Source of the DNA: Ochrobactrum vermis
Lineage (GTDB): Bacteria; Pseudomonadota; Alphaproteobacteria; Rhizobiales; Rhizobiaceae
Reading direction: 5' to 3'
DNA length: 64,000 nt
Assembly (NCBI RefSeq): GCF_002975205.1
Contig: NZ_PCOC01000001.1
Location: forward strand, 1,054,001-1,118,000
Position numbers and translations under genes: made by a program. Under the pieces are notes generated by a model that was given only the letters and a program-made list of their open reading frames with translations, did not search any database and had not been told where the DNA came from. Within the stretch, counting starts at the first letter, position 1. Each line of letters begins with the position of its first letter. This document shows, one piece after another, positions 1-64,000 of this stretch.

Positions 1-330
1 ATAGGCAGTCGCCATACCCACCGCCGCAACAACCCACATCCAGAACAGGGCTCCCGGACCGCCCAGAAACAGCGCGACGGCCACGCCTGCGAGATTTCCG
101 GTGCCAACACGCGATGCGAGGCTGGTGCAAAGTGCCTGAAAGGGTGTGATGCCGCTGGTGTCGTTCGCTGGCGCATGCATGACCGTCCGGAAGAATTCCG
201 GAAAATGCCTGAACTGTATGAAGCCAAGACGAAATGTAAAATACAGCCCCACTGCAATCAGGCCATAAAGGAGAATGTAGCTCCAGAAGATTGTATTCAG
301 GAAGTCTATGATAGCATTCAATACGGTCAC
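1..330 (-). CDS. Sodium:alanine (AGCS family) symporter, N-terminal part
   Basis: The minus-strand reading frame runs off the left edge of the window, so only the first 110 codons are visible. The start is GTG at 330-328, preceded by a strong AAGGAGG ribosome site 5-6 bases away. The N-terminus has a hydrophobic helix, then the family-typical stretch with FTFRLGFIQFRHF, then GITPFQALCTSLASRVGTGN, which matches the AGCS (alanine or glycine:cation symporter) signature around the first re-entrant region. Members import small amino acids with Na+ across the inner membrane. The substrate cannot be told from this fragment. Its upstream region holds two palindromic repeats. Confidence 0.85.
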   Translation of the reverse strand, partial: MTVLNAIIDFLNTIFWSYILLYGLIAVGLYFTFRLGFIQFRHFPEFFRTVMHAPANDTSGITPFQALCTSLASRVGTGNLAGVAVALFLGGPGALFWMWVVAAVGMATAY

Positions 331-418
331 AATGACCTCCTTATAATCTGCTTATGGTGCTGGAAATCTGCAGTGTTTATTTAAGTAATAGCGTATGTAG
401 CGAGCGCGAGCTGGTTGT

Positions 419-496
419 CTAGTGGATTGAATTTGACGTTTGAATCCCGGCTGACACATATACTGTTTCAAACGTCAAATTCGAAAAATCCACTAG
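419..496. repeat. Palindromic intergenic repeat, CTAGTGGATT type
   Basis: CTAGTGGATTGAATTTGACG at the left end is answered by CGTCAAATTC and AATCCACTAG at the right end, giving a long imperfect hairpin. A second copy of the same family lies at 52103-52180. It is non-coding and sits between the symporter gene and nhaA. Confidence 0.8.
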
Positions 497-509
497 ATAC
501 ATATACTTG

Positions 510-584
510 CTAGTGGTCTTTTAGATTCCAACATTTGCTCAGCGCTTGAACCGATGGATGCAAATGTTGGAATCAGACCACTAG
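510..584. repeat. Palindromic intergenic repeat, CTAGTGGTCT type
   Basis: CTAGTGGTCT plus ATTCCAACATTTGC at the left pairs with GCAAATGTTGGAAT plus AGACCACTAG at the right. It shares the CTAGTGG end with the neighbouring palindrome but has a different arm, so it looks like a second family using the same terminal motif. The rest of 331-687 shows no gene. Confidence 0.8.
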
Positions 585-687
585 TTTGTCATCAATAAGT
601 GTGTTGGCTTAACGAAAGGATGCCCGAACAATTGATATTCGGGCATCCTTCGCATGCGAAAAACGCATATGTTTGGTGCAATCCGGC

Positions 688-1869
688 TTACCGGCTGAAG
701 TTTCGCCCATCCGCTCGTTTGGCAAAGCGCAGGACGATGAAACCGGCAAGTCCGGCGATGAGCGAGCCGATCAATATTCCAATCTTCGCTTCGTTCTGCA
801 GCAATGTATCGTTGAAAGCGAGGAGCGAGATAAACAGGCTCATGGTGAACCCGATGCCGCACAGAAGTGTCGTTCCCAGCATCTGTGTCCAGCTTGCCCC
901 GGCAGGCAAATCAACGATTCCGCTTTTCACAAGTAACAGCACTGCACCGAAAATTCCGACGAGCTTGCCAATGGCCAGACCGGCGGCAACGCCCATGGTC
1001 ACCGGCGCTAAGAGAGCATCCATGCCAAGGCCGGAAAAGCTGACGCCCGCATTGGCAAAGCCGAATATCGGCACGATGATGAAGGAAACAGGCTTGATCA
1101 GGCTATGTTCAAGCAGATGCAACGGGCTTTCGGAGGTTGTTGCCTCTGGCTTGGCGGGTGTGCGTTTGATCGGAATGGTAAGCGCCAGCAGAACACCTGC
1201 GATGGTCGCGTGAACGCCCGAGCGGTAGGTGAAAAACCACAGTGCCAGGCCCAGTAGCAGGTAGGGAGTCAGCCGCTTCACGCCGGTGAGATTCAAAATG
1301 AGCAGGGCCGCGAAGACGGCTGCAGCCAGACCCAGATCCATCACTGAAACGCCGCTTGTATAGAATAGCCCGATGATGATCACCGCGCCGAGGTCGTCGA
1401 TGATGGCAAGAGCTGCAAGAAATACCTTCAGCGATGTCGGAACCCGCGGCCCCAGCAACGAAATAACGCCGAGCGCGAATGCGATATCGGTTGCAGCGGG
1501 GATTGCCCAGCCATGGGAAGCGCCGTTATTGAGATTGAAGGAAAGATAGACCATAGCGGGCACCGCCATGCCTGCCGCAGCCGCTACGCCCGGCAGAATA
1601 CGGCGCGGCCACGACGAAAGATGACCATCGACCATCTCACGCTTGATCTCCAGCCCGACCATCAGAAAGAACACGGCCATCAGCGCATCATTGACCCAAT
1701 GCTGGACGGAAAGCGGTCCAAGATAAGCATGAAGGGCGCCGAAATAGGTTTCGGAAAGTTGTGAGTTGGCTACTACCAATGCCGCTATAGCGGACGCTAT
1801 GAGCAACAGGCCGCCAGACGACTCACTATCAAGAAAATTGCGTATAGTATTTTGAATGCGACCAGCCAT
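688..1869 (-). CDS. nhaA: Na+/H+ antiporter NhaA
   Basis: This 393-residue inner-membrane protein exchanges internal Na+ or Li+ for external protons and helps pH and salt homeostasis. The sequence shows the NhaA pattern: an N-terminal amphipathic helix (IRNFLDSESSGG), VNDALMAVFFLMVGLEIKRE, and the ion-binding segment PAATDIAFALGVISLLG with the ATDIAFA Asp, followed by AIIDDLGAVIIIG with the Asp pair. The reading frame stays open a further 32 codons upstream, but ATG at 1869 has an AGGGAG ribosome site and gives the usual family length (about 390 residues), while the extra codons overlap a structured leader. It is monocistronic, with the leader and promoter at 1870-1980. Confidence 0.96.
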   Translation of the reverse strand: MAGRIQNTIRNFLDSESSGGLLLIASAIAALVVANSQLSETYFGALHAYLGPLSVQHWVNDALMAVFFLMVGLEIKREMVDGHLSSWPRRILPGVAAAAGMAVPAMVYLSFNLNNGASHGWAIPAATDIAFALGVISLLGPRVPTSLKVFLAALAIIDDLGAVIIIGLFYTSGVSVMDLGLAAAVFAALLILNLTGVKRLTPYLLLGLALWFFTYRSGVHATIAGVLLALTIPIKRTPAKPEATTSESPLHLLEHSLIKPVSFIIVPIFGFANAGVSFSGLGMDALLAPVTMGVAAGLAIGKLVGIFGAVLLLVKSGIVDLPAGASWTQMLGTTLLCGIGFTMSLFISLLAFNDTLLQNEAKIGILIGSLIAGLAGFIVLRFAKRADGRNFSR

Positions 1870-1946
1870 GGCAGCTCCCTGACAGAAACGGTTAAAAACA
1901 GTCTCCGTATTCAGGGTAGTCCCTGGGCGCACGCAGCACACGCCAT
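1870..1946 (-). promoter_or_regulatory. nhaA 5' leader with mutually exclusive hairpins (candidate cation riboswitch)
   Basis: Read on the minus strand, the leader contains CAGGG (1925-1921), a four-base loop ACTA, CCCTG (1916-1912), and then a second CAGGG (1881-1877) that overlaps the AGGGAG ribosome site of nhaA. CCCTG can pair with either CAGGG, so the ribosome site can be free or covered. A GGCG...CGCC stem lies just before. Lithium/sodium-type riboswitches (nhaA-I motif) are known upstream of nhaA genes in proteobacteria; assignment to that class is inference and not checked. Confidence 0.5.
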
Positions 1947-1952
1947 AAAACC

Positions 1953-1980
1953 AAGATAGCGACAAATTCTATGGTTTCAA
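1953..1980 (-). promoter_or_regulatory. Predicted nhaA promoter
   Basis: Minus-strand TTGAAA (1980-1975) and TATCTT (1958-1953) are separated by 16 bases. This places the transcript start near 1946, just ahead of the hairpin leader. The sequence upstream (1981-2150) is strikingly AT-rich compared with the rest of the window and holds no gene. Confidence 0.4.
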
Positions 1981-2156
1981 GTCACTTTATGCAGATATAA
2001 CTGGATTTTTAACGGGAGTTTTGTTGTATTTAGTAATTATAATTATAGTTTCAGTTTAATTTGGATTTTCTCTATATGGTATCTTTATGTTGTTTAGTTT
2101 TTATTTCCGGTTATTTCGGAATATTGAATTCAATTACTGTTTGGCAGCAGGCCTAA

Positions 2157-3074
2157 GAGCCTAACCGAAAATTAAGTTGAGCGATTTCAGTTGTTTATGA
2201 TTCTCTGTGGTTTACCAAGACTACGGAGGATCACATGGCCTGGACTGAAACCGCCCGTCGCGACTATGGCAGACGAGGCTTACGCTATGCAAGCGACTGC
2301 ACCGACGATGAATGGTCTGTCGTCGCGCCGCTTTTGCAGCCGATGAGCAAGGTCGGACGTCCGCGCGAGCATGATCCACGTACATTGTGGAATGCGATCC
2401 AGTATATGGCGACAACAGGCTGCCAATGGGCGCTGTTGCCGAAGGAATTCCCGCCGTTCACGACAGTGCAGTACCATTTCTACCGGATGCGCGACAGCGG
2501 CTTGCTCGATCTTATCAATGAAATGCTGGTTGCGGTGACACGGCTGTCCGAAGGCCGCAAGGCGGAGCCGACGGCAGCCATTATCGATAGCCAGTCGGTG
2601 AAGACGACAGAAGCTGGTGGTCCGCGCGGCTATGATGCAGGCAAAAAGATCAAAGGGCGCAAGCGCCATATCGTAACCGATATGGTCGGCAACATGTTGG
2701 AAGGCATCGTGCATGGCGCGGATGTTCAGGACCGCGACGGTGCGCACGATCTGATCGAGCGCGCCTGCCAAAACCACCCCACGGTGAGGAAACTCTTTGC
2801 CGATGGCGGATATGCTGGCGAAAAGCTGACAACTGCTGTGGCACATATCGAAGCACTGGCTATTGAAATCGTCAAACGCTCCGATCAGGCCAAAGGCTTT
2901 GTAATTCTGCCCAGGCGGTGGATCGTTGAGCGAACCTTCGCCTGGCTTAATCGTTGCCGTCGGCTGGCTAAAGATTGGGAAGCCTCTATCGCATCGTCAG
3001 AGGCGTGGATGTTCATCTCGTCAATCAGACGTATGACACGCCGCATCGCAAGGCTGCAATTTTGAGTCGGGCAC
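2157..3074 (+). mobile_element. IS5-family insertion sequence (IS1031-like), complete, 918 bp
   Basis: The element is bounded by imperfect inverted ends: GAGCCTAACCGAAAATT on the left, and GTGCCCGACTCAAAATT when the right end is read on the minus strand (12 of 17 positions agree). It is flanked on both sides by TAA (2154-2156 and 3075-3077). A 3-bp TNA duplication is typical of the IS1031 group of IS5. It carries one intact transposase gene. It lies in an AT-rich gap between nhaA and the TAXI receptor gene and interrupts no visible coding sequence. Confidence 0.85.
2235..3065 (+). CDS. IS5-family transposase (DDE type)
   Basis: This is a 276-residue transposase of a single-frame IS5/IS1031-type element. 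An N-terminal DUF4096-like region (LTDDEW-type sequence near residue 22, here CTDDEWSVVAPLL) precedes the DDE catalytic domain. The first Asp lies in AIIDSQSVKTTE, the second in LFADGGYAG, and the Glu in RWIVERTFAWLNRCRRL. KGRKRHIVTD is also typical of the group. ATG at 2235 follows a GGAGG site. The frame is unbroken, so the element is probably mobile. No second frame or frameshift signal is needed. Confidence 0.95.
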   Translation: MAWTETARRDYGRRGLRYASDCTDDEWSVVAPLLQPMSKVGRPREHDPRTLWNAIQYMATTGCQWALLPKEFPPFTTVQYHFYRMRDSGLLDLINEMLVAVTRLSEGRKAEPTAAIIDSQSVKTTEAGGPRGYDAGKKIKGRKRHIVTDMVGNMLEGIVHGADVQDRDGAHDLIERACQNHPTVRKLFADGGYAGEKLTTAVAHIEALAIEIVKRSDQAKGFVILPRRWIVERTFAWLNRCRRLAKDWEASIASSEAWMFISSIRRMTRRIARLQF

Positions 3075-3171
3075 TAAACAATGTTGGGAGGGGCGCTTGA
3101 CAAGCCGCGTGCGCCTTTCCATGCTCCGTGACACAATTTAAACAAAATCAATCAGGGAACGGAGAGCAGTT

Positions 3172-4161
3172 ATGACAATGGGAAAGTTCACCCGGCGTGG
3201 TGTGGTTGCTGCGTTTGCAGGGATTGTTGCGGTCGGAGCCAGCATTGCTTTGGCGCAGGCCCCGGCCTTCTTCCGCATCGGCACCGGAGGAACGGCGGGC
3301 ACCTATTATCCGATAGGCGGGTTGATCGCGAATGCGATTTCCGGAGCCGGAGATAAAGGCGTTCCGGGTCTGGTGGCGACGGCGGTTTCATCGAACGGTT
3401 CTGTCGCCAACATCAATGCCATTCAGTCTGGATCGCTGGAATCGGGTTTCACCCAATCGGACGTTGCCTATTGGGCGCATACGGGTACCGGTCTTTATGA
3501 TGGCAAGGGCAAGGTCGAGGATCTGCGTCTCATCGCTACGCTTTATCCTGAAACAATCCACCTGGTCGCTCGTAAGGATTCGGGAATCAAATCCGTTGCC
3601 GATCTCAAGGGCAAGCGTGTTTCCATCGATGAGCCGGGTTCAGGCACGATCGTCGATGCTCGTATCGTGTTGGAAGCATATGGATTGAGCGAAAGCGACG
3701 TCAAAGCTGAACATTTGAAACCCGGCCCGGCGGGAGAGCGTCTGAAAGATGGTGCTCTCGATGCTTATTTCTTCGTCGGTGGATATCCGACCGGCGCGAT
3801 CTCGGAACTGGCCACATCGAATGGCATTTCACTGGTTCCGATTTCCGGCCCGGAAGCGCAGAAAATTCTGGAAAAATACTCGTTCTTCTCGAAGGACGCA
3901 GTGCCGGCTGATACCTACAAGGACGTCGGTCAAACGGAGACGCTCGCGGTCGCGGCACAATGGGTGACGAACGCCAAGCAGCCGGATGAACTCGTCTACA
4001 ATATCACCAAAACTCTGTTTAACGACGACAGCAGAAAAGCCCTCGATGCCGGGCACGCAAAAGGCAAGCTCATCAAGCTTGATACGGCAACGACCAGTCT
4101 CGGTATACCGCTGCATCCCGGTGCCGAGCGTTTCTACAAGGAAGCTGGCGTTCTGAAATAA
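3172..4161 (+). CDS. TAXI-family TRAP transporter solute-binding protein
   Basis: This 329-residue periplasmic receptor captures a solute and delivers it to the TRAP permease encoded next. Residues 1-29 form a signal peptide (basic start, hydrophobic core, cleavage after SIALA-QA). The mature start FRIGTGGTAGTYYPIGG is the TAXI-receptor hallmark, and later motifs include SNGSVANI, SGFTQSDVAYWAH and SIDEPGSGT. ATG at 3172 follows GGAGAG. The ligand is unknown; TAXI systems with known ligands carry glutamate or other carboxylates. Expression is probably coupled to the permease at 4335, with a hairpin between them. Confidence 0.93.
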   Translation: MTMGKFTRRGVVAAFAGIVAVGASIALAQAPAFFRIGTGGTAGTYYPIGGLIANAISGAGDKGVPGLVATAVSSNGSVANINAIQSGSLESGFTQSDVAYWAHTGTGLYDGKGKVEDLRLIATLYPETIHLVARKDSGIKSVADLKGKRVSIDEPGSGTIVDARIVLEAYGLSESDVKAEHLKPGPAGERLKDGALDAYFFVGGYPTGAISELATSNGISLVPISGPEAQKILEKYSFFSKDAVPADTYKDVGQTETLAVAAQWVTNAKQPDELVYNITKTLFNDDSRKALDAGHAKGKLIKLDTATTSLGIPLHPGAERFYKEAGVLK

Positions 4162-4190
4162 GCCGCCAGGCTGGTCCGAATAAACATAAC

Positions 4191-4220
4191 TGCACGGAGT
4201 TTCTGATCGAGCTCCGTGCA
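4191..4220 (+). terminator. Intercistronic hairpin between TAXI receptor and permease genes
   Basis: TGCACGGAG and CTCCGTGCA form a perfect 9-bp stem around a 12-base loop, with no long T run after it. It probably protects the receptor mRNA or reduces read-through into the permease gene, as is common for binding-protein genes. The remaining spacer to 4334 holds a degenerate copy of an intergenic repeat around 4280-4320. Confidence 0.5.
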
Positions 4221-4334
4221 CTTGTTTCCAGTCCGGTGCAAAGCATCTTTCAGGCATATAAGTTTTTCAAAACAAGTGGTTAGAGCGTTCTTCGATTCAA
4301 ATGGATCAACTGCGTTCTGAATGGAGAGGCCAGT

Positions 4335-6383
4335 ATGAGCGAGCAAGAGGCGAAGCTGTCGCCCATGGAACTGGATGAAGCCAAGGCGCGCGAGCTGGAA
4401 GAGAAGTTCGATTCCGAGATCAGGTTTCGCCCGCTGGCGCCGCTCGCCGCTCGTATCGTCGGTGCATTGCTGATCATACTTTCGCTCTTCCACTACTACA
4501 CGGCGGGCTTTGGCCTTCTGTCGGAAATGGTGCATCGCGGCATTCACCTTTCATTCGTGCTCGGTCTGGTCTTCCTCGTATTCCCGTTTTCCCGCAAGGG
4601 GTATGACCAGCCCTCCACATCGTCATGGTTGAGGCCGCTCGGTATTTCCGTCATTGACTGGGCTTTGGCAATCATTGCGGTTGTGGCCGTCGCGCATGTT
4701 CCCATGATCCCGCTCGACGATCTGGCTTTCCGCGTCGGGAATCCGACAACAACCGACGTCGTTCTCGGTGGCCTTCTCATCGTCGTTCTTCTGGAAGCGA
4801 CACGACGGTCAGTCGGCTGGCCGCTGCCGATCATATCCATCCTGTTCATGCTCTATGCCATTTATGGGCGGCATATGCCGGGGATTCTCGTGCATCCCGG
4901 CGCAACGGTCAGTCAGCTCGTAGACCATCTCTATCTGACGACGCAGGGCATCTACGGTATCGCGCTCGGTGTGGTTGCGACCTACGTCTTCCATTTCGTG
5001 CTGTTCGGGGTTTTTGCGACCCGTATCGGTCTCGGACAACTGTTTCTGGATTGTGCGGCCTGGGTAGCCGGCCGTTTTGCAGGCGGCCCGGCAAAAGTCT
5101 CCATTTTCGGTTCTGCGCTGTTCGGTATGATTTCGGGCTCGTCTGTGGCCAATACGGTGACCGTCGGTTCGCTGACGATTCCCGCGATGATCCGTCTCGG
5201 TTATAAACGCCACTTTGCCGCCGCCGTGGAATCGGCATCGTCGACGGGCGGGCAGATCACGCCGCCAATCATGGGCGCTGCCGCATTCCTGATGATCGAA
5301 TTCCTGAACCTGCCTTATACGACGATCATTCTGGCGGCCATCGTACCGGCCTTCATGCATTTCTTCGGCGTTCTGATGCAGGTGCATTTCGAAGCCAAGC
5401 GCAACGGATTGCGCGGCATGACGAAGGAAGAGCTGCCCGACCTGAAGGAAGCCTTCAAGCGTGACTGGCCGACCGTCATTCCGCTGGTCGTACTGATCGG
5501 TGTCCTGTTGTCAGGTTATACACCTTATATGGCTGCATTCTGGGGCATCACGCTGTGTATTGCGGTTGGGTTGCTCAATCCGCGCAAGCGCATGTCGGTG
5601 GGTGAGATTCTTGACGGGCTGCGTGACGGTGCAAAATACGCGCTTGCCGTTGGTGCGGCGGCGGCGACTGTCGGCATTATTGTCGGCGTGGTGACGCTTA
5701 CCGGTGTCGGCTTCAAGATTTCCTATATCGTGACATCGACTGCGGGAGAGCTGGCCACCTATTTCGGAACCATTGTGCCCGCAGCCTGGTTTGGCCCGCA
5801 GACACTGACGCTGCTGTTCACGCTCATCATGACGGGTATCGTCTGCATTCTGATGGGTTGCGGAATTCCGACGACAGCCAACTATATCATCATGGCGACG
5901 ATTGCCGCACCTGCGCTGGGATTGCTCGGCGTCGAGCCGATCGTTGCCCATTTCTTCGTATTTTATTACGGCGTGCTGGCGGATATCACGCCGCCCGTTG
6001 CGCTTGCCGCCTATGCGGCGGCAGGCATGGCAGGCGCTGATCCGTTCAAGACCGGCAACACGGCGTTCCGGCTTGGTCTCGGCAAGGTGCTTGTGCCATT
6101 TGTTTTCGTGTTCTCCCCGTCGCTCCTGCTGGTGACATCTGACTTCAACTGGCCGGATTTCTTCGTGGCGTTTCTCGGCTGTGCCATAGGCATCACCGCT
6201 CTGGGGGCTGCGTTGTCAGGGTTCCTCCTGGTCAGAACCAAGGTCTGGGAAAATGTCCTGATGATTGTTGCAGCGATCCTTCTGGTGGCTCCAGAGATTT
6301 ATTCGTCGATTGTGGGACTGCTGCTACTGGTGCCGGTTGTGGTTCGTCACCTCTCTTCGGTGAGGCAGCCTCAGATCGCTTAG
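4335..6383 (+). CDS. TRAP transporter permease, fused 4TM/12TM (DctQM-type)
   Basis: This 682-residue inner-membrane protein combines the small (4-helix) and large (12-helix) TRAP subunits in one chain, as usual for TAXI systems. It uses the Na+ gradient to import the solute bound by the receptor upstream. Recognisable features are the N-terminal helix pairs, GSALFGMISGSSVANTVTVG, the ITPPIMGAAAF motif in the middle, and the second GCGIPTTANYII / ITPPVALAAYAAAG repeat. ATG at 4335 follows GGAGAGG. A strong bidirectional terminator separates it from the convergent SRPBCC gene. Confidence 0.94.
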   Translation: MSEQEAKLSPMELDEAKARELEEKFDSEIRFRPLAPLAARIVGALLIILSLFHYYTAGFGLLSEMVHRGIHLSFVLGLVFLVFPFSRKGYDQPSTSSWLRPLGISVIDWALAIIAVVAVAHVPMIPLDDLAFRVGNPTTTDVVLGGLLIVVLLEATRRSVGWPLPIISILFMLYAIYGRHMPGILVHPGATVSQLVDHLYLTTQGIYGIALGVVATYVFHFVLFGVFATRIGLGQLFLDCAAWVAGRFAGGPAKVSIFGSALFGMISGSSVANTVTVGSLTIPAMIRLGYKRHFAAAVESASSTGGQITPPIMGAAAFLMIEFLNLPYTTIILAAIVPAFMHFFGVLMQVHFEAKRNGLRGMTKEELPDLKEAFKRDWPTVIPLVVLIGVLLSGYTPYMAAFWGITLCIAVGLLNPRKRMSVGEILDGLRDGAKYALAVGAAAATVGIIVGVVTLTGVGFKISYIVTSTAGELATYFGTIVPAAWFGPQTLTLLFTLIMTGIVCILMGCGIPTTANYIIMATIAAPALGLLGVEPIVAHFFVFYYGVLADITPPVALAAYAAAGMAGADPFKTGNTAFRLGLGKVLVPFVFVFSPSLLLVTSDFNWPDFFVAFLGCAIGITALGAALSGFLLVRTKVWENVLMIVAAILLVAPEIYSSIVGLLLLVPVVVRHLSSVRQPQIA

Positions 6384-6397
6384 AGATTGCCGGATCG

Positions 6398-6430
6398 ATG
6401 ACGCAGGGCTAGCAACAGGCCCTGCGTCAT
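6398..6430. terminator. Bidirectional terminator-like hairpin between convergent genes
   Basis: ATGACGCAGGGC and GCCCTGCGTCAT form a perfect 12-bp stem with a 9-base loop, placed between the ends of the TRAP permease gene and the minus-strand SRPBCC gene. There is no clear T run. Confidence 0.6.
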
Positions 6431-6437
6431 AGTCAGA

Positions 6438-6887
6438 TCAGCATTCCTGGTTGATTTCGGGCTCGACGAGCTTTTTCAGTTTTTCCAGGCATTCCTGCCA
6501 GCCGAGATAGCAGGCCTCGGCTGGAATCATATCGGGTACACCCTGCTGCTCAATGTTGATTTCCGTTCCGACCGAAACCGCTTTCAGGGTTATCGTGACT
6601 TTCATTTCACCCGGCAGGTTCGGATCGTCGAAACTATCCGTGTAAACCAGACGTTCTGCCGGCACGAGTTCAACATATTTGCCGCCGAAAGAATGACTGT
6701 GCCCCGTCGTGAAGTTTCGGAACGACATCCTGTGCTTGCCGCCCACCTTCGCGTCCAGCTCGTGGACGGTGCATGTGAAGCCATATGGCGGCAGCCAGCT
6801 TGCTACTGCGTCCGGCTCGACGAATGCCCGGTAGACCTTCTCAGGTTTGGCGGCGAATACACGGTGCAGGCGAATAGTGCTGGACAT
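6438..6887 (-). CDS. SRPBCC (AHSA1-like) domain protein
   Basis: This 149-residue protein has the START/Bet v1-like fold of the AHSA1 family. The typical start RLHRVFAAKPEKVYRAFVEPDAVASWLPP is present, followed by the GGKHRMSF strand and a C-terminal YLGWQECLEKLKKLVEPE helix. Such proteins bind hydrophobic small molecules; the ligand here is unknown. ATG at 6887 follows GGGAGG. It lies 27 bases downstream of a TetR gene on the same strand and is probably co-transcribed with it and controlled by it. Confidence 0.9.
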   Translation of the reverse strand: MSSTIRLHRVFAAKPEKVYRAFVEPDAVASWLPPYGFTCTVHELDAKVGGKHRMSFRNFTTGHSHSFGGKYVELVPAERLVYTDSFDDPNLPGEMKVTITLKAVSVGTEINIEQQGVPDMIPAEACYLGWQECLEKLKKLVEPEINQEC

Positions 6888-6914
6888 GGTTTCCTCCCTT
6901 TGTCCGTTTTCAGT

Positions 6915-7532
6915 TCATTGGGTTTGGACAGGCCGGTTGAAGAGCAGGCTTATATATCGCTGAAGATGGTCGATACTTTCGACCGCACGAAGCGGGTCGC
7001 CGCTTGCCTTGGCGATGATAAAGGCACCCTGAATAACCGCCTGGGTGTGAATGGCGAGGCTTTCAGCGGTAAACTCTCCCGCAACCTGATAGCGCTCCAT
7101 AGCGGCTGAAATGTCTGGAACCAGCGTGTCCGCATGGCCCGATATGCTGTCCCAACATGCGTCCCGGATCACGGAATTGGTTTCGTAGACCTCCTGCGCC
7201 ATGGTGCCGACAAGACAAGTGAAATCGGGCAGGGCGCCTTGAATCAGTTGTCTGCGCAATGCGACATAGGCCTTGATGCGCTCAAGCGGGTCTTCCGGAG
7301 CATGATAGGGGGCATCCGCAAAGAAAGCGCCCGTCATTTCCGACCAGTAATTCGCTGCAGCAACCGCCAGATCTTCCTTGCTGGAAAAATGATGAAAGAA
7401 AGCGCCTTTCGACAAGGATGCCCTGGCGCAGATGTCATCGACTGTCGTCGCGGCGTAGCCTTTGGCGCGAATAACGCTCAAGGCTGCATCGAGCAGATTG
7501 GTCCGGGTCAATGGGTTTTGTTTGCGTGCCAT
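6915..7532 (-). CDS. TetR/AcrR-family transcriptional regulator
   Basis: This 205-residue repressor has an N-terminal TetR helix-turn-helix: TRTNLLDAALSVIRAKGYAATTVDDICARASLSKGAFFHHF spans roughly residues 8-48. A ligand-sensing C-terminal domain follows. The frame is open further upstream, but ATG at 7532 has an AGGAG site at the right distance, whereas an upstream start would run through the operator palindrome at 7553-7572. That palindrome suggests autoregulation of the tetR-SRPBCC unit. The inducer is unknown. Confidence 0.92.
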   Translation of the reverse strand: MARKQNPLTRTNLLDAALSVIRAKGYAATTVDDICARASLSKGAFFHHFSSKEDLAVAAANYWSEMTGAFFADAPYHAPEDPLERIKAYVALRRQLIQGALPDFTCLVGTMAQEVYETNSVIRDACWDSISGHADTLVPDISAAMERYQVAGEFTAESLAIHTQAVIQGAFIIAKASGDPLRAVESIDHLQRYISLLFNRPVQTQ

Positions 7533-7552
7533 GTTTGTGCTCCTATATAAAC

Positions 7553-7572
7553 AATACCAACCGGTTGGTATT
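7553..7572. promoter_or_regulatory. Probable TetR operator, perfect 20-bp palindrome
   Basis: AATACCAACCGGTTGGTATT is perfectly symmetrical and lies 20 bases upstream of the tetR start. Palindromes with the ACCAACCGGTTGGT core are common operators of TetR-family repressors; assignment to the adjacent regulator is inference. Confidence 0.7.
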
Positions 7573-7895
7573 AAATCAAGAGACAATCGGAACTTGGGCT
7601 TAAACTATGAGAAAGCAGTCGGCCGGTTGGAACACCTTTCGGTCTGAATGAATCAGGTCGATACTCTATCCAATGGTTCTGGCGCATAGTCCTGCATGAA
7701 CCCGCTTTGCGCTTTTACCGGGAATGCGCCGTTGGGGTGAGGGTGATTCTGAAAAGCAGTTTGATTCCGGCGGTTTGGCAGGGCTTGTGGATAAGTTTGA
7801 TGTCATTGAAATGTCCGGAAAACACCTGGGAAACGCCCGGAAATCAGGTGTTTGGGAGTAAAATCGAAAATTCTTATTCTTTCTGTGTGACCCTT
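7573..7895. other. Intergenic, no gene recognised
   Basis: This is the stretch between the TetR operator and the tRNA-Asp leader. Short open frames on both strands lack ribosome sites and recognisable protein content. The right end is T-rich (around 7868-7885), just before the first tRNA repeat. Confidence 0.5.
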
Positions 7896-8121
7896 GCTTG
7901 ACACTTGTTCGAGAACCCCTTAAACGACCGCTCACACCGGACGGAAACGCCGGTGCGACGCAGCCGCAAGGTTGCCGAGAAATGCGCGGGTGTAGCTCAG
8001 TTGGTTAGAGTGCCGGCCTGTCACGCCGGAGGTCGCGGGTTCGAGCCCCGTCACTCGCGCCACTTTCCTCTCAACAAATCGATAGATTGAACGTTGACAC
8101 GAAAGTGGCGCCCACCGCGTT
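7896..8121 (+). repeat. Tandem tRNA-Asp repeat, copy 1
   Basis: About 226 bp, from GCTTGACACTTG to CCCACCGCGTT, recurs 322 bp downstream. It contains the leader (with a TTGACA promoter box), the whole tRNA gene and its 3' trailer. The only difference noticed is one C/T change at 7960 in the leader. Confidence 0.9.
7986..8062 (+). tRNA. tRNA-Asp (GTC), copy 1
   Basis: This 77-base tRNA starts GCGGGTG and ends CACTCGC-G-CCA, giving a 7-bp acceptor stem and an encoded CCA. The anticodon arm CCGGC-CTGTCAC-GCCGG gives anticodon GTC (Asp). The T arm is GCGGG-TTCGAGC-CCCGT. A likely promoter is TTGACA at 7899-7904 with TAAACG about 17 bases later. Confidence 0.97.
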
Positions 8122-8217
8122 TACGCTTCTTTTCAAGCCAGAATTGCTGATCGTGAAGGGACGTTGAAGCGTCCTGTGAATGATTTTCCCAATATCGCAA
8201 TTCTTCTCCAAACACGC

Positions 8218-8443
8218 GCTTGACACTTGTTCGAGAACCCCTTAAACGACCGCTCACACCGGACGGAAACGCCGGTGCGATGCAGCCGCAAGGTTGCCGA
8301 GAAATGCGCGGGTGTAGCTCAGTTGGTTAGAGTGCCGGCCTGTCACGCCGGAGGTCGCGGGTTCGAGCCCCGTCACTCGCGCCACTTTCCTCTCAACAAA
8401 TCGATAGATTGAACGTTGACACGAAAGTGGCGCCCACCGCGTT
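8218..8443 (+). repeat. Tandem tRNA-Asp repeat, copy 2
   Basis: This is the second copy of the 226-bp unit (offset 322 bp), including leader, tRNA-Asp and trailer. The sequence between the copies (8122-8217) is unique and non-coding. Confidence 0.9.
8308..8384 (+). tRNA. tRNA-Asp (GTC), copy 2
   Basis: Identical to the tRNA at 7986-8062, with the same GTC anticodon, acceptor stem and encoded CCA. It has its own copy of the TTGACA leader, so the two genes can be transcribed independently. Confidence 0.97.
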
Positions 8444-8522
8444 ATCTTCCCACAGCGCCTTCTTATCAAAGAATCTTCATGGAATTGTTGGGCCGCAGGT
8501 GCATTGTCGAGCGACGCGCCTG

Positions 8523-8618
8523 TTATTTGGAAAACTGCTTCCAGGACAGATAGGCGACCGACAGAATGATCGCGGCAATGACGAGAAGATCGCCGCTGGC
8601 GAGCAGATAATGGCTCAT
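8523..8618 (-). CDS. Small single-span membrane peptide (31 residues)
   Basis: ATG at 8618 is preceded by AAGGAGGTCACGC, a near-perfect ribosome site, and the frame closes with TAA at 8523. The product begins MSHYLLASGD, continues with a hydrophobic helix (LLVIAAIILSVAYL, about residues 11-24) and ends with a basic tail (SWKQFSK). This is one transmembrane segment with a positively charged end. No homolog is recognised. It lies between the second tRNA-Asp and the divergent esterase gene. The strong ribosome site and clean membrane profile are the reasons to call it. Confidence 0.6.
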   Translation of the reverse strand: MSHYLLASGDLLVIAAIILSVAYLSWKQFSK

Positions 8619-8896
8619 GCGTGACCTCCTTGCGCTGCTTCGGTCGATTATGCGTTTCATGATAACCGGAGCGATTGCGATCTGAAGGCATGGCTTCGCA
8701 AAGCTTCCAGCATTTGGGCCCTTTCCATTCCAACTTTGCCTACAAATGCGAACGGAATTTTCAGTGTCAGGGCCATCGGCTCATCGGAGCAGTTTAGGCA
8801 GGCGATAAGCCAACTGCCTGCCGATGCATTGCCATGGAGCGAATTTCCTGCTTTCAATCTCGTGAAATCGGATGACAGGAGCGGATCGCTGCGACG
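8619..8896. other. Divergent intergenic region, no further gene recognised
   Basis: This lies between the 31-residue peptide (minus) and the esterase lipoprotein (plus) and must hold both promoters. A minus-strand frame ending at 8657 could encode about 39 residues starting MALTLKIPFAFVG, but it has no good ribosome site and is not called. Confidence 0.4.
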
Positions 8897-10081
8897 ATGA
8901 CCCGACACGCTTTTCTTGGTGTGCTTGCAACGTTTTTGATTCTTGCCGGGTGTGCCGCACCCCGCGCCGTGCTGTGGCATGGGCCGCATTCCAGCCCGCA
9001 GTCGGTCGCGGCTGCCGAAGCGGCCATCGTCAAGCCGGGGAAGCCGGTGGCAGTGGTTCCGATCTATGTTGCGACCAGCCGCCAGCGTTCGGATAATTTC
9101 TCACAGCCTTACAATTCAAAGCGCTCGGAAGTGCTGAATTTTGCCCAGGTCGATGTCGGTATTCCGGCGGCACATGTCAAAGGACAGGTTGAGTCGACCG
9201 GTTATAAGCCAGATCCCGCCAAAAATTTCGCTGCCACGGCGTTCCAGCCCTATGACAATGCAGAGCAGTTTCTCGCTCAATTGAATGCCGCCCTTGCGAA
9301 GCAGGGACCGAAGGACAAGGAAATCCTGATCTTCGTGCATGGCTACAACAATAATTTTGCCGATAGCACATTCCGCACGGCGCAATTCGTCCATGATTAC
9401 AAGATGAAATCGGTCGCGGTCGAATATGCCTGGCCGTCTGGCGGCGATCTCGGCCTTTATGTCTATGATCGCGACAGCGCGGACTTCGCGAGGGACGGTC
9501 TGGCGCGATTGCTGGAACTTGTCGCCCGCAGCAAGGCGGAGCGTATCGTTCTTGTCGGGCACTCCATGGGCGGCTTTGTTACCATGGAAGCCTTGAGAAC
9601 CCTGTCTTTGCGCGGTCAAAAGAATGTGCTGCGGCGCATCAGTGCCTTGTTGCTTGCTGCGCCGGACATCGATCTCGACGTCTTTGAAAAGCAGGTCAGG
9701 GATATCGATCCCATGCCGCGTCCGACGGCTGTGATGACATCGCGCAGCGATCGCGCACTTGGCGTCTCATCCTTCATCACCGGCGGTCATGCGCGGGTAG
9801 GGGACGGCACCAGCATTCCGACACTCCAGAAATATGGAATCGCTGTGATAGACGCGACCGACTTGGATGGTGGCGCGCATAATGTCTTTGCCTCCTCGCC
9901 ATCGCTTATGGCTCTGGTCAGTGACGGCACTTTGTCGCTGGGCGCTTTGAACGGACGGGAGAACAGGACGGCGGGTCAGGCGGTGTTGGCGGACGGCGCT
10001 TCGGCGATCAAGGGGGCCGCATCGCTTGTGCTTTATCTGCCGGGCAGGCTGGTCGGGGCGGCGGCTTCCGCTGCTCCATGA
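8897..10081 (+). CDS. DUF900-type alpha/beta hydrolase lipoprotein
   Basis: This is a 394-residue predicted esterase exported as a lipoprotein. Residues 1-18 form a signal with the lipobox LAGC (Cys19). The alpha/beta-hydrolase core shows the oxyanion strand IFVHGYNNNFADS, the nucleophile elbow VGHSMGGF (catalytic Ser), and an Asp/His pair plausibly in TDLDGGAHNVFA. This matches DUF900 serine hydrolases found in Rhizobiales. ATG at 8897 has an AGGAG site 14-15 bases upstream, a little far. The substrate is unknown. It stands alone, 400 bp ahead of the nuo operon. Confidence 0.88.
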   Translation: MTRHAFLGVLATFLILAGCAAPRAVLWHGPHSSPQSVAAAEAAIVKPGKPVAVVPIYVATSRQRSDNFSQPYNSKRSEVLNFAQVDVGIPAAHVKGQVESTGYKPDPAKNFAATAFQPYDNAEQFLAQLNAALAKQGPKDKEILIFVHGYNNNFADSTFRTAQFVHDYKMKSVAVEYAWPSGGDLGLYVYDRDSADFARDGLARLLELVARSKAERIVLVGHSMGGFVTMEALRTLSLRGQKNVLRRISALLLAAPDIDLDVFEKQVRDIDPMPRPTAVMTSRSDRALGVSSFITGGHARVGDGTSIPTLQKYGIAVIDATDLDGGAHNVFASSPSLMALVSDGTLSLGALNGRENRTAGQAVLADGASAIKGAASLVLYLPGRLVGAAASAAP

Positions 10082-10481
10082 GTTGATTTTAAAGCGAGCG
10101 CCGAAACCCCCAACTTTCATTCCCAAGTCGCAGGCAATTGATTCTCCCGGCGATTGCCAATCGGGGAAGACCGTGCGACTTTTCCTCACGAAATTATGAT
10201 CTTTTCATGTTATACGGGTTTTCAGTGGGATAAGCGGGCTTCATGCCATGGCTTGTTAAGCATCTTGGCTCGTCTTTGCCCAATAGATCGTGTCGGAGGG
10301 GTTGCGCTTGCGTACGCGCTGCGATAACCGTCCCGGCGAAAAGCGCTTAGTTCGCACGGCATGCCTTTTGAAGCTGCTTGGGGCGACGAGGTTGCAACAG
10401 ATGCAATGTGTCGCATGGTCGTCAGCCCCAAAAAGCTTATGACAGGCGGCGCAGCCTCGTATTCAAGCCGGATAAAGGACC
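10082..10481. other. 400-bp region upstream of the nuo operon
   Basis: No convincing gene is present. The nuoA promoter and leader must lie here, but I cannot fix a promoter by eye. Short frames on both strands lack ribosome sites. Confidence 0.4.
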
Positions 10482-10847
10482 ATGAACGAGCTTTTAAGTT
10501 CCTACCTGCCGATCGTCATCTTTCTCGGCATAGCGATGGTAATTGGTGTAGCCCTTTTGGTTGCGCCGTTTCTTGTCGCCTACAGACAGCCCGACCCCGA
10601 AAAGCTTTCAGCTTACGAGTGCGGCTTCAATGCCTTCGATGACGCCCGTATGAAGTTCGACATCCGTTTCTATCTGGTGTCGATTCTCTTCATCATCTTC
10701 GATCTGGAAGTCGCCTTCCTTTTCCCATGGGCTGTGTCCTTTGGTGAAATCGGCTGGTTCGGCTTTGCGTCGATGATGGTGTTCCTTGGCGTTCTGACCA
10801 TCGGCTTCATTTATGAATGGAAGAAGGGAGCGCTGGAATGGGATTGA
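10482..10847 (+). CDS. nuoA: NADH-quinone oxidoreductase subunit A
   Basis: This 121-residue membrane subunit of respiratory complex I has three transmembrane helices. The conserved loop [20 protein letters not shown], near residues 45-64, contributes to the quinone-site region. It is the first gene of the nuo operon and follows a 400-bp non-coding leader. Its stop (TGA, 10845-10847) lies inside the start of nuoB, so the two are probably translationally coupled. Confidence 0.98.
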
Positions 10848-11419
10848 CCACAGCCAACACAACGCTCGTGGCTCCGCAGCCGAAGGGCATTCTTGACCCG
10901 CGCACGGGCAAGCCTGTCGGTTCCGACGATGCATTCTTCAACGATCTGAACAGCGAGCTTTCCGACAAGGGGTTCATCGTCACGTCCGCTGACGCTCTGA
11001 TCACCTGGGCGCGTACCGGCTCGCTGATGTGGATGACCTTTGGTCTCGCATGCTGCGCCGTGGAAATGATGCACATTTCCATGCCGCGTTATGACGCCGA
11101 ACGTTTTGGTATTGCCCCGCGTGCATCACCGCGTCAGTCCGACGTCATGATCGTTGCAGGCACGCTGACCAACAAGATGGCGCCCGCTCTGCGCAAGGTC
11201 TACGACCAGATGCCTGAGCCGCGTTACGTTATCTCGATGGGTTCCTGCGCCAATGGTGGCGGCTACTACCACTATTCCTATTCGGTGGTGCGTGGCTGTG
11301 ATCGCGTGGTTCCGGTCGACATCTATGTTCCGGGTTGCCCGCCAACCGCTGAAGCCCTGCTTTACGGCATTCTTATGCTGCAGAAGAAAATCCGTCGCAC
11401 GGGTACGATTGAGCGCTAA
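10838..11419 (+). CDS. nuoB: NADH-quinone oxidoreductase subunit B
   Basis: This 193-residue peripheral-arm subunit ligates the N2 [4Fe-4S] cluster next to the quinone pocket. The ligand cysteines are visible in [21 protein letters not shown] and [14 protein letters not shown]. The ATG at 10838 follows AGGGAG and overlaps nuoA by 10 bases; the frame is open 7 codons upstream but without a better start. A 114-bp spacer with no gene separates it from nuoC. Confidence 0.98.
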
Positions 11420-11533
11420 TCCGGTTCGACCGGTTGGTGCAAAACAGTTTTGTTAGGGTTCGACTGCCTGCCATCCCCGCAAGGGCTCCCAAGGGCAAGC
11501 GCGGTGTGAGTTCTAAAGAAGGAAGTTAGGCAA

Positions 11534-12142
11534 ATGAGCGAAGAAGCTCTCGGTGAACTTTCCGGTTACATCAAGGAACGCCTCGGTGACGCGATCGAAG
11601 AGGCGAAGCTTGCCTATGGCGAGCTGGCGCTCTCGGTTCCGGCTGCGAGCATCATCAGCGTTCTGACCTTCCTGCGCGACGATGTGCAGTGCCAGTTCGT
11701 CAACCTGACGGATATTTCGGGCGTCGACTATCCGCAGCGCGCCAAGCGCTTCGATGTTGTGTATCAGCTCATGTCTCCGCGTCAGAACCAGCGCATCCGC
11801 ATCAAGGTTCAGGCTGATGAAGACACGCTGGTGCCTTCCGCCGTTTCGGTTTTCGTCGGTGCCGAATGGTATGAGCGCGAGGCCTACGACATGTATGGCA
11901 TCCTGTTCTCGGGTCATCCGGATTTGCGCCGTATCCTGACCGACTATGGTTTCGAAGGTCATCCGCTGCGCAAGGACTTCCCGCTTACCGGTTTCGTCGA
12001 GGTTCGTTACAACGACGAGCTGAAGCGCGTTGTTTACGAGCCTGTGCAGCTCCGTCAGGAATTCCGCAACTTCGACTTCCTCTCGCCATGGGAAGGAACG
12101 GACTACGTTCTGCCCGGCGACGAGAAAGCCAAGGCGAACTGA
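11534..12142 (+). CDS. nuoC: NADH-quinone oxidoreductase subunit C
   Basis: This 202-residue 30-kDa-type subunit of the complex I peripheral arm carries the family signature [20 protein letters not shown] followed by [15 protein letters not shown]. It is a separate protein here, not fused to NuoD as in enterobacteria, which fits alphaproteobacteria. ATG at 11534 follows GAAGGAAG. The next gene is not nuoD but a GFA-family gene, 10 bp downstream. Confidence 0.98.
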
Positions 12143-12152
12143 GGGCACACTC

Positions 12153-12593
12153 ATGGACGCAGGCGAAAGATTGAACGGTCAATGTCTTTGCGGAGAGGTG
12201 AAATTCACCGCTTCTCCGGTCAAGATGGAAATGGATGTCTGCCATTGCAGCATGTGCCGGCGTTGGTCCGGCGGTGCTTTCATGGCCGTCAATTGCGGTA
12301 ATTCCGTCGAGATCGAAAACGAAGCTGCTCTGTCGACCTTCTCTTCCTCGGAGTGGGGCGAGCGCCGCTTTTGTTCGAAGTGCGGATCGTCGCTGTTCTG
12401 GCGCGGTGTCCTAGACGGAATGACAGTCGTTTCGATGCAGGCTTTCGCCGAGCCGGAGCGATTCCATTTCGCTGAAGAAATCTTCATCGATAACAAGCCT
12501 GCGAATTACGATTTTGCCAATGACACCCACCGGATGACCGGCGAGGAGTTCTTGGCGGCTCTTGCAGCCAAACAGGAAGCTGAACATGGCTGA
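12153..12593 (+). CDS. GFA-family (CENP-V/GFA domain) zinc protein inside the nuo operon
   Basis: This 146-residue protein is of the glutathione-dependent formaldehyde-activating (GFA/CENP-V) fold. Zinc-ligand motifs are [22 protein letters not shown] and [10 protein letters not shown], all intact. GFA proteins are often annotated as S-hydroxymethylglutathione synthases, but most have unknown substrates. The gene starts 10 bp after nuoC and its last 8 bases overlap the start of nuoD, so it is transcribed with complex I. It has no recognised role in complex I; insertion at this point is unusual. Confidence 0.9.
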
Positions 12594-13779
12594 GACTCAG
12601 GTCCGCAATTTTAATATCAACTTCGGTCCGCAGCACCCTGCCGCGCACGGCGTGCTGCGTCTGGTGCTTGAGCTCGACGGCGAAGTCGTCGAACGCGTCG
12701 ATCCGCATATCGGTCTGCTGCATCGCGGCACCGAAAAGCTGATGGAAGCCAAGACCTATCTTCAGGCTCTGCCTTATCTCGACCGCCTCGACTATGTGGC
12801 GCCGATGAATCAGGAGCACGCCTATGCGCTCGCCGTCGAACGCCTTCTGGGTATCGATGTGCCGAAGCGCGGCCAGCTGATCCGCGTTCTTTTTTCGGAA
12901 ATCGGCCGCATCCTGAACCATATTCTGAACGTGACCACGCAGGCTATGGACGTTGGTGCGCTGACGCCGCCGCTCTGGGGTTTTGAAGAGCGCGAAAAGC
13001 TGATGGTGTTCTATGAGCGCGCATGTGGCGCTCGTATGCACGCAGCTTACTTCCGTCCGGGTGGCGTTCATCAGGATCTGCCTGATCAGCTCATTGAGGA
13101 TATCGGCAACTGGATTGATCCGTTTCTCTCGACCACGCTTAAGAACCTCGACGATTTGATCACGCCTAACCGTATTTTCAAGCAGCGTAACGTCGATATC
13201 GGCGTCGTTTCGCTCGAAGATGCATGGGCGTGGGGCTTCTCGGGCGTCATGGTACGCGGTTCGGGCGCTGCATGGGATCTGCGCAAGTCGCAGCCTTATG
13301 AGTGCTACAACGAAATGGAATTCGATATTCCAATCGGCAAGAACGGCGACTGCTATGACCGTTATCTGATCCGCATGGAAGAAATGCGCCAGTCGGCGCG
13401 CATCATGCGCCAGTGCGTTGACCTGCTTCTCGGCAAGGAACGTGTCGGTCCGGTTTCCAATGCCGACAACAAGATTGTGCCGCCGAAGCGCGGCGAGATG
13501 AAGCGCTCGATGGAAGCGCTCATCCATCACTTCAAGCTTTACACGGAAGGCTATCACGTGCCTGCCGGTGAAGTTTACGCAGCAGTCGAAGCGCCGAAGG
13601 GCGAATTTGGCGTCTTCCTCGTTTCGGATGGCTCCAACAAGCCTTATCGCTGCAAGCTGCGCGCTCCGGGCTTTGCCCATCTTCAAGCCATGGATTTCCT
13701 GTGCCGCGGCCATATGCTGGCCGACGTGTCGGCAATTCTTGGCTCGCTCGATATCGTGTTTGGTGAGGTTGACCGCTGA
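12586..13779 (+). CDS. nuoD: NADH-quinone oxidoreductase subunit D
   Basis: This 397-residue 49-kDa-type subunit forms the quinone-binding cavity with NuoB. It is related to the large subunit of NiFe hydrogenases. Motifs include [15 protein letters not shown] near the N-terminus, [12 protein letters not shown], and the conserved C-terminal [17 protein letters not shown] / [12 protein letters not shown] at 12586 has an AGGAAG site inside the end of the GFA gene; the longer open frame upstream lacks one. The stop overlaps the nuoE start (TGATG). Confidence 0.98.
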
Positions 13780-14936
13780 TGTCCGTTCGCCGTCTCGCAG
13801 ATGATGCCGTCCAGCCAGCCGCTTTCGCGTTCAACGCGGAAAATCTGGCTTGGGCGCACAAGACGATCGCAAAATTCCCCGAAGGCCGTCAGCAGTCGGC
13901 TGTTATTCCGTTGCTCATGCGCGCGCAGGAGCAGGATGGTTGGGTCACGAAAGCTGCCATTGAACATGTTGCAGCCATGCTCGACATGCCGCTGATCCGC
14001 GTTCTGGAAGTTGCGACTTTCTATACGCAGTTCCAGCTTAAGCCGGTCGGCACGCGCGCTCACATTCAGGTTTGCGGCACCACGCCATGCATGTTGCGTG
14101 GTTCGGAAGCGCTGATGGATGTCTGCCGCCACAAGATCAGCCATGACCCGTTCGAGCTCAATGCTGACGGAACGCTGTCGTGGGAAGAAGTGGAATGCCA
14201 GGGCGCTTGCGCCAACGCGCCAATGGTCATGATCTTCAAGGACGCCTATGAAGACCTGACGCCGGAGCGTCTTGCCGAGATCATCGATGCTTTCGAATCT
14301 GGCAAGGGCGACACGATCAAGCCGGGCCCGCAAGAAGACCGCGTGACGTCCGAGCCGATCAACGGCCTGACTGCCCTGACCGAAGATCTGGACTACAAGA
14401 AGGTCGGTCTCGAAACCCGCAAGGCATCCGACGCCGCAGCAGCCAAGGCGAAGGCCGAAGCGGAAGCAAAGGCCAAGGCGGAAGCCGCTGCAAAAGCTGC
14501 CGAGGAAGCGAAGAACGTCGCTCCGTCCAATGCTGCAAAGCCGGTAACCAACGCACCTGAAACCGATCCGACGCTCAAGACGCCTTCGGATGTCAAGGTA
14601 TCGAAAGCAGCCGAGAAGGCCGCTTCGGTCGACACCAAGCAGGCATTCAAGCTCGATGACAAGAACCGTCCGGTTGCTATTGCGCGTCCGGAAGCTGTCG
14701 ACGATCTGAAGCTCATTTCCGGCGTTGGCCCGAAGATCGAGGAAACCCTGCATGAGCTGGGCGTCTTCACCTTCAAGCAGGTCGCTGCCTGGAAGAAGGC
14801 CGAGCGCGAATGGGTCGACGGTTATCTCAGCTTCCACGGTCGCATTGACCGCGAAGACTGGGTAAAGCAGGCTAAGGCTTTGGCCAAGGGCGGCGTCGAG
14901 GAATACATCAAGGTATTCGGAAAGAAGCCGGTATGA
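13779..14936 (+). CDS. nuoE: NADH-quinone oxidoreductase subunit E with long C-terminal extension
   Basis: This 385-residue protein contains the 24-kDa-type subunit in about residues 1-200. Its N1a [2Fe-2S] ligands are Cys99, Cys104, Cys140 and Cys144 (VCGTTPC and ECQGAC). It is more than twice the usual length of about 160-220. After residue about 205 comes an Ala/Lys/Glu-rich linker, and residues 308-385 form a helix-hairpin-helix-like domain (LKLISGVGPKIEETL). Similar extensions occur in Rhizobiales NuoE. The role of the tail is unknown. The start overlaps the nuoD stop, and 41 bp separate it from nuoF. Confidence 0.96.
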   Translation: MSVRRLADDAVQPAAFAFNAENLAWAHKTIAKFPEGRQQSAVIPLLMRAQEQDGWVTKAAIEHVAAMLDMPLIRVLEVATFYTQFQLKPVGTRAHIQVCGTTPCMLRGSEALMDVCRHKISHDPFELNADGTLSWEEVECQGACANAPMVMIFKDAYEDLTPERLAEIIDAFESGKGDTIKPGPQEDRVTSEPINGLTALTEDLDYKKVGLETRKASDAAAAKAKAEAEAKAKAEAAAKAAEEAKNVAPSNAAKPVTNAPETDPTLKTPSDVKVSKAAEKAASVDTKQAFKLDDKNRPVAIARPEAVDDLKLISGVGPKIEETLHELGVFTFKQVAAWKKAEREWVDGYLSFHGRIDREDWVKQAKALAKGGVEEYIKVFGKKPV

Positions 14937-14977
14937 TGACTTCGATATTGGCAAACACGAACGGAAACAGGTGAGAC

Positions 14978-16285
14978 ATGCTGGCTGATAAAGATCGCAT
15001 CTTCACCAATATTTACGGCTTCAAGGATCAGTCCCTGAAGGGTGCCATGGCGCGCGGCCATTGGGACAACACCAAGGGCTTGATCGAAAAGGGCCGTGAC
15101 TGGATCATCGACGAGATGAAGGCGTCGGGCCTGCGTGGCCGTGGCGGCGCTGGCTTCCCGACGGGTCTCAAGTGGTCGTTCATGCCCAAGCAGAGCGACG
15201 GTCGCCCGCATTATCTGGTCGTCAACGCCGATGAATCCGAGCCGGGCACCTGCAAGGACCGCGAAATTCTGCGCCATGATCCGCATACGCTGATCGAAGG
15301 CTGCATGATCGCCGGTTGCGCCATGGGTGCAAATACCGCTTATATTTATATTCGCGGCGAGTTCATGCGTGAGCGTGAAGCTCTTCAGGCAGCAATTGAC
15401 GAGTGCTACGATGCCGGTTTGCTTGGCAAGGGCAACAAGTGCGGCTGGGATATGGACATTTTTGTCAGCCACGGCGCCGGTGCTTATATCTGCGGTGAAG
15501 AAACGGCTCTGCTCGAAAGCCTTGAAGGCAAGAAGGGCCAGCCGCGCCTCAAGCCTCCGTTCCCTGCGAATATGGGCCTTTATGGCTGCCCGACGACCGT
15601 GAACAACGTGGAATCGATCGCCGTTGCGCCGACGATCCTGCGTCGTGGCGCGGCATGGTTCTCGTCCATCGGACGCCCGAACAATGTCGGCACCAAGCTG
15701 TTCCAGATTTCCGGTCACGTGAACACGCCTTGCGTCGTGGAAGAAGGCCTCGGCATTCCTTTCCGTGATCTGATCGAAAAGCACGGCGGCGGCATTCGCG
15801 GCGGCTGGGACAATCTGCTGGCGGTTATTCCGGGCGGCGCATCATGCCCGGTCATCAAGGGCGAAGACATGATGGATGCCATCATGGATTTTGACGGAAT
15901 GCGCGACAAGAAATCGTCGTTCGGCACCGGCGGCTTGATCGTCATGGACAAGTCCACCGACATCATCAAGGCGATTGCCCGTCTGGCAGCGTTCTTCAAG
16001 CATGAGAGCTGCGGCCAGTGCACGCCGTGCCGTGAAGGCACCGGCTGGATGTGGCGTGTGATGGAACGCATGGTCAAGGGTAACGCGCAGAAGCGCGAAA
16101 TCGACATGCTGTTCGACGTGACCAAGCAGATTGAAGGTCACACGATCTGCGCTCTCGGTGATGCCGCTGCATGGCCTATTCAGGGTCTGATCCGCAATTT
16201 CCGTCCGGAAATTGAAAAGCGCATTGACGATTATACCCGCAACGCCGTGCAGAGCCGCAATATCCGTCTGGAAGCAGCGGAATAA
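14978..16285 (+). CDS. nuoF: NADH-quinone oxidoreductase subunit F (NADH-binding, FMN)
   Basis: This 435-residue 51-kDa-type subunit oxidises NADH. It binds NADH and FMN ([13 protein letters not shown], residues about 50-63; [16 protein letters not shown] near residue 170) and one [4Fe-4S] cluster N3 ([14 protein letters not shown] plus a later Cys in [10 protein letters not shown]). It is the standard size. The ribosome site lies in AACAGGTGAGAC before ATG 14978. It sits in the nuo operon between nuoE and nuoG. Confidence 0.98.
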
Positions 16286-16380
16286 GGCTGAACGAGTTGC
16301 GTTGAGCCTTCCCGGGTGAGGGAAGGCGAACAAGTTTGACGTCTAGAATATGCGGCATGAGCCGCAGGTTTGGAAAAGCG

Positions 16381-18462
16381 ATGGCAAAGATCAAGGTTGA
16401 CGGCACAGAGGTCGAGGTTCCCGATCACTATACGCTCCTTCAGGCTGCCGAAGCCGCGGGCGCGGAAGTGCCGCGTTTCTGTTTCCACGAACGGCTTTCC
16501 ATCGCTGGAAACTGCCGTATGTGCCTGGTTGAAGTAAAGGGCGGACCGCCGAAGCCGGCGGCCTCCTGCGCTATGGGCGTGCGCGATCTGCGTCCGGGCC
16601 CGAATGGCGAATCCCCTGAAATCTTCACCAACACGCCGATGGTCAAGAAGGCCCGCGAAGGCGTGATGGAATTCCTGCTCATCAACCACCCGCTGGATTG
16701 CCCGATCTGCGATCAGGGCGGCGAGTGCGATCTGCAGGATCAGGCAATGGCTTTCGGCACCGACGGTTCGCGCTATCGCGAGAACAAGCGCGCTGTCGAA
16801 AACAAATATATCGGCCCGCTCGTCAAGACGGTGATGACGCGCTGCATTCACTGCACGCGCTGCGTCCGCTTCACGACCGAAGTTGCTGGCATTTCTGAAC
16901 TCGGCCTCATTGGCCGTGGCGAAGACGCCGAGATCACCACCTATCTCGAACGCGCCATGACATCGGAACTGCAGGGCAACGTGATCGATCTTTGCCCGGT
17001 TGGCGCTTTGACCTCGCGTCCTTATGCGTTTCAGGCCCGTCCGTGGGAATTAAACAAGACCGAAACCATCGACGTGATGGATGCGGTCGGTTCGAACATC
17101 CGCGTCGACACCCGTGGCCGCGAAGTGATGCGCGTCATGCCGCGCGTCAACGAAGCGGTGAACGAAGAGTGGATTTCCGACAAGACCCGCTTCATCTGGG
17201 ATGGCCTGCGCACCCAGCGCCTTGACCGCCCATATGTGCGCAAGGATGGCCGTCTGGTCGCCGCAACCTGGCCGGAAGCGTTCTCGGCAATCGCTGCCAA
17301 GGTTTCAGCAACCTCTGCCGACAAGATTGGTGCTGTTGCAGGCGATCTGGCTTCGGTGGAAGAAATCTATGCGCTGAAGGGTCTGATGACTTCGCTCGGC
17401 ACTGCCAATATCGACAGCCGCCAGGATGGTGCAGCACTCGATCCGGCACTGGGCCGTGCAAGCTATCTCTTTAACGCAACGATTGAAGGTATTGAAAACG
17501 CTGATGCTCTGCTCATCATCGGTTCCAATCCGCGCATTGAAGCTGCCGTTCTGAACGCTCGCATTCGCAAGCGTCAGCGCATGGGCCATTTCCCGGTCGC
17601 CCTGATCGGTGAACAGGCTGAGCTGCGTTACAATTACGAATATCTGGGGGCTGGCGCTGAAACGCTTGCCGCCGTTGCTGCCGGCAAGAACGCGTTCCGC
17701 GACGTGCTGGCCAAGGCTGAGCGTCCGCTGATCATCATCGGTCAGGGCGCGCTCACCGGCGAAAACGGTCAGGCAGTTCTGTCCGCTGCTGCCAAGCTCG
17801 CTCAGGATGTCGGCGCGATCAAGGATGAGTGGAACGGCTTCTCCGTTCTGCACACTGCTGCTTCGCGCGTTGGCGCTCTGGATCTCGGCTTTGTGCCGGG
17901 TGAGGGCGGCAAGGCAGCGGGCGACATGCTGGGCAATCTGGATGTTGTGTTCCTGCTCGGTGCAGATGAACTCGACATGACCCGGAAGGGTTCGAGCTTC
18001 GTCGTTTACATCGGTACGCACGGCGATGCCGGTGCACATGCTGCCGACGTGATCCTGCCGGGCGCAGCCTATACGGAAAAGTCGGGCACCTGGCTCAACA
18101 CCGAAGGTCGTGTGCAGCTTGGTAGCCGCGCCGGTTTCGCACCGGGCGAGGCAAAGGAAGACTGGGCAATCCTGCGCGCTCTTTCCGACAGCCTTGGCAA
18201 GCGCCTGCCGTTCGATTCGCTGCAACAGCTTCGTGCCAAGCTCTATGCGGACTATCCGCATATGCTGGCCATCGACACCATCACGCCTGCTTCCGCTGAC
18301 GATCTCGTCGCGCTGGCAGCAAAAGCTTCCAACCTGGGCAAAGATGCATTTGTTTCCCCGGTCAAGGACTTCTACCTGACGAACCCAATAGCGCGCGCTT
18401 CCGCCGTCATGGCCGAATGCTCGGCGCTCGCGGCTGGTGGCTTCCAGCAGGCTGCCGAGTAA
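16381..18462 (+). CDS. nuoG: NADH-quinone oxidoreductase subunit G
   Basis: This 693-residue 75-kDa-type subunit carries a chain of iron-sulfur clusters. The N-terminal [2Fe-2S] ferredoxin-like domain has [20 protein letters not shown]. Cys residues follow in [16 protein letters not shown] and [12 protein letters not shown] molybdopterin-oxidoreductase-like domain without cofactor makes up the rest. The open frame extends 15 codons upstream, but ATG at 16381 gives the canonical MAKIKVDG start. Size and motif order match alphaproteobacterial NuoG. Confidence 0.98.
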
Positions 18463-18481
18463 GCGAGAGAGAGACGGAACA

Positions 18482-19525
18482 ATGGAAGGAATTTTTGCAG
18501 CTTACGTCTTGCCCGCGCTTATCATAGCGCTGAAGTCGGTCGTTCTGCTCGTCGTATTGTTGATCGTCGTCGCTTACCTGCTTTACGCAGATCGCAAGAT
18601 CTGGGCAGCAGTACAGCTTCGTCGCGGTCCGAACGTTGTCGGTCCCTGGGGTCTGTTCCAGGCTTTCGCCGACTTGTTGAAGTTCGTCTTCAAGGAACCG
18701 ATCATTCCGTCTGGCGCAAACAAGGGGGTCTTCCTCCTTGCGCCTTTCGTGTCCGCCGTTCTTGCAATGGCAACCTGGGCGGTCATCCCGGTCAGTGAAG
18801 GCTGGGCCATCGCCAATATCAATGTCGGCATTCTCTATATCTTCGCCATTTCTTCGCTTGAAGTTTACGGCGTGATCATGGGCGGCTGGGCCTCCAACTC
18901 GAAGTATCCGTTCCTCGGCGCGCTTCGCTCCGCTGCGCAGATGGTTTCCTACGAAGTCTCCATCGGCTTCGTGATCGTTACTGTTCTGCTGACGGTTGGC
19001 TCGCTTAATCTGACCGACATCGTGCTTTCGCAGAATACCGGCCTCGGCACCATGCTTGGCCTTCCGGCTTCGTTCCTCGACTGGAACTGGCTGGCTCTGT
19101 TCCCGATGTTCGTGATCTTCTTCATTTCGGCGCTTGCTGAAACGAACCGTCCGCCTTTCGACCTCGTCGAAGCTGAATCCGAACTCGTGGCCGGTCATAT
19201 GATCGAATATTCGTCCACGCCGTTCCTTCTGTTCTTCCTCGGCGAATATGTGGCAATCACGCTGATGTGCGCCCTGATGACGACGCTCTTCCTTGGCGGC
19301 TGGCTGCCTCCGGTTGACGTTTGGTTCCTCAGCTGGGTTCCGGGCATCATCTGGTTCATGCTGAAGCTCTGCTTCTGCTTCTTCCTCTTCGCAATGGTGA
19401 AGGCTTTCGTTCCGCGTTATCGCTACGACCAGCTGATGCGCCTTGGCTGGAAAGTGTTCCTGCCGATCTCGCTCTTCATGGTTGTCGCAACCGCGACCTT
19501 CCTCAAAGTCTTCGGTCTGGCGTAA
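18482..19525 (+). CDS. nuoH: NADH-quinone oxidoreductase subunit H
   Basis: This 347-residue membrane subunit (ND1 type) links the peripheral arm to the proton-pumping arm and lines the quinone tunnel. The signature [20 protein letters not shown] is present, and the profile suggests eight or more membrane helices. The start at ATG 18482 follows GAGAGAGACGG; the longer frame overlapping nuoG is not used. nuoI begins 12 bp after its stop. Confidence 0.98.
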
Positions 19526-19537
19526 GGAGTAATAACT

Positions 19538-20029
19538 ATGGCTTCATTCGCTCAAGCAGCCAAATCGCTCCTTCTGAAGGAATTCGTTGGCGCATTCTTC
19601 CTTTCCATGCGCCAGTTCTTCGCGCCCAAGGCGACGTTGAACTACCCGCATGAAAAGGGTCCGGTTTCGCCGCGCTTTCGTGGTGAGCACGCGCTGCGCC
19701 GTTATCCGAACGGTGAAGAACGCTGCATCGCCTGCAAGCTTTGCGAAGCGATCTGCCCGGCACAGGCTATCACCATCGAAGCCGGTCCGCGCCGCAATGA
19801 CGGCACCCGCCGCACGGTGCGTTACGACATCGATATGGTGAAGTGCATCTATTGTGGTTTCTGCCAGGAAGCATGTCCGGTGGATGCCATCGTCGAAGGT
19901 CCGAACTTCGAGTTCGCGACCGAGACACGCGAAGAGCTTTACTACGACAAGGACAAGCTCCTCGCCAATGGTGACCGTTGGGAACGCGAAATCGCGCGTA
20001 ATATCGCGATGGATGCGCCTTATCGCTGA
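19538..20029 (+). CDS. nuoI: NADH-quinone oxidoreductase subunit I
   Basis: This 163-residue ferredoxin-like subunit binds two [4Fe-4S] clusters (N6a and N6b). The motifs are [16 protein letters not shown] and [16 protein letters not shown]. The ATG at 19538 follows TAAGGAG. A 138-bp spacer to nuoJ contains a hairpin of GATCGAAAA and TTTTCGATC (20057-20084) with a further copy of the motif alongside; this is the longest gap inside the operon. Confidence 0.98.
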
Positions 20030-20167
20030 TCGGTTTTTCGATCAGTTCGAGCGTCGGATCGAAAATCGGCTTCGGTTTTCGATCACTTCGGTGCTTGGAC
20101 AAGAGTTTATGAATAAAGCGGGCAAAGCAATAGGGCTTTGCTCACGGAAAGGTGTTGGGGGATCCCC

Positions 20168-20785
20168 ATGCTGACAGGTATTGCGGCAGCGTTTTTCTAT
20201 CTGTTCGCTTTCATCATGATCGCAAGCGCGTTCATGGTGATTGCGGCACGCAACCCCGTGCATTCGGTGCTGTTTCTGATCCTCACATTCTTCAATGCGG
20301 CAGCTTTGTTCCTGCTGACCGGGGCTGAGTTCCTCGCCATGATCCTGCTCGTCGTTTACGTCGGAGCTGTGGCGGTTCTCTTCCTCTTCGTCGTCATGAT
20401 GCTGGATGTGGATTTCTCGGAACTGAAACGCGGTGCGCTGCAATATGCGCCGGTCGGCGCTTTGGTTGGCCTCATCTTGCTCGGCGAACTGATTTTCGTG
20501 TTCGCAAGCAACATGTTTGCACCGAAGCTGGGGCAGGGCGCTGTGCCGATCCCGAATATCGCCGAGCGGAGCAATACCGCTGCTCTGGGCGACATTCTCT
20601 ACACCGACTTCGTCTTCTACTTCCAGGTTGCCGGTCTCGTCCTTCTGGTCGCGATGATCGGTGCCATCGTTCTGACGCTGCGGCACAAGCCAAATGTCAA
20701 GCGCCAGTCCATTCCGGTCCAGGTTGCTCGCACGCCCGAAACGGCGATCGAGATCAAGCAGGTCGAAACGGGCAAAGGCATCTAA
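20168..20785 (+). CDS. nuoJ: NADH-quinone oxidoreductase subunit J
   Basis: This 205-residue membrane subunit (ND6 type) has about five transmembrane helices. Conserved segments are [23 protein letters not shown] and [26 protein letters not shown]. The start at 20168 ([10 protein letters not shown]) is preferred to an upstream open frame because the hydrophobic N-terminus begins here and GGGGGATCCCC precedes it. It is followed 10 bp later by nuoK. Confidence 0.97.
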
Positions 20786-20795
20786 GGATAAGCAT

Positions 20796-21104
20796 ATGGA
20801 AATCGGTATCGCTCATTATCTGACCGTTTCGGCCATCCTGTTTACGCTTGGCGTCTTCGGCATCTTTTTGAACCGCAAGAATGTCATCGTTATCCTGATG
20901 TCGATCGAATTGATCCTTCTTTCGGTCAATCTCAATTTCGTGGCGTTCTCCAGCCAGCTCGGCGATATGGTCGGGCAGGTCTTCGCCCTTTTCGTTCTGA
21001 CTGTTGCGGCTGCTGAAGCAGCTATCGGTCTGGCAATTCTCGTTGTTTTCTTCCGTAATCGCGGCTCCATCGCGGTGGAAGACGTCAATGTTATGAAAGG
21101 TTGA
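20796..21104 (+). CDS. nuoK: NADH-quinone oxidoreductase subunit K
   Basis: This 102-residue membrane subunit (ND4L type) has three helices. The conserved Glu-bearing segments are [22 protein letters not shown] and [25 protein letters not shown]. The open frame runs 34 codons further upstream into nuoJ, but ATG 20796 follows AAGGATAAGC and gives the family length. It ends 7 bp before nuoL. Confidence 0.98.
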
Positions 21105-21111
21105 CGGGCAA

Positions 21112-23106
21112 ATGCTCTATTACGCGATCGTCTTCCTTCCGCTTCTAGGCTTCCTGATTGCCGGTCTTTTCGGCAATCAGATCGGAGCCAAGGCGAGCGA
21201 ATACATCACTTCCGGTTTCATGGTCGTCGTCGCGATCCTGTCTTGGGTCGTGTTCTTCCAGATTCCGCTCGGCCACGACGCGGAAACCGTTCGTATCCCG
21301 GTTCTTCACTGGGTAACGTCGGGTACGCTTTCTTTCGACTGGGCATTGCGCATCGATACGCTCACCGGCGTCATGCTGGTCGTGGTGAATTCCGTGTCGG
21401 CTCTCGTGCACATCTATTCCATTGGATATATGCACCACGATCCGCACCGTCCGCGCTTCTTCGCCTATCTGTCGCTTTTCACCTTCGCCATGCTCATGCT
21501 GGTCACGTCGGACAATCTGATCCAGATGTTCTTCGGCTGGGAAGGCGTGGGTCTGGCTTCGTACCTCCTGATCGGTTTCTGGTTCCAGAAGCCTTCGGCC
21601 AATGCAGCCGCCATGAAGGCGTTCGTCGTCAACCGCGTCGGTGACTTCGGCTTCCTGCTCGGCATCTTCGGTGTGTTCGCGCTGTTCCAGTCGGTCGACT
21701 ACAACACGATCTTCGCTGCCGCAGCCAATTATCTTCCGGCTGAAGGTGCTGCCGATGCCAATCAGGTTGTTCTGAACTTCCTCGGCTATCAGCTCGACAA
21801 GCAGGGCGCGATCACGATCACCTGTCTGCTGCTGTTCATGGGCGCGATGGGCAAGTCGGCGCAGTTCCTGCTGCACACCTGGCTTCCGGACGCCATGGAA
21901 GGCCCGACCCCGGTTTCGGCTCTCATTCACGCCGCTACCATGGTTACCGCGGGCGTGTTCATGGTCGCCCGTATGTCGCCGATCTTCGAACTTTCGCAGA
22001 CCGCACTTCTGGTCGTCACGATCATCGGCGCCACCACCGCTTTCTTCGCGGCAACGGTCGCTCTCGTGCAGAATGACATCAAGCGCGTGATCGCCTATTC
22101 GACCTGTTCGCAGCTCGGCTATATGTTTGCAGCGCTCGGTGTGGGGGCCTATGGCGCCGCCGTATTCCACCTGTTCACGCACGCATTCTTCAAGGCGCTT
22201 CTGTTCCTTTGCGCCGGTTCGGTTATCCATGCCGTTTCGGAAGAGCAGGACATGCGTCGCATGGGTGGCCTGCGCAAGCTGATCCCGATCACCTACTGGA
22301 TGATGGTCATCGGTACGGTTGCCATTACGGGTCTGGGCATTCCGGGCACGATCATCGGCACCGCCGGTTTCTTCTCCAAGGATGCGATCATCGAATCCGT
22401 CTTCGCTTCGCACAGCGCTGCCAGCGGCTACGCTTCGACGCTTCTGATTGTTGCAGCGCTCTTCACGAGCTTCTATTCATGGCGTCTGATTTTCATGACC
22501 TTCTATGGCAAGCCGCGTGCTTCGGCCGAAGTCATGCATCATGTTCATGAATCGCCGGCCGTCATGTTCGTTCCGCTGCTGATCCTCGGCGTTGGCGCGA
22601 TCTTTGCCGGTGTCGTGTTCAAGGAACTCTTCTTCGGCCACGAATATGCCGAATTCTGGAAGGGTGCGCTGTTCACCTCGGCAGCCAACCAGGTTCTTGA
22701 GGAATATCACCATGTTCCTCTGTGGGTTAAGTTGTCGCCGTTTACAGCGATGATCGTCGGCTTCATCGTCGCCTGGATCTTCTACATCCGCTCGCCGGAA
22801 ATGCCGAAGGCGCTGGCTGCCCGTCATCGTGGCCTCTACCAGTTCCTTCTCAACAAGTGGTACTTCGACGAACTGTACGATTTCATCTTCGTACGTCCGG
22901 CTCGTTGGCTTGGCCGCTTGTTCTGGAAGGGTGGCGACGGCTGGCTTATTGACGGCTTCGGCCCGGATGGCATCTCGGCCCGCGTGCTCGGTGTCACCAA
23001 CCGCGTCGTCAAGATGCAGTCCGGCTACCTTTATCACTACGCATTCGCGATGCTGATCGGCGTCGCCGCGCTCGTCACTTGGATGATGCTCGGGAGCTCT
23101 TTCTGA
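21112..23106 (+). CDS. nuoL: NADH-quinone oxidoreductase subunit L
   Basis: This 664-residue distal proton-pumping subunit (ND5 type) is antiporter-like with a long lateral helix at the C-terminus. Motifs include [18 protein letters not shown] and [27 protein letters not shown]. It is the full family length. Its TGA stop overlaps the ATG of nuoM. Confidence 0.98.
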
Positions 23107-24614
23107 TGACCGACTGGCCAATTCTCTCAACGGTCACGTTTCTGCCGCTCGTCGGCGCGTTACTGATCCTTCTGATCAAGGACGACAGCGAGGCTTCGCG
23201 TCGCAATATCCGCAACGTCGCTTTGCTGACGACGGTGTTCGTCTTCATCCTGTCGCTCGTCGTCTGGGCAGGGTTCGATAATTCGAACCCTGGTTTCCAG
23301 ATGGTCGAACAGACCGGCTGGATGGGTGGCGGCATCAGCTACCACATGGGCGTGGACGGCATTTCCGTTCTGTTCGTGGTGCTTTCCGCTTTCCTCATGC
23401 CCTTCTGCATTCTCGCAAGCTGGGTATCGGTGGACAAGCGCGTCAAGGAATACATGATCGCGTTCCTCATTCTGGAAACGCTGATGATCGGCGTGTTCTG
23501 CGCGCTCGACCTGTTCCTGTTCTACGTGTTCTTCGAAGCAAGCCTTATTCCGATGTTCATCATCATCGGCGTGTGGGGCGGCAAGCGTCGCGTCTATGCA
23601 AGCTTGAAGTTCTTCCTTTACACGCTTCTCGGCTCCGTGCTGATGCTCATCGCCATCATGGCCATGTACTGGCAGGCCGGCACGATGAATATCGTCGAGC
23701 TGCTGAAGTACGACTTCCCGGCTTCGATGCAGACATGGCTATGGCTCGCCTTCTTCGCGTCCTTCGCCGTGAAGATGCCGATGTGGCCGGTTCACACCTG
23801 GTTGCCGGATGCGCACGTTGAAGCGCCGACGGCAGGCTCGGTCATTCTGGCCGGTATCCTCCTGAAACTCGGCGGCTACGGTTTCATCCGTTTCTCGCTG
23901 CCGATGTTCCCGCTGGCTTCCGCTGATTTCGCACCCTTCATCTTCGCGCTGTCGATCATCGCAATCATCTACACCTCGCTCGTCGCGATGGTGCAGGAAG
24001 ACATGAAGAAGCTGATCGCCTATTCGTCGGTTGCTCACATGGCCTATGTGACCATGGGTATTTTTGCAGCCAATGAGCAGGGCCTGCAGGGCGCTATCTT
24101 CCAGATGCTGTCGCACGGTATCGTGTCGGGCGCTCTCTTCCTTTGCGTCGGTGTGATCTATGACCGCATGCATACGCGTGAGATTGCAGCTTTCGGCGGC
24201 CTGGTGAACAATATGCCGAAATATGCGGTGGCCTTCCTCATCTTCACGATGGCGAATGTCGGTCTGCCGGGTACTTCGGGCTTCATCGGTGAATTCCTGA
24301 CGCTGTTCGGTGTGTTCCGGGTCAATACCTGGGTAGCGCTGTTCGCGACGACGGGTGTCATTCTCTCGGCGGCTTATGCGCTCTGGCTCTACCGTCAGGT
24401 GGTCTTCGGCGCATTGACCAAGGAAAGCCTGAAGGCGCTCCTCGACCTGAGCCCGCGTGAGAAGCTCATTCTCTACCCGCTTGTGGTGCTCACCATCTTC
24501 TTCGGCGTGTATCCGACCCCGGTCTTCGATGTGACCGCCGGTGCCGTGAACGCCCTGGTCCAACATTACGACGCAGCACTCGCGGGCACCGCGAGCGCCT
24601 TGCCGGCACAGTAA
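23106..24614 (+). CDS. nuoM: NADH-quinone oxidoreductase subunit M
   Basis: This 502-residue antiporter-like proton-pumping subunit (ND4 type) carries the motifs [20 protein letters not shown] and [25 protein letters not shown]. The start ATG at 23106 overlaps the nuoL stop (TGATGA), giving translational coupling. A 9-codon longer frame inside nuoL is ignored. It is followed 18 bp later by nuoN. Confidence 0.98.
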
Positions 24615-24632
24615 GAAATAAAGGCGTAGGTC

Positions 24633-26069
24633 ATGCAGACTGATCTGATAGCTCATCTGACCCTTGCAGCACCGGAGGTTCTCCTTGCTGTAGGCGCCTT
24701 GGCACTGCTCATGATTGGCGTGTTCTCTGGCGAACGGGCGACCACGCTCGTCAACGGATTATCCGTCGCAGTGCTTATTGCAGCGCTGGCACTGGTGGTC
24801 CTTTTCCCGACGAACGGCGCCGCTTTCGGCGGTGCCATCGTCAATGACAGCTTCGGCCGCTTCATGAAGGTGCTGACATTGATCGGCTCCATCGTGACGC
24901 TGATCATGTCGGTCGGTTTCGCCAAGGCGGAGAAGTTCGACAAGTTCGAGTTTCCGGTCCTGATCGTACTTTCCACGCTCGGCATGCTGTTGATGGTTTC
25001 CGCATCCAACATGCTGTCGCTCTATCTCGGCCTGGAACTGCAGTCGCTGGCTCTCTACGTTCTGGCAGCATTCAACCGCGATAGCGTCCGTTCGACGGAA
25101 GCCGGTCTGAAATACTTCGTTCTCGGTTCGCTTTCTTCGGGCATGCTGCTTTATGGCATTTCGCTCGTCTACGGTTACACCGGCCATATCGGCTTTACCG
25201 AAATCGCTCAGGCCGTCTCCGGCGGTCAGCGTGAACTCGGCCTGGTCTTCGGTCTGGTCTTCATTCTGGCCGGTCTGGCATTCAAGATTTCTGCCGTTCC
25301 GTTCCACATGTGGACGCCGGACGTCTATGAAGGCGCTCCGACACCGGTAACGGCATTCTTCGCCGCTGCTCCGAAGATGGCCGCCATGGCGCTCATCATC
25401 CGTGTTGTCTCGGAAGCCTTTGCTCCGGTAACCCATGACTGGCAGCAGGTTGTGATCTTCATCGCGCTTGCCTCGATGGTCCTCGGCGCCTTTGCCGCCA
25501 TCGGCCAGCGCAACATCAAGCGCCTGATGGCCTATTCCTCGATCAGCCATATGGGTTATGCGCTCGTTGGTCTGGCCGCCGGCACGGTGATTGGCGTGAA
25601 GGGCGTGATGATCTACATGGCGATCTACCTTGCCATGACGCTCGGCACCTTTGCGTTCATTCTCGCAATGCGCACCAAGGACGGCAATGTGGAGAGCATT
25701 GAGGATCTGGCTGGTCTGTCCCGCACCAATCCGGTGCTGGCAACGATCATGACCATCTTCCTGTTCTCGCTCGCGGGCATTCCGCCGCTCGCTGGCTTCT
25801 TCGGCAAGTGGTACACCTTCCTTGCCGCCGTCGAGGCTGGCCTGTATCCGCTCGCCATTATCGGTATTGTGGCTTCGGTTGTGGGTGCATTCTATTATCT
25901 GCGCATGATCAAGATCATGTGGTTCGATGAGCCGACGGGTGGTTTCGTTCCGGTCGCAGGCGAGCTTCGCCTCGTTCTCGGCGTAACCGGTGCCTTTGTG
26001 CTCCTCTACGTCTTCCTTGCTGGCCCGATCGGTGGATTTGCCGAAGCCGCTGCAAAGACGTTCTTCTAA
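24633..26069 (+). CDS. nuoN: NADH-quinone oxidoreductase subunit N
   Basis: This 478-residue antiporter-like proton-pumping subunit (ND2 type) is the last complex I gene. Conserved parts are [41 protein letters not shown] and the [11 protein letters not shown] segment. ATG 24633 lies after AAAGGCGTAGGTC. The birA-like gene begins 22 bp after its stop, so the operon probably continues. Confidence 0.98.
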
Positions 26070-26091
26070 GTAAACTGTGGCAGGTGATCGA

Positions 26092-26889
26092 ATGCATTTT
26101 GCGCTTTCGCCTGTCGCCGAAAATGCTGGCTACCGTCTCGAGGTTTTCGAGACGGTAGGCTCCACCAACGCGGTTGCTCTGGAACGGGCAGCTAGCGGTG
26201 ATCCGGGCAAGCTCTGGCTTGTCTCGAAGAGACAGGAAAGCGGCCGGGGAAGACGAGGCCGTGCCTGGTCTACGCCCGAGGGCAATCTTGCCTCCACGCT
26301 GCTTCTTGTTGAATCCTATGAGATGAAGACGGCGGCAACGCTTGGCTTCGTTGCCGGCCTGTCACTTGCCGATGCACTAGATGCCGTATTCGCGGCAACG
26401 GGACCTGCTGTTCCGCCGACGATTGGCCTCAAATGGCCCAATGACGTTTTGATCAACGGAGCCAAACTGTCGGGCATTCTGCTTGAATCTTCCATTCTGG
26501 CCAGGAATTTGTTTGCCGTTGCAATCGGCATTGGGACCAATGTCGTCGCCTTTCCGGATGATCTGCCTTATGCGGCGACGTCCTTGCAGGCTCTCGGCAG
26601 CAAATGCGATGCCGAGACCTTGTTCGCAGCCCTGTCGGACGCATGGTCGGTCAATTATCGTGTCTGGAACGAGGGGCGCGGCCTCGACGATATCCGCAAG
26701 CGCTGGCTGCAGCGTGCGCATGGCCTTGGCCAGAATGTAACCATGCAGGTTGAAGGTCGCATCATCGAAGGTCGTTTTGAGACAATCGATGAGGCGTGTC
26801 GTTTTGTTATTCGCGAAGATGATGGTTCGCGGGTTGCGGTAACGGCTGGCGATGTCTATTTCGGAACTGCTGCCACAATACGCAAATAA
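26092..26889 (+). CDS. birA: Biotin--[acetyl-CoA-carboxylase] ligase
   Basis: This 265-residue enzyme activates biotin to biotinyl-AMP and transfers it to the biotin carrier of acetyl-CoA carboxylase and related enzymes. The catalytic signature GRGRRGRAW (residues about 47-55) and KWPNDVLING are present. It lacks the N-terminal DNA-binding domain of E. coli BirA, so it is a ligase only. The frame could also begin at GTG 26077, but ATG 26092 has the AGGTG site. It probably reads through from nuoN. Confidence 0.93.
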   Translation: MHFALSPVAENAGYRLEVFETVGSTNAVALERAASGDPGKLWLVSKRQESGRGRRGRAWSTPEGNLASTLLLVESYEMKTAATLGFVAGLSLADALDAVFAATGPAVPPTIGLKWPNDVLINGAKLSGILLESSILARNLFAVAIGIGTNVVAFPDDLPYAATSLQALGSKCDAETLFAALSDAWSVNYRVWNEGRGLDDIRKRWLQRAHGLGQNVTMQVEGRIIEGRFETIDEACRFVIREDDGSRVAVTAGDVYFGTAATIRK

Positions 26890-26962
26890 TTGCTTTGTTT
26901 TGTATTACTGGGGTTGCAACAGGGCAGCTTTAGGTCCAGTTGATGCCGCAATAGTGCAGGAT

Positions 26963-27063
26963 TAGAGCGCATCCCGAAAAGTGAGAAACGGTTTTCGGAT
27001 AAGATGCGCGTTAAAACAAATATTTGGAGCGCGATCTGTTTCAATCAGATCGAAACGCGCTTT
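26963..27063 (+). repeat. Intergenic mosaic repeat upstream of rnj
   Basis: The first part (26963-27010) is a GCGCATCCCGAAAA...TTTTCGGATAAGATGCGC hairpin. Relatives lie at 37839, 46508 and 54173. The second part (27030-27062) is the GATCTGTTTCAATCAGATC type also seen at 39488 and 42716. It lies directly before the rnj ribosome site. Confidence 0.75.
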
Positions 27064-27081
27064 AATCACAGAGGAAATTTC

Positions 27082-28758
27082 ATGGCCCGATCCAATACTA
27101 CGGAACTCGTCTTTCTGCCGCTTGGCGGCGTGGGCGAAATCGGCATGAATTTGGCCATGTACGGCTTCGGTCCTGCGGATAACCGTGAATGGCTGGTCGT
27201 GGATATGGGCGTGAGTTTCGCAGGGCCGGAACAGCCGGGCGCCGATCTCATCCTGCCGGATATACGTTATCTGGAGGCCGAAAAGAACAATCTGCGCGGC
27301 ATCGTTATCACGCATGCGCATGAAGACCATTTCGGCGCCTTGCTTGATCTGTGGCCGCGCCTGAAGGTTCCGGTCTATGCAACGCCATTCACTGCCGGTC
27401 TGCTCGAGGCGAAGCGGCAGTCGGAACACGGCGCGCCTGAAATTCCGATCACGATCTACAAGGCGGGCGAGAAATTTGAAGTCGGCCCCTTCAAGATTGA
27501 AGCTGTCGCGGTAACCCACTCAATTCCTGAGCCGGTTTCGCTGGCCATTACCACACCGCTTGGCACCGTTGTTCATACGGGTGACTGGAAGATGGACCCG
27601 GAACCGTCGCTCGGTCCGGTTATCGACGAGGCGCGTTTCCGTGCCATCGGCGAAGCGGGTGTGCTGGCGCTGATCTGCGACTCCACCAATGCGCTGCGCG
27701 AGGGCGAGTCCCCTTCGGAACGTCAGGTAGGGGAAAGCCTGCGTGAATTGATTGAAAATGCACGCGGTCGCGTGGCCGTCACGACCTTCTCTTCGAATGT
27801 CGGTCGTATCCGGTCGATTGCCGAAGCCGCGCGCGACGCGGGCCGACAGGTTCTGGTGGTGGGGCGTTCGATGAAACGTGCCATCTCTGTTGCGACCGAG
27901 CTTGGCTATATGGAAGGCTTGCCGGAATATCTCAGCGAAGAGGATTACGGCTATATTCCGCGCGAAAACGTGGTGATGATCCTGACCGGCAGTCAGGGCG
28001 AGCCGCGTGCGGCACTGGCAAAGCTGGCGCGTGACGAAATGCGCAGCCTCGCGCTGACGGCGGGCGATACGGTCATCTACTCATCGCGCGCCATTCCGGG
28101 CAATGAGAAGGCCATTCTCGACATCAAGAACCGCCTGATTGATCGCGGCATCAAGATCATTGGTGATGAGGACGCATTGGTTCATGTGTCGGGCCATCCG
28201 CGACGCAATGAATTGCGCCGCATGTATTCCTGGGTTCGTCCGCAAATTCTGGTGCCTGTGCATGGCGAAGCCGCTCATCTCGTTGCCCAAGGTTCGCTTG
28301 GCACGATGGAGGGCATCGAGCAGGTCGCGCAGGTGCGTGACGGCGACATCCTGCGTCTGGCACCCGGCAAGGCCGAGATTATCGATGAAGCGCCTGTCGG
28401 CCGGATCTATAAGGACGGCAAGCTGATCGGCGACGAGGAAGAAATTGGCATGGTCGAGCGCCGCAAGCTCGCCTATGTGGGGCATGTCGCCGTTTCGGTA
28501 TTGCTGGACCGTGAACACAAGATCATCGATGAGCCCGATCTCGTGACTTTCGGTGTGCCGGAGGAAAACGCACAGGGCGATCTGCTGGAAGACATCCTGC
28601 TGGATGCAACCATCGAGGCAATCGACAGCATCCCGCGCGTTCGCCGCAAGGATATCGAGCTTGTCCGGGAGTCCGTGCGCCGTGCCGTTCGCGCTGCGGC
28701 AAATGAAGCATGGGGCAAAAAGCCGGTGGTGACCGTATTCGTGAATAGGATACGGTAA
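27082..28758 (+). CDS. rnj: Ribonuclease J
   Basis: This 558-residue metallo-beta-lactamase/beta-CASP nuclease matures and degrades RNA (endonuclease and 5'-3' exonuclease activity). Zinc-site motifs are ITHAHEDHFGAL (HxHxDH), CDSTNAL and HVSGHPRRNE near the beta-CASP/KH boundary. The start is ATG 27082 with GAGGAAATTTC before it. The open frame 26 codons upstream lies in the intergenic repeat and is rejected. It is followed by mce and a DUF1467 gene in a probable operon. Confidence 0.96.
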   Translation: MARSNTTELVFLPLGGVGEIGMNLAMYGFGPADNREWLVVDMGVSFAGPEQPGADLILPDIRYLEAEKNNLRGIVITHAHEDHFGALLDLWPRLKVPVYATPFTAGLLEAKRQSEHGAPEIPITIYKAGEKFEVGPFKIEAVAVTHSIPEPVSLAITTPLGTVVHTGDWKMDPEPSLGPVIDEARFRAIGEAGVLALICDSTNALREGESPSERQVGESLRELIENARGRVAVTTFSSNVGRIRSIAEAARDAGRQVLVVGRSMKRAISVATELGYMEGLPEYLSEEDYGYIPRENVVMILTGSQGEPRAALAKLARDEMRSLALTAGDTVIYSSRAIPGNEKAILDIKNRLIDRGIKIIGDEDALVHVSGHPRRNELRRMYSWVRPQILVPVHGEAAHLVAQGSLGTMEGIEQVAQVRDGDILRLAPGKAEIIDEAPVGRIYKDGKLIGDEEEIGMVERRKLAYVGHVAVSVLLDREHKIIDEPDLVTFGVPEENAQGDLLEDILLDATIEAIDSIPRVRRKDIELVRESVRRAVRAAANEAWGKKPVVTVFVNRIR

Positions 28759-28797
28759 CTACATAAATCTGTGGAATGACCGGCATGGGAGGTGCTG

Positions 28798-29202
28798 ATG
28801 CTCGAACGCTTGAACCACGTGGCGATTGCCGTTCCGGATATTGATGCCGCAGCAGCGCTGTATCGCGGCAAGCTCGGTGCGAAAGTCACCGAGCCGCAAG
28901 CACTGCCCGAACATGGCGTAACCGTGGTTTTCATCGACGTCAGCAACACCAAGATCGAATTGCTGGAGCCGTTGGGTGAGGGGTCACCCATTACAGCCTT
29001 TCTGGAAAAGAACCCTTCCGGCGGGATGCACCACCTTTGCTATGAGGTCGCGGACATAATCGCCGCTCGCGACCGCCTCAAGGCGGAAGGCGCGCGTATC
29101 CTTGGCGACGGCGAGCCGAAAATCGGCGCCCACGGCAAACGGGTTCTGTTCCTGCATCCCAAGGATTTCAACGGTACGCTGATCGAACTGGAAGAGGTAT
29201 AA
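28798..29202 (+). CDS. mce: Methylmalonyl-CoA epimerase
   Basis: This 134-residue VOC-fold enzyme interconverts (S)- and (R)-methylmalonyl-CoA in propionyl-CoA metabolism. LNHVAIAVPDIDAAAALY at the start and MHHLCYEVADI in the second module supply metal-binding His residues. The C-terminal VLFLHPKDFNGTLIELEE carries the Glu ligand. ATG 28798 follows GGGAGGTGCTG; a GTG two codons upstream lies inside that ribosome site. It ends 2 bp before the next gene. Confidence 0.95.
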   Translation: MLERLNHVAIAVPDIDAAAALYRGKLGAKVTEPQALPEHGVTVVFIDVSNTKIELLEPLGEGSPITAFLEKNPSGGMHHLCYEVADIIAARDRLKAEGARILGDGEPKIGAHGKRVLFLHPKDFNGTLIELEEV

Positions 29203-29204
29203 TC

Positions 29205-29474
29205 ATGTCTCTGGTTTCAGGCATCGCGATTTATTTCGTCATCTGGTGGACAACACTCTTTGCGTTGCTGCCGGTTGGATTGCGCACACAGGCCGAAGAG
29301 AACGAAGTGACTTTGGGCACTGTGGCCAGCGCCCCGGCGAAACCGCGCATCGGTCGTGCGTTTCTGCGGACAACCATTGTCGCAACGCTTATTTTCGCGC
29401 TCTATTATTATATGACGCAGATCAGCGGTTTCGGCCTTGATGATATTCCACATTTCTTTCCGGATCTGACCTGA
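29205..29474 (+). CDS. DUF1467 family membrane protein
   Basis: This 89-residue protein has two transmembrane segments: residues about 5-24 (GIAIYFVIWWTTLFALLPVG) and about 60-80. GLRTQAEENEVTLGTVASAPAKPR between them is the characteristic DUF1467 loop. The function is unknown, but its position between mce and proS is typical for Rhizobiales. It starts 2 bp after mce and is followed by an intrinsic terminator, so it closes the operon. Confidence 0.92.
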   Translation: MSLVSGIAIYFVIWWTTLFALLPVGLRTQAEENEVTLGTVASAPAKPRIGRAFLRTTIVATLIFALYYYMTQISGFGLDDIPHFFPDLT

Positions 29475-29505
29475 TCCGTCTGCGTCAATTTCGGTATGGA
29501 TTTTG

Positions 29506-29537
29506 AGGCTGCCTAGAAAATAGGCAGCCTTTCTTTT
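29506..29537 (+). terminator. Intrinsic terminator after the rnj-mce-DUF1467 unit
   Basis: AGGCTGCCTA and TAGGCAGCCT form a perfect 10-bp stem with loop GAAAA, followed by TTCTTTT. Confidence 0.9.
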
Positions 29538-29808
29538 GTATAAAGAAAAGTGGACATATCTATCAAAAGTTGTATCAGGCATTGAGCATACGGGCGTAAC
29601 TTATTGAATTTTCGACACTGCGCAACCTTGTGTCATTTGTGGCGTTGATGCTCCGCCGCATAGAATATCCTTCAAATAAATCGATTTATACTTAAGTGAA
29701 ATTTAATACTTGAATGCCCGAAAGGCATCTGGATAAATCCTACAAAATCAATGTGTTATTGCGAGCTATAAAACAGCCAAATCGCGGAAAGCGTGGGTGG
29801 ACTATAAG
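29538..29808. other. AT-rich intergenic stretch, no gene recognised
   Basis: The sequence between the terminator and the predicted small RNA has many stop codons in all frames and is AT-rich around 29680-29720. No promoter or gene is assigned. Confidence 0.4.
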
Positions 29809-29961
29809 TGCAAAAAAAAAGCAAGGCTTTCGCCTTGCTAATCAAATACGCGTTCGATCCGTTTCCATTTGACTGGCGGCTGCGAAATTCGCGCCTGGAT
29901 CCATCCTCCCAAGACTTTGACCGCGTGAAACCAACGGTTTTATTCCGTTGTTGCTCTTATG
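29809..29961 (-). ncRNA. Predicted small RNA with intrinsic terminator
   Basis: On the minus strand a GCAAGGC-GAAA-GCCTTGC hairpin (29838-29821) is followed at once by nine T residues (29820-29812), an excellent intrinsic terminator with no gene to serve. A matching promoter lies about 150 bases upstream (29968-29996). The transcript would include a GGGAGG element and a second hairpin around AACGG...CCGTT. A 20-codon frame beginning at the ATG right after GGGAGG ends just before the terminator, but spacing is too short for normal initiation. Family unknown. Confidence 0.55.
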
Positions 29962-29967
29962 CTGAAA

Positions 29968-29996
29968 AAAATAGCGAACTGCACAGCTTTTGTCAC
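29968..29996 (-). promoter_or_regulatory. Predicted promoter of the small RNA
   Basis: Minus-strand GTGACA (29996-29991) and TATTTT (29973-29968) are separated by exactly 17 bases, placing the start near 29961. The boxes match the sigma-70 consensus at 5 of 6 and 4 of 6 positions. Confidence 0.45.
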
Positions 29997-30277
29997 GAAA
30001 AATCTTCTATGACGTCATATTTCTTTCGCAAATTTTCCTCAGAGAGAGTGATATATCTGTAATATATTGAAAATGAATGTGAATCTGGAGGCTGCATTTT
30101 GCGTTGCTGGTCCATTCGACGGGCAATCGCGACTGTGGATGGGGGAATCCGCTATCATGAAAGCTTTTTCAGGCGGGTTTCCAACCGGTGTATAACCCGG
30201 TAAGAAACCGACAAATATGCTTAATTTTTGCCTGATTCTTGAAGCACTCAGGCAGTCCCTCTTGATTGGTGGTTACG
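29997..30277. other. proS upstream region with an inverted repeat
   Basis: GGTTTC (30177-30182) and GAAACC (30205-30210) bracket ACCGGT and ACCCGGT, forming a possible hairpin. It overlaps the end of a 12-codon frame starting ATGAAAGC at 30158 after GGGGGAATCC. This could be a proS leader, but no run of U follows and the link to proS is speculative. Confidence 0.3.
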
Positions 30278-31606
30278 ATGCGTCTGTCGCGGTATTTTTT
30301 GCCTATTCTGAAGGAAAACCCCAAGGAGGCGGAAATCGTCTCCCACAGGTTGATGCTGCGTTCGGGCATGATCCGTCAACAGTCGGCCGGCATCTATTCC
30401 TGGCTGCCGATCGGTCTGAAGGTTCTCAACAAGGTTTGCGATATCATTCGCGAAGAGCAGAACCGTGCAGGCGCCAATGAAATCCTGATGCCGACCATCC
30501 AGTCCGCCGACCTGTGGCGCGAAAGCGGTCGCTACGATGCCTATGGCAAGGAAATGCTGCGCATTCAGGATCGCCAGGAGCGTGATATGCTCTTCGGCCC
30601 GACCAATGAAGAAATGGTCACCGACATTTTCCGCTCCTATGTGCGCTCCTACAAGGATCTGCCGCTCAATCTCTACCACATCCAGTGGAAGTTCCGTGAT
30701 GAAGTGCGCCCGCGTTTCGGCGTCATGCGCTCGCGCGAGTTCCTGATGAAGGACGCCTATTCGTTCGACCTCGACTATGAGGGCGCGAAGATGGCTTACT
30801 ATCGCATGTTCGTGTCTTATCTGCGCACCTTCGCGCGTGTTGGCCTGCAGGCGATCCCGATGCGCGCCGATACCGGCCCCATCGGCGGTGATCTGTCGCA
30901 CGAATTCATCATTCTGGCGGAAACCGGTGAAAGCCAGGTCTTCTGCGACAAGGCCTATCTGGATCTGGCCGTGCCGGGCGCGGACACCGATTTCCGCAAC
31001 GATGCGCAGCTGACCGATATCGTCACGCGCTGGACGACGCCTTATGCGGCGACCGAGGAAATGCATGACGAGGCCGACTGGGCCAAGGTCAAGGCAGACG
31101 ATCAGGTTTCGGCACGCGGTATCGAAGTCGGCCACATCTTCCATTTCGGCACCAAATATTCCGAACCGATGGGTGCGAAGGTGCAGGGTCCGGATGGCAA
31201 GGAACATCTTGTTTCCATGGGTTCCTATGGTATCGGCCCGTCGCGTCTTGTCGCGGCAGCCATCGAAGCCTTCCATGACGATGCAGGCATCATCTGGCCG
31301 AAGGCTATTGCGCCGTTCGGTGCCGGTATCGTCAACATGAAGCCGGGCGATGAAGGTTGCGACAGCGTCAGCGAGAAGATTTACGAAGCACTGACCAATG
31401 CAGGCATTGATCCTCTGCTCGACGATACGGATGACCGTCCGGGCGCGAAATTTGCCACGATGGACCTGATCGGCTTGCCGACGCAGGTGATCGTCGGCCC
31501 GCGTGGCGTCGCTGCCGGTGAAGTCGAAATCAAGGATCGCAAGACCGGCGAACGCCAGACTCTGAGCGTTGAAGCCGCAATCAACCTGTTGACGGCAGAA
31601 GCATGA
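30278..31606 (+). CDS. proS: Prolyl-tRNA synthetase, short alphaproteobacterial type
   Basis: This 442-residue class II synthetase charges tRNA-Pro. Motif 2 and 3 regions are visible ([29 protein letters not shown], and [15 protein letters not shown]), with an anticodon-binding domain at the C-terminus. It is about 130 residues shorter than E. coli ProRS because the insertion (editing) domain is missing, as in many alphaproteobacteria. The ribosome site is weak (GGTGG). The stop overlaps the start of lolC by 4 bases (ATGA). Confidence 0.96.
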
Positions 31607-32919
31607 GCAACGCGGCGGCAGCAAAATCCGGGGATCAGGCAAAGGTAGCGCAGAAGGCTCCGAAGTCTGGTCCATTCTCGGCTTTCGAACGGATGATCGC
31701 ATGGCGATATCTGCGTGCGCGCCGCCGCGAGACTTTCATCTCGGTCATTGCCGGGTTTTCCTTCACAGGTATCATGCTGGGCGTGGCGACCCTTATCATC
31801 GTCATGGCGGTGATGAACGGCTTCCGCGCCGAGCTTCTGACGCGAATTCTTGGCATTAACGGCCATCTCATCATGCAGCCGATCGATCGCCCGCTGGATG
31901 ACTACGCCGATCTCATCAAGCGGATCGACGGTATTTCCGGCATCAAGTTTGCCATTCCCGTTGTGGAAGGGCAGGCGCTTGTTCAGGGCAATATCGGTGC
32001 TGGAACCGGCGCACTGGTGCGGGGCCTGCGTGAAGAAGACCTCGACAAGCTCAAGCTTGTTTCCGGTAATATTCGTCAGGGCACGCTAAAGGGCTTCGAT
32101 CAGAGCGGCGGTGTCGCCATCGGGACCCGCATGGCGGAGAATCTCGGTCTTTCCATCGGCGATACGCTGCGGGTGATTTCCCCGGATGGCGATGTGACCC
32201 CGTTCGGCGTCAATCCGCGTGTGAAAGCCTATCCGATTGTGGCGATCTTCGAGATCGGCATGTCGGAATATGACTCGTCGATTGTCATGATGCCGCTTTC
32301 CGAAGCACAGCTTTTCTTCAATCAGGAAGGCAAGGTGCAATCGCTTGAGATCTTTGTCGATAATCCCGACAAGGTGGATACGATGCGCGCGCCGGTGGAA
32401 GAGGCTGCGGGACGTCAGCTCTCGCTTGTCGACTGGCGCCAGCGCAACCAGACTTTCTTCTCCGCTCTGGAAGTCGAACGCAATGTCATGTTCATGATCC
32501 TGACGCTCATCGTCCTCGTTGCGGCGCTGAACATCATTTCCGGTCTCATCATGCTGGTGAAGGACAAGGGGCACGATATTGCGATCCTGCGAACCATGGG
32601 GGCAACCCGTGGCGCCGTGATGCGAATATTCCTGATGACGGGTGCTGCCATCGGCGTTACCGGCACTGTGGCCGGTGTTGTTCTGGGCGTTGTCGTCTGC
32701 CTCAATGTCGAGCGTCTGCGCGAGTTCTTCTCGTGGCTTTCGGGCACGACGCTCTTCAATCCGGAACTTTACTTCCTGAGCCAGTTGCCTGCGAAGATGG
32801 ACCCGGGCGAAACGATTTCCGTTATCGTCATGGCTCTGGTGCTTTCATTCATCGCCACCATTTTCCCGGCCTGGCGCGCTGCCAAGCTCGATCCGGTCGA
32901 AGCATTGAGGTACGAATAA
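31603..32919 (+). CDS. lolC: Lipoprotein-releasing ABC transporter permease
   Basis: This 438-residue inner-membrane permease belongs to the LolC/LolE family and extracts outer-membrane lipoproteins for handover to LolA. One transmembrane helix lies near residues 40-65 ([24 protein letters not shown]), then a large periplasmic domain, then three C-terminal helices of the FtsX type ending [18 protein letters not shown]. Alphaproteobacteria usually have a single permease acting as a homodimer (LolF-like), so the symbol is approximate. The ATPase gene lolD starts immediately after the stop. Confidence 0.93.
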
Positions 32920-33603
32920 ATGGCGGCTGAAATCATCATGCGGCTGGAGCGTGTCGGCCGCGCCTATAAGGAAGTCGACCGTGAACTGGTCATTCTGAAG
33001 GATGCCGATTTCACGCTTCGTCGTGGAGAAATGGTTGCTCTTGTCGCGCCATCGGGCGCGGGCAAGTCGACGTTGTTGCACACGGCGGGCCTTCTGGAGC
33101 GTCCCGACACAGGCGAAGTCTTTCTCGACGGGCGGTCCTGCAGCAAATTGTCTGACGACGAGCGCACGGCTGTGCGCCGCAACGACGTCGGTTTTGTCTA
33201 TCAGTTCCATCATCTCCTGCCGGAATTCTCCGCACTGGAGAATGTGATGATGCCGCAGATGATCCGCGGGCTTTCGAAGAAGGCAGCGGCGGAGCGGGCG
33301 CAGCAACTTCTTGAATATATGAAGATCGGCAAGCGGGCCTCCCATCGTCCTTCGGAACTTTCGGGCGGTGAACAGCAGCGCGTCGCCATTGCGCGTGCCG
33401 TTGCCAATGCGCCGCTTGTCCTTCTGGCAGACGAACCGACCGGCAACCTTGATCCGACGACATCGTCTTATGTCTTCGGCGCTCTGGAGGCTCTGGTACG
33501 GCAGTCGGGGCTTGCCGCCCTGATCGCAACCCATAATCATGAACTTGCTCGCCGCATGGACAGGCGCGTGACATTGCAGGACGGCAAGGTCGTAGATCTA
33601 TAA
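32920..33603 (+). CDS. lolD: Lipoprotein-releasing ABC transporter ATP-binding protein
   Basis: This 227-residue ATPase energises the lipoprotein exporter. The Walker A motif is APSGAGKST, the ABC signature is [14 protein letters not shown], Walker B is [13 protein letters not shown] and the switch His lies in [29 protein letters not shown] is a LolD-family hallmark. It starts directly at the lolC stop with no gap. No obvious terminator follows; a palindromic repeat lies at 33637-33689. Confidence 0.96.
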
Positions 33604-33636
33604 GGCCTGTCGCCATTGCCCGAGCACCATTGCCCT

Positions 33637-33689
33637 CGCACCTCATCCTGAGGAGCCGCTGAAAGCGGCGTCTCGAAGGACGGGGTGCG
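33637..33689. repeat. Palindromic repeat, CTCATCCTGAGGAG type
   Basis: CGCACCTCATCCTGAGGAGC pairs across a short centre (CGCTGAAAGCG) with GTCTCGAAGGACGGGGTGCG. This type (CTCATCCTGAGGAG...CTCGAAGGA) is widespread between genes in Rhizobiales (established knowledge). It may act as an mRNA end for lolD. The rest of 33690-33850 holds no recognised gene. Confidence 0.75.
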
Positions 33690-33861
33690 CAGTTGCTGAA
33701 TAGGGGCTCATTTCTCCCGGATCCACGGCGTCCCTCGGTGACGCATCGTCGCGATACTCTCACCATCGGCTTATCGCCTCCGCAGGCTTCCGTCTGCGGT
33801 TGTATATTCACTATTCGTAAACCCTAAAATGAATGTCGTGCCGGAACAGGTGTTGACTTTG

Positions 33862-33876
33862 GAACAAAAATAGAAC
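33862..33876 (+). promoter_or_regulatory. Alphaproteobacterial LexA box (GAAC-N7-GAAC)
   Basis: GAACAAAAATAGAAC fits the alphaproteobacterial SOS box GTTC-N7-GTTC read in the opposite direction. It lies just after TTGACT (33853-33858) and inside the spacer of a possible TTGGAA/ATAAAC promoter, where a repressor would block RNA polymerase. It is 38 bases upstream of the small gene at 33915. Confidence 0.65.
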
Positions 33877-33914
33877 AAAAAATAAACATACGTGAACAAA
33901 GAGGAGTTTCCAAC

Positions 33915-34001
33915 ATGACCGATCTCGTCCACGACGTTCTGTCTTTCATTTCGGTAAGCCTGTTCATCGCAACTTTCGCCATATGGGTGAGCGTGATCTG
34001 A
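33915..34001 (+). CDS. Predicted SOS-controlled membrane peptide (28 residues)
   Basis: ATG 33915 follows AAGAGGAGTTTCCAAC, a strong ribosome site. The peptide starts MTDLVHDVL and continues as one hydrophobic helix (FISVSLFIATFAIWVSV, residues about 11-27), ending at TGA 34001. Size, single membrane span and LexA-type operator resemble Caulobacter SidA, a 29-residue SOS-induced division inhibitor. That is an analogy, not a homology claim. A weak hairpin (34019-34049) follows and could end the transcript. It lies between lolD and dnaE, too short for usual gene finders. Confidence 0.6.
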   Translation: MTDLVHDVLSFISVSLFIATFAIWVSVI

Positions 34002-34220
34002 GTGTTTGAACAAGAAAACGCCAGGCCATTCAAAGCAAGGCATGGCGAATTTTGGATCAGGCGCTGACCATACAGCGGGTTCTTCTGTGAACCCGCAACG
34101 AGGTGGCGATAGTCTTACTGGACATCGCCATATCAATCCCCGAAACTGATGCTATCAGGCGACAGAGTCGCCAGCCGCGATGGGCCATAAATATGGTCCG
34201 TCACTGAAGCAATGTGCTAT
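34002..34220. other. Intergenic, two hairpins, no gene recognised
   Basis: CGCCAGGCC...GGCATGGCG (34019-34049, followed by AATTTT) may be the terminator of the small peptide gene. GCGGGTTC...GAACCCGC (34075-34096) is a perfect 8-bp stem without a T run. No coding frame is supported. Confidence 0.45.
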
Positions 34221-34320
34221 CAGGCGGCTACAGCTTCGGCCCGAAAATTGGAATCGATTTTCGGCAAGCACGATGCGAAGATTTAGAGCACCGGATGTAT
34301 GTCCATCCAGGTGGCTCGGC
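34221..34320 (+). repeat. Intergenic repeat, GGCTACAGC...TCGGCCCGAAAAT type
   Basis: This starts GGCTACAGCTTCGGCCCGAA and includes the hairpin CGAAAATTGGAATCGATTTTCG, then TTAGAGCAC and a second hairpin GGATGTATGTCCATCC. Relatives lie at 52001-52102 and 52941-53041. Its end abuts the dnaE start region, so a dnaE start at 34299 would lie inside the repeat. Confidence 0.75.
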
Positions 34321-34340
34321 AGATGATCGGGGTCGATGGA

Positions 34341-37300
34341 ATGAGTGATGCAGCAGCAGGTAATGCAGCAAATGACGGTGCGTTGACGCCACATTTTGTG
34401 CATCTGCGGGTACACTCGGCCTATTCCTTGCTGGAAGGTGCATTGCCGCTCGGCAAGATTATCAAACAGGCGATTGCCGACGAGGCGCCGGCTATCGCAG
34501 TTACCGACACCAACAATCTGTTCGGTGCGCTCGAATTTGCGCAAAAGGCATCGAAAGACGGGCTGCAACCCATTATCGGCTGTCAGGTCGATGTTGCCTT
34601 TGGCGATCACAATGACAATGGACGCAGCGTCAATCGTCGGATTGCGCTGGACCTTGCTCCAATCGTGCTGCTTGCCGCAACGGAAGAAGGCTATGCGAAT
34701 ATCGTGCGGCTCGTCAGTCGCGCGTTTCTGGACACCCAGGCGGGTGATCCGGTGCATGTTGAAGCAAGCTGGCTGCCGCTACTGTCGAAGGACGTCATTG
34801 TGCTTTCCGGTGGTGCATTGGGGCCAATCGGTCGCGCTTTTGCCGCCGACCGCCCCGATAGGGCAGAGGCGCGACTGTCTTTCCTGCGTGAAGCTTTTGG
34901 TGACAGGCTTTATGTCGAATTGCAGCGTCAGGCAGGCTACGACCGTACGCTGGAAGCAAAGACGGTTGCACTCGCCTATGAGATGGACCTGCCTCTGGTA
35001 GCCACCAATGAGGCGTTCTTTCTCAAGGCGGAAGATTTTGAAGCCCACGATGCCCTTCTTGCTATCGCAGAAGGCCAGATTCTCTCTAACGATAATCGCC
35101 GCCGCCTGACACCTGATCACCATCTGAAAAGCCGCGCGGCAATGGCGGCACTGTTTGCCGATCTGCCTGAAGCACTCGACAACACGGTCGAAATTGCTGA
35201 GCGCTGTAGCTGGTACACGCAGACCCGCCAGCCGATCCTGCCGCGGTTCACGGGTGAGTCCGATGATGCGGAGGCCGCAGTTCAGGAAGAAGCCGACGAG
35301 CTGGCGCAGCAGGCGCGGGAAGGCCTGAAGATGCGTCTGGAGACCGCAGGTCTCGCAGAAGGCTATACGACGGAACAATATGCCGAACGTCTCGAATATG
35401 AGATCGGCATCATTACCCGCATGAAGTTCCCCGGTTACTTCCTGATCGTTGCCGACTTTATCAAATGGGCGAAAGCCCAAGGCATTCCGGTAGGGCCCGG
35501 TCGTGGTTCGGGTGCCGGTTCGCTTGTCGCATATGCGCTTACGATTACCGACGTCGATCCGTTGCGCTTTTCCTTGCTTTTCGAACGCTTCCTCAATCCG
35601 GATCGCGTTTCGATGCCCGACTTCGATATCGATTTCTGTCAGGACCGCCGTGAGGAGGTGATCCGCTATGTGCAGGGAAAGTACGGGCGCGATCAGGTCG
35701 CACAGATCATCACTTTCGGAACCTTGCAGGCGCGCGCAGTGCTGCGCGACGTCGGGCGCGTTCTGGAAATGCCTTATGGACAGGTTGACCGTCTGTGCAA
35801 ACTGGTACCGCAGAACCCGGCCAATCCGGTGTCACTGGCTCAGGCCATCGAAACCGAACCGAAGATCAACGAGGAGCGCGAAAAGGAGCCGGTTGTCGGT
35901 CGCCTTCTCGACATGGCGCTCAAACTCGAGGGGCTTTATCGCCACGCCTCGACCCATGCCGCCGGTATTGTGATCGGTGACCGTCCGCTGTCGGAACTCG
36001 TGCCCATGTATCGCGATCCGCGTTCCGACATGCCTGTTACCCAGTTCAACATGAAATGGGTCGAGCAGGCGGGGCTGGTCAAGTTCGACTTTCTCGGTCT
36101 CAAGACGCTGACCGTTCTCGAAACGGCGGTCGAACTGGTGGCGCGCAAGGGCATCGCCATTGAACTGTCTCATATACCGCTTGATGATGCGCTGACCTAT
36201 GAGATGCTGTCGCGCGGTGAAACCGTCGGCGTGTTCCAGGTTGAAAGTGCGGGTATGCGCAAGGCGCTTCTCGGTATGCGCCCGGACCGGATCGAAGATA
36301 TCATTGCGCTCGTGGCGCTTTATCGGCCTGGTCCGATGGAGAACATCCCGACCTATAATGCGCGCAAGAATGGTGAGGAGGAGATCGCCTCCATTCATCC
36401 GAAGATCGATCATCTGATCAGGGAAACGCAGGGCGTTATCGTCTATCAGGAACAGGTGATGCAGATCGCGCAGGTCCTTTCCGGCTATTCGCTCGGTGAA
36501 GCTGACCTTCTGCGCCGCGCCATGGGCAAGAAGATCCGCGAGGAAATGGACAAGCAGCGAGTCCGTTTTGTGGAGGGTGCGATTGAAGGCGGCGTCGACA
36601 AGGCGCAGGCCAACATGATCTTCGACCTGCTGGCCAAGTTTGCGGACTACGGCTTCAACAAGTCGCACGCCGCTGCCTATGCCATCGTCTCCTACCAGAC
36701 GGCCTATATGAAGGCTCATTATCCGGTCGAGTTCCTGGCCGCGTCTATGACCTACGATATGTCGAACACCGACAAGCTCAACGATTTCCGGCGCGAGGCC
36801 AATCGTCTGGGCATTGAAGTCGTCCCGCCTTCGGTGATGACTTCCGTCCGTCCGTTTGAAGTCGGCGAAAAGCGGATCTTCTACTCGCTCGCAGCCATCA
36901 AGGGCGTGGGCGAGGCGGCAGTCGATCATATTGTCGATGTGCGTGCCGAGAAGCCTTTTGAAAGCCTTGAGGATTTCTGTGAGCGGGTCGATCCGCGCAT
37001 CGTCAACCGGCGTGTGCTGGAAAGCCTCATCAATGCCGGTGCAATGGATTGTTTCGGTCGTGAACGCCCGGCCATGAGTGCAGGCATGGATCGTATCATG
37101 GGCTTCGCCCAGCGTACACAGGAAAATGCCGCCAGCGGCCAGTCCGATATTTTCGGTCTGTCAGGTGCGCCGAAGGAAACGCTTATTCTGCCGCAGGCGG
37201 CTCCCTGGCTGCCATCGGAAATGCTGCATCGTGAGTTTCAGGCGGTCGGCTTCTATCTTTCGGCGCATCCTCTTGATGAATATCGCGATGTGCTCAACCG

Positions 37301-37832
37301 CATGCGCGTTCAGAGCTGGGCAGATTTTTCCGCAGCCGTGAAACGCGGCGCCAATGCTGGTCGTCTGGCAGGAACCGTGACAGCCCGTCAGGAGCGCAAG
37401 ACCCGCACCGGCAACAAGATGGGTATTGTGCAATTGTCCGATGCCAGCGGCCAGTTCGAAGCTATCCTGTTCTCGGAAGGGCTTGCGCAATATCGCGATC
37501 TTCTGGAAAGCGGCAAGTCGGTGGTGATTACGGTTCAGGCTGAAAATCGCCCCGAAGGAATTGGCTTGCGTATCCAGACGGTACAGTCGCTTGAAGACGA
37601 GGCCTGCCGCATGCAGAAAGCGTTGCGGCTTTACCTGCGCTCCGCTGACGCGGTCCGGCATATCGCACCGCATTTCAACACGCGCGGCGACGGACAGGTG
37701 AGCCTCATCGTCATCAAGGATAACGGTCAGCGCGAAGTCGAAATCGAGCTACCGCATCGCTATCGCGTCAGTCCGCAGATCGCCAGTGCCATGAAAGCCA
37801 TTCAGGGCGTCGTTGACGTGGAACTGGTTTGA
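34341..37832 (+). CDS. dnaE: DNA polymerase III subunit alpha (DnaE1)
   Basis: This 1163-residue replicative polymerase has an N-terminal PHP domain (FVHLRVHSAYSLLEGALPL), palm motifs GPGRGSGAGSLVAYAL and SMPDFDIDFCQDRREEV (the DxD catalytic pair), then helix-hairpin-helix and OB-fold domains at the C-terminus. Length and order match the housekeeping DnaE1, not the shorter error-prone DnaE2. The start is uncertain: ATGs at 34299 and 34323 are also in frame, but the first lies in an intergenic repeat; 34341 is preceded by GGGGTCGATGGA. Confidence 0.95.
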   Translation: MSDAAAGNAANDGALTPHFVHLRVHSAYSLLEGALPLGKIIKQAIADEAPAIAVTDTNNLFGALEFAQKASKDGLQPIIGCQVDVAFGDHNDNGRSVNRRIALDLAPIVLLAATEEGYANIVRLVSRAFLDTQAGDPVHVEASWLPLLSKDVIVLSGGALGPIGRAFAADRPDRAEARLSFLREAFGDRLYVELQRQAGYDRTLEAKTVALAYEMDLPLVATNEAFFLKAEDFEAHDALLAIAEGQILSNDNRRRLTPDHHLKSRAAMAALFADLPEALDNTVEIAERCSWYTQTRQPILPRFTGESDDAEAAVQEEADELAQQAREGLKMRLETAGLAEGYTTEQYAERLEYEIGIITRMKFPGYFLIVADFIKWAKAQGIPVGPGRGSGAGSLVAYALTITDVDPLRFSLLFERFLNPDRVSMPDFDIDFCQDRREEVIRYVQGKYGRDQVAQIITFGTLQARAVLRDVGRVLEMPYGQVDRLCKLVPQNPANPVSLAQAIETEPKINEEREKEPVVGRLLDMALKLEGLYRHASTHAAGIVIGDRPLSELVPMYRDPRSDMPVTQFNMKWVEQAGLVKFDFLGLKTLTVLETAVELVARKGIAIELSHIPLDDALTYEMLSRGETVGVFQVESAGMRKALLGMRPDRIEDIIALVALYRPGPMENIPTYNARKNGEEEIASIHPKIDHLIRETQGVIVYQEQVMQIAQVLSGYSLGEADLLRRAMGKKIREEMDKQRVRFVEGAIEGGVDKAQANMIFDLLAKFADYGFNKSHAAAYAIVSYQTAYMKAHYPVEFLAASMTYDMSNTDKLNDFRREANRLGIEVVPPSVMTSVRPFEVGEKRIFYSLAAIKGVGEAAVDHIVDVRAEKPFESLEDFCERVDPRIVNRRVLESLINAGAMDCFGRERPAMSAGMDRIMGFAQRTQENAASGQSDIFGLSGAPKETLILPQAAPWLPSEMLHREFQAVGFYLSAHPLDEYRDVLNRMRVQSWADFSAAVKRGANAGRLAGTVTARQERKTRTGNKMGIVQLSDASGQFEAILFSEGLAQYRDLLESGKSVVITVQAENRPEGIGLRIQTVQSLEDEACRMQKALRLYLRSADAVRHIAPHFNTRGDGQVSLIVIKDNGQREVEIELPHRYRVSPQIASAMKAIQGVVDVELV

Positions 37833-37838
37833 GTGAGC

Positions 37839-37883
37839 GCGCATCCCGAAAAGTGTGAAACGGTTTTCGGACAAGATGCGCGT
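37839..37883 (+). repeat. Intergenic repeat, GCGCATCCCGAAAA type
   Basis: GCGCATCCCGAAAAGTGTGAA pairs partly with CGGTTTTCGGACAAGATGCGC, the same layout as 26963-27010. It follows the dnaE stop directly and may serve as its mRNA end. AGAGCGGCGCTCT after it is another small palindrome. Confidence 0.75.
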
Positions 37884-38039
37884 TTGGACAAATAATTAGA
37901 GCGGCGCTCTAATTAAGGCAAAGCGGGAGCGTGCCCGTTTTGCGATCTGTTTGCATCAAAAACCGGCGGCGATGTGGATATTTCACCACCGATTTTGCGG
38001 CGAACGCCTGTCAGAAATATGGCGTTTTTGTGATTGGCA

Positions 38040-38681
38040 TCAATAGGCGGCGGTGAAGCGCTTGCGAATATGCTGGCCCTTTTCAGCCTCGTCCAGAATG
38101 GCAACAGCCAGATCAGCGACAGAAATCTTGCTTTCACTCTTGTCGTCGAAAACGGGTTCGTCGCCGCCGAGGCGGTATTTGCCAGTGCGCTCGCCCGGCT
38201 GAAGAATGATTGCCGGCGACACAAATGACCATTCCAGTTCATTCTCACCACGCAGGTCGTCGAGCGCCTGACGGGCGCCGAGCGCGCCTTCCTTCCATTC
38301 GGCAGGGAATTCCGGCGAGTCGACCAATTGTTTGCCATTGATGGAGAGACTGCCTGCGCCGCCGACGGCTATGAGCCGCTTGACGCCTGCCTTCTTGGTC
38401 GCCTCGGTGATGGAGCGGCTGCCATTGATATGCTTTTCGCGGATATTCTTGTCGTTCCAGCCTGGATTGTAAGCTGAAATCACGATGTCATGCCCAGCAA
38501 GTTGCTTTGCAAGCGCTTCGGTATCGAACACGTCTGCCTTTACTGCCGTAACATTGGCGAATTTTTCAACGTTTTCCGGGTGGCGAACAAGCGCTGTGAC
38601 CTGGTCGCCGCGTGCCACAGCTTCCTTGAGAATTGCAGCGCCTACGAAACCCGTTGCGCCGATCAGTGCGATCTTGGTCAT
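38040..38681 (-). CDS. NAD(P)H-binding oxidoreductase (atypical SDR)
   Basis: This 213-residue protein has a Rossmann nucleotide-binding start (KIALIGATGFVGAAILKEA, GxxGxxG) and the NmrA/atypical-SDR pattern ALVRHPENVEKF and VISAYNPGWND. The substrate is unknown; relatives are called NAD-dependent epimerases or azoreductase-like proteins. ATG 38681 follows AAGGAAAATGCC. A divergent HxlR regulator (39042) probably controls it, the usual layout for this gene pair. Confidence 0.9.
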   Translation of the reverse strand: MTKIALIGATGFVGAAILKEAVARGDQVTALVRHPENVEKFANVTAVKADVFDTEALAKQLAGHDIVISAYNPGWNDKNIREKHINGSRSITEATKKAGVKRLIAVGGAGSLSINGKQLVDSPEFPAEWKEGALGARQALDDLRGENELEWSFVSPAIILQPGERTGKYRLGGDEPVFDDKSESKISVADLAVAILDEAEKGQHIRKRFTAAY

Positions 38682-39041
38682 GGCATTTTCCTTTCCGATC
38701 TTCTCGTATCGAACGAATTAAGGTATGTTTCATAATCAGGTTATTTCTGGTAACCACATATGCGATGCTGCCAAGCTTGTGAAGAACGCACTTTTACATG
38801 GGCAGGATACATGGAAGTAACCGCCTTGAAGGACAGCATCTGGAGTCGTTTCAGTTAAAGCGGATCCGCGGGATCACTCTAACGCTTGGTTTTTACGCAT
38901 TTTTTGCGCGTTGAAGAGAGATAGGAAATCGTTCGGCAAACTGGTTTTCAGCGCAGGCGCTTCGCACTGTTGCTGGGAGCTCTCTAAATTGAATGATGCC
39001 GAAGAACACTGATCCGCCAGCAGTTTTCGTGGAGAAACAAG
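38682..39041. other. Divergent intergenic region of oxidoreductase and hxlR
   Basis: It holds both promoters and a candidate operator at 38739-38755. A 15-codon frame at 38812 (ATGGAAGTAACC) has only a weak ribosome site and is not called. AGCGGATCCGCGGGATCACT near 38860 looks like a repeat fragment. Confidence 0.45.
38739..38755. promoter_or_regulatory. Candidate HxlR operator, GGTTA-N7-TAACC
   Basis: GGTTATTTCTGGTAACC is a symmetrical site 57 bases upstream of the oxidoreductase start and upstream of hxlR. It is the only clear dyad in this gap; binding is inferred. Confidence 0.4.
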
Positions 39042-39458
39042 ATGACGATACCGATACGCCCAGACGGCAAGACCCCTTTGCTTTCATCGACACCCGCTTT
39101 TGAAGCTGATGGTGAGGGTTCCTGTCCGATCCGCGAAGTGCTGGATAGGGTTGGCGATACCTGGAGTATTCTCGTCATTTTCAATCTTCAAGGCGGCTCG
39201 ATGCGCTTCAATGCTCTGCGACGCAGCATTGAGGGCATTTCGCAGCGCATGTTGACGGTTACTCTGCGGTCGCTGGAGCGGGACGGTCTTGTGTCCAGAC
39301 ATGTCCACCCGACATCTCCGCCAGAAGTGGAGTATGCACTGACCGAACTTGGGCATTCTCTGGCGGTTCCCATCGATGTGCTGGGCCAGTGGGCTGTCAG
39401 GAATCGCGCGCTGCTTCGCGACGCACGCACCCGTTTTGATGGGAGCGTGGCTCGATAA
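39042..39458 (+). CDS. HxlR-family winged-helix regulator
   Basis: This 138-residue DNA-binding protein has the family core: CPIREVLDRVGDTWSILVIFNL (residues about 27-48), MRFNALRRSIEGISQRMLTVTLRSLERDGLVSR (recognition helix and wing) and PPEVEYALTELGHSL. HxlR proteins often respond to aldehydes, oxidants or quinones and regulate a divergent oxidoreductase. ATG 39042 is preceded by GTGGAGAAACAAG. The effector is unknown. Confidence 0.93.
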   Translation: MTIPIRPDGKTPLLSSTPAFEADGEGSCPIREVLDRVGDTWSILVIFNLQGGSMRFNALRRSIEGISQRMLTVTLRSLERDGLVSRHVHPTSPPEVEYALTELGHSLAVPIDVLGQWAVRNRALLRDARTRFDGSVAR

Positions 39459-39487
39459 GAATATACTTTAGAAATAGAAGCTTACAG

Positions 39488-39519
39488 CGATGATTTGATT
39501 CAATCAGATAGAAATGCGC
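39488..39519 (+). repeat. Short repeat, GATTTGATTCAATCAGAT type
   Basis: GATGATTTGATTCAATCAGA followed by TAGAAATGCGCTC resembles the second half of the 27030-27062 repeat and the element near 42716-42749 (TGATCTGATGCAATCAGACC). It lies upstream of the DUF3008 gene. Confidence 0.6.
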
Positions 39520-39579
39520 TCAAAAAAGGAACCGGCCTATCTCCGTCTGCGTTTGCTTAATCAAACAGGAGAAAATCCC

Positions 39580-39777
39580 ATGCCCGCAAAATCCCAGGCC
39601 CAACAGAAAGCCGCCGGTGCCGCGCTTGCTGCCAAACGCGGTGAAATCAAGAAGAGCGAGCTCTTCGGTGCATCGAAAGAAATGTATGAATCGATGACCG
39701 AAAAGGAACTTGAAGAGTTTGCTGAAACCAAGCGCAAAGGCCTGCCGCAACACGTAGACGACAGAAAGAAACACTGA
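39580..39777 (+). CDS. DUF3008 family small protein
   Basis: This 65-residue, highly charged, soluble protein starts MPAKSQAQQKAAGAALAAKR and contains KSELFGASKEMYESM and KRKGLPQHV, the DUF3008 pattern. Function is unknown; the family is common in Rhizobiales and appears stress-related by context elsewhere (inference). ATG 39580 follows CAGGAGAAAATCCC; the 22-codon extension upstream lies in repeat sequence and is rejected. It is convergent with the next gene. Confidence 0.88.
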   Translation: MPAKSQAQQKAAGAALAAKRGEIKKSELFGASKEMYESMTEKELEEFAETKRKGLPQHVDDRKKH

Positions 39778-39816
39778 ATATGGTTGGCGAGCGCCGTCAG
39801 GCACTCGCCGCAATGG

Positions 39817-40242
39817 CTACTTGCCGGTTTTGTTCGGTGCCAGTTCGATTGCTTTCAGCTTGCCATCCGTAATGCCACAGCGCAGCGTGATGCTATCCCA
39901 TTTCGTTGAAGCGCTTTTGTTGCGCGCTTCGCCGGGAACCGAAATGACTGCGGAAACCTTGCGTGGGTCACTCGTGCTGAATTTCGAAGACTTATCATTG
40001 GTTTCTGCTGATGAAATGTCATCCTTTGTGAAGCCGAGACGATCATATTTCTTGCTTTTCTTGACGTAATCATAAGCACTGGCAATGCAGTCCGCGACCT
40101 GCGGCGCTGCTTGCTGATCCTTCACCAAAGTCTGGTAGTTGCCCGTAAAATCCTTTGATCTTTTCGGGACAGCATCAGCATGGGCAGCGGTGGAAAAGCC
40201 AAGTGCGAAAATTGCGGAAATTATGAGTTTGGTCGATTTCAT
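39817..40242 (-). CDS. Predicted periplasmic protein of unknown function
   Basis: This 141-residue protein has a signal peptide at residues 1-22 (KSTKLIISAIFALGFSTAAHA-DA). The mature part is small, basic and soluble, with two Cys residues (VADCIASAYDY and LRCGITDGKLKAIEL) that could form a disulfide in the periplasm. I do not recognise the family. ATG 40242 has AGAAGG upstream. It stands alone between the DUF3008 gene and the extensin-like gene. Confidence 0.75.
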   Translation of the reverse strand: MKSTKLIISAIFALGFSTAAHADAVPKRSKDFTGNYQTLVKDQQAAPQVADCIASAYDYVKKSKKYDRLGFTKDDISSAETNDKSSKFSTSDPRKVSAVISVPGEARNKSASTKWDSITLRCGITDGKLKAIELAPNKTGK

Positions 40243-40365
40243 GCCCCATGTCCTTCTGGAAACCCGTCGTTCACAAGCGAGCGGCAGGATTGAACCGATA
40301 ATAGAATAGAGATTACAGACGCAATTCTGATTTTTTTATGAATTTCCAACGCTTACGACGATATC

Positions 40366-41460
40366 CTACTGGCAGATACGTGCAAGGCAAGACTTGCCAT
40401 GGCATCCTTGGTCGAGATGCATATTGGTGCGATGGGCTGCATCACCGTCCGGGCCGATGACTGTCATGAAAAGCTTGCAGCTTGCGCTGTGCACGGCACG
40501 CCAGAAAGCCTTGTCCTTGTCGGAACCGTTCCAACCGCTTTCCAATTCCGTCTTGGTGCCGTCCGAGAATTTGAACGACATGATGTCGAGCGCGTTGGCA
40601 AAGGCGTGCTCGGAAACCCGACCCGACGAAGCGCCGTTCACCTTCCGGCATTGATAGTCCGAGCCGGTTCCGATTTCCGCGATTTTTAAATCTGTCCCGT
40701 ACACGTCTTTGGCTGCCTTGGTCACTTCACCGCTCCATTGCGCCAGCGTGACGGCCATCGCGCAATTTGTGGTGACGGCATTGGCGAATTTCAAAGGTTC
40801 GTCCTTACCGATAGCGGTTAGGGACAACGGCGAGTGTGCTCCGCATTGCTCGCCATCCTTGACCGGGGGTAACAGCTTGCCCTCGACTTCGCCGGAAATC
40901 AGCGCCGGGCAGGATACCTGATAGACACGTTCGTCCTTCTCCGGCTTTGGCTGCTGAGCGCGGTCAGATTTCGGTTCTTCCAATTTTTGGTCTGGCTGGC
41001 TCGGATTTTCAGCCGGTTTTGGCGGCTCTACCGAAACCGGTGCAGTTCGAGAACCCGGGACGGGCTGCGACGGCTCCCTGGATTCTTCCGGCTTTTCCGT
41101 CGGAACGGGCGGGGTTTCCGGTTCCGGTGTTTGGGTTGCTGTTTCCTCCCGGCGGGGAGCAGGTGTCGGAACGGGTATTGTCATGCCGGGAACGGGTTTT
41201 GTATTGGGCTTTGCCGGGGCGCTTTCCGCCTGCTTTGTGGCTTGCGGTTTTGGCACCGATTTCTTCGGAGTGCGCTTTGCTGCAGGACGTTTGCGATGTT
41301 GCTTTGCCTTTTGGGCGTCCTGCTTCAGGATGCGTTCGATGAAAGTTTGCGCCTGTGCCTCGTCAGAACCGATGCCCGAAAAACAGGGTATCGCAACAAG
41401 GCCAAGCGCAATCAGAGCGGTGAATGCACCCTTGCCGGGCAGGGAAAAAGACAAAGCCAT
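40366..41460 (-). CDS. Extensin-family protein with C-terminal peptidase-like domain
   Basis: This 364-residue exported protein has a signal peptide at about residues 1-37 (ending DEAQAQ), then a basic segment (KQHRKRPAAKRTPKKS), then a long Pro/Glu/Lys-rich linker to about residue 175. The C-terminal extensin-like domain includes VSCPALISGEVEGKLLPPV, SDYQCRKVNGASSGRVSEHAFANALDI and HLDQGCHGKSCLARICQ. Its SEHAFANALDI motif resembles metal-binding LD-carboxypeptidase (M15-like) sites, suggesting a cell-wall role (inference). ATG 41460 follows GAGGCATCA. Confidence 0.88.
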   Translation of the reverse strand: MALSFSLPGKGAFTALIALGLVAIPCFSGIGSDEAQAQTFIERILKQDAQKAKQHRKRPAAKRTPKKSVPKPQATKQAESAPAKPNTKPVPGMTIPVPTPAPRREETATQTPEPETPPVPTEKPEESREPSQPVPGSRTAPVSVEPPKPAENPSQPDQKLEEPKSDRAQQPKPEKDERVYQVSCPALISGEVEGKLLPPVKDGEQCGAHSPLSLTAIGKDEPLKFANAVTTNCAMAVTLAQWSGEVTKAAKDVYGTDLKIAEIGTGSDYQCRKVNGASSGRVSEHAFANALDIMSFKFSDGTKTELESGWNGSDKDKAFWRAVHSASCKLFMTVIGPDGDAAHRTNMHLDQGCHGKSCLARICQ

Positions 41461-41797
41461 TGATGCCTCATAAATTGCGGATCCGTCATGCCTAATGATG
41501 AAACAAGCAAGGACGTTCCTTCACGCTTGATGGCAAGTCGTAGCAAATGGTAGGAAAGGCACACTGGATGCCGGTTTTTCAGGCTTTTCCGGCTCGTTGA
41601 GCTTGACAAGATAACCACTGCAAGACTAAAAGCCGCCCATCGCTGGTGCGTTTTCGCGCTGGCGTTTCATTTGACGTGTCCCGTGGATGAAGATCGCTGC
41701 TGCGCGCTTCATCCTGTCAGTCCTCGAAAACGGAGGGCAGAGGAGGGCGCGTTTCCTCCAGCGTCTCCGGGCGCTATAACCTTTTGAAGGAAATGCG
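41461..41797. other. Intergenic region upstream of rpsD
   Basis: Apart from the predicted rpsD promoter (41603-41631), it contains a GC-rich leader with GGAGGGCAGAGGAGGGCGCG and GGAAACGCGCCCTCCT-like complementarity around 41735-41760, which could form a hairpin before rpsD. No gene is supported. Confidence 0.4.
41603..41631 (+). promoter_or_regulatory. Predicted rpsD promoter
   Basis: CTTGACA (TTGACA at 41603-41608) and CTAAAA (41626-41631), 17 bases apart, match the alphaproteobacterial housekeeping pattern. The start would lie near 41638, giving a leader of about 160 bases. Confidence 0.5.
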
Positions 41798-42415
41798 ATG
41801 AGCAAGCGCGAATCCGCTAAGTACAAAATTGATCGCCGTCTTGGCGAAAACATCTGGGGTCGTCCGAAGTCCCCGGTAAACCGTCGTGAATATGGCCCGG
41901 GCCAGCACGGTCAGCGCCGTAAGGGCAAGCTGTCGGACTTCGGTGTACAGCTCCGCGCAAAGCAGAAGCTCAAGGGCTTCTACGGCGACATCTCCGAAAA
42001 GCAGTTCCGCAAGACCTACGAAGAAGCCGCTCGCCGCAAGGGTGACACCGGCGAAAACCTGATCGGTCTGCTGGAATCGCGTCTCGACGCAATCGTCTAT
42101 CGCGCCAAGTTCGTTCCGACGATCTTTGCTGCCCGCCAGTTCATCAACCACGGCCACGTGAATGTGAACGGTCGCCGCGTCAACGTCCAGTCCTACCGCC
42201 TGAAGGCCGGCGACATCGTTGAAGTCCGCGAAAAGTCGAAGCAGCTGGTCATCGTTCTCGAAGCTATTCAGCTCGCAGAACGCGATGTTCCAGACTACCT
42301 CGAAGTCGACCACAACAAGCTGGTTGCGACCTATTCCCGCGTTCCGACCCTTACGGATGTGCCTTACGCCGTCCAGATGGAACCGAACCTGGTCGTCGAA
42401 TTCTACTCGCGTTAA
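41798..42415 (+). CDS. rpsD: 30S ribosomal protein S4
   Basis: This 205-residue 16S rRNA-binding protein initiates 30S assembly. Its N-terminus begins [37 protein letters not shown], and the S4 RNA-binding domain is seen in [38 protein letters not shown]. The length is canonical. ATG 41798 follows TTGAAGGAAATGCG. It is a single gene, as usual in Rhizobiales, ending in an intrinsic terminator. Confidence 0.98.
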
Positions 42416-42459
42416 TATCAGGCGCGCTCAGGCGCGCCGGATATATGCCGAAATCAAGA

Positions 42460-42491
42460 AACCGCGCTGTACATGCAGCGCGGTTTTTTTC
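42460..42491 (+). terminator. Intrinsic terminator of rpsD
   Basis: ACCGCGCTG and CAGCGCGGT form a 9-bp stem with a 6-base loop, followed by seven T residues. The oppositely oriented lipoprotein frame ends just after it. Confidence 0.92.
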
Positions 42492-42496
42492 TGCCT

Positions 42497-42634
42497 TTAT
42501 CCCGGAATCTTGGCGATTGGGCCGGGAGGGCCGAGCGTATCATCGATTTGCCGGTCGACATGATATGTCGCACATCCGCAAAGTAGTGCTCCGGCTAAAA
42601 GCAGAAAAGCGGTTTTCCGGAGCGCTACGGCCAT
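42497..42634 (-). CDS. Small predicted lipoprotein (45 residues)
   Basis: The product starts MAVALRKTAFLLLAGALLCGC, a short basic start, hydrophobic core and lipobox LCGC, followed by only about 24 mature residues (ATYHVDRQIDDTLG...). It is therefore a short lipid-anchored peptide like entericidin or other small lipoproteins. No close family is recognised. ATG 42634 lacks a clear ribosome site; an in-frame ATG at 42679 with GATGAG is an alternative that adds 15 residues. The upstream 287 bp to ttcA contain repeat fragments only. Confidence 0.55.
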   Translation of the reverse strand: MAVALRKTAFLLLAGALLCGCATYHVDRQIDDTLGPPGPIAKIPG

Positions 42635-42885
42635 GGGCCGTTGACCCGGGGCACATAATAAATGACGAATTGGAACCATTGAAATCTCATCTGTTAGTGA
42701 AAACAAACAGTTAGAGCCTGATCTGATGCAATCAGACCGAAACGCACTCCAAGTCGTAGAATAAAAGGCAGCTGCGGACACTCGTGCTTTGTTGCTGGCA
42801 AGCGGTGATCGACCACGGGCTGATGCGCACAATCATAAAGAAACCGCGTTTCCCGGTTTTCCCTGCGGCCAGTTTTCGGTATTAA

Positions 42886-44629
<1,744 letters not shown>

Positions 44630-44654
44630 AACCGTTAGAGTGATGTCCGATATG

Positions 44655-44690
44655 GAAAGGCCCGCTACATCGGCGGGCCTTTCTTGTTTT
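44655..44690. terminator. Bidirectional terminator between convergent genes
   Basis: GAAAGGCCCGC and GCGGGCCTTTC form an 11-bp stem followed by TTGTTTT on the plus strand. It separates the inositol-phosphatase gene from the minus-strand MFS gene. Confidence 0.9.
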
Positions 44691-44705
44691 GCACGACAAA
44701 ATCGA

Positions 44706-45971
44706 TCAGATCACGTGTTCTGCGGGCGGGTTCTGCACCCTGAACAACCGACCGCGTTCAGCTATCAGCACACAGCCAAGGGCGACAAATCCCAGTACGC
44801 AATAGCCCGTTGCGACCGGCGTGGTTGTGCCATCAAACGCCTGGCCGATGAGAGCACCCAATGCCGCGCCGATCACGGTTTGGGCAAAGCCCAGAACGGA
44901 GGAGGCCGTTCCGGCAACCTCGCCGAGCGGCTCCATAGCCAGCGCATTGAAATTGGCGGTCACGAGGCTGAACGAGAACATGATGGTCATGTAGATCGCC
45001 ATCAGGATCGGGAAGGGAACCGGGCCTTCCATCGTGGCTGACAGAACCATCCACAAAAGGCTGAACCCGGTGAAAACCAGCAGCATGGTCTGGGAAATTC
45101 TCCGCATACCGTAGCGGCCAACCAGGCGCGAGTTCATGAATGAGGCAAGCGCCAGCGTCATGGCGACTGCGGCGAAAGCCAATGGGAACAAGGCGCCGAG
45201 CTTGTAGATATCGACGAAGATCTGCTGCGCCGAATTGATGTAGCCGAACAACGCACCAAGGATGAACGATGTGCCCAGCATGTAAAACAGGGCGACGCGG
45301 TTCGAAAGGACGATTCCGAATCCACCGATCACGCTCTTTACGGTCAATGGACGCCGATTGGATGCGGGCAGGGTTTCTGGCAACCGAAAGAAGGCCCAGA
45401 TACCGACGGCAAGTGCCATGATGGCCATAGACAGGAAGATCAGGTGCCATTCGCCGAAAAGCATGATGAGCTGGCCAGTTGCAGGTGCAACGACAGGCAG
45501 GATCATGAAAACCATCATGACGAGCGACATGACCTCGGCCATCTGACGACCGGCGAACTTGTCGCGAACGACAGATACGGCGATCACGCGCGTGGCGGCG
45601 GCGCCAAGCCCCTGCAACACGCGCAAGATGATAAGCGTGGTGAAGTCGGTGACAATGGCCGATCCCAGAGCGGCCAGAATGTAAATGACGAGCCCGCCGA
45701 ACAGAGGCAGCCTACGACCGAAGCGGTCGCTTAATGGTCCATATATCAGCTGAGAAACGCCAAAGCCAAGCAGGTAGGCTGTTATGACGAACTGGACGTG
45801 ATTTTCGGACTGCACGCCAAGACTTGCACCGATCTGCGGCAAGCCGGGCAGCATGATATCGACCGCCAGCGCATTGATGGCCATGATCGCTGCAATGAGC
45901 GCGATGAATTCGCCACGCCCGCGCATGGAGGCCTTCTGGTCCGGCGAACCGTTCTTGATGTCGAGCGGCAT
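44706..45971 (-). CDS. MFS drug exporter, Bcr/CflA type
   Basis: This 421-residue protein has 12 predicted membrane helices. The proton-antiporter motif A is seen in IYGPLSDRFGRRLPLFGG, and motif C-like glycine/proline helices in MMVFMILPVVAPATGQ. The start AINALAVDIMLPGLPQIGASLGV is typical of Bcr/CflA exporters, which expel bicyclomycin, chloramphenicol or other small molecules. The frame is open 15 codons upstream; ATG 45971 with AAGGA about 10 bases before is the better start. The substrate is unknown. Confidence 0.9.
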   Translation of the reverse strand: MPLDIKNGSPDQKASMRGRGEFIALIAAIMAINALAVDIMLPGLPQIGASLGVQSENHVQFVITAYLLGFGVSQLIYGPLSDRFGRRLPLFGGLVIYILAALGSAIVTDFTTLIILRVLQGLGAAATRVIAVSVVRDKFAGRQMAEVMSLVMMVFMILPVVAPATGQLIMLFGEWHLIFLSMAIMALAVGIWAFFRLPETLPASNRRPLTVKSVIGGFGIVLSNRVALFYMLGTSFILGALFGYINSAQQIFVDIYKLGALFPLAFAAVAMTLALASFMNSRLVGRYGMRRISQTMLLVFTGFSLLWMVLSATMEGPVPFPILMAIYMTIMFSFSLVTANFNALAMEPLGEVAGTASSVLGFAQTVIGAALGALIGQAFDGTTTPVATGYCVLGFVALGCVLIAERGRLFRVQNPPAEHVI

Positions 45972-46089
45972 GACTGGCATTCCTTGGCAAAGTGACGCAT
46001 CGCGTCTGAAAGACACGACACGAAAGACAAAATTTAGAAAGCAGAAGCCGACAGATGGAAGTCTGTCGTTGAAGCATCCAGCAAACGCA

Positions 46090-46114
46090 AAAGGCGCCGT
46101 AGAACGGCGCCTTT
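46090..46114. terminator. Terminator hairpin between grxD and the MFS gene
   Basis: AAAGGCGCCG and CGGCGCCTTT form a perfect 10-bp stem with loop TAGAA. It lies downstream of grxD on the minus strand. Confidence 0.8.
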
Positions 46115-46157
46115 GGAAAAAAGGTGAGGCTAAAGCCGTATAACGGGCAATTAATCC

Positions 46158-46490
46158 TCAAGCAGCCTTGGTGGCAATACCCTTATCGGTAAAAAGTGCC
46201 TGTAATTCGTTCGATTGGAACATTTCGCGCACGATATCGCAGCCGCCGACGAATTCACCCTTCACATAGAGCTGAGGAATGGTTGGCCAGCTGGAATATT
46301 CCTTGATGCCCTGACGCAGTTCATCAGAGGACAGGACGTTGACGCCTTTGTAATCCACGCCGAGATAGTCGAGGATCTGGACCACCTGACCGGAGAAACC
46401 GCATTGCGGGAAGCCCGGCGTGCCCTTCAGGAAAAGCACGACGTCGTTGGTCTTCACTTCATTTTCGATGAAATCGTTGATGCCGGTCAT
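46158..46490 (-). CDS. grxD: Monothiol glutaredoxin, Grx4 family
   Basis: This 110-residue protein carries the CGFS active site ([18 protein letters not shown], Cys at about residue 31) and the glutathione/Fe-S binding [19 protein letters not shown]. Such glutaredoxins carry [2Fe-2S] clusters and pair with BolA, which is encoded 240 bp upstream on the same strand. ATG 46490 follows GGAAAGGACCACAA. Confidence 0.96.
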
Positions 46491-46507
46491 TTGTGGTCCT
46501 TTCCAAG

Positions 46508-46550
46508 CATGATCCCGAAAAATTGCCAGACTTTTCGCACAAGATCATGC
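46508..46550 (+). repeat. Intergenic repeat, GCATGATCCCGAAAA type
   Basis: GCATGATCCCGAAAAATTGC pairs with the TTTTCGCACAAGATCATGC end to form a hairpin. It lies between bolA and grxD and belongs to the same family as 26963, 37839 and 54173. Confidence 0.75.
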
Positions 46551-46730
46551 GCTCAACAAACACGCGCCGAAGCAAATTTCGGCGTAAACTGGGAGGTCTT
46601 TCCCAATATAGTCATTTGTATGCTGGTAACCACCCTGTTTGGGCGAAAGCAAGTCAAATGCGCAGAAAATCCGTATCCAGAGGAGCTGCATCTTGCCGCA
46701 GCAGGATCGGCTCCCCGAAACGGCCTTCCG

Positions 46731-46964
46731 TTATTCCGGTACGCTGGTCTGCAAGGCGAGTGCGTGAAGCACGCCGCCCATGTTACCCTTCAGCGCATCA
46801 TAGACCATCTGGTGCTGCTGCACACGGGACTTGCCACGGAAACTTTCCGCGATCACCTCGGCGGCATAATGGTCTCCGTCTCCGGCAAGGTCGCGGATCG
46901 TCACCTTTGCGCCGGGAATGCCTTCGCGTATCAGTTTTTCGATCTCATGAGCGTCCATAGCCAT
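46731..46964 (-). CDS. bolA: BolA-like protein
   Basis: This 77-residue protein has the BolA/IbaG fold: IEKLIREGIPGAKVTIRDLAGDGDHY and the FRGKSRVQQHQMVYDAL helix-turn-helix-like segment with the conserved His. It forms Fe-S bridged heterodimers with monothiol glutaredoxins such as the grxD product next to it. ATG 46964 follows GGGAGATTTTGC. purL lies upstream on the same strand, the usual Rhizobiales order purL-bolA-grxD. Confidence 0.94.
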   Translation of the reverse strand: MAMDAHEIEKLIREGIPGAKVTIRDLAGDGDHYAAEVIAESFRGKSRVQQHQMVYDALKGNMGGVLHALALQTSVPE

Positions 46965-47075
46965 GCAAAATCTCCCGCCGTTTCCGGCATCTTCTTATCG
47001 TTTTATCGAATCGTAACGCACCATCGTGGAACGTCAACAAACATCTGTCTAACGCTTAAATAGCGGACAAGCAAA

Positions 47076-47104
47076 CCGCCCGGACGGGGTTTCCATCCGG
47101 GCGG
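47076..47104 (-). terminator. Terminator-like hairpin downstream of purL
   Basis: CCGCCCGGA and TCCGGGCGG form a 9-bp stem; on the minus strand TTTGCTTG follows, a weak T stretch. It may separate purL from bolA. Confidence 0.6.
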
Positions 47105-47132
47105 CAAAAGGTATCAGCAATGCGAATTCAGG

Positions 47133-49355
47133 TCAGTTATCGCTGACCGGTTCGCCGCTCATGAAGCCTGGGAACCAGCCTTCAAAGGCATTGGTCAGAT
47201 CGACAATGCTGACATCAACAATGCTGCCGATCTTCAGGCGGTCACCGCCAACGGTGCCTAGTACACGGAACGGGACGCCTGCACCTTCGGCGTTAAGCGC
47301 AATGAGCTTTGCCATTTCCGCTGTGGCCGCGACGACATAACGCGCCTGATCTTCACCGAAAAGGACTGCGTGTGGCAGGCCGTCACCAGCATCGAGCTCT
47401 GCGCCCTTGCCGGATTTGATTGCCATTTCCGCGACGGCAATCGCCAGGCCGCCATCTGAAAGGTCATGACAGGCCGTAACCTGACCATTGCGGATGGCGG
47501 AGCGGATGAACTCGCCGTTGCGCTTTTCAAGTGCGAGATCGACCGAAGGGGCAGGGCCATCGGCACGGTCAAACAGATCACGCAGGTAAACCGACTGACC
47601 CAGATGCGTGCCGTCACCGCCAAGCAGAACCAGCGTGTCGCCGTCCTGCATGCCGCCGATCTTGGCCGTCTGCGTCCAATCCGGAATGAGACCGACACCG
47701 GCAATGGTCGGGGTTGGCAGAATGGCCTGACCGTTAGTCTCGTTATAAAGCGAGACATTGCCCGAAACGATCGGGAAGTCGAGCGCGCGGCAGGCTTCGC
47801 CAATGCCTTCGATGGCCTTGACGAGCTGGCCCATGATTTCCGGCTTTTCAGGATTGCCGAAGTTCAGATTGTCGGTCGATGCCAGCGGCTCTGCACCGGT
47901 CGCGGTGATGTTGCGCCAGCATTCGGCGACGGCCTGCTTGCCGCCTTCAAACGGGTCCGCTTCGCAATAGCGTGGCGTCACGTCCGACGAGAAGGCGAGC
48001 GCCTTGGTTTCATGACCTTCAACTCGGATCACACCGGCGTCGCCGCCTGGAACCTGCAGGGAATTGCCCTGAATGAGCGTGTCATACTGTTCATAAACCC
48101 AGCGGCGCGACGAAAGGTCAGGAGAGCCGAGGAGCTTGAGAAGCGCTGCCGAATAATCGTCCACCTGCGGCACATTGCTGGCTGGAAGCGGTGCATGCTT
48201 GCCCGGCTCCATCCATGGGCGATCATATTCCGGTGCTTCGTCGCCCAGATCCTTGATCGGCAGGTTGGCGACTTCTTCGCCCTGATGAATGACTCGGAAG
48301 CGCAGATCATCGGTCGTCTTGCCGACGATAGCGAAATCGAGGCCCCATTTGCGGAAAATGGCCTGTGCTTCAGCTTCTTTTTCGGGCTTCAACACCATGA
48401 GCATGCGCTCCTGGCTTTCCGAAAGCATCATTTCATAGGCCGTCATGTTCACTTCGCGAACCGGAACATGGTCGAGAATGAGTTCAATGCCGAGGTCGCC
48501 CTTGGCGCCCATTTCGACAGCCGAACAGGTGAGACCGGCTGCACCCATATCCTGAATGGCGATGACCGCACCAGAGGCCATCAGCTCAAGACAGGCTTCG
48601 AGCAGGCACTTTTCGGTAAACGGATCGCCGACCTGAACGGTGGGGCGCTTTTCGTCAATCGACTCGTCGAATTCAGCCGATGCCATGGTCGCGCCGCCGA
48701 CGCCGTCGCGGCCCGTCTTGGCACCCAGATAGACAACCGGCAGGCCGACGCCCTTGGCTTCCGACAGGAAGATACCGTCATGCTTGGCAAGACCGGCTGC
48801 AAATGCATTGACGAGGATATTGCCGTTATAGCGCTTGTCGAAATTCACTTCGCCGCCAACGGTCGGCACGCCGAAGGCATTGCCGTAGCCGCCAACGCCG
48901 GACACGACACCCGACACGAGGTGACGGGTCTTCGGATGATCGGGTTCGCCAAAGCGCAGTGCGTTCATCGCCGCAACGGGACGTGCGCCCATGGTGAACA
49001 CGTCGCGCAGAATGCCGCCGACGCCGGTTGCAGCACCCTGATAGGGCTCAATGTAGGACGGGTGGTTGTGGCTTTCCATCTTGAAGACGACGCAATCGCC
49101 ATCGCCAATATCGACCACGCCTGCGTTTTCACCGGGACCCTGAATAACGCGCGGCCCGGTTGTCGGCAGCGTGCGAAGCCATTTCTTGGAGGACTTGTAG
49201 GAGCAGTGCTCGTTCCACATGGCCGAGAAAATCCCAAGCTCCGTGAAGGTGGGCTCGCGTCCGATCAGTTCAAGAATGCGCTGATACTCGTCCGGCTTGA
49301 GGCCGTGGGATTCGATGAGTTCCGGCGTGATGTCGCGCTTATTGGAAATAGTCAT
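47133..49355 (-). CDS. purL: Phosphoribosylformylglycinamidine synthase subunit PurL
   Basis: This 740-residue catalytic subunit (small-type PurL) converts FGAR to FGAM with ATP and ammonia delivered by PurQ, with PurS as bridge. The N-terminal segment [40 protein letters not shown] is diagnostic, as are [12 protein letters not shown] and [21 protein letters not shown]. The start is ATG 49355; the 11-codon upstream extension has no ribosome site. Unlike many relatives it is separated from purQ/purS by 3.8 kb. Confidence 0.97.
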
Positions 49356-49528
49356 GGAAATGGGCAACCCCGTCGCAGGCTGTGGCACCCAAAAACCTTC
49401 CGCCGAAGGCTGGGCATCTAAGGTTTCAAGGGGCCTCTTTAACCTAACTCTGTTGGAAGCGCGACAGGAAAATACCGCTTTCCCGGCCTCAATCGTATAT
49501 CAATCACGATAAATCGAAACCAACTCTG

Positions 49529-50935
49529 TCAGACACTGCCTTCATATCCCGCCTGTTCGTTTTCAAGCAGTCGCCGCAGGGTCAAAAATCCGTTCTCGAC
49601 CACTTCGCGATCGGCCGGTGAGGAGAAGGCGACGCGAACCCGATGATAGACCTGTTCCACGCGGCCCGCTTTGAACTCGTCCTCGTCATCGATCAAAATG
49701 CCGCTTTCATAGGCCGCAGCCTTGAAGGTTCCCGAAAGCCATGGTTCCGGCAAACCCATCCAGAGAAACGGGATGGTGGGCTTGGAAACAAAATCGAAAC
49801 CGCTGAAGACTTTACGGGCCATTTCCTCACGCACGACGGTTTCTGCACGGCATTTGCCATGAATGGCGTCGGCCTCGCCGGACAACACAAGCTGGGCACC
49901 GGTTTCGGCAAGCAGGAATGCTGCGCCACCTGTTACCATCTTATGCGTGACCTTCACACGTTGAGCGCAATGCGCAGGGCAAGCGACCCAGCCGCTGCGT
50001 ATCCCTGCCGCAACGGCCTTGGACAGGCCGGAGACGACGAATGTGCGTTCAGGTGCAAAACTTGCCAATGGCGGTATCTGGCTGTCGCACATGACGCCGT
50101 AGATATCGTCTTCGATAAGCCAGACATTGTAACGCCGGGCGATGTCGGCAATGGCGCGACGGCGCTCTTCGGGCATGACCGAAAGCGTTGGATTGTGCAG
50201 TGTCGGCATCAGGAAGGCGAGGGTCGGATGCTGCTGGCGACAGGCCCGTTCGAATTCTTCCGGGATCAGCCCATACTCATCCAGACCTGCCTGAATCGTG
50301 CGTCGACCGAGAAGCCGCACGGAACGGCTGATCTGCGCATAAGTCAGATTTTCGAACAGGATGCGATCGCCCGGATTCGTGAAGGCCGTTATGATGGCAA
50401 TGCTCGCAGCCTGCGCGCCATTGGTGACGACAATACTGTCGAGGTCCGGGCGCCAATCCGCTCGCGAAAGCCATTTTTGCCCGGCCTCCAGCCAGTGCTG
50501 CGGAAAATAACGCGAATAGCTCGCGATATCCTGCGGGAAATCCCGGTGAATGTCGGAGTTGATCCTGGCGAGAACTTCATGCTGGCCGACATCGGGTGCT
50601 GCCGTCGTATCGAAACGTATTTTCCCTGAAGGGATATCAGCGGGCTTTGTGCCGGCGATACCGGAGGCGACCAGTGCATTATCCGCAGGCTCCTCTCCCA
50701 GCACATAGGTTCCCCGGCCGACTTCGCCCGTAACGAGGCCACGTTCATGGGCGAGGGCATAGGCGCGACCGATTGTGCCGATTGTCACCTTCAGGTCGAA
50801 TGCCAGATTGCGCTGCGGGGGGAGTTTGCTTCCCGTTGGCAATCCGCCATTCCCGATAGCCTCTTCGATAGCATCGGCAAGCTGAAGGTAAAACGGACCG
50901 GATTTACCGGTAAGGTCTGGAATCCAATTTGTCAT
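49529..50935 (-). CDS. MocR-type regulator (GntR wHTH fused to aminotransferase fold)
   Basis: This 468-residue protein has an N-terminal GntR winged helix (FYLQLADAIEEAIGNGGLPTGSKLPPQRNLA, residues about 15-45) and a C-terminal PLP-dependent aminotransferase-like domain with the PLP Lys in VVSGLSKAVAAGIRSGW. MocR proteins sense PLP adducts or amino compounds and regulate neighbouring genes. ATG 50935 has no Shine-Dalgarno; the predicted promoter leaves almost no leader. It is divergent to a DUF1127 gene, a likely target. Confidence 0.93.
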   Translation of the reverse strand: MTNWIPDLTGKSGPFYLQLADAIEEAIGNGGLPTGSKLPPQRNLAFDLKVTIGTIGRAYALAHERGLVTGEVGRGTYVLGEEPADNALVASGIAGTKPADIPSGKIRFDTTAAPDVGQHEVLARINSDIHRDFPQDIASYSRYFPQHWLEAGQKWLSRADWRPDLDSIVVTNGAQAASIAIITAFTNPGDRILFENLTYAQISRSVRLLGRRTIQAGLDEYGLIPEEFERACRQQHPTLAFLMPTLHNPTLSVMPEERRRAIADIARRYNVWLIEDDIYGVMCDSQIPPLASFAPERTFVVSGLSKAVAAGIRSGWVACPAHCAQRVKVTHKMVTGGAAFLLAETGAQLVLSGEADAIHGKCRAETVVREEMARKVFSGFDFVSKPTIPFLWMGLPEPWLSGTFKAAAYESGILIDDEDEFKAGRVEQVYHRVRVAFSSPADREVVENGFLTLRRLLENEQAGYEGSV

Positions 50936-50943
50936 GGTGACAA

Positions 50944-50986
50944 CTTATAAATTGTACCTATTGCTAAGTCAATTATAGAGTCAATT
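50944..50986 (-). promoter_or_regulatory. mocR promoter with tandem AATTGACT repeats
   Basis: Minus-strand TTGACT (50972-50967) and TATAAG (50949-50944) are exactly 17 bases apart, and the transcript would begin about two bases before the mocR ATG. AATTGACT occurs twice in direct repeat, 12 bp apart (50974-50967 and 50986-50979), a plausible MocR autoregulatory site. Confidence 0.6.
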
Positions 50987-51093
50987 CGTCGCTGCTTGGT
51001 GACGCTATACCTGTCCGGGCAGTTGTGTCGGGGCAAATCGACGGTTTTCCCCAGCTCCCAACTGGCCCAGCCGACAATGAATGGACCGAACCA

Positions 51094-51381
51094 ATGTTCT
51101 ACTTTAGACCGCAGACCGAGACAATAGATACAATTCTTCCTGTGCCCGTGGCGGATAGCATCACGGACTTGCCAAAAGCATTGCAGGTCAATCTGACAGC
51201 GGCTTCTCAACCGACGGTCGGATATGTACGGCGCGTTCTGGATTGGATGTCTTATCGAATGATGTTGCGACGCAGCCGGATCGCCTTGGGTGAACTGACA
51301 GACGATCAGTTGCGCGACATCGGACTGCAGCGCGAAGAAGCAGAGCGTGAAGCGCGCAAAGTGCGTTTTCACTTGCGTTAG
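51094..51381 (+). CDS. DUF1127 domain protein
   Basis: This 95-residue protein has the DUF1127 (YjiS-like) motif at the C-terminus: MMLRRSRIALGELTDDQLRDIGLQREEAEREARK, a basic amphipathic helix pair. The N-terminal half is unconserved. DUF1127 proteins are small, often RNA- or regulator-interacting, and linked to stress, phosphate or carbon metabolism. The open frame extends to GTG 51025; ATG 51094 is preferred, but neither has a strong ribosome site. It is divergent from mocR. Confidence 0.85.
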   Translation: MFYFRPQTETIDTILPVPVADSITDLPKALQVNLTAASQPTVGYVRRVLDWMSYRMMLRRSRIALGELTDDQLRDIGLQREEAEREARKVRFHLR

Positions 51382-51532
51382 AGCATGCCTCCCAAAAGTG
51401 GGAACCGTCTTCGCGAGGAAATCAGTTCACTGGACTGATTTCTGATCCCGCTACGATGGGATAAAGACATGCGTAAAAAAGTTTGAACCATGTCGCGGAA
51501 AATTGACTTCCACTTTTCCGCGACATGCTCTG
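51381..51532. repeat. Large intergenic repeat with perfect hairpin
   Basis: It starts AGAGCATGCCTCCCAAAAG and ends GACATGCTCT, with outer ends complementary. Inside, CATGTCGCGGAAAA (51489-51502) and TTTTCCGCGACATG (51515-51528) form a perfect 14-bp stem. TCAGTTCACTGGACTGATTT is another small dyad. It fills the gap between DUF1127 and the lipoprotein gene. Confidence 0.75.
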
Positions 51533-51535
51533 GTT

Positions 51536-51937
51536 TTACTGGCAGCCGCTCTGGCCCGAAGCCCAGCGGTTAACGTCGGCGGCGATCCGACCGCCATGGC
51601 TTTCCTGCATCATGGGTCCGAAGGCCTCGACGCGTGCCGGATTGCCCTGAGCGTGCACGACGAGCAGCGGACGTGATGCCGGATTACGGGCAGGAACGAC
51701 CAGAATGCGCGGACGTCCGGTAAAGGAATTCAGTTCCGGCGCAAGCGTATAGCCACGGAAATCCTTGTCCTTTGATTTGAACCAGCAGCTATTTGCTGCC
51801 AGCGCGATGCGCTCCATGGTTGGAAGCGCCGCCTTGCTGGCGTCGACGGTGATGGGCCCCGTGGGCTTGCTGGACGTGCAGGCTGCAAGCAATGCAATGG
51901 CCGGGAGGGCCAGAAGAGCGAAAGTCTTGGTCTTCAA
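51536..51937 (-). CDS. Hypothetical lipoprotein, TTG start
   Basis: This 133-residue protein has a signal peptide with lipobox LLAAC (Cys about residue 20), so it is a lipid-anchored envelope protein. The mature part includes ERIALAANSCWFKSKDKDFRGY and ends ASGQSGCQ; two Cys could form a disulfide. I do not recognise the family. The start codon is TTG at 51937 with GGAG about 8 bases upstream, as no ATG precedes the signal. It stands alone among repeats. Confidence 0.8.
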   Translation of the reverse strand: MKTKTFALLALPAIALLAACTSSKPTGPITVDASKAALPTMERIALAANSCWFKSKDKDFRGYTLAPELNSFTGRPRILVVPARNPASRPLLVVHAQGNPARVEAFGPMMQESHGGRIAADVNRWASGQSGCQ

Positions 51938-52000
51938 GGAGGGGCTCCGATAGTGCGTGCCTTCAAAAAGATACGCATGAGGTGGGAATAAGCAGTCTCA

Positions 52001-52102
52001 GGCTACAGCATCGGCCCAACAATCGGAATCGGTTTTGGGGGCCGATGTGCAGATTCAGTAAGTTAGAGCGACCTTCATGCATCCAGATGGTCGCAAGGCG
52101 CT
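52001..52102 (+). repeat. Intergenic repeat, GGCTACAGC...TCGGCCC type
   Basis: GGCTACAGCATCGGCCCAAC and the AATCGGAATCGGTTTTGGGG part match 34221-34320 and 52941-53041. It ends with the TTAGAGCG...ATCCAGATGGTCGCAAGGCGCTC segment and runs straight into the next palindrome. Confidence 0.75.
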
Positions 52103-52180
52103 CTAGTGGATTTTGCGAGCTTGACGTTTGAAGCGCGATCTATGTCAGACCGGTATCGAACGTCAAATTCAATCCGCTAG
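52103..52180. repeat. Palindromic repeat, CTAGTGGATT type, second copy
   Basis: CTAGTGGATT, GAGCTTGACGTTTGAA and the GAACGTCAAATTCAATCCGCTAG end match the palindrome at 419-496. Its last bases supply the final codons and stop of the GST gene. Confidence 0.8.
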
Positions 52181-52819
52181 TTGCGGCATGAAAGCTTTCA
52201 GTCCGTCGCTCATCTCGTTCCAGATGCGCTCGAAAACCGGATTCTGCTTTGCCTTGGCTGCATATGCATCGAACTTCGGGAACGCGTCCAGCAGATCGGC
52301 TTTGCCCGAGAGCTTCTTCAAGGGTTCCATGAGATAACGCACCGGCAGGAGCCAGCAATCTGCAAGGGTCGGTTCGTTACCGGCGGCATAGGCTTTGTCC
52401 GACAGGCGGCCTTCAACGACCTTGAGGCCGGTGTGCATCTTGTCGAAAAGGCGTTCGATGCTTGCATTGTCACGTTCGGGCTTGCTCAGCAGGATGAAAA
52501 GCTTCATCGCGGGTCCAAGCACGTCCAGTTCCGTCACACGAGCCAGCAGGCGAATGAGCGCCCGCTCACGAGGCGAGCCGGGCAGCAAAGGTGTCTCCGA
52601 AAAGTGATCTTCAAGGTACTCAGCGATTACCGCAGCCTCGAAGAGCGTTTCGCCGGAGCTGGTAATCAGCACCGGTACGCGCCGGAGCGGTGTGATATTG
52701 CCGAAATCGGCCGGAAACGGGTAGGGCATGGTCATCGGCTTGAAAGGCAGGTCCTTCAGGTAAAGAACTCCGCGTACAAAGGCCGAGTAAGGGGAAAGAG
52801 GTCTGGAATAAAGCTGCAT
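52169..52819 (-). CDS. Glutathione S-transferase family protein
   Basis: This 216-residue protein has a thioredoxin-like N-terminal domain (MQLYSRPLSPYSAFVRGVLYLKDLPF, with the RRVPVLI cis-Pro and GETLFEAAVIAEYLED glutathione site) and an all-helical C-terminal domain (EPTLADCWLLPVRYLM). It could conjugate or reduce xenobiotics; the substrate is unknown. The last residues and stop (LAD, TGA) are read from the adjacent palindromic repeat, so the original C-terminus may have been altered by repeat insertion. Confidence 0.9.
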   Translation of the reverse strand: MQLYSRPLSPYSAFVRGVLYLKDLPFKPMTMPYPFPADFGNITPLRRVPVLITSSGETLFEAAVIAEYLEDHFSETPLLPGSPRERALIRLLARVTELDVLGPAMKLFILLSKPERDNASIERLFDKMHTGLKVVEGRLSDKAYAAGNEPTLADCWLLPVRYLMEPLKKLSGKADLLDAFPKFDAYAAKAKQNPVFERIWNEMSDGLKAFMPQLAD

Positions 52820-52940
52820 GAATGAAGTTCCCCTGATTCGTTATCGCTATAATGTGCGAGGCATTTCCAGCAAAAATGTGAACTCTCCTGCTTGGAAAAC
52901 CCATGAAACAAATATGGGTCGATTCCGACGAGTCCTCCAC
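52820..52940. other. Intergenic between GST gene and repeat
   Basis: This is the presumed promoter region for the GST gene on the minus strand; nothing else is recognised. Confidence 0.4.
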
Positions 52941-53041
52941 TGCATCGACCCGAAAATCGGAATCGATTTTCGGAAAGCATGACGCGTCGATTCAATAGAT
53001 TGGAGCACCTTTTGTGCGTCCCTAAGAACGCACGACGCTCC
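52941..53041 (+). repeat. Intergenic repeat, TCGACCCGAAAAT type
   Basis: ATCGACCCGAAAATCGGAAT, ATCGATTTTCGGAAAGCATG and GGAGCACC...GCGTC...GACGCTCC match 34221-34320 and 52001-52102. It contains the same nested hairpins. Confidence 0.75.
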
Positions 53042-53133
53042 AAGCCGGAACCCTCCCGAAGTCAAGCTGCCACGAAATCCGATGCTTTGCCAGTGCAGTT
53101 TTGAAGCTGAGGCGGCGGAGTAGGCGCAATAAA

Positions 53134-53160
53134 AAAGGCGGCTTCAATCGAGCCGCCTTT
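53134..53160 (-). terminator. Terminator of the purC-purS-purQ operon
   Basis: AAAGGCGGCT and AGCCGCCTTT form a 10-bp stem; on the minus strand a T run follows (TTTTTTATT). It lies 22 bp downstream of purQ. Confidence 0.92.
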
Positions 53161-53181
53161 TCCGTTTATCTTTTCGCTATG

Positions 53182-53853
53182 TCAGGCAGCGATGCCCAGT
53201 GCGCCTGCAAAAAGCGCGCGACCGTCGTCACCGCCATGCGCGGCTTCGATCAGATTTTCCGGATGGGGCATCATGCCAAGCACATTGCCACGTGCATTGA
53301 CGATACCGGCAATGTCGTTGACCGATCCGTTGGGGTTGGTACCTTCGGCGTAGCGGAACACAACCTGGCCTTCACCTTCGAGACGCTTCAGCGTTTCGGC
53401 GTCGGCGAAATAGTTGCCGTCATGATGCGCGACCGGGCAGCGGATGATCTGGCCAGGCTTGTAGCCGCGTGTGAACGACGTGTTGGCGTTGGTCACCTCG
53501 AGCTTCACTTCACGGCAGACGAACTTCAGCGAAGCATTGCGCATCAACGCACCCGGCAGAAGCCCGGCTTCGACGAGAATCTGGAAACCGTTGCAGACGC
53601 CCATGACCATGACGCCCTTATCGGCTTTCTCGCGCACGGCCTGCATCACCGGCATACGGGCTGCAATTGCACCACAGCGCAGATAGTCGCCATAGGAAAA
53701 GCCGCCTGGAATCAGGATCAGGTCCACGTCGTCAGGAATGCTCGTATCGGTCTGCCAGACGGTCACGGGCGCCTGACCGGTGATCTTGGTAAGCGCTGCG
53801 ATCATGTCGCGATCGCGATTGAGACCGGGAAGGAGAATGACTGCGGATTTCAT
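53182..53853 (-). CDS. purQ: Phosphoribosylformylglycinamidine synthase subunit PurQ
   Basis: This 223-residue class I glutamine amidotransferase supplies ammonia to PurL. The nucleophile Cys lies in [10 protein letters not shown] and the catalytic His/Glu in [36 protein letters not shown] is diagnostic. The start at ATG 53853 follows AAAGGAAGCAGACGCC. purS lies just upstream (23 bp), purC further up, all on the minus strand. Confidence 0.97.
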
Positions 53854-53876
53854 GGCGTCTGCTTCCTTTGCTGGGC

Positions 53877-54119
53877 TCAGGCGATGGTGATGGAATAGTC
53901 TTCGATCACCGTGTTGGCGAGCAGCTTTTCGCACATGGCCTTCAGGTCGGCTTCGGCCTTGCTCTTGTCAGAGCCGTTCAGCTCGAGGTCGAAAACCTTG
54001 CCCTGACGGGCCGAGTTGACGCCGTCGAAACCGAGGCTGCCGAGCGCGCCGACGATTGCCTTGCCCTGCGGGTCGAGAACGCCGTTTTTCAGTGTTACGG
54101 TGACGCGTGCCTTGATCAC
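53877..54119 (-). CDS. purS: Phosphoribosylformylglycinamidine synthase subunit PurS
   Basis: This 80-residue bridging subunit of the PurSQL complex starts [21 protein letters not shown] and contains [20 protein letters not shown], both typical. Length is canonical. It is followed by purQ at a distance of 23 bp. An intergenic hairpin repeat (54173-54219) lies between it and purC. Confidence 0.96.
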
Positions 54120-54172
54120 TCTGTAGTTCCTGCAATTTTAGAACGAATGAAACAGCCCGGAAGGCTTAGTTC

Positions 54173-54219
54173 GGCATGATCTTTTCCGGAAACCGGTTCC
54201 CGTTTTTCGGGGTCATGCC
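54173..54219. repeat. Intergenic repeat, GGCATGATC...GGTCATGCC type
   Basis: GGCATGATCTTTTCCGGAAA and CGTTTTTCGGGGTCATGCC form a hairpin of the same family as 26963, 37839 and 46508. It lies in the purC-purS gap. Confidence 0.75.
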
Positions 54220-54241
54220 CTTCCGGGCTGGGCGGATCATT

Positions 54242-55006
54242 TTACTTTACAAGCGTGGGGCCGGCCGGGCGAGGCGTGTCGTTCTCGTTCATGATGCCGA
54301 GACGGCGAGCCACTTCCTGATAGGCCTCGACCAGTCCGCCCATATCGCGGCGGAAGCGGTCCTTGTCGAGTTTGTCGTTGGTGTTGATATCCCAAAGACG
54401 TGCCGAGTCCGGCGAGATTTCGTCGGCGACGACGATGCGCATCATGTCGCCTTCCCACAAACGTCCGCATTCCATCTTGAAGTCGACAAGCTGGATGCCG
54501 ATGCCGAGGAACAGGCCGGTAAGGAAGTCGTTGACGCGAATGGCGAGCGCCATGATATCGTCGATTTCCGGCGGGCTTGCCCAGCCGAAAGCCGTGATAT
54601 GCTCTTCGGTGACCATCGGGTCATCGAGCGCGTCGGCCTTGTAGTAGAACTCGATGATCGAGCGCGGCAGGACGGTGCCTTCTTCAAGGCCAAGACGCTT
54701 GGCCAGCGAACCGGCTGCGATATTGCGCACAACCACCTCAAGCGGAATAATTTCCACTTCCTTGATCAACTGCTCACGCATGTTGAGGCGGCGGATGAAG
54801 TGCGTTGGGATGCCAATGCGGTTAAGCTGGGTGAAGATATGTTCGGAAATGCGGTTGTTCAGCACGCCTTTTCCGTCGATGACCTCATGCTTCTTTGCAT
54901 TGAAAGCGGTTGCGTCATCTTTGAAAAATTGGACTAGCGTACCGGGTTCAGGGCCTTCATAAAGAATCTTGGCCTTGCCCTCGTAAATACGGCGGCGACG
55001 GTTCAT
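54242..55006 (-). CDS. purC: SAICAR synthase PurC
   Basis: This 254-residue enzyme joins CAIR and aspartate to give SAICAR in purine synthesis. Conserved parts: [42 protein letters not shown] (here [15 protein letters not shown]), [13 protein letters not shown] and [15 protein letters not shown]. Full length. ATG 55006 is preceded by GAGAAAAGCC. It is the first of the purC-purS-purQ unit. Confidence 0.97.
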
Positions 55007-55261
55007 GGCTTTTCTCGGATTTCCATATTTATGGTGATCGGCTCGAAGCCGCTATTCTCGCGGGCTACCTATAGCAATTGTGGGCTTTTAACAATCCTGC
55101 TTTGTGCCCGTTCCCCCGTTTTCGATGTTTCTGATCGAAGTTTACGCATGAGTCGCAAGAAAGTAGTCTTTAGCTCTTGTATAATCTTGCTCCCCTTGCC
55201 AGCTTTAGGCAAGAGAACGGATGACGATCTCTTCTAACTTGGAAGTCTGGGAGCTTAATGA

Positions 55262-55585
55262 ATGACCACTGGCATGGATGATCGCCGCGACGCTTTTGAA
55301 AAGAAATTCGCGCTTGATGCGGAACTGCGCTTCAAGGCGGAGGCACGCCGCAACAAGCTTTTGGGACTCTGGGTTGCCGAGCAGCTTGGCAAGAAGGACG
55401 CGGACGCCGAAGCCTATGCCAAGGAAGTCGTGGCCGCCGATTTTGAAGAAGCTGGCGATGAGGATGTTTTCCGCAAGGTGCGCGCCGACTTTGATGCTGC
55501 CGGTGTCAGCGTGACCGATGAAGCAATCCGCGAGAAGATGTTTGCTTTCCTTGAGGAAGCAGTTCGTCAGGTGAAGCAGGATTGA
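55262..55585 (+). CDS. DUF1476 protein, ATP synthase zeta inhibitor subunit
   Basis: This 107-residue all-helical protein matches DUF1476: MDDRRDAFEKKFALDAELRFKAEARRNKLLGLW AAEQLG-type start (here VAEQLG) and the C-terminal EAIREKMFAFLEEAVRQV. In Paracoccus this family is the zeta subunit that inhibits ATP hydrolysis by F1-ATPase, its N-terminus entering the enzyme; the role here is inferred. ATG 55262 follows GGGAGCTTAATGA. A hairpin follows its stop. Confidence 0.92.
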   Translation: MTTGMDDRRDAFEKKFALDAELRFKAEARRNKLLGLWVAEQLGKKDADAEAYAKEVVAADFEEAGDEDVFRKVRADFDAAGVSVTDEAIREKMFAFLEEAVRQVKQD

Positions 55586-55592
55586 TGAATGA

Positions 55593-55628
55593 TTCAGGGC
55601 GGAGCGCCGGTGGCATCTCCGCCCTGAA
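55593..55628 (+). terminator. Hairpin after the zeta subunit gene
   Basis: TTCAGGGCGGAG and CTCCGCCCTGAA form a perfect 12-bp stem; no T run follows. It lies just before the aldolase gene and may act as a partial terminator. Confidence 0.65.
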
Positions 55629-55651
55629 CTTATGAAATGAAGGAAACTCGG

Positions 55652-56413
55652 ATGTCGTTGTCTTCGCGCCTTCGCGCCGGTGAAACTGTGCTTTCCGCTT
55701 GGTCATCGCTGCCTGAACCCCTGACTGTTGAAATTCTCGCACACAGCGCCTTCGACGCCGTCACGCTGGACATGCAGCACGGTGGACATGATGAATCGAG
55801 CATTTTGCGCTCGCTAGGCCTCGTCCTGAATGCTGGCAAGCCGCCGGTCGTGCGCATTCCTGTCGGCCGTTTCGACATGGCGAGCCGCGCCCTTGATTTC
55901 GGCGCCCAGGCGGTCATCGCTCCGATGATCAATTCCGTCGAGGATGCCCGCAAGTTTGCAGCCTCCATGAAGTATCCGCCGGTGGGCGAGCGTTCATGGG
56001 GCGTGTTCAGGGCAAATGCAGATTATGGGGCGCCTGGCTCCAATGACTATCTGACGACCGCAAACCATGACACGCTTGCTTTCGCGATGATCGAAACGCG
56101 CGATGCCTATGATGCGCTGGATGCCATTCTGGATGTTCGCGGCATTGACGGTGTTTTTGTTGGCCCTGCGGATTTCTCGATAGCATGGAGCAATGGGCGA
56201 GAGGCCAATCCCAATTCGGTTGCGATTGTGGAGCCGATCGGCAATATTGCACGCAAGGCCGCCGCAGCAGGAAAGATCGCGGGCATCTATTCGCCTTCGC
56301 CGGAGTTTGCGCGCCGTTATATTCCGCTCGGCTTCCGCTTCCTGACGCTCAGCAACGATGGCGGTTATATCCGGCTCGCGGCAGACGTACTGACCAAAGC
56401 GGTTCGCGACTAA
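55652..56413 (+). CDS. HpcH/HpaI aldolase family protein
   Basis: This 253-residue class II pyruvate aldolase-like protein has the metal-binding and active-site patterns AVTLDMQHGGHDES, VRIPVG, GAQAVIAPMINSVEDARKF and GIDGVFVGPADFSIAWS. Relatives cleave 4-hydroxy-2-oxo acids (HpaI) or similar; the substrate is unknown. ATG 55652 has AAGGAAACTCGG; the ATG five codons upstream (55637) lacks one. It ends at a bidirectional terminator. Confidence 0.92.
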   Translation: MSLSSRLRAGETVLSAWSSLPEPLTVEILAHSAFDAVTLDMQHGGHDESSILRSLGLVLNAGKPPVVRIPVGRFDMASRALDFGAQAVIAPMINSVEDARKFAASMKYPPVGERSWGVFRANADYGAPGSNDYLTTANHDTLAFAMIETRDAYDALDAILDVRGIDGVFVGPADFSIAWSNGREANPNSVAIVEPIGNIARKAAAAGKIAGIYSPSPEFARRYIPLGFRFLTLSNDGGYIRLAADVLTKAVRD

Positions 56414-56436
56414 ACCCGTCGCAGGAGACGAATAAG

Positions 56437-56465
56437 AAAAGGCGGGCTTATGGCCCGCCTTTTTC
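56437..56465. terminator. Bidirectional terminator
   Basis: AAAAGGCGGGC and GCCCGCCTTTT form an 11-bp stem with loop TTATG and T/A runs on both sides. It separates the aldolase gene from the convergent RBBP9-like gene. Confidence 0.92.
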
Positions 56466-56479
56466 AATTGGAATAGGCA

Positions 56480-57046
56480 TCAATGATGCTTGGGTGCCTG
56501 TAGCTGTGTCATGAATTCAGCGAACACCATCGACCCTTCCGGCCAGGGTCCGTGCCCGGATTCCGAGTTGATATGGCCGGAATCGCCTGCATCGATCAGC
56601 ATGGCGCCCCAGTCCTTCACGACCTCTTCGGCTGCTTCGAAGCTGGAAAAGGGGTCGTTGCGGCTGACCACGGTGATGGTCGGGAAGGGCAGCCGTTCAC
56701 GCGGATAGGGACCGAAGGTCATCAGGTGCTTGGGGCGGATAGCTTCGTTCGAAACATCTGGCGGGGCGACAAAGAATGCGCCTGCAATCTTGTGCTGGAT
56801 ATGCGGCATGGCATGAACGGCAGTTGCAACGCCGAGCGAATGCGCGACGAGCACAATCGGCTTCGTCGCCGCATTTGCAGCCTTGACGACTTCGCCGATC
56901 CAGTCTTCGCGAACAGGCTTGGTCCACTCCGCCTGCTGGACACGCCGCGCGGTTGAGAGTTTGCTCTCCCAACGGGTCTGCCAGTGGTCGGGGCCGGAAT
57001 TGGTATAGCCGGGGATGATGAGAATATCTGCGTCTTTGACTTTCAT
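56480..57046 (-). CDS. RBBP9/YdeN-family alpha/beta hydrolase
   Basis: This 188-residue serine-hydrolase-like protein starts with ILIIPGYTNSGPDHWQTRWE, the family hallmark, followed by the nucleophile elbow LVAHSLGVATAVH and the Asp and His in SRNDPFSSFEAAEEV and GDSGHINSESGHGPWPEG. The substrate is unknown. ATG 57046 follows GGGAAGCC; the upstream 12 codons have no ribosome site. Confidence 0.92.
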   Translation of the reverse strand: MKVKDADILIIPGYTNSGPDHWQTRWESKLSTARRVQQAEWTKPVREDWIGEVVKAANAATKPIVLVAHSLGVATAVHAMPHIQHKIAGAFFVAPPDVSNEAIRPKHLMTFGPYPRERLPFPTITVVSRNDPFSSFEAAEEVVKDWGAMLIDAGDSGHINSESGHGPWPEGSMVFAEFMTQLQAPKHH

Positions 57047-57313
57047 GGCTTCCCATTTAGAGAGGCTTTGTAACTTCTTCAAGTCGTGCTTGTTGTATGC
57101 TTAGCATGGAAGGCATGCGAATGATGAACAGCCTGTTCGCTGATCGCGATCTTGTGAAACGAGCCTCAAATGGTGATGTTTAGGCAAGATTTGAAACGCG
57201 ACGGAGATGATGGCATGGCAATCAGCGGGCGTACAATACTCGGCGCAGCCGGGACTGCTGTTATGGCCAATGTTCTTCCCGCTCGCGCAGAAATGCCGTC
57301 GAAGGAGGGCGAC

Positions 57314-58171
57314 ATGACACAGCATTTGAGAGCAACGGCAGTCGAAACCGAACGTCCGGTTGCTCCGCTTCCATTCGCAATGACGACGCCGATGCGTGTC
57401 GCACGCGTTGGCCTGAAAGCACGCGATGCGGAGACATTGGCCGAATATTATCGCGATGTCGTGGGCTTGCGCGAAATGGGCCGTCGCGGCGCATCGATTG
57501 TATTGGGTGCCGGTGACCGCGAACTGATGGAGATTGAGCAGTTTTCTGCTGCCAGACCGGACGATCCACGCAGCGCCGGGCTTTATCACACCGCATTCCT
57601 GCTGCCGACGCGAGGGGACCTTGCGCGCTGGTCGCGCCGCGCCATCGACAAGCAGCTGCCCGTCGTCGGTGCGTCGGATCACAAGGTGAGCGAGGCGGTC
57701 TATCTGACCGATCCGGAGGGGAACGGCATCGAAATCTATTCGGACCGTCCGCACAATGACTGGCAATGGAATGGTGATCGCGTCGCCATGAGCACCGATC
57801 CGCTCGATGTCAGCAATCTGCTCGATGTTATCAAGCGCGAGGGCGGAGAATGGGGTGGTGCACCACAGAACACCGTGGTTGGTCACGTTCATCTGCGCGT
57901 CGGCAATGCACATGAAGCCGAAACCTTCTGGCATAAAGAACTCGGCCTCGAAACCGTTCAGACCTACGGTGATCGGGCAGTGTTCATGTCCACCGGACGC
58001 TACCACCACCATATCGCTGCCAATGCCTGGCAAAGCGCCGGTGCGGGCAAGCGTGACGAGGATCGGACTGGTCTTGCCTGGGTTGAGCTGGAAGATACAC
58101 GCGGCGGTAATAACAGCATGTTCGTTGACCCGTGGGGCAACGTGGTCAATACGATCAAGATCAAGGCGTGA
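57314..58171 (+). CDS. VOC-family (glyoxalase / extradiol dioxygenase-like) protein
   Basis: This 285-residue protein has two VOC modules: VARVGLKARDAETLAEYYRDVVGL (residues about 32-55) and VVGHVHLRVGNAHEAETFWHKELGL (about 192-216), with metal-ligand His and Glu (GLYHTAFLL, DPEGNGIEIY). This matches CatE-like catechol-2,3-dioxygenases of unknown substrate. ATG 57314 has a perfect AAGGAGGGCGAC site. An in-frame ATG at 57215, also with GGAG, would add 33 residues resembling an export signal (SGRTILGAAGTAV...LPARA). Confidence 0.85.
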   Translation: MTQHLRATAVETERPVAPLPFAMTTPMRVARVGLKARDAETLAEYYRDVVGLREMGRRGASIVLGAGDRELMEIEQFSAARPDDPRSAGLYHTAFLLPTRGDLARWSRRAIDKQLPVVGASDHKVSEAVYLTDPEGNGIEIYSDRPHNDWQWNGDRVAMSTDPLDVSNLLDVIKREGGEWGGAPQNTVVGHVHLRVGNAHEAETFWHKELGLETVQTYGDRAVFMSTGRYHHHIAANAWQSAGAGKRDEDRTGLAWVELEDTRGGNNSMFVDPWGNVVNTIKIKA

Positions 58172-58192
58172 ACCAGCTAATCTTTGAAATAT

Positions 58193-58229
58193 AAAAAGCC
58201 CCATGTTTTCATAAGCATGGGGCTTTTTT
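58193..58229. terminator. Bidirectional terminator between VOC gene and purB
   Basis: AAAAGCCCCATG and CATGGGGCTTTT form a 12-bp stem with T/A runs at both ends. Confidence 0.93.
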
Positions 58230-58257
58230 CGGAATCAGTTTATAAGCTGGAATTCCC

Positions 58258-59559
58258 TTAGCCGAAGACGCGCTTGAAAATCGTATCCACATGCTTGGTG
58301 TGATAGCCGAGATCGAATTTCTCGCGGATCTGTTCTTCGGAGAGAGCCGCACGCACTTCCTGATCTGCAAGCAGTTCCTCAAGGAAGTCCGCACCGTGTT
58401 CCCAGACCTTCATGGCGTTGCGCTGCACGAGACGATAGGAGTCTTCACGCGACACGCCTGCCTGCGTCAGTGCCAGCAGAACGCGCTGCGAATGCACCAG
58501 ACCGCGGAACTTGTTCATGTTCTTGAGCATATTGTCCGGATAGATCACCAGCTTTTCGACCACGCCAGCCAGACGGTTGAGCGCGAAGTCGAGGGTGATG
58601 GTGGTGTCCGGTCCGATGGCGCGTTCGACACTCGAATGCGAAATATCGCGTTCGTGCCAGAGTGCCACGTTTTCCATAGCAGGCGTGACCGACATGCGCA
58701 CGAGACGGGCAAGGCCGGTCAGGTTTTCGGTCAAAACCGGATTACGCTTATGCGGCATGGCCGACGACCCCTTCTGGCCCGGAGAGAAGAACTCTTCGGC
58801 TTCCAGAACTTCGGTGCGCTGCATGTGGCGGATTTCGATCGCGACATTCTCGATAGAGGAGGCGATGACGCCCAGCGTCGCAAAGAACATTGCATGACGA
58901 TCACGCGGGATGACCTGCGTGGAAACAGGCTCGGCTTCAAGGCCGAGCTTGGCGCAGACATACTCCTCGACCCGCGGGTCGATATTGGCAAAGGTGCCGA
59001 CCGCACCGGATACGGCACCTGTCGCAATCTCCGCGCGTGCTGCAACGAGACGGGCGCGGTTGCGCTGCATTTCGGCATAGAAGCGCGCGAAGGTGAGACC
59101 CATCGTCGTTGGCTCGGCGTGAATGCCATGGCTGCGGCCGATGCGTACCGTGTCCTTGTGTTCGAAGGCGCGGGTCTTGAGTGCGGCCAATACGCGGTCC
59201 ATGTCGGCAAGCAGCAGATCGGCAGCGCGTACAAGCTGGACGTTGAGCGTGGTGTCGAGCACGTCCGAAGAGGTCATGCCCTGATGCACGAAACGGCTGT
59301 CAGGACCGATGAATTCGGCCAGATGCGTCAGAAAGGCAATGACGTCATGCTTGGTGACGGCCTCGATTTCGTCGATGCGGGCGACGTCGAACTTCGCCAC
59401 GCTACCCTTTTCCCAGATGGTCTTTGCCGCTTCCTTGGGGATGACACCAAGTTGCGCAAGCGCTTCGCAGGCATAAGCTTCGATTTCGAACCAGATGCGG
59501 AACTTCGTTTCGGGCGACCAGATGGCGACCATTTCAGGCCGGGAATAGCGCGGGATCAT
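58258..59559 (-). CDS. purB: Adenylosuccinate lyase
   Basis: This 433-residue enzyme cleaves SAICAR to AICAR and adenylosuccinate to AMP, releasing fumarate. The fumarase/lyase superfamily signature KGSSAMPHKRNPVLTENL is present, as are GRSHGIHAEPTTMG and MIPRYSRPEM at the start. Length is normal. It is a separate unit from purC-S-Q, followed on the minus strand by no other purine gene. Confidence 0.97.
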   Translation of the reverse strand: MIPRYSRPEMVAIWSPETKFRIWFEIEAYACEALAQLGVIPKEAAKTIWEKGSVAKFDVARIDEIEAVTKHDVIAFLTHLAEFIGPDSRFVHQGMTSSDVLDTTLNVQLVRAADLLLADMDRVLAALKTRAFEHKDTVRIGRSHGIHAEPTTMGLTFARFYAEMQRNRARLVAARAEIATGAVSGAVGTFANIDPRVEEYVCAKLGLEAEPVSTQVIPRDRHAMFFATLGVIASSIENVAIEIRHMQRTEVLEAEEFFSPGQKGSSAMPHKRNPVLTENLTGLARLVRMSVTPAMENVALWHERDISHSSVERAIGPDTTITLDFALNRLAGVVEKLVIYPDNMLKNMNKFRGLVHSQRVLLALTQAGVSREDSYRLVQRNAMKVWEHGADFLEELLADQEVRAALSEEQIREKFDLGYHTKHVDTIFKRVFG

Positions 59560-59586
59560 GGGTGCATCCTGTAGAAAGAGGGGTGT

Positions 59587-60264
59587 TTAATTTTTGCGGG
59601 CGGCTTCAGCCGCTGCTCGAATGGCGTCGATATTGGCGCGATAGGATTCGACAGAATTGCCTTTATAGACCGCCGAACCGGCCACCAGAATGTTGGCGCC
59701 AGCGGCAACGACCGAGCCTGCGGTTTCCGGCGTAATGCCGCCATCGACTTCAATGTCGATAGGGCGGTCGCCGACCATTTCGCGAACGCGCTTGATCTTG
59801 TCGAGCATCGGCGCAATGAATTTCTGGCCACCAAAGCCGGGATTGACGGTCATGACGAGAACGAGATCGACATCTTCGATAACATTCGTCAGTGCCTCGG
59901 CGGGTGTTGCCGGGTTAAGCGCCAGACCGGCCTTCTTGCCCAGGGCGCGGATCGATTGCAGTGAACGATGCGTGTGCGGACCAGCCTCGGCGTGAATTGT
60001 GATGAGATCGCAGCCTGCGTCGGCAAACGGCTCCAGATATGGGTCGCAGGGCGCAATCATCAAATGCGCATCGAAGAATGCCTTAGTGCGCGGGCGGATC
60101 GCCTTCACCACCTGCGGGCCGAAAGTGATGTTCGGCACAAAATGCCCGTCCATGACGTCGATATGCACCCAATCGGCACCGGCTTCCAGCACGGCATCGA
60201 CTTCTTCGCCAAGACGGGCGAAATCGGCGGACAGAATGGACGGGGCAATGGCGATGGGGCGCAT
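59587..60264 (-). CDS. rpe: Ribulose-phosphate 3-epimerase
   Basis: This 225-residue TIM-barrel enzyme interconverts ribulose-5-P and xylulose-5-P. Metal-site and phosphate motifs: [56 protein letters not shown] and [14 protein letters not shown]. The open frame is longer, but ATG 60264 with AGGAG gives the family length. It lies 27 bp upstream of purB on the same strand, so rpe-purB may be one operon. Confidence 0.96.
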
Positions 60265-60319
60265 GATGATAGTCTCCTTGGCGGCGTGGCTTGCCCGTAT
60301 CATATGAACAGCAAAAATC

Positions 60320-61246
60320 CTATCCCCAGCGCTTGTGGAACCACATCCACTGGCCGGGATATTCGCGGACCCATGTCTCGACGGTGTCATTCAGAAACTG
60401 CGCAGTGGCGTCGATATCGATCTGGCCTTTGTCGTCGCGCGGCAGTTCCATGCGCTCATGGAGTTCGAGACGGTAGCGCCCGCCGGGCAGGCGGATACAG
60501 CGCGCCGGATAGACATCGCAATCATACTGGCGTGCAAGCTTGGCCAGCAACGGATTGGTTTTCACCGGACGATTGAAGAATGTTGATGGTACGCCGCGTG
60601 AGAACTTCTGGTCGACGAGCATGCCGACATTGCCGCCATCGCCCAGAATACCCGCCAGCGCCCAGGCAGCACCCGCCTTGGAAGGCACGAGATGGCCCAT
60701 ATTGGTATGGCGAGCCTTCAGAACCTTGTTGGCGATATAGGGATTGTTCGGCGGGCGAAACAGCGCGGTGACATTCAGGCCGAATGTGGCCGCGCAAATC
60801 GGCAACAACTCGAAATTGCCGGTATGGGCGGTGAAGAAGATATGCGGCTTCTTCTCGTCGCGCAGGCGTTCGAAGATCGGAATACCTTCCACTTCGACAA
60901 GCCCCGGCTTTGTGGCATGGGGATCGAAGTCAAAGATGGCATCGAGGAAAATATACTCTGCCAGAAGACGCGCCATGGAATCCCACATGTCGCGTGCGAT
61001 CTCTTCGATTTCGGCATCGCTCTTCTCGGGATAGGCCTTGCGCAGATTGTCGGTTGCAACCTTGTGGCGCGGCGTCAGTGGCCCGATGAGACGGGCCACC
61101 TTGGCCGAAAAGCTGATGGCAGCCTTCGCCGGAAACAGACGCAACAGGCCAAGCAGCAGAAATACGGCCTGAGCCCAGAGCCAGTAATTGAACTGCTTCA
61201 GCTTGCGCGACCAGCGGAAGAGCAGGAGTTTCAGCTTGAACATCAT
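60320..61246 (-). CDS. lpxXL: Lipid A acyltransferase, very-long-chain (LpxXL-like)
   Basis: This 308-residue LpxL/HtrB-type acyltransferase has one N-terminal membrane helix and the catalytic HxxxxE motif in [13 protein letters not shown], plus [20 protein letters not shown]. The neighbouring alcohol dehydrogenase and ketoacyl-ACP synthases are the Rhizobiales acpXL cluster order, so it probably attaches the 27-hydroxyoctacosanoyl (C28) chain to lipid A. That assignment is from context. It ends about 55 bp before rpe. Confidence 0.88.
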
Positions 61247-61259
61247 GGAGGTGACAGGC

Positions 61260-62288
61260 TCATTCGATCTCTAGAATGATCTTGCCGAAGACGTCGCGGC
61301 CTTCCATGCGCTTGAGCGCGGTATCGATATCGTTGAAGCCGACCACCGTGTCGATGACCGGATGCACGATGCCGCGCGCCATTTTCTGCATGGCATCGGC
61401 CATGTTTTCCATGCGGCAGCCAAACGAACCCAAAATCTTGAGCTGCTGCTGGAAGAGCTGCATCAGGTTCATGTTGGTCGAAACGCCCGAGGTCGAGCCG
61501 CAGGTGACAAGACGCGCGCCGCGCTTCATGCAGAGCATCGAACCGGCCCAGGTATCTGCGCCGACATGTTCGAAGACGACATCGACGCCCTTCTTCTTGG
61601 TCAGCTTGCGCACGACGCCTTCGAAGCGGTCTTCGCGATAGTTGATGACGTGATCAGCGCCGAGTGCCTTGGCCTTCTCGATCTTGTCGTCAGAACCGAC
61701 AGTGGTGATGACCGTGCAGCCCATTTTCTTGGCAAGCTGGATAGCCGCCGAGCCGATGCCCGAACCACCAGCCTGAACGAGAACGGTTTCACCCGGTTCC
61801 AGCTTGGCGTTGTCGAACAGCATATGCTCGACCGTGCCGAAGGTTACGGGAGCGACGGCAGCACCGATGGCGTCTACGCCGGGAGGTGCCGGAACGAGCA
61901 GGCGCGCCGGAAGGTTGACGGCTTCACAGGCAAAACCGTCGAGGTGGAAACCATGCACGCCGCCGACATGTTCGCACAAATTGTCACGGCCTTCGCGGCA
62001 GGCGCGGCAAAGTCCGCATGTGCGCGCACCGTAGATCGAAACGAGCTGGCCGGGCAGCAGATTGGAGACGCCGGGGCCAACGGCATCCACAACGCCGGAT
62101 GCTTCCGCGCCGATCACCAGCGGCATTTTGCGCTTGGCGAAAGCCATGCCGCGCCAGCCCCATACGTCGATATGGTTCAGCGCGACGGCCTTGATGCGTA
62201 CTGTTACCTCGCCAATACCGGGAGCGGGCGGAGGGGTGATATCGGTGATTTCAAGGCGGCGATCATCGAGAAGCTGCAAGGCGCGCAT
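61260..62288 (-). CDS. adh2XL: Zinc-binding MDR alcohol dehydrogenase of the VLCFA cluster
   Basis: This 342-residue medium-chain dehydrogenase has the catalytic-zinc region GAEASGVVDAVGPGV, four structural-zinc Cys (CGLCRACREGRDNLC) and the NADP-binding VLVQAGGSGIGSAAIQLAKKMG. In Rhizobiales this gene lies between fabF1XL and lpxXL and takes part in making the long-chain hydroxy acid; its exact reaction is unknown. It ends 13 bp before lpxXL. Confidence 0.9.
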   Translation of the reverse strand: MRALQLLDDRRLEITDITPPPAPGIGEVTVRIKAVALNHIDVWGWRGMAFAKRKMPLVIGAEASGVVDAVGPGVSNLLPGQLVSIYGARTCGLCRACREGRDNLCEHVGGVHGFHLDGFACEAVNLPARLLVPAPPGVDAIGAAVAPVTFGTVEHMLFDNAKLEPGETVLVQAGGSGIGSAAIQLAKKMGCTVITTVGSDDKIEKAKALGADHVINYREDRFEGVVRKLTKKKGVDVVFEHVGADTWAGSMLCMKRGARLVTCGSTSGVSTNMNLMQLFQQQLKILGSFGCRMENMADAMQKMARGIVHPVIDTVVGFNDIDTALKRMEGRDVFGKIILEIE

Positions 62289-62369
62289 GGGCTGTTCCTT
62301 TCATGGCATGATCCCGGAGAGCTTCCGCCTTCCGGGATCATCAGGAATTTAAGTTCGTTGCCGGACGGA

Positions 62370-63647
62370 TTAATTCGGATTTGCCGCCAAAACAAGGCTC
62401 GTATTCTGCCCGCCGAAACCGAACGAGTTGGAAAGCACAGCAGAAACCTCGGCCTGGCGCTTCACATTCGGCACAACGTCCAGCGGAATAGCCGGGTCCG
62501 GATTGTCGTAATTGATGGTCGGCGGCAGCGTTCCCGTCTGGATCGTGAGCAGCGAGAACACAGCTTCAATCGCACCGGCTGCGGTCAGCGTATGGCCAAT
62601 CATCGACTTGTTGGAGGATACCGGAATGGATTCGATGCGGTCACCAAATACCGACGAAAGCGCCAGATATTCCATCTTGTCGTTTTCCGGCGTCGAGGTG
62701 CCGTGCGCGTTGACGTAGGAGATCTGGTCTTCGGTCAGGCCCGCATCGGCAAGCGCTGCGCGCACCGTGCCGATGGCAGGCGAGGCGTCGGGCTTGGAAC
62801 GGGTGCGGTGGAAGTCATCGGCCTTTTCACCGCAACCGGCCAGAATGCCGAGAACATTTGCGCCACGGGCAATAGCGCTTTCGAGCGATTCCATCACCAG
62901 TGCGCCTGACCCTTCCGACATGGCAAAGCCGTCGCGGTCCTTGGAGAACGGCTTTGATGCCTTTTCCGGCTTATCATTCTGGGTGGAAAGGGCGGACAGC
63001 AGCGAGAAGCGGATCAGGGCTTCGGCAGAGACGGACCCATCGGTTCCGATGGAAAGAACCCGGTCACTTTCGCCGCGACGAATGGCTTCGACACCGAGCT
63101 GGATCGCCGTCGCACCGGAAGCGCAAGCCGTCGACAATGTGATCGGCAGGCCGCGCGTGCCGAAAGCTTCCGACAGGCGTTCGGCGATATAGCCGAACTG
63201 GGTCGTGTTGAAGAGGGCATCCTGACGTGCGCGGCGGCAGGCTTCAAGCAGAAGCTGATAGCTTGCAGGACCTTCGTTCTTCACTGTGGCATCAAGCGCA
63301 AACCGGCTTTTCCAGTCGAGTTCGACCGGGGGAGCTGCCAGAAAAAGCGGACCGCCGAAATCGGTCGAGGAAAGGCCGGACTGGGCGAGGGCTTCTTCGC
63401 CAGCAAGCCGGGCCAGCGCTTCGGAGAGTGCCGATGCACCTACATCGCTTTCCGGCAGGAAATCGACTGTTCCGGAGAAACGCGTATTGAGATTGTCGGT
63501 TGGGAAGCGGGTGATGGCATGGATGCCCGATTTCCCGCTAGTCAATGCAGCCCAGTTGTCTTCCTTGCCCTGGCCGAGCGAGGAAACCACACCGGCGCCA
63601 GTAATGGCGACAATGGGACGGCCGAGATGGTCTGTATATTTCGTCAT
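62370..63647 (-). CDS. fabF1XL: Beta-ketoacyl-ACP synthase of the VLCFA cluster
   Basis: This 425-residue KAS II-type condensing enzyme has the catalytic Cys in STACASGATAIQLG, and His residues in YVNAHGTSTPENDKME and SNKSMIGHTLTAAGAIEAVFS, with C-terminal NSFGFGGQNTSLVL. It probably elongates very long chains on AcpXL. ATG 63647 lies one base after the stop of the upstream synthase gene, suggesting tight coupling. An 81-bp gap precedes the dehydrogenase gene. Confidence 0.92.
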   Translation of the reverse strand: MTKYTDHLGRPIVAITGAGVVSSLGQGKEDNWAALTSGKSGIHAITRFPTDNLNTRFSGTVDFLPESDVGASALSEALARLAGEEALAQSGLSSTDFGGPLFLAAPPVELDWKSRFALDATVKNEGPASYQLLLEACRRARQDALFNTTQFGYIAERLSEAFGTRGLPITLSTACASGATAIQLGVEAIRRGESDRVLSIGTDGSVSAEALIRFSLLSALSTQNDKPEKASKPFSKDRDGFAMSEGSGALVMESLESAIARGANVLGILAGCGEKADDFHRTRSKPDASPAIGTVRAALADAGLTEDQISYVNAHGTSTPENDKMEYLALSSVFGDRIESIPVSSNKSMIGHTLTAAGAIEAVFSLLTIQTGTLPPTINYDNPDPAIPLDVVPNVKRQAEVSAVLSNSFGFGGQNTSLVLAANPN

Positions 63648-63648
63648 C

Positions 63649-64000
63649 TTATACTCTCACCAGCTTTGCTGCACCTTCGGCACGAGTCGCTCCGACGATC
63701 GTGACGATTGCTTCGCTGATCGGGCCACCGGCATCTTTTTCGGATGCATCCAGCGGCACGAAAGCCTCGCCCTTCCAGACGGATATGGCTGCAAGTGCCA
63801 ATGCCAGCGGGAACTGCGCTTCGCGCAAATGACCGGTCAGACCGGAAATGCCGCGATAAGCCGCTGACAGAGCGTCGAGCGTGGCTTTTTCTGCGTCGGT
63901 TGCTTCATGGGCACCGGAAGCGCCGGAGACGACATAGGATGGGTCCTTGCCACTATTGGCTGCAAGGATGAGTTCGCGGATGGTGTTGGCGAGGTCGGCG
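63649..64000 (-). CDS. fabF2XL: Beta-ketoacyl-ACP synthase-like protein, 3' part
   Basis: A minus-strand frame enters from the right edge and ends at TAA 63651-63649. About 116 codons are visible, ending GATRAEGAAKLVRV, with SGASGAHEATDAEKATLDAL and HLREAQFPLALALAAISVW. This is typical of the second, divergent ketoacyl synthase (fabF2XL) that precedes fabF1XL in the acpXL cluster; the catalytic Cys and most of the protein lie outside the window. Assignment rests mainly on position. Confidence 0.75.
   Translation of the reverse strand, partial: ADLANTIRELILAANSGKDPSYVVSGASGAHEATDAEKATLDALSAAYRGISGLTGHLREAQFPLALALAAISVWKGEAFVPLDASEKDAGGPISEAIVTIVGATRAEGAAKLVRV

What the first reader, a model, noticed from the sequence alone, without database searches (positions are those of the whole stretch)
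33844..34053. LexA-box-controlled 28-residue membrane peptide: a possible SOS division inhibitor
A GAAC-N7-GAAC box (33862-33876), the alphaproteobacterial LexA site, lies in a promoter region directly ahead of AAGAGGAG and a 28-codon frame encoding a single transmembrane helix. Caulobacter SidA is a 29-residue SOS-induced inner-membrane division inhibitor, so size, topology and control fit. Such short genes are missed by gene finders, and I know of no described equivalent next to dnaE in Rhizobiales.
Basis: partly seen in the sequence, partly recalled or inferred. Interest (0 to 1): 0.75.

Follow-up and report, generated by a model that had tools for sequence, protein, structure and literature searches.

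The report
Rhizobial counterpart of SidA division inhibitor
A 28-residue membrane peptide, too short for most gene finders and placed under a DNA-damage switch beside the DNA polymerase gene dnaE, looks like the unrecognised rhizobial counterpart of SidA, the brake that stops Caulobacter cells from dividing while their DNA is damaged.

Summary
In detail: at 33862-33876 lies GAACAAAAATAGAAC, 4 nt after TTGAC and 53 nt before a 28-codon ORF (33915-34001) with ribosome site and one hydrophobic stretch. The pattern alone is not rare, but box, start and peptide are kept in 24 of 24 distinct same-genus loci, with pN/pS 0.096. Relatives occur across the order, mostly boxed: exactly in 31 of 32 other Rhizobiaceae loci and 17 of 22 loci of other families. 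I located Caulobacter SidA separately (NCBIfam NF033228). The two families align Met-to-Met without gaps (hhalign 86.8%; 0 of 800 column permutations reach the score), and dnaE lies just downstream in all 30 SidA loci read, as here. So this is very probably the SidA ortholog: LexA-repressed, induced by DNA damage, braking division at FtsW/FtsI/FtsN. Orthology is well supported; induction and arrest are inferred, and the peptide does not reach the curated SidA model. S. meliloti sORF25 (PMC10117765, passages) is probably the same gene. Prophage-like regions carry box-less relatives.

The parts
33853..33857 (+). TTGAC, likely -35 element, 4 nt before the LexA box
   Evidence: TTG[AC]C exactly 4 nt before the box in 24 of 24 distinct same-genus loci and in 25 of 32 other Rhizobiaceae loci
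33862..33876 (+). LexA (SOS) box GAACAAAAATAGAAC
   Evidence: the same motif before lexA, uvrA and ssb in this genome
33900..33906 (+). ribosome-binding site AGAGGAG
   Evidence: RBS-like sequence in 23 of 24 distinct same-genus loci
33915..34001 (+). 28-codon ORF, SidA ortholog (start ATG, stop TGA at 33999-34001)
   Evidence: pN/pS 0.096; homology to SidA; same place as SidA
32920..33603 (+). lolD, upstream neighbour kept in many relatives (context, not part of the peptide gene)
   Evidence: best NCBIfam hit TIGR02211 LolD, 264.6 bits, below its cut-off of 307.75; the gene before it (31603-32919) is lolCE over cut-off
34341..37832 (+). dnaE, downstream neighbour (context)
   Evidence: PRK05673 DNA polymerase III subunit alpha, 1516.5 bits, cut-off 1002; start

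Best explanation
The ORF is the rhizobial ortholog of Caulobacter sidA. LexA sits on the box just downstream of the -35 element and keeps the gene off. After DNA damage RecA triggers LexA self-cleavage; the 28-residue peptide is made, inserts as a single helix into the inner membrane, contacts the late division proteins (FtsW and FtsN in Caulobacter) and holds the FtsW/FtsI/FtsN complex inactive, so that division waits for repair. Shown here by sequence: the ORF is under purifying selection, carries the genome's own LexA motif in its promoter, is homologous to SidA at profile level and lies in the same place beside dnaE. Inferred: LexA binding, induction, membrane insertion, target and division arrest.
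For: Coding: pN/pS 0.096, variable sites 10/1/21 by codon position, ORF identity 0.87 against 0.31 and 0.35 in the flanks. Control: exact box in 24/24 same-genus, 31/32 other Rhizobiaceae, 17/22 other-family and 22/30 SidA loci; with one mismatch 24/24, 32/32, 21/22, 30/30; control windows 0-0.5% exact and 1.6-2.9% with one mismatch; the searches did not use the box. Homology: hhalign 86.8%, 21 columns Met to Met; 0 of 400 and 0 of 400 column permutations reach 24.4, reversed profile 9.5; 29 of 31 family peptides have D/E at residue 7, where SidA has D/E. Place: dnaE downstream in 30/30 SidA loci, 24/24, 21/22 and 12/32 of the other groups. The SidA used is the curated one (NF033228, 74 bits). 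SidA's role: PMC4211646, passages.
Against: The window peptide gets no NCBIfam hit, so it fails the curated SidA model. Single-sequence tests are weaker than profile tests: SidA scores 9.2 bits with the order profile A4, reached by 9 of 5000 free and 25 of 5000 segment shuffles, and 5.6 bits with the Rhizobiaceae profile A3, reached by 122 and 150 of 5000; A4 did not report SidA in 4 Caulobacter genomes at E<=10; 4 of 337 unrelated-looking ORFs score at or above the SidA median, 2 of them leaked family members. A fixed-register permutation test gives 60 and 377 of 100000. The peptide lacks SidA's basic N-terminus and F-V-W core. 5 of 32 other Rhizobiaceae loci have neither lolD nor dnaE within about 8 kb. 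No expression or phenotype data.
Confidence: 0.84

Rival explanations
1. A SidA relative that has kept LexA control and membrane insertion but acts on another target, for instance another division or polar-growth protein.
For: The C-terminal half differs: W24 and no F-V-W core in the rhizobial peptides, acidic instead of basic N-terminus (alignment); the fixed-register score is negative in most columns after residue 18.
Against: Same place, same control and ungapped homology in the first 21 residues.
Confidence: 0.08
2. An upstream ORF or leader that tunes dnaE expression, as suggested for S. meliloti sORF25.
For: Lies upstream of dnaE in most loci read; authors of PMC10117765 suggest uORFs for sORFs in 5'-UTRs (passage).
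Against: Amino-acid sequence, not only position, is conserved (pN/pS 0.096); dnaE starts 339 nt after the stop; the boxed peptide persists in 5 of 32 Rhizobiaceae loci with neither lolD nor dnaE within about 8 kb and in 3 with lolD only.
Confidence: 0.04
3. An SOS-induced membrane-damaging peptide of the TisB or DinQ kind that promotes dormancy rather than a division block.
For: Size, one hydrophobic stretch and LexA control also fit; DinQ is an SOS-regulated toxic single-helix peptide (PMC3567139, abstract start).
Against: Homology and shared place with SidA. Antisense RNA partners as for DinQ were not searched beyond one Rfam scan without a credible match.
Confidence: 0.03
4. A chance ORF beside a chance box.
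For: The box pattern alone is at chance level in the window, and one search lists 157 ORFs of at least 25 aa in the 12 kb around it.
Against: Conservation of ORF, start, box and spacing in 24 of 24 distinct same-genus loci beside unconserved flanks.
Confidence: 0.01

Closest known systems
SidA of Caulobacter (NCBIfam NF033228, div_inhib_SidA)
   Same: LexA box in the promoter, 28 versus 29 residues, one hydrophobic stretch, D/E at residue 7, S13-V14 and F17 in register, gene just upstream of dnaE
   Different: Window peptide scores below reporting in NF033228; no F-V-W core, W at residue 24 instead; acidic N-terminus where SidA is basic; other families of the order run to 26-38 residues
sORF25 of Sinorhizobium meliloti (PMC10117765, passages only)
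   Same: Translated small ORF in the 5'-UTR of dnaE1, the place expected for this family
   Different: Its sequence and length were not seen, so identity is probable, not shown; the authors suggest a uORF
Other SOS division inhibitors: SulA, YneA, SosA, DivS, ChiZ; and SOS-independent DidA
   Same: Proposed function, delay of division after DNA damage; YneA is also reported to act on FtsW (PMC13396833, title and abstract start)
   Different: The 2014 paper calls yneA, divS, chiZ and sidA unrelated to sulA homologs (PMC4211646, passage); no sequence comparison with them was made here

Membership tests
SidA (broad: homologs of Caulobacter SidA) | LexA box in the promoter | tested here: met
   Exact box at 33862-33876, kept in 24 of 24 distinct same-genus loci; binding by LexA not testable here
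SidA (broad: homologs of Caulobacter SidA) | About 29 residues with one membrane helix | tested here: met
   28 residues; hydropathy 2.3 over 17 residues; no topology program run
SidA (broad: homologs of Caulobacter SidA) | Sequence homology | tested here: met
   hhalign 86.8% with 0 of 800 column permutations reaching the score; weaker single-sequence scores
SidA (broad: homologs of Caulobacter SidA) | Same genomic place (upstream of dnaE) | tested here: met
   30 of 30 SidA loci and 24 of 24 same-genus loci
SidA (NCBIfam NF033228 equivalog) | Score over the curated cut-off of 35 bits | tested here: not met
   No NCBIfam family reported for the window peptide up to E 10; so it is not filed under NF033228, only as a homolog and positional ortholog
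SidA (broad: homologs of Caulobacter SidA) | Induced by DNA damage, located in the inner membrane | not testable with these tools
   No expression or localisation data for this gene
SidA (broad: homologs of Caulobacter SidA) | Blocks division through FtsW/FtsN/FtsI | not testable with these tools
uORF/leader of dnaE | Coupled to dnaE position, peptide sequence free to change | tested here: not met
   pN/pS 0.096; boxed peptide without dnaE within about 8 kb in 8 Rhizobiaceae loci re-read, 5 of them without lolD too
TisB/DinQ-type SOS toxins | Antisense RNA that controls the toxin mRNA | not tested
   Only an Rfam scan was run, with one match far below its gathering score

The most novel reading that the evidence does not exclude
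SidA is not a Caulobacter speciality: one ancestral LexA-controlled division brake became fixed between lolD and dnaE before Caulobacterales and Hyphomicrobiales parted, survives as a fast-changing helix of about 26-38 residues that gene finders and curated models miss, and was taken up by temperate phages, which keep a box-less copy in their exonuclease VIII/RecT early region, possibly as a phage division inhibitor comparable to lambda Kil (recalled).
Probability: 0.5. Interest if true: 0.72.

Novelty: new member of a known kind. Interest (0 to 1): 0.66.

Why it matters
It gives a concrete candidate gene for the SOS division checkpoint of rhizobia and their relatives, for which my searches found no named gene (open-licence papers only). 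It would turn SidA from a Caulobacter gene into a family spread over a second order, let one test directly whether the damage checkpoint at FtsW is ancestral in these bacteria, offer a meaning for a translated but unexplained sORF of S. meliloti, and show a conserved small gene that Pfam and NCBIfam models miss.

Tried and rejected
Chance box: kept as the null until. The first DNA alignment is not used for numbers because 4 of its 17 rows (L017, L021, L023, L024) were in the wrong orientation. Rfam: one match at E 0.84, 14.8 bits against a gathering score of 44, dismissed. INPHARED phages: no match for the prophage form; for a host-form peptide 29 records at E about 7, mostly tape-measure proteins where annotated, taken as chance. 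Plasmids: no match. phrog_1692 (E 0.026) and TIGR03068 (E 0.011, below cut-off) dismissed as chance. Class-wide, the A4 profile gave 16 of 288 other genomes at E<=0.1, short or interrupted matches, several in long frames, taken as noise.

Rows dropped before the counts: of 21 loci outside Rhizobiaceae fetched (L098, L100, L102, L106, L109, L112, L115, L117) showed no small ORF of the family and were left out, 13 were kept; with the 21 non-Rhizobiaceae loci they gave 22 distinct. Of 34 other-Rhizobiaceae loci, L060 (no peptide of the set size and start; a box lies 118 nt before its frame) and the duplicate L094 dropped out, leaving 32. Of 25 same-genus loci 24 were distinct. Members were picked by size and spacing of D and F plus profile score, not by the box. 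At most 30 loci per search could be read, so the weaker hits were not checked for boxes or neighbours. In one search, 135 boxes were counted in the Caulobacter genome against 112 for the control pattern; only 30 loci and 12 further regions were read to find SidA.

Full report
What is there. The window is G000:C1:1054001-1118000 of a 5.4 Mb genome in 3 contigs. I take it for a Brucella/Ochrobactrum-type member of the Rhizobiaceae (in the GTDB sense) from recalled resemblance; no call names it, and the group names Rhizobiaceae and Hyphomicrobiales used below for 'same family' and 'same order' rest on that. Between lolD (32920-33603) and dnaE (34341-37832; identities) lie TTGAC (33853), the box GAACAAAAATAGAAC (33862-33876), AGAGGAG (33900-33906) and a 28-codon ORF (33915-34001). 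The box pattern occurs 3 times in the window against 2.36 expected, so it proves nothing alone.

It is a real gene. All 24 genomes of the genus among the 40 searched, own included, have a full-length match at E<=3e-10. In 24 distinct loci pN/pS is 0.096, variable sites fall 10/1/21 on codon positions 1/2/3, and mean ungapped identity is 0.87 in the ORF, 0.86 in the box and 0.92 between box and ribosome site, but 0.31 and 0.35 outside. The box stands 52-54 nt before the start and TTG[AC]C 4 nt before the box in 24 of 24.

The box is very probably this genome's LexA box. GAACN7GAACA occurs 57 times against 21 for the reversed control. It lies before lexA (box at C1:1506916, LexA domain from 1506985) and beside uvrA and ssb.

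It belongs to a wide family. A profile of the genus peptides finds matches in 165 of 199 genomes of the family at the loose limit E<=5. A profile that adds members of other families finds 122 of 249 genomes of the order at E<=0.1, while class-wide it finds 16 of 288 other genomes, which I read as noise. The box, never used in the searches, is present exactly in 31 of 32 other Rhizobiaceae loci and 17 of 22 loci of other families (32 of 32 and 21 of 22 with at most one mismatch), against 0.1-0.5% exact and 2-3% with one mismatch in control windows. Neither Pfam nor NCBIfam reports a family for the window peptide.

It is the SidA of this order. To compare with SidA I reached Caulobacter genomes through one scan, listed box matches of Caulobacter sp. 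Root343, read 30 loci and 12 further regions and found a 29-residue hydrophobic ORF behind a box. NCBIfam names it SidA (NF033228, 74 bits, cut-off 35). It has matches in 50 of 60 genomes of that family at E<=1; 30 loci were read, 29 of them with 29 residues and one with 30, 22 with the exact box and 30 with at most one mismatch. Comparing 31 peptides of the window's order with 29 distinct SidA sequences, hhalign gives 86.8% probability over 21 columns from Met to Met without a gap. None of 400 free and 400 segment-preserving column permutations reaches the score of 24.4 (highest 19.1 and 20.4); the reversed profile scores 9.5. Simpler tests are weaker and are told under evidence against.

The deciding fact is place. 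dnaE lies downstream in 30 of 30 SidA loci, 24 of 24 same-genus loci, 21 of 22 other-family loci and 12 of 32 other Rhizobiaceae loci; lolD is in the stretch in 11, 24, 16 and 20 of these, the stretches being about 1.5 kb on each side. Of 8 Rhizobiaceae loci with neither, longer stretches showed lolD in 3 and neither in 5. A joint profile (SidA included) gave 23 further loci in the class; 11 have dnaE, and all 11 have an exact box within 900 bp before it, while the other 12 have no dnaE and look like chance. Of the 11, 3 are in the Caulobacter family (places shared), 1 is in the window's order and 7 lie in three other families whose order is not told and may be Caulobacterales; L247 scores 15.3 bits with the rhizobial and 18.9 with the SidA profile. 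Of 29 further dnaE loci (L270-L298, the best DnaE matches of 289 genomes searched), 2 have an exact box within 900 bp upstream, both in the window's order; the 26 loci from outside the order have none, one of them with only 144 bp upstream. So the gene is not universal in the class.

How it works. In Caulobacter SidA is a 29-residue inner-membrane protein; [quoted passage not shown] A lexA deletion filaments because of sidA (PMC12700426, passage). By orthology the window peptide should act likewise. Its N-terminus is acidic where SidA is basic and its C-terminal half differs, so the contact may have changed.

What was known. The 2014 paper lists sidA among unrelated SOS division inhibitors. 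Hadjeras et al. (PMC10117765, passages) report translation of sORF25 in the 5'-UTR of S. meliloti dnaE1 and suggest a uORF; it is probably the ortholog, not proven, since its sequence was not seen. My searches found no paper linking SidA to rhizobia (listings, open-licence library only; the 2011 SidA paper is not held).

Side finding. The genome has a second, box-less relative at C1:1234458-1234535 (E 0.025 with the single sequence; 25.5 bits with the order profile), with exonuclease VIII and RecT genes 1.5-2.7 kb downstream. Similar copies lie in other genomes of the genus, one in a stretch with a phage-repressor gene, and one in a viral contig. This recalls lambda kil near the red genes (recalled).

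Noticed in passing
L031 (G000:C1:1230000-1239000), L028-L030, L032-L034, L299: Box-less SidA-like peptides (MRDLIED...) with exonuclease VIII and RecT genes downstream in L031, a phage-type repressor gene in the L034 stretch, and one copy in a viral contig; possibly a phage division inhibitor.
   Followed up: partly
G000:C1:1276163, 1296674 and 1297222 (L077-L079): Three box matches precede related ORFs of about 68-80 codons; two of the products were scanned and show only weak UBA/CUE-like Pfam matches below cut-off. A possible further SOS small-protein family.
   Followed up: partly
34077-34094: Perfect short hairpin GGGTTC-TTCTGT-GAACCC between the peptide gene and dnaE, seen in several same-genus rows of the alignment, not followed by a T run.
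   Followed up: no
39832-39846 (-) and 45555-45569 (+): The two other exact box patterns of the window, at the chance level; the first lies inside an ORF in the six-frame list (L075).
   Followed up: partly
PMC10117765, SEP6/sORF6 of S. meliloti: Another peptide under 30 residues with a predicted helix, conserved in Hyphomicrobiales and found mainly in the membrane and ribosome pellet (passages); relation to this gene unknown.
   Followed up: no
L277 (G260, same order): Box 193 nt before the DnaE match start with a 35-residue hydrophobic ORF that scores poorly with both profiles (1.5 and 2.4 bits): a very diverged member or an unrelated SOS peptide at the same place.
   Followed up: partly
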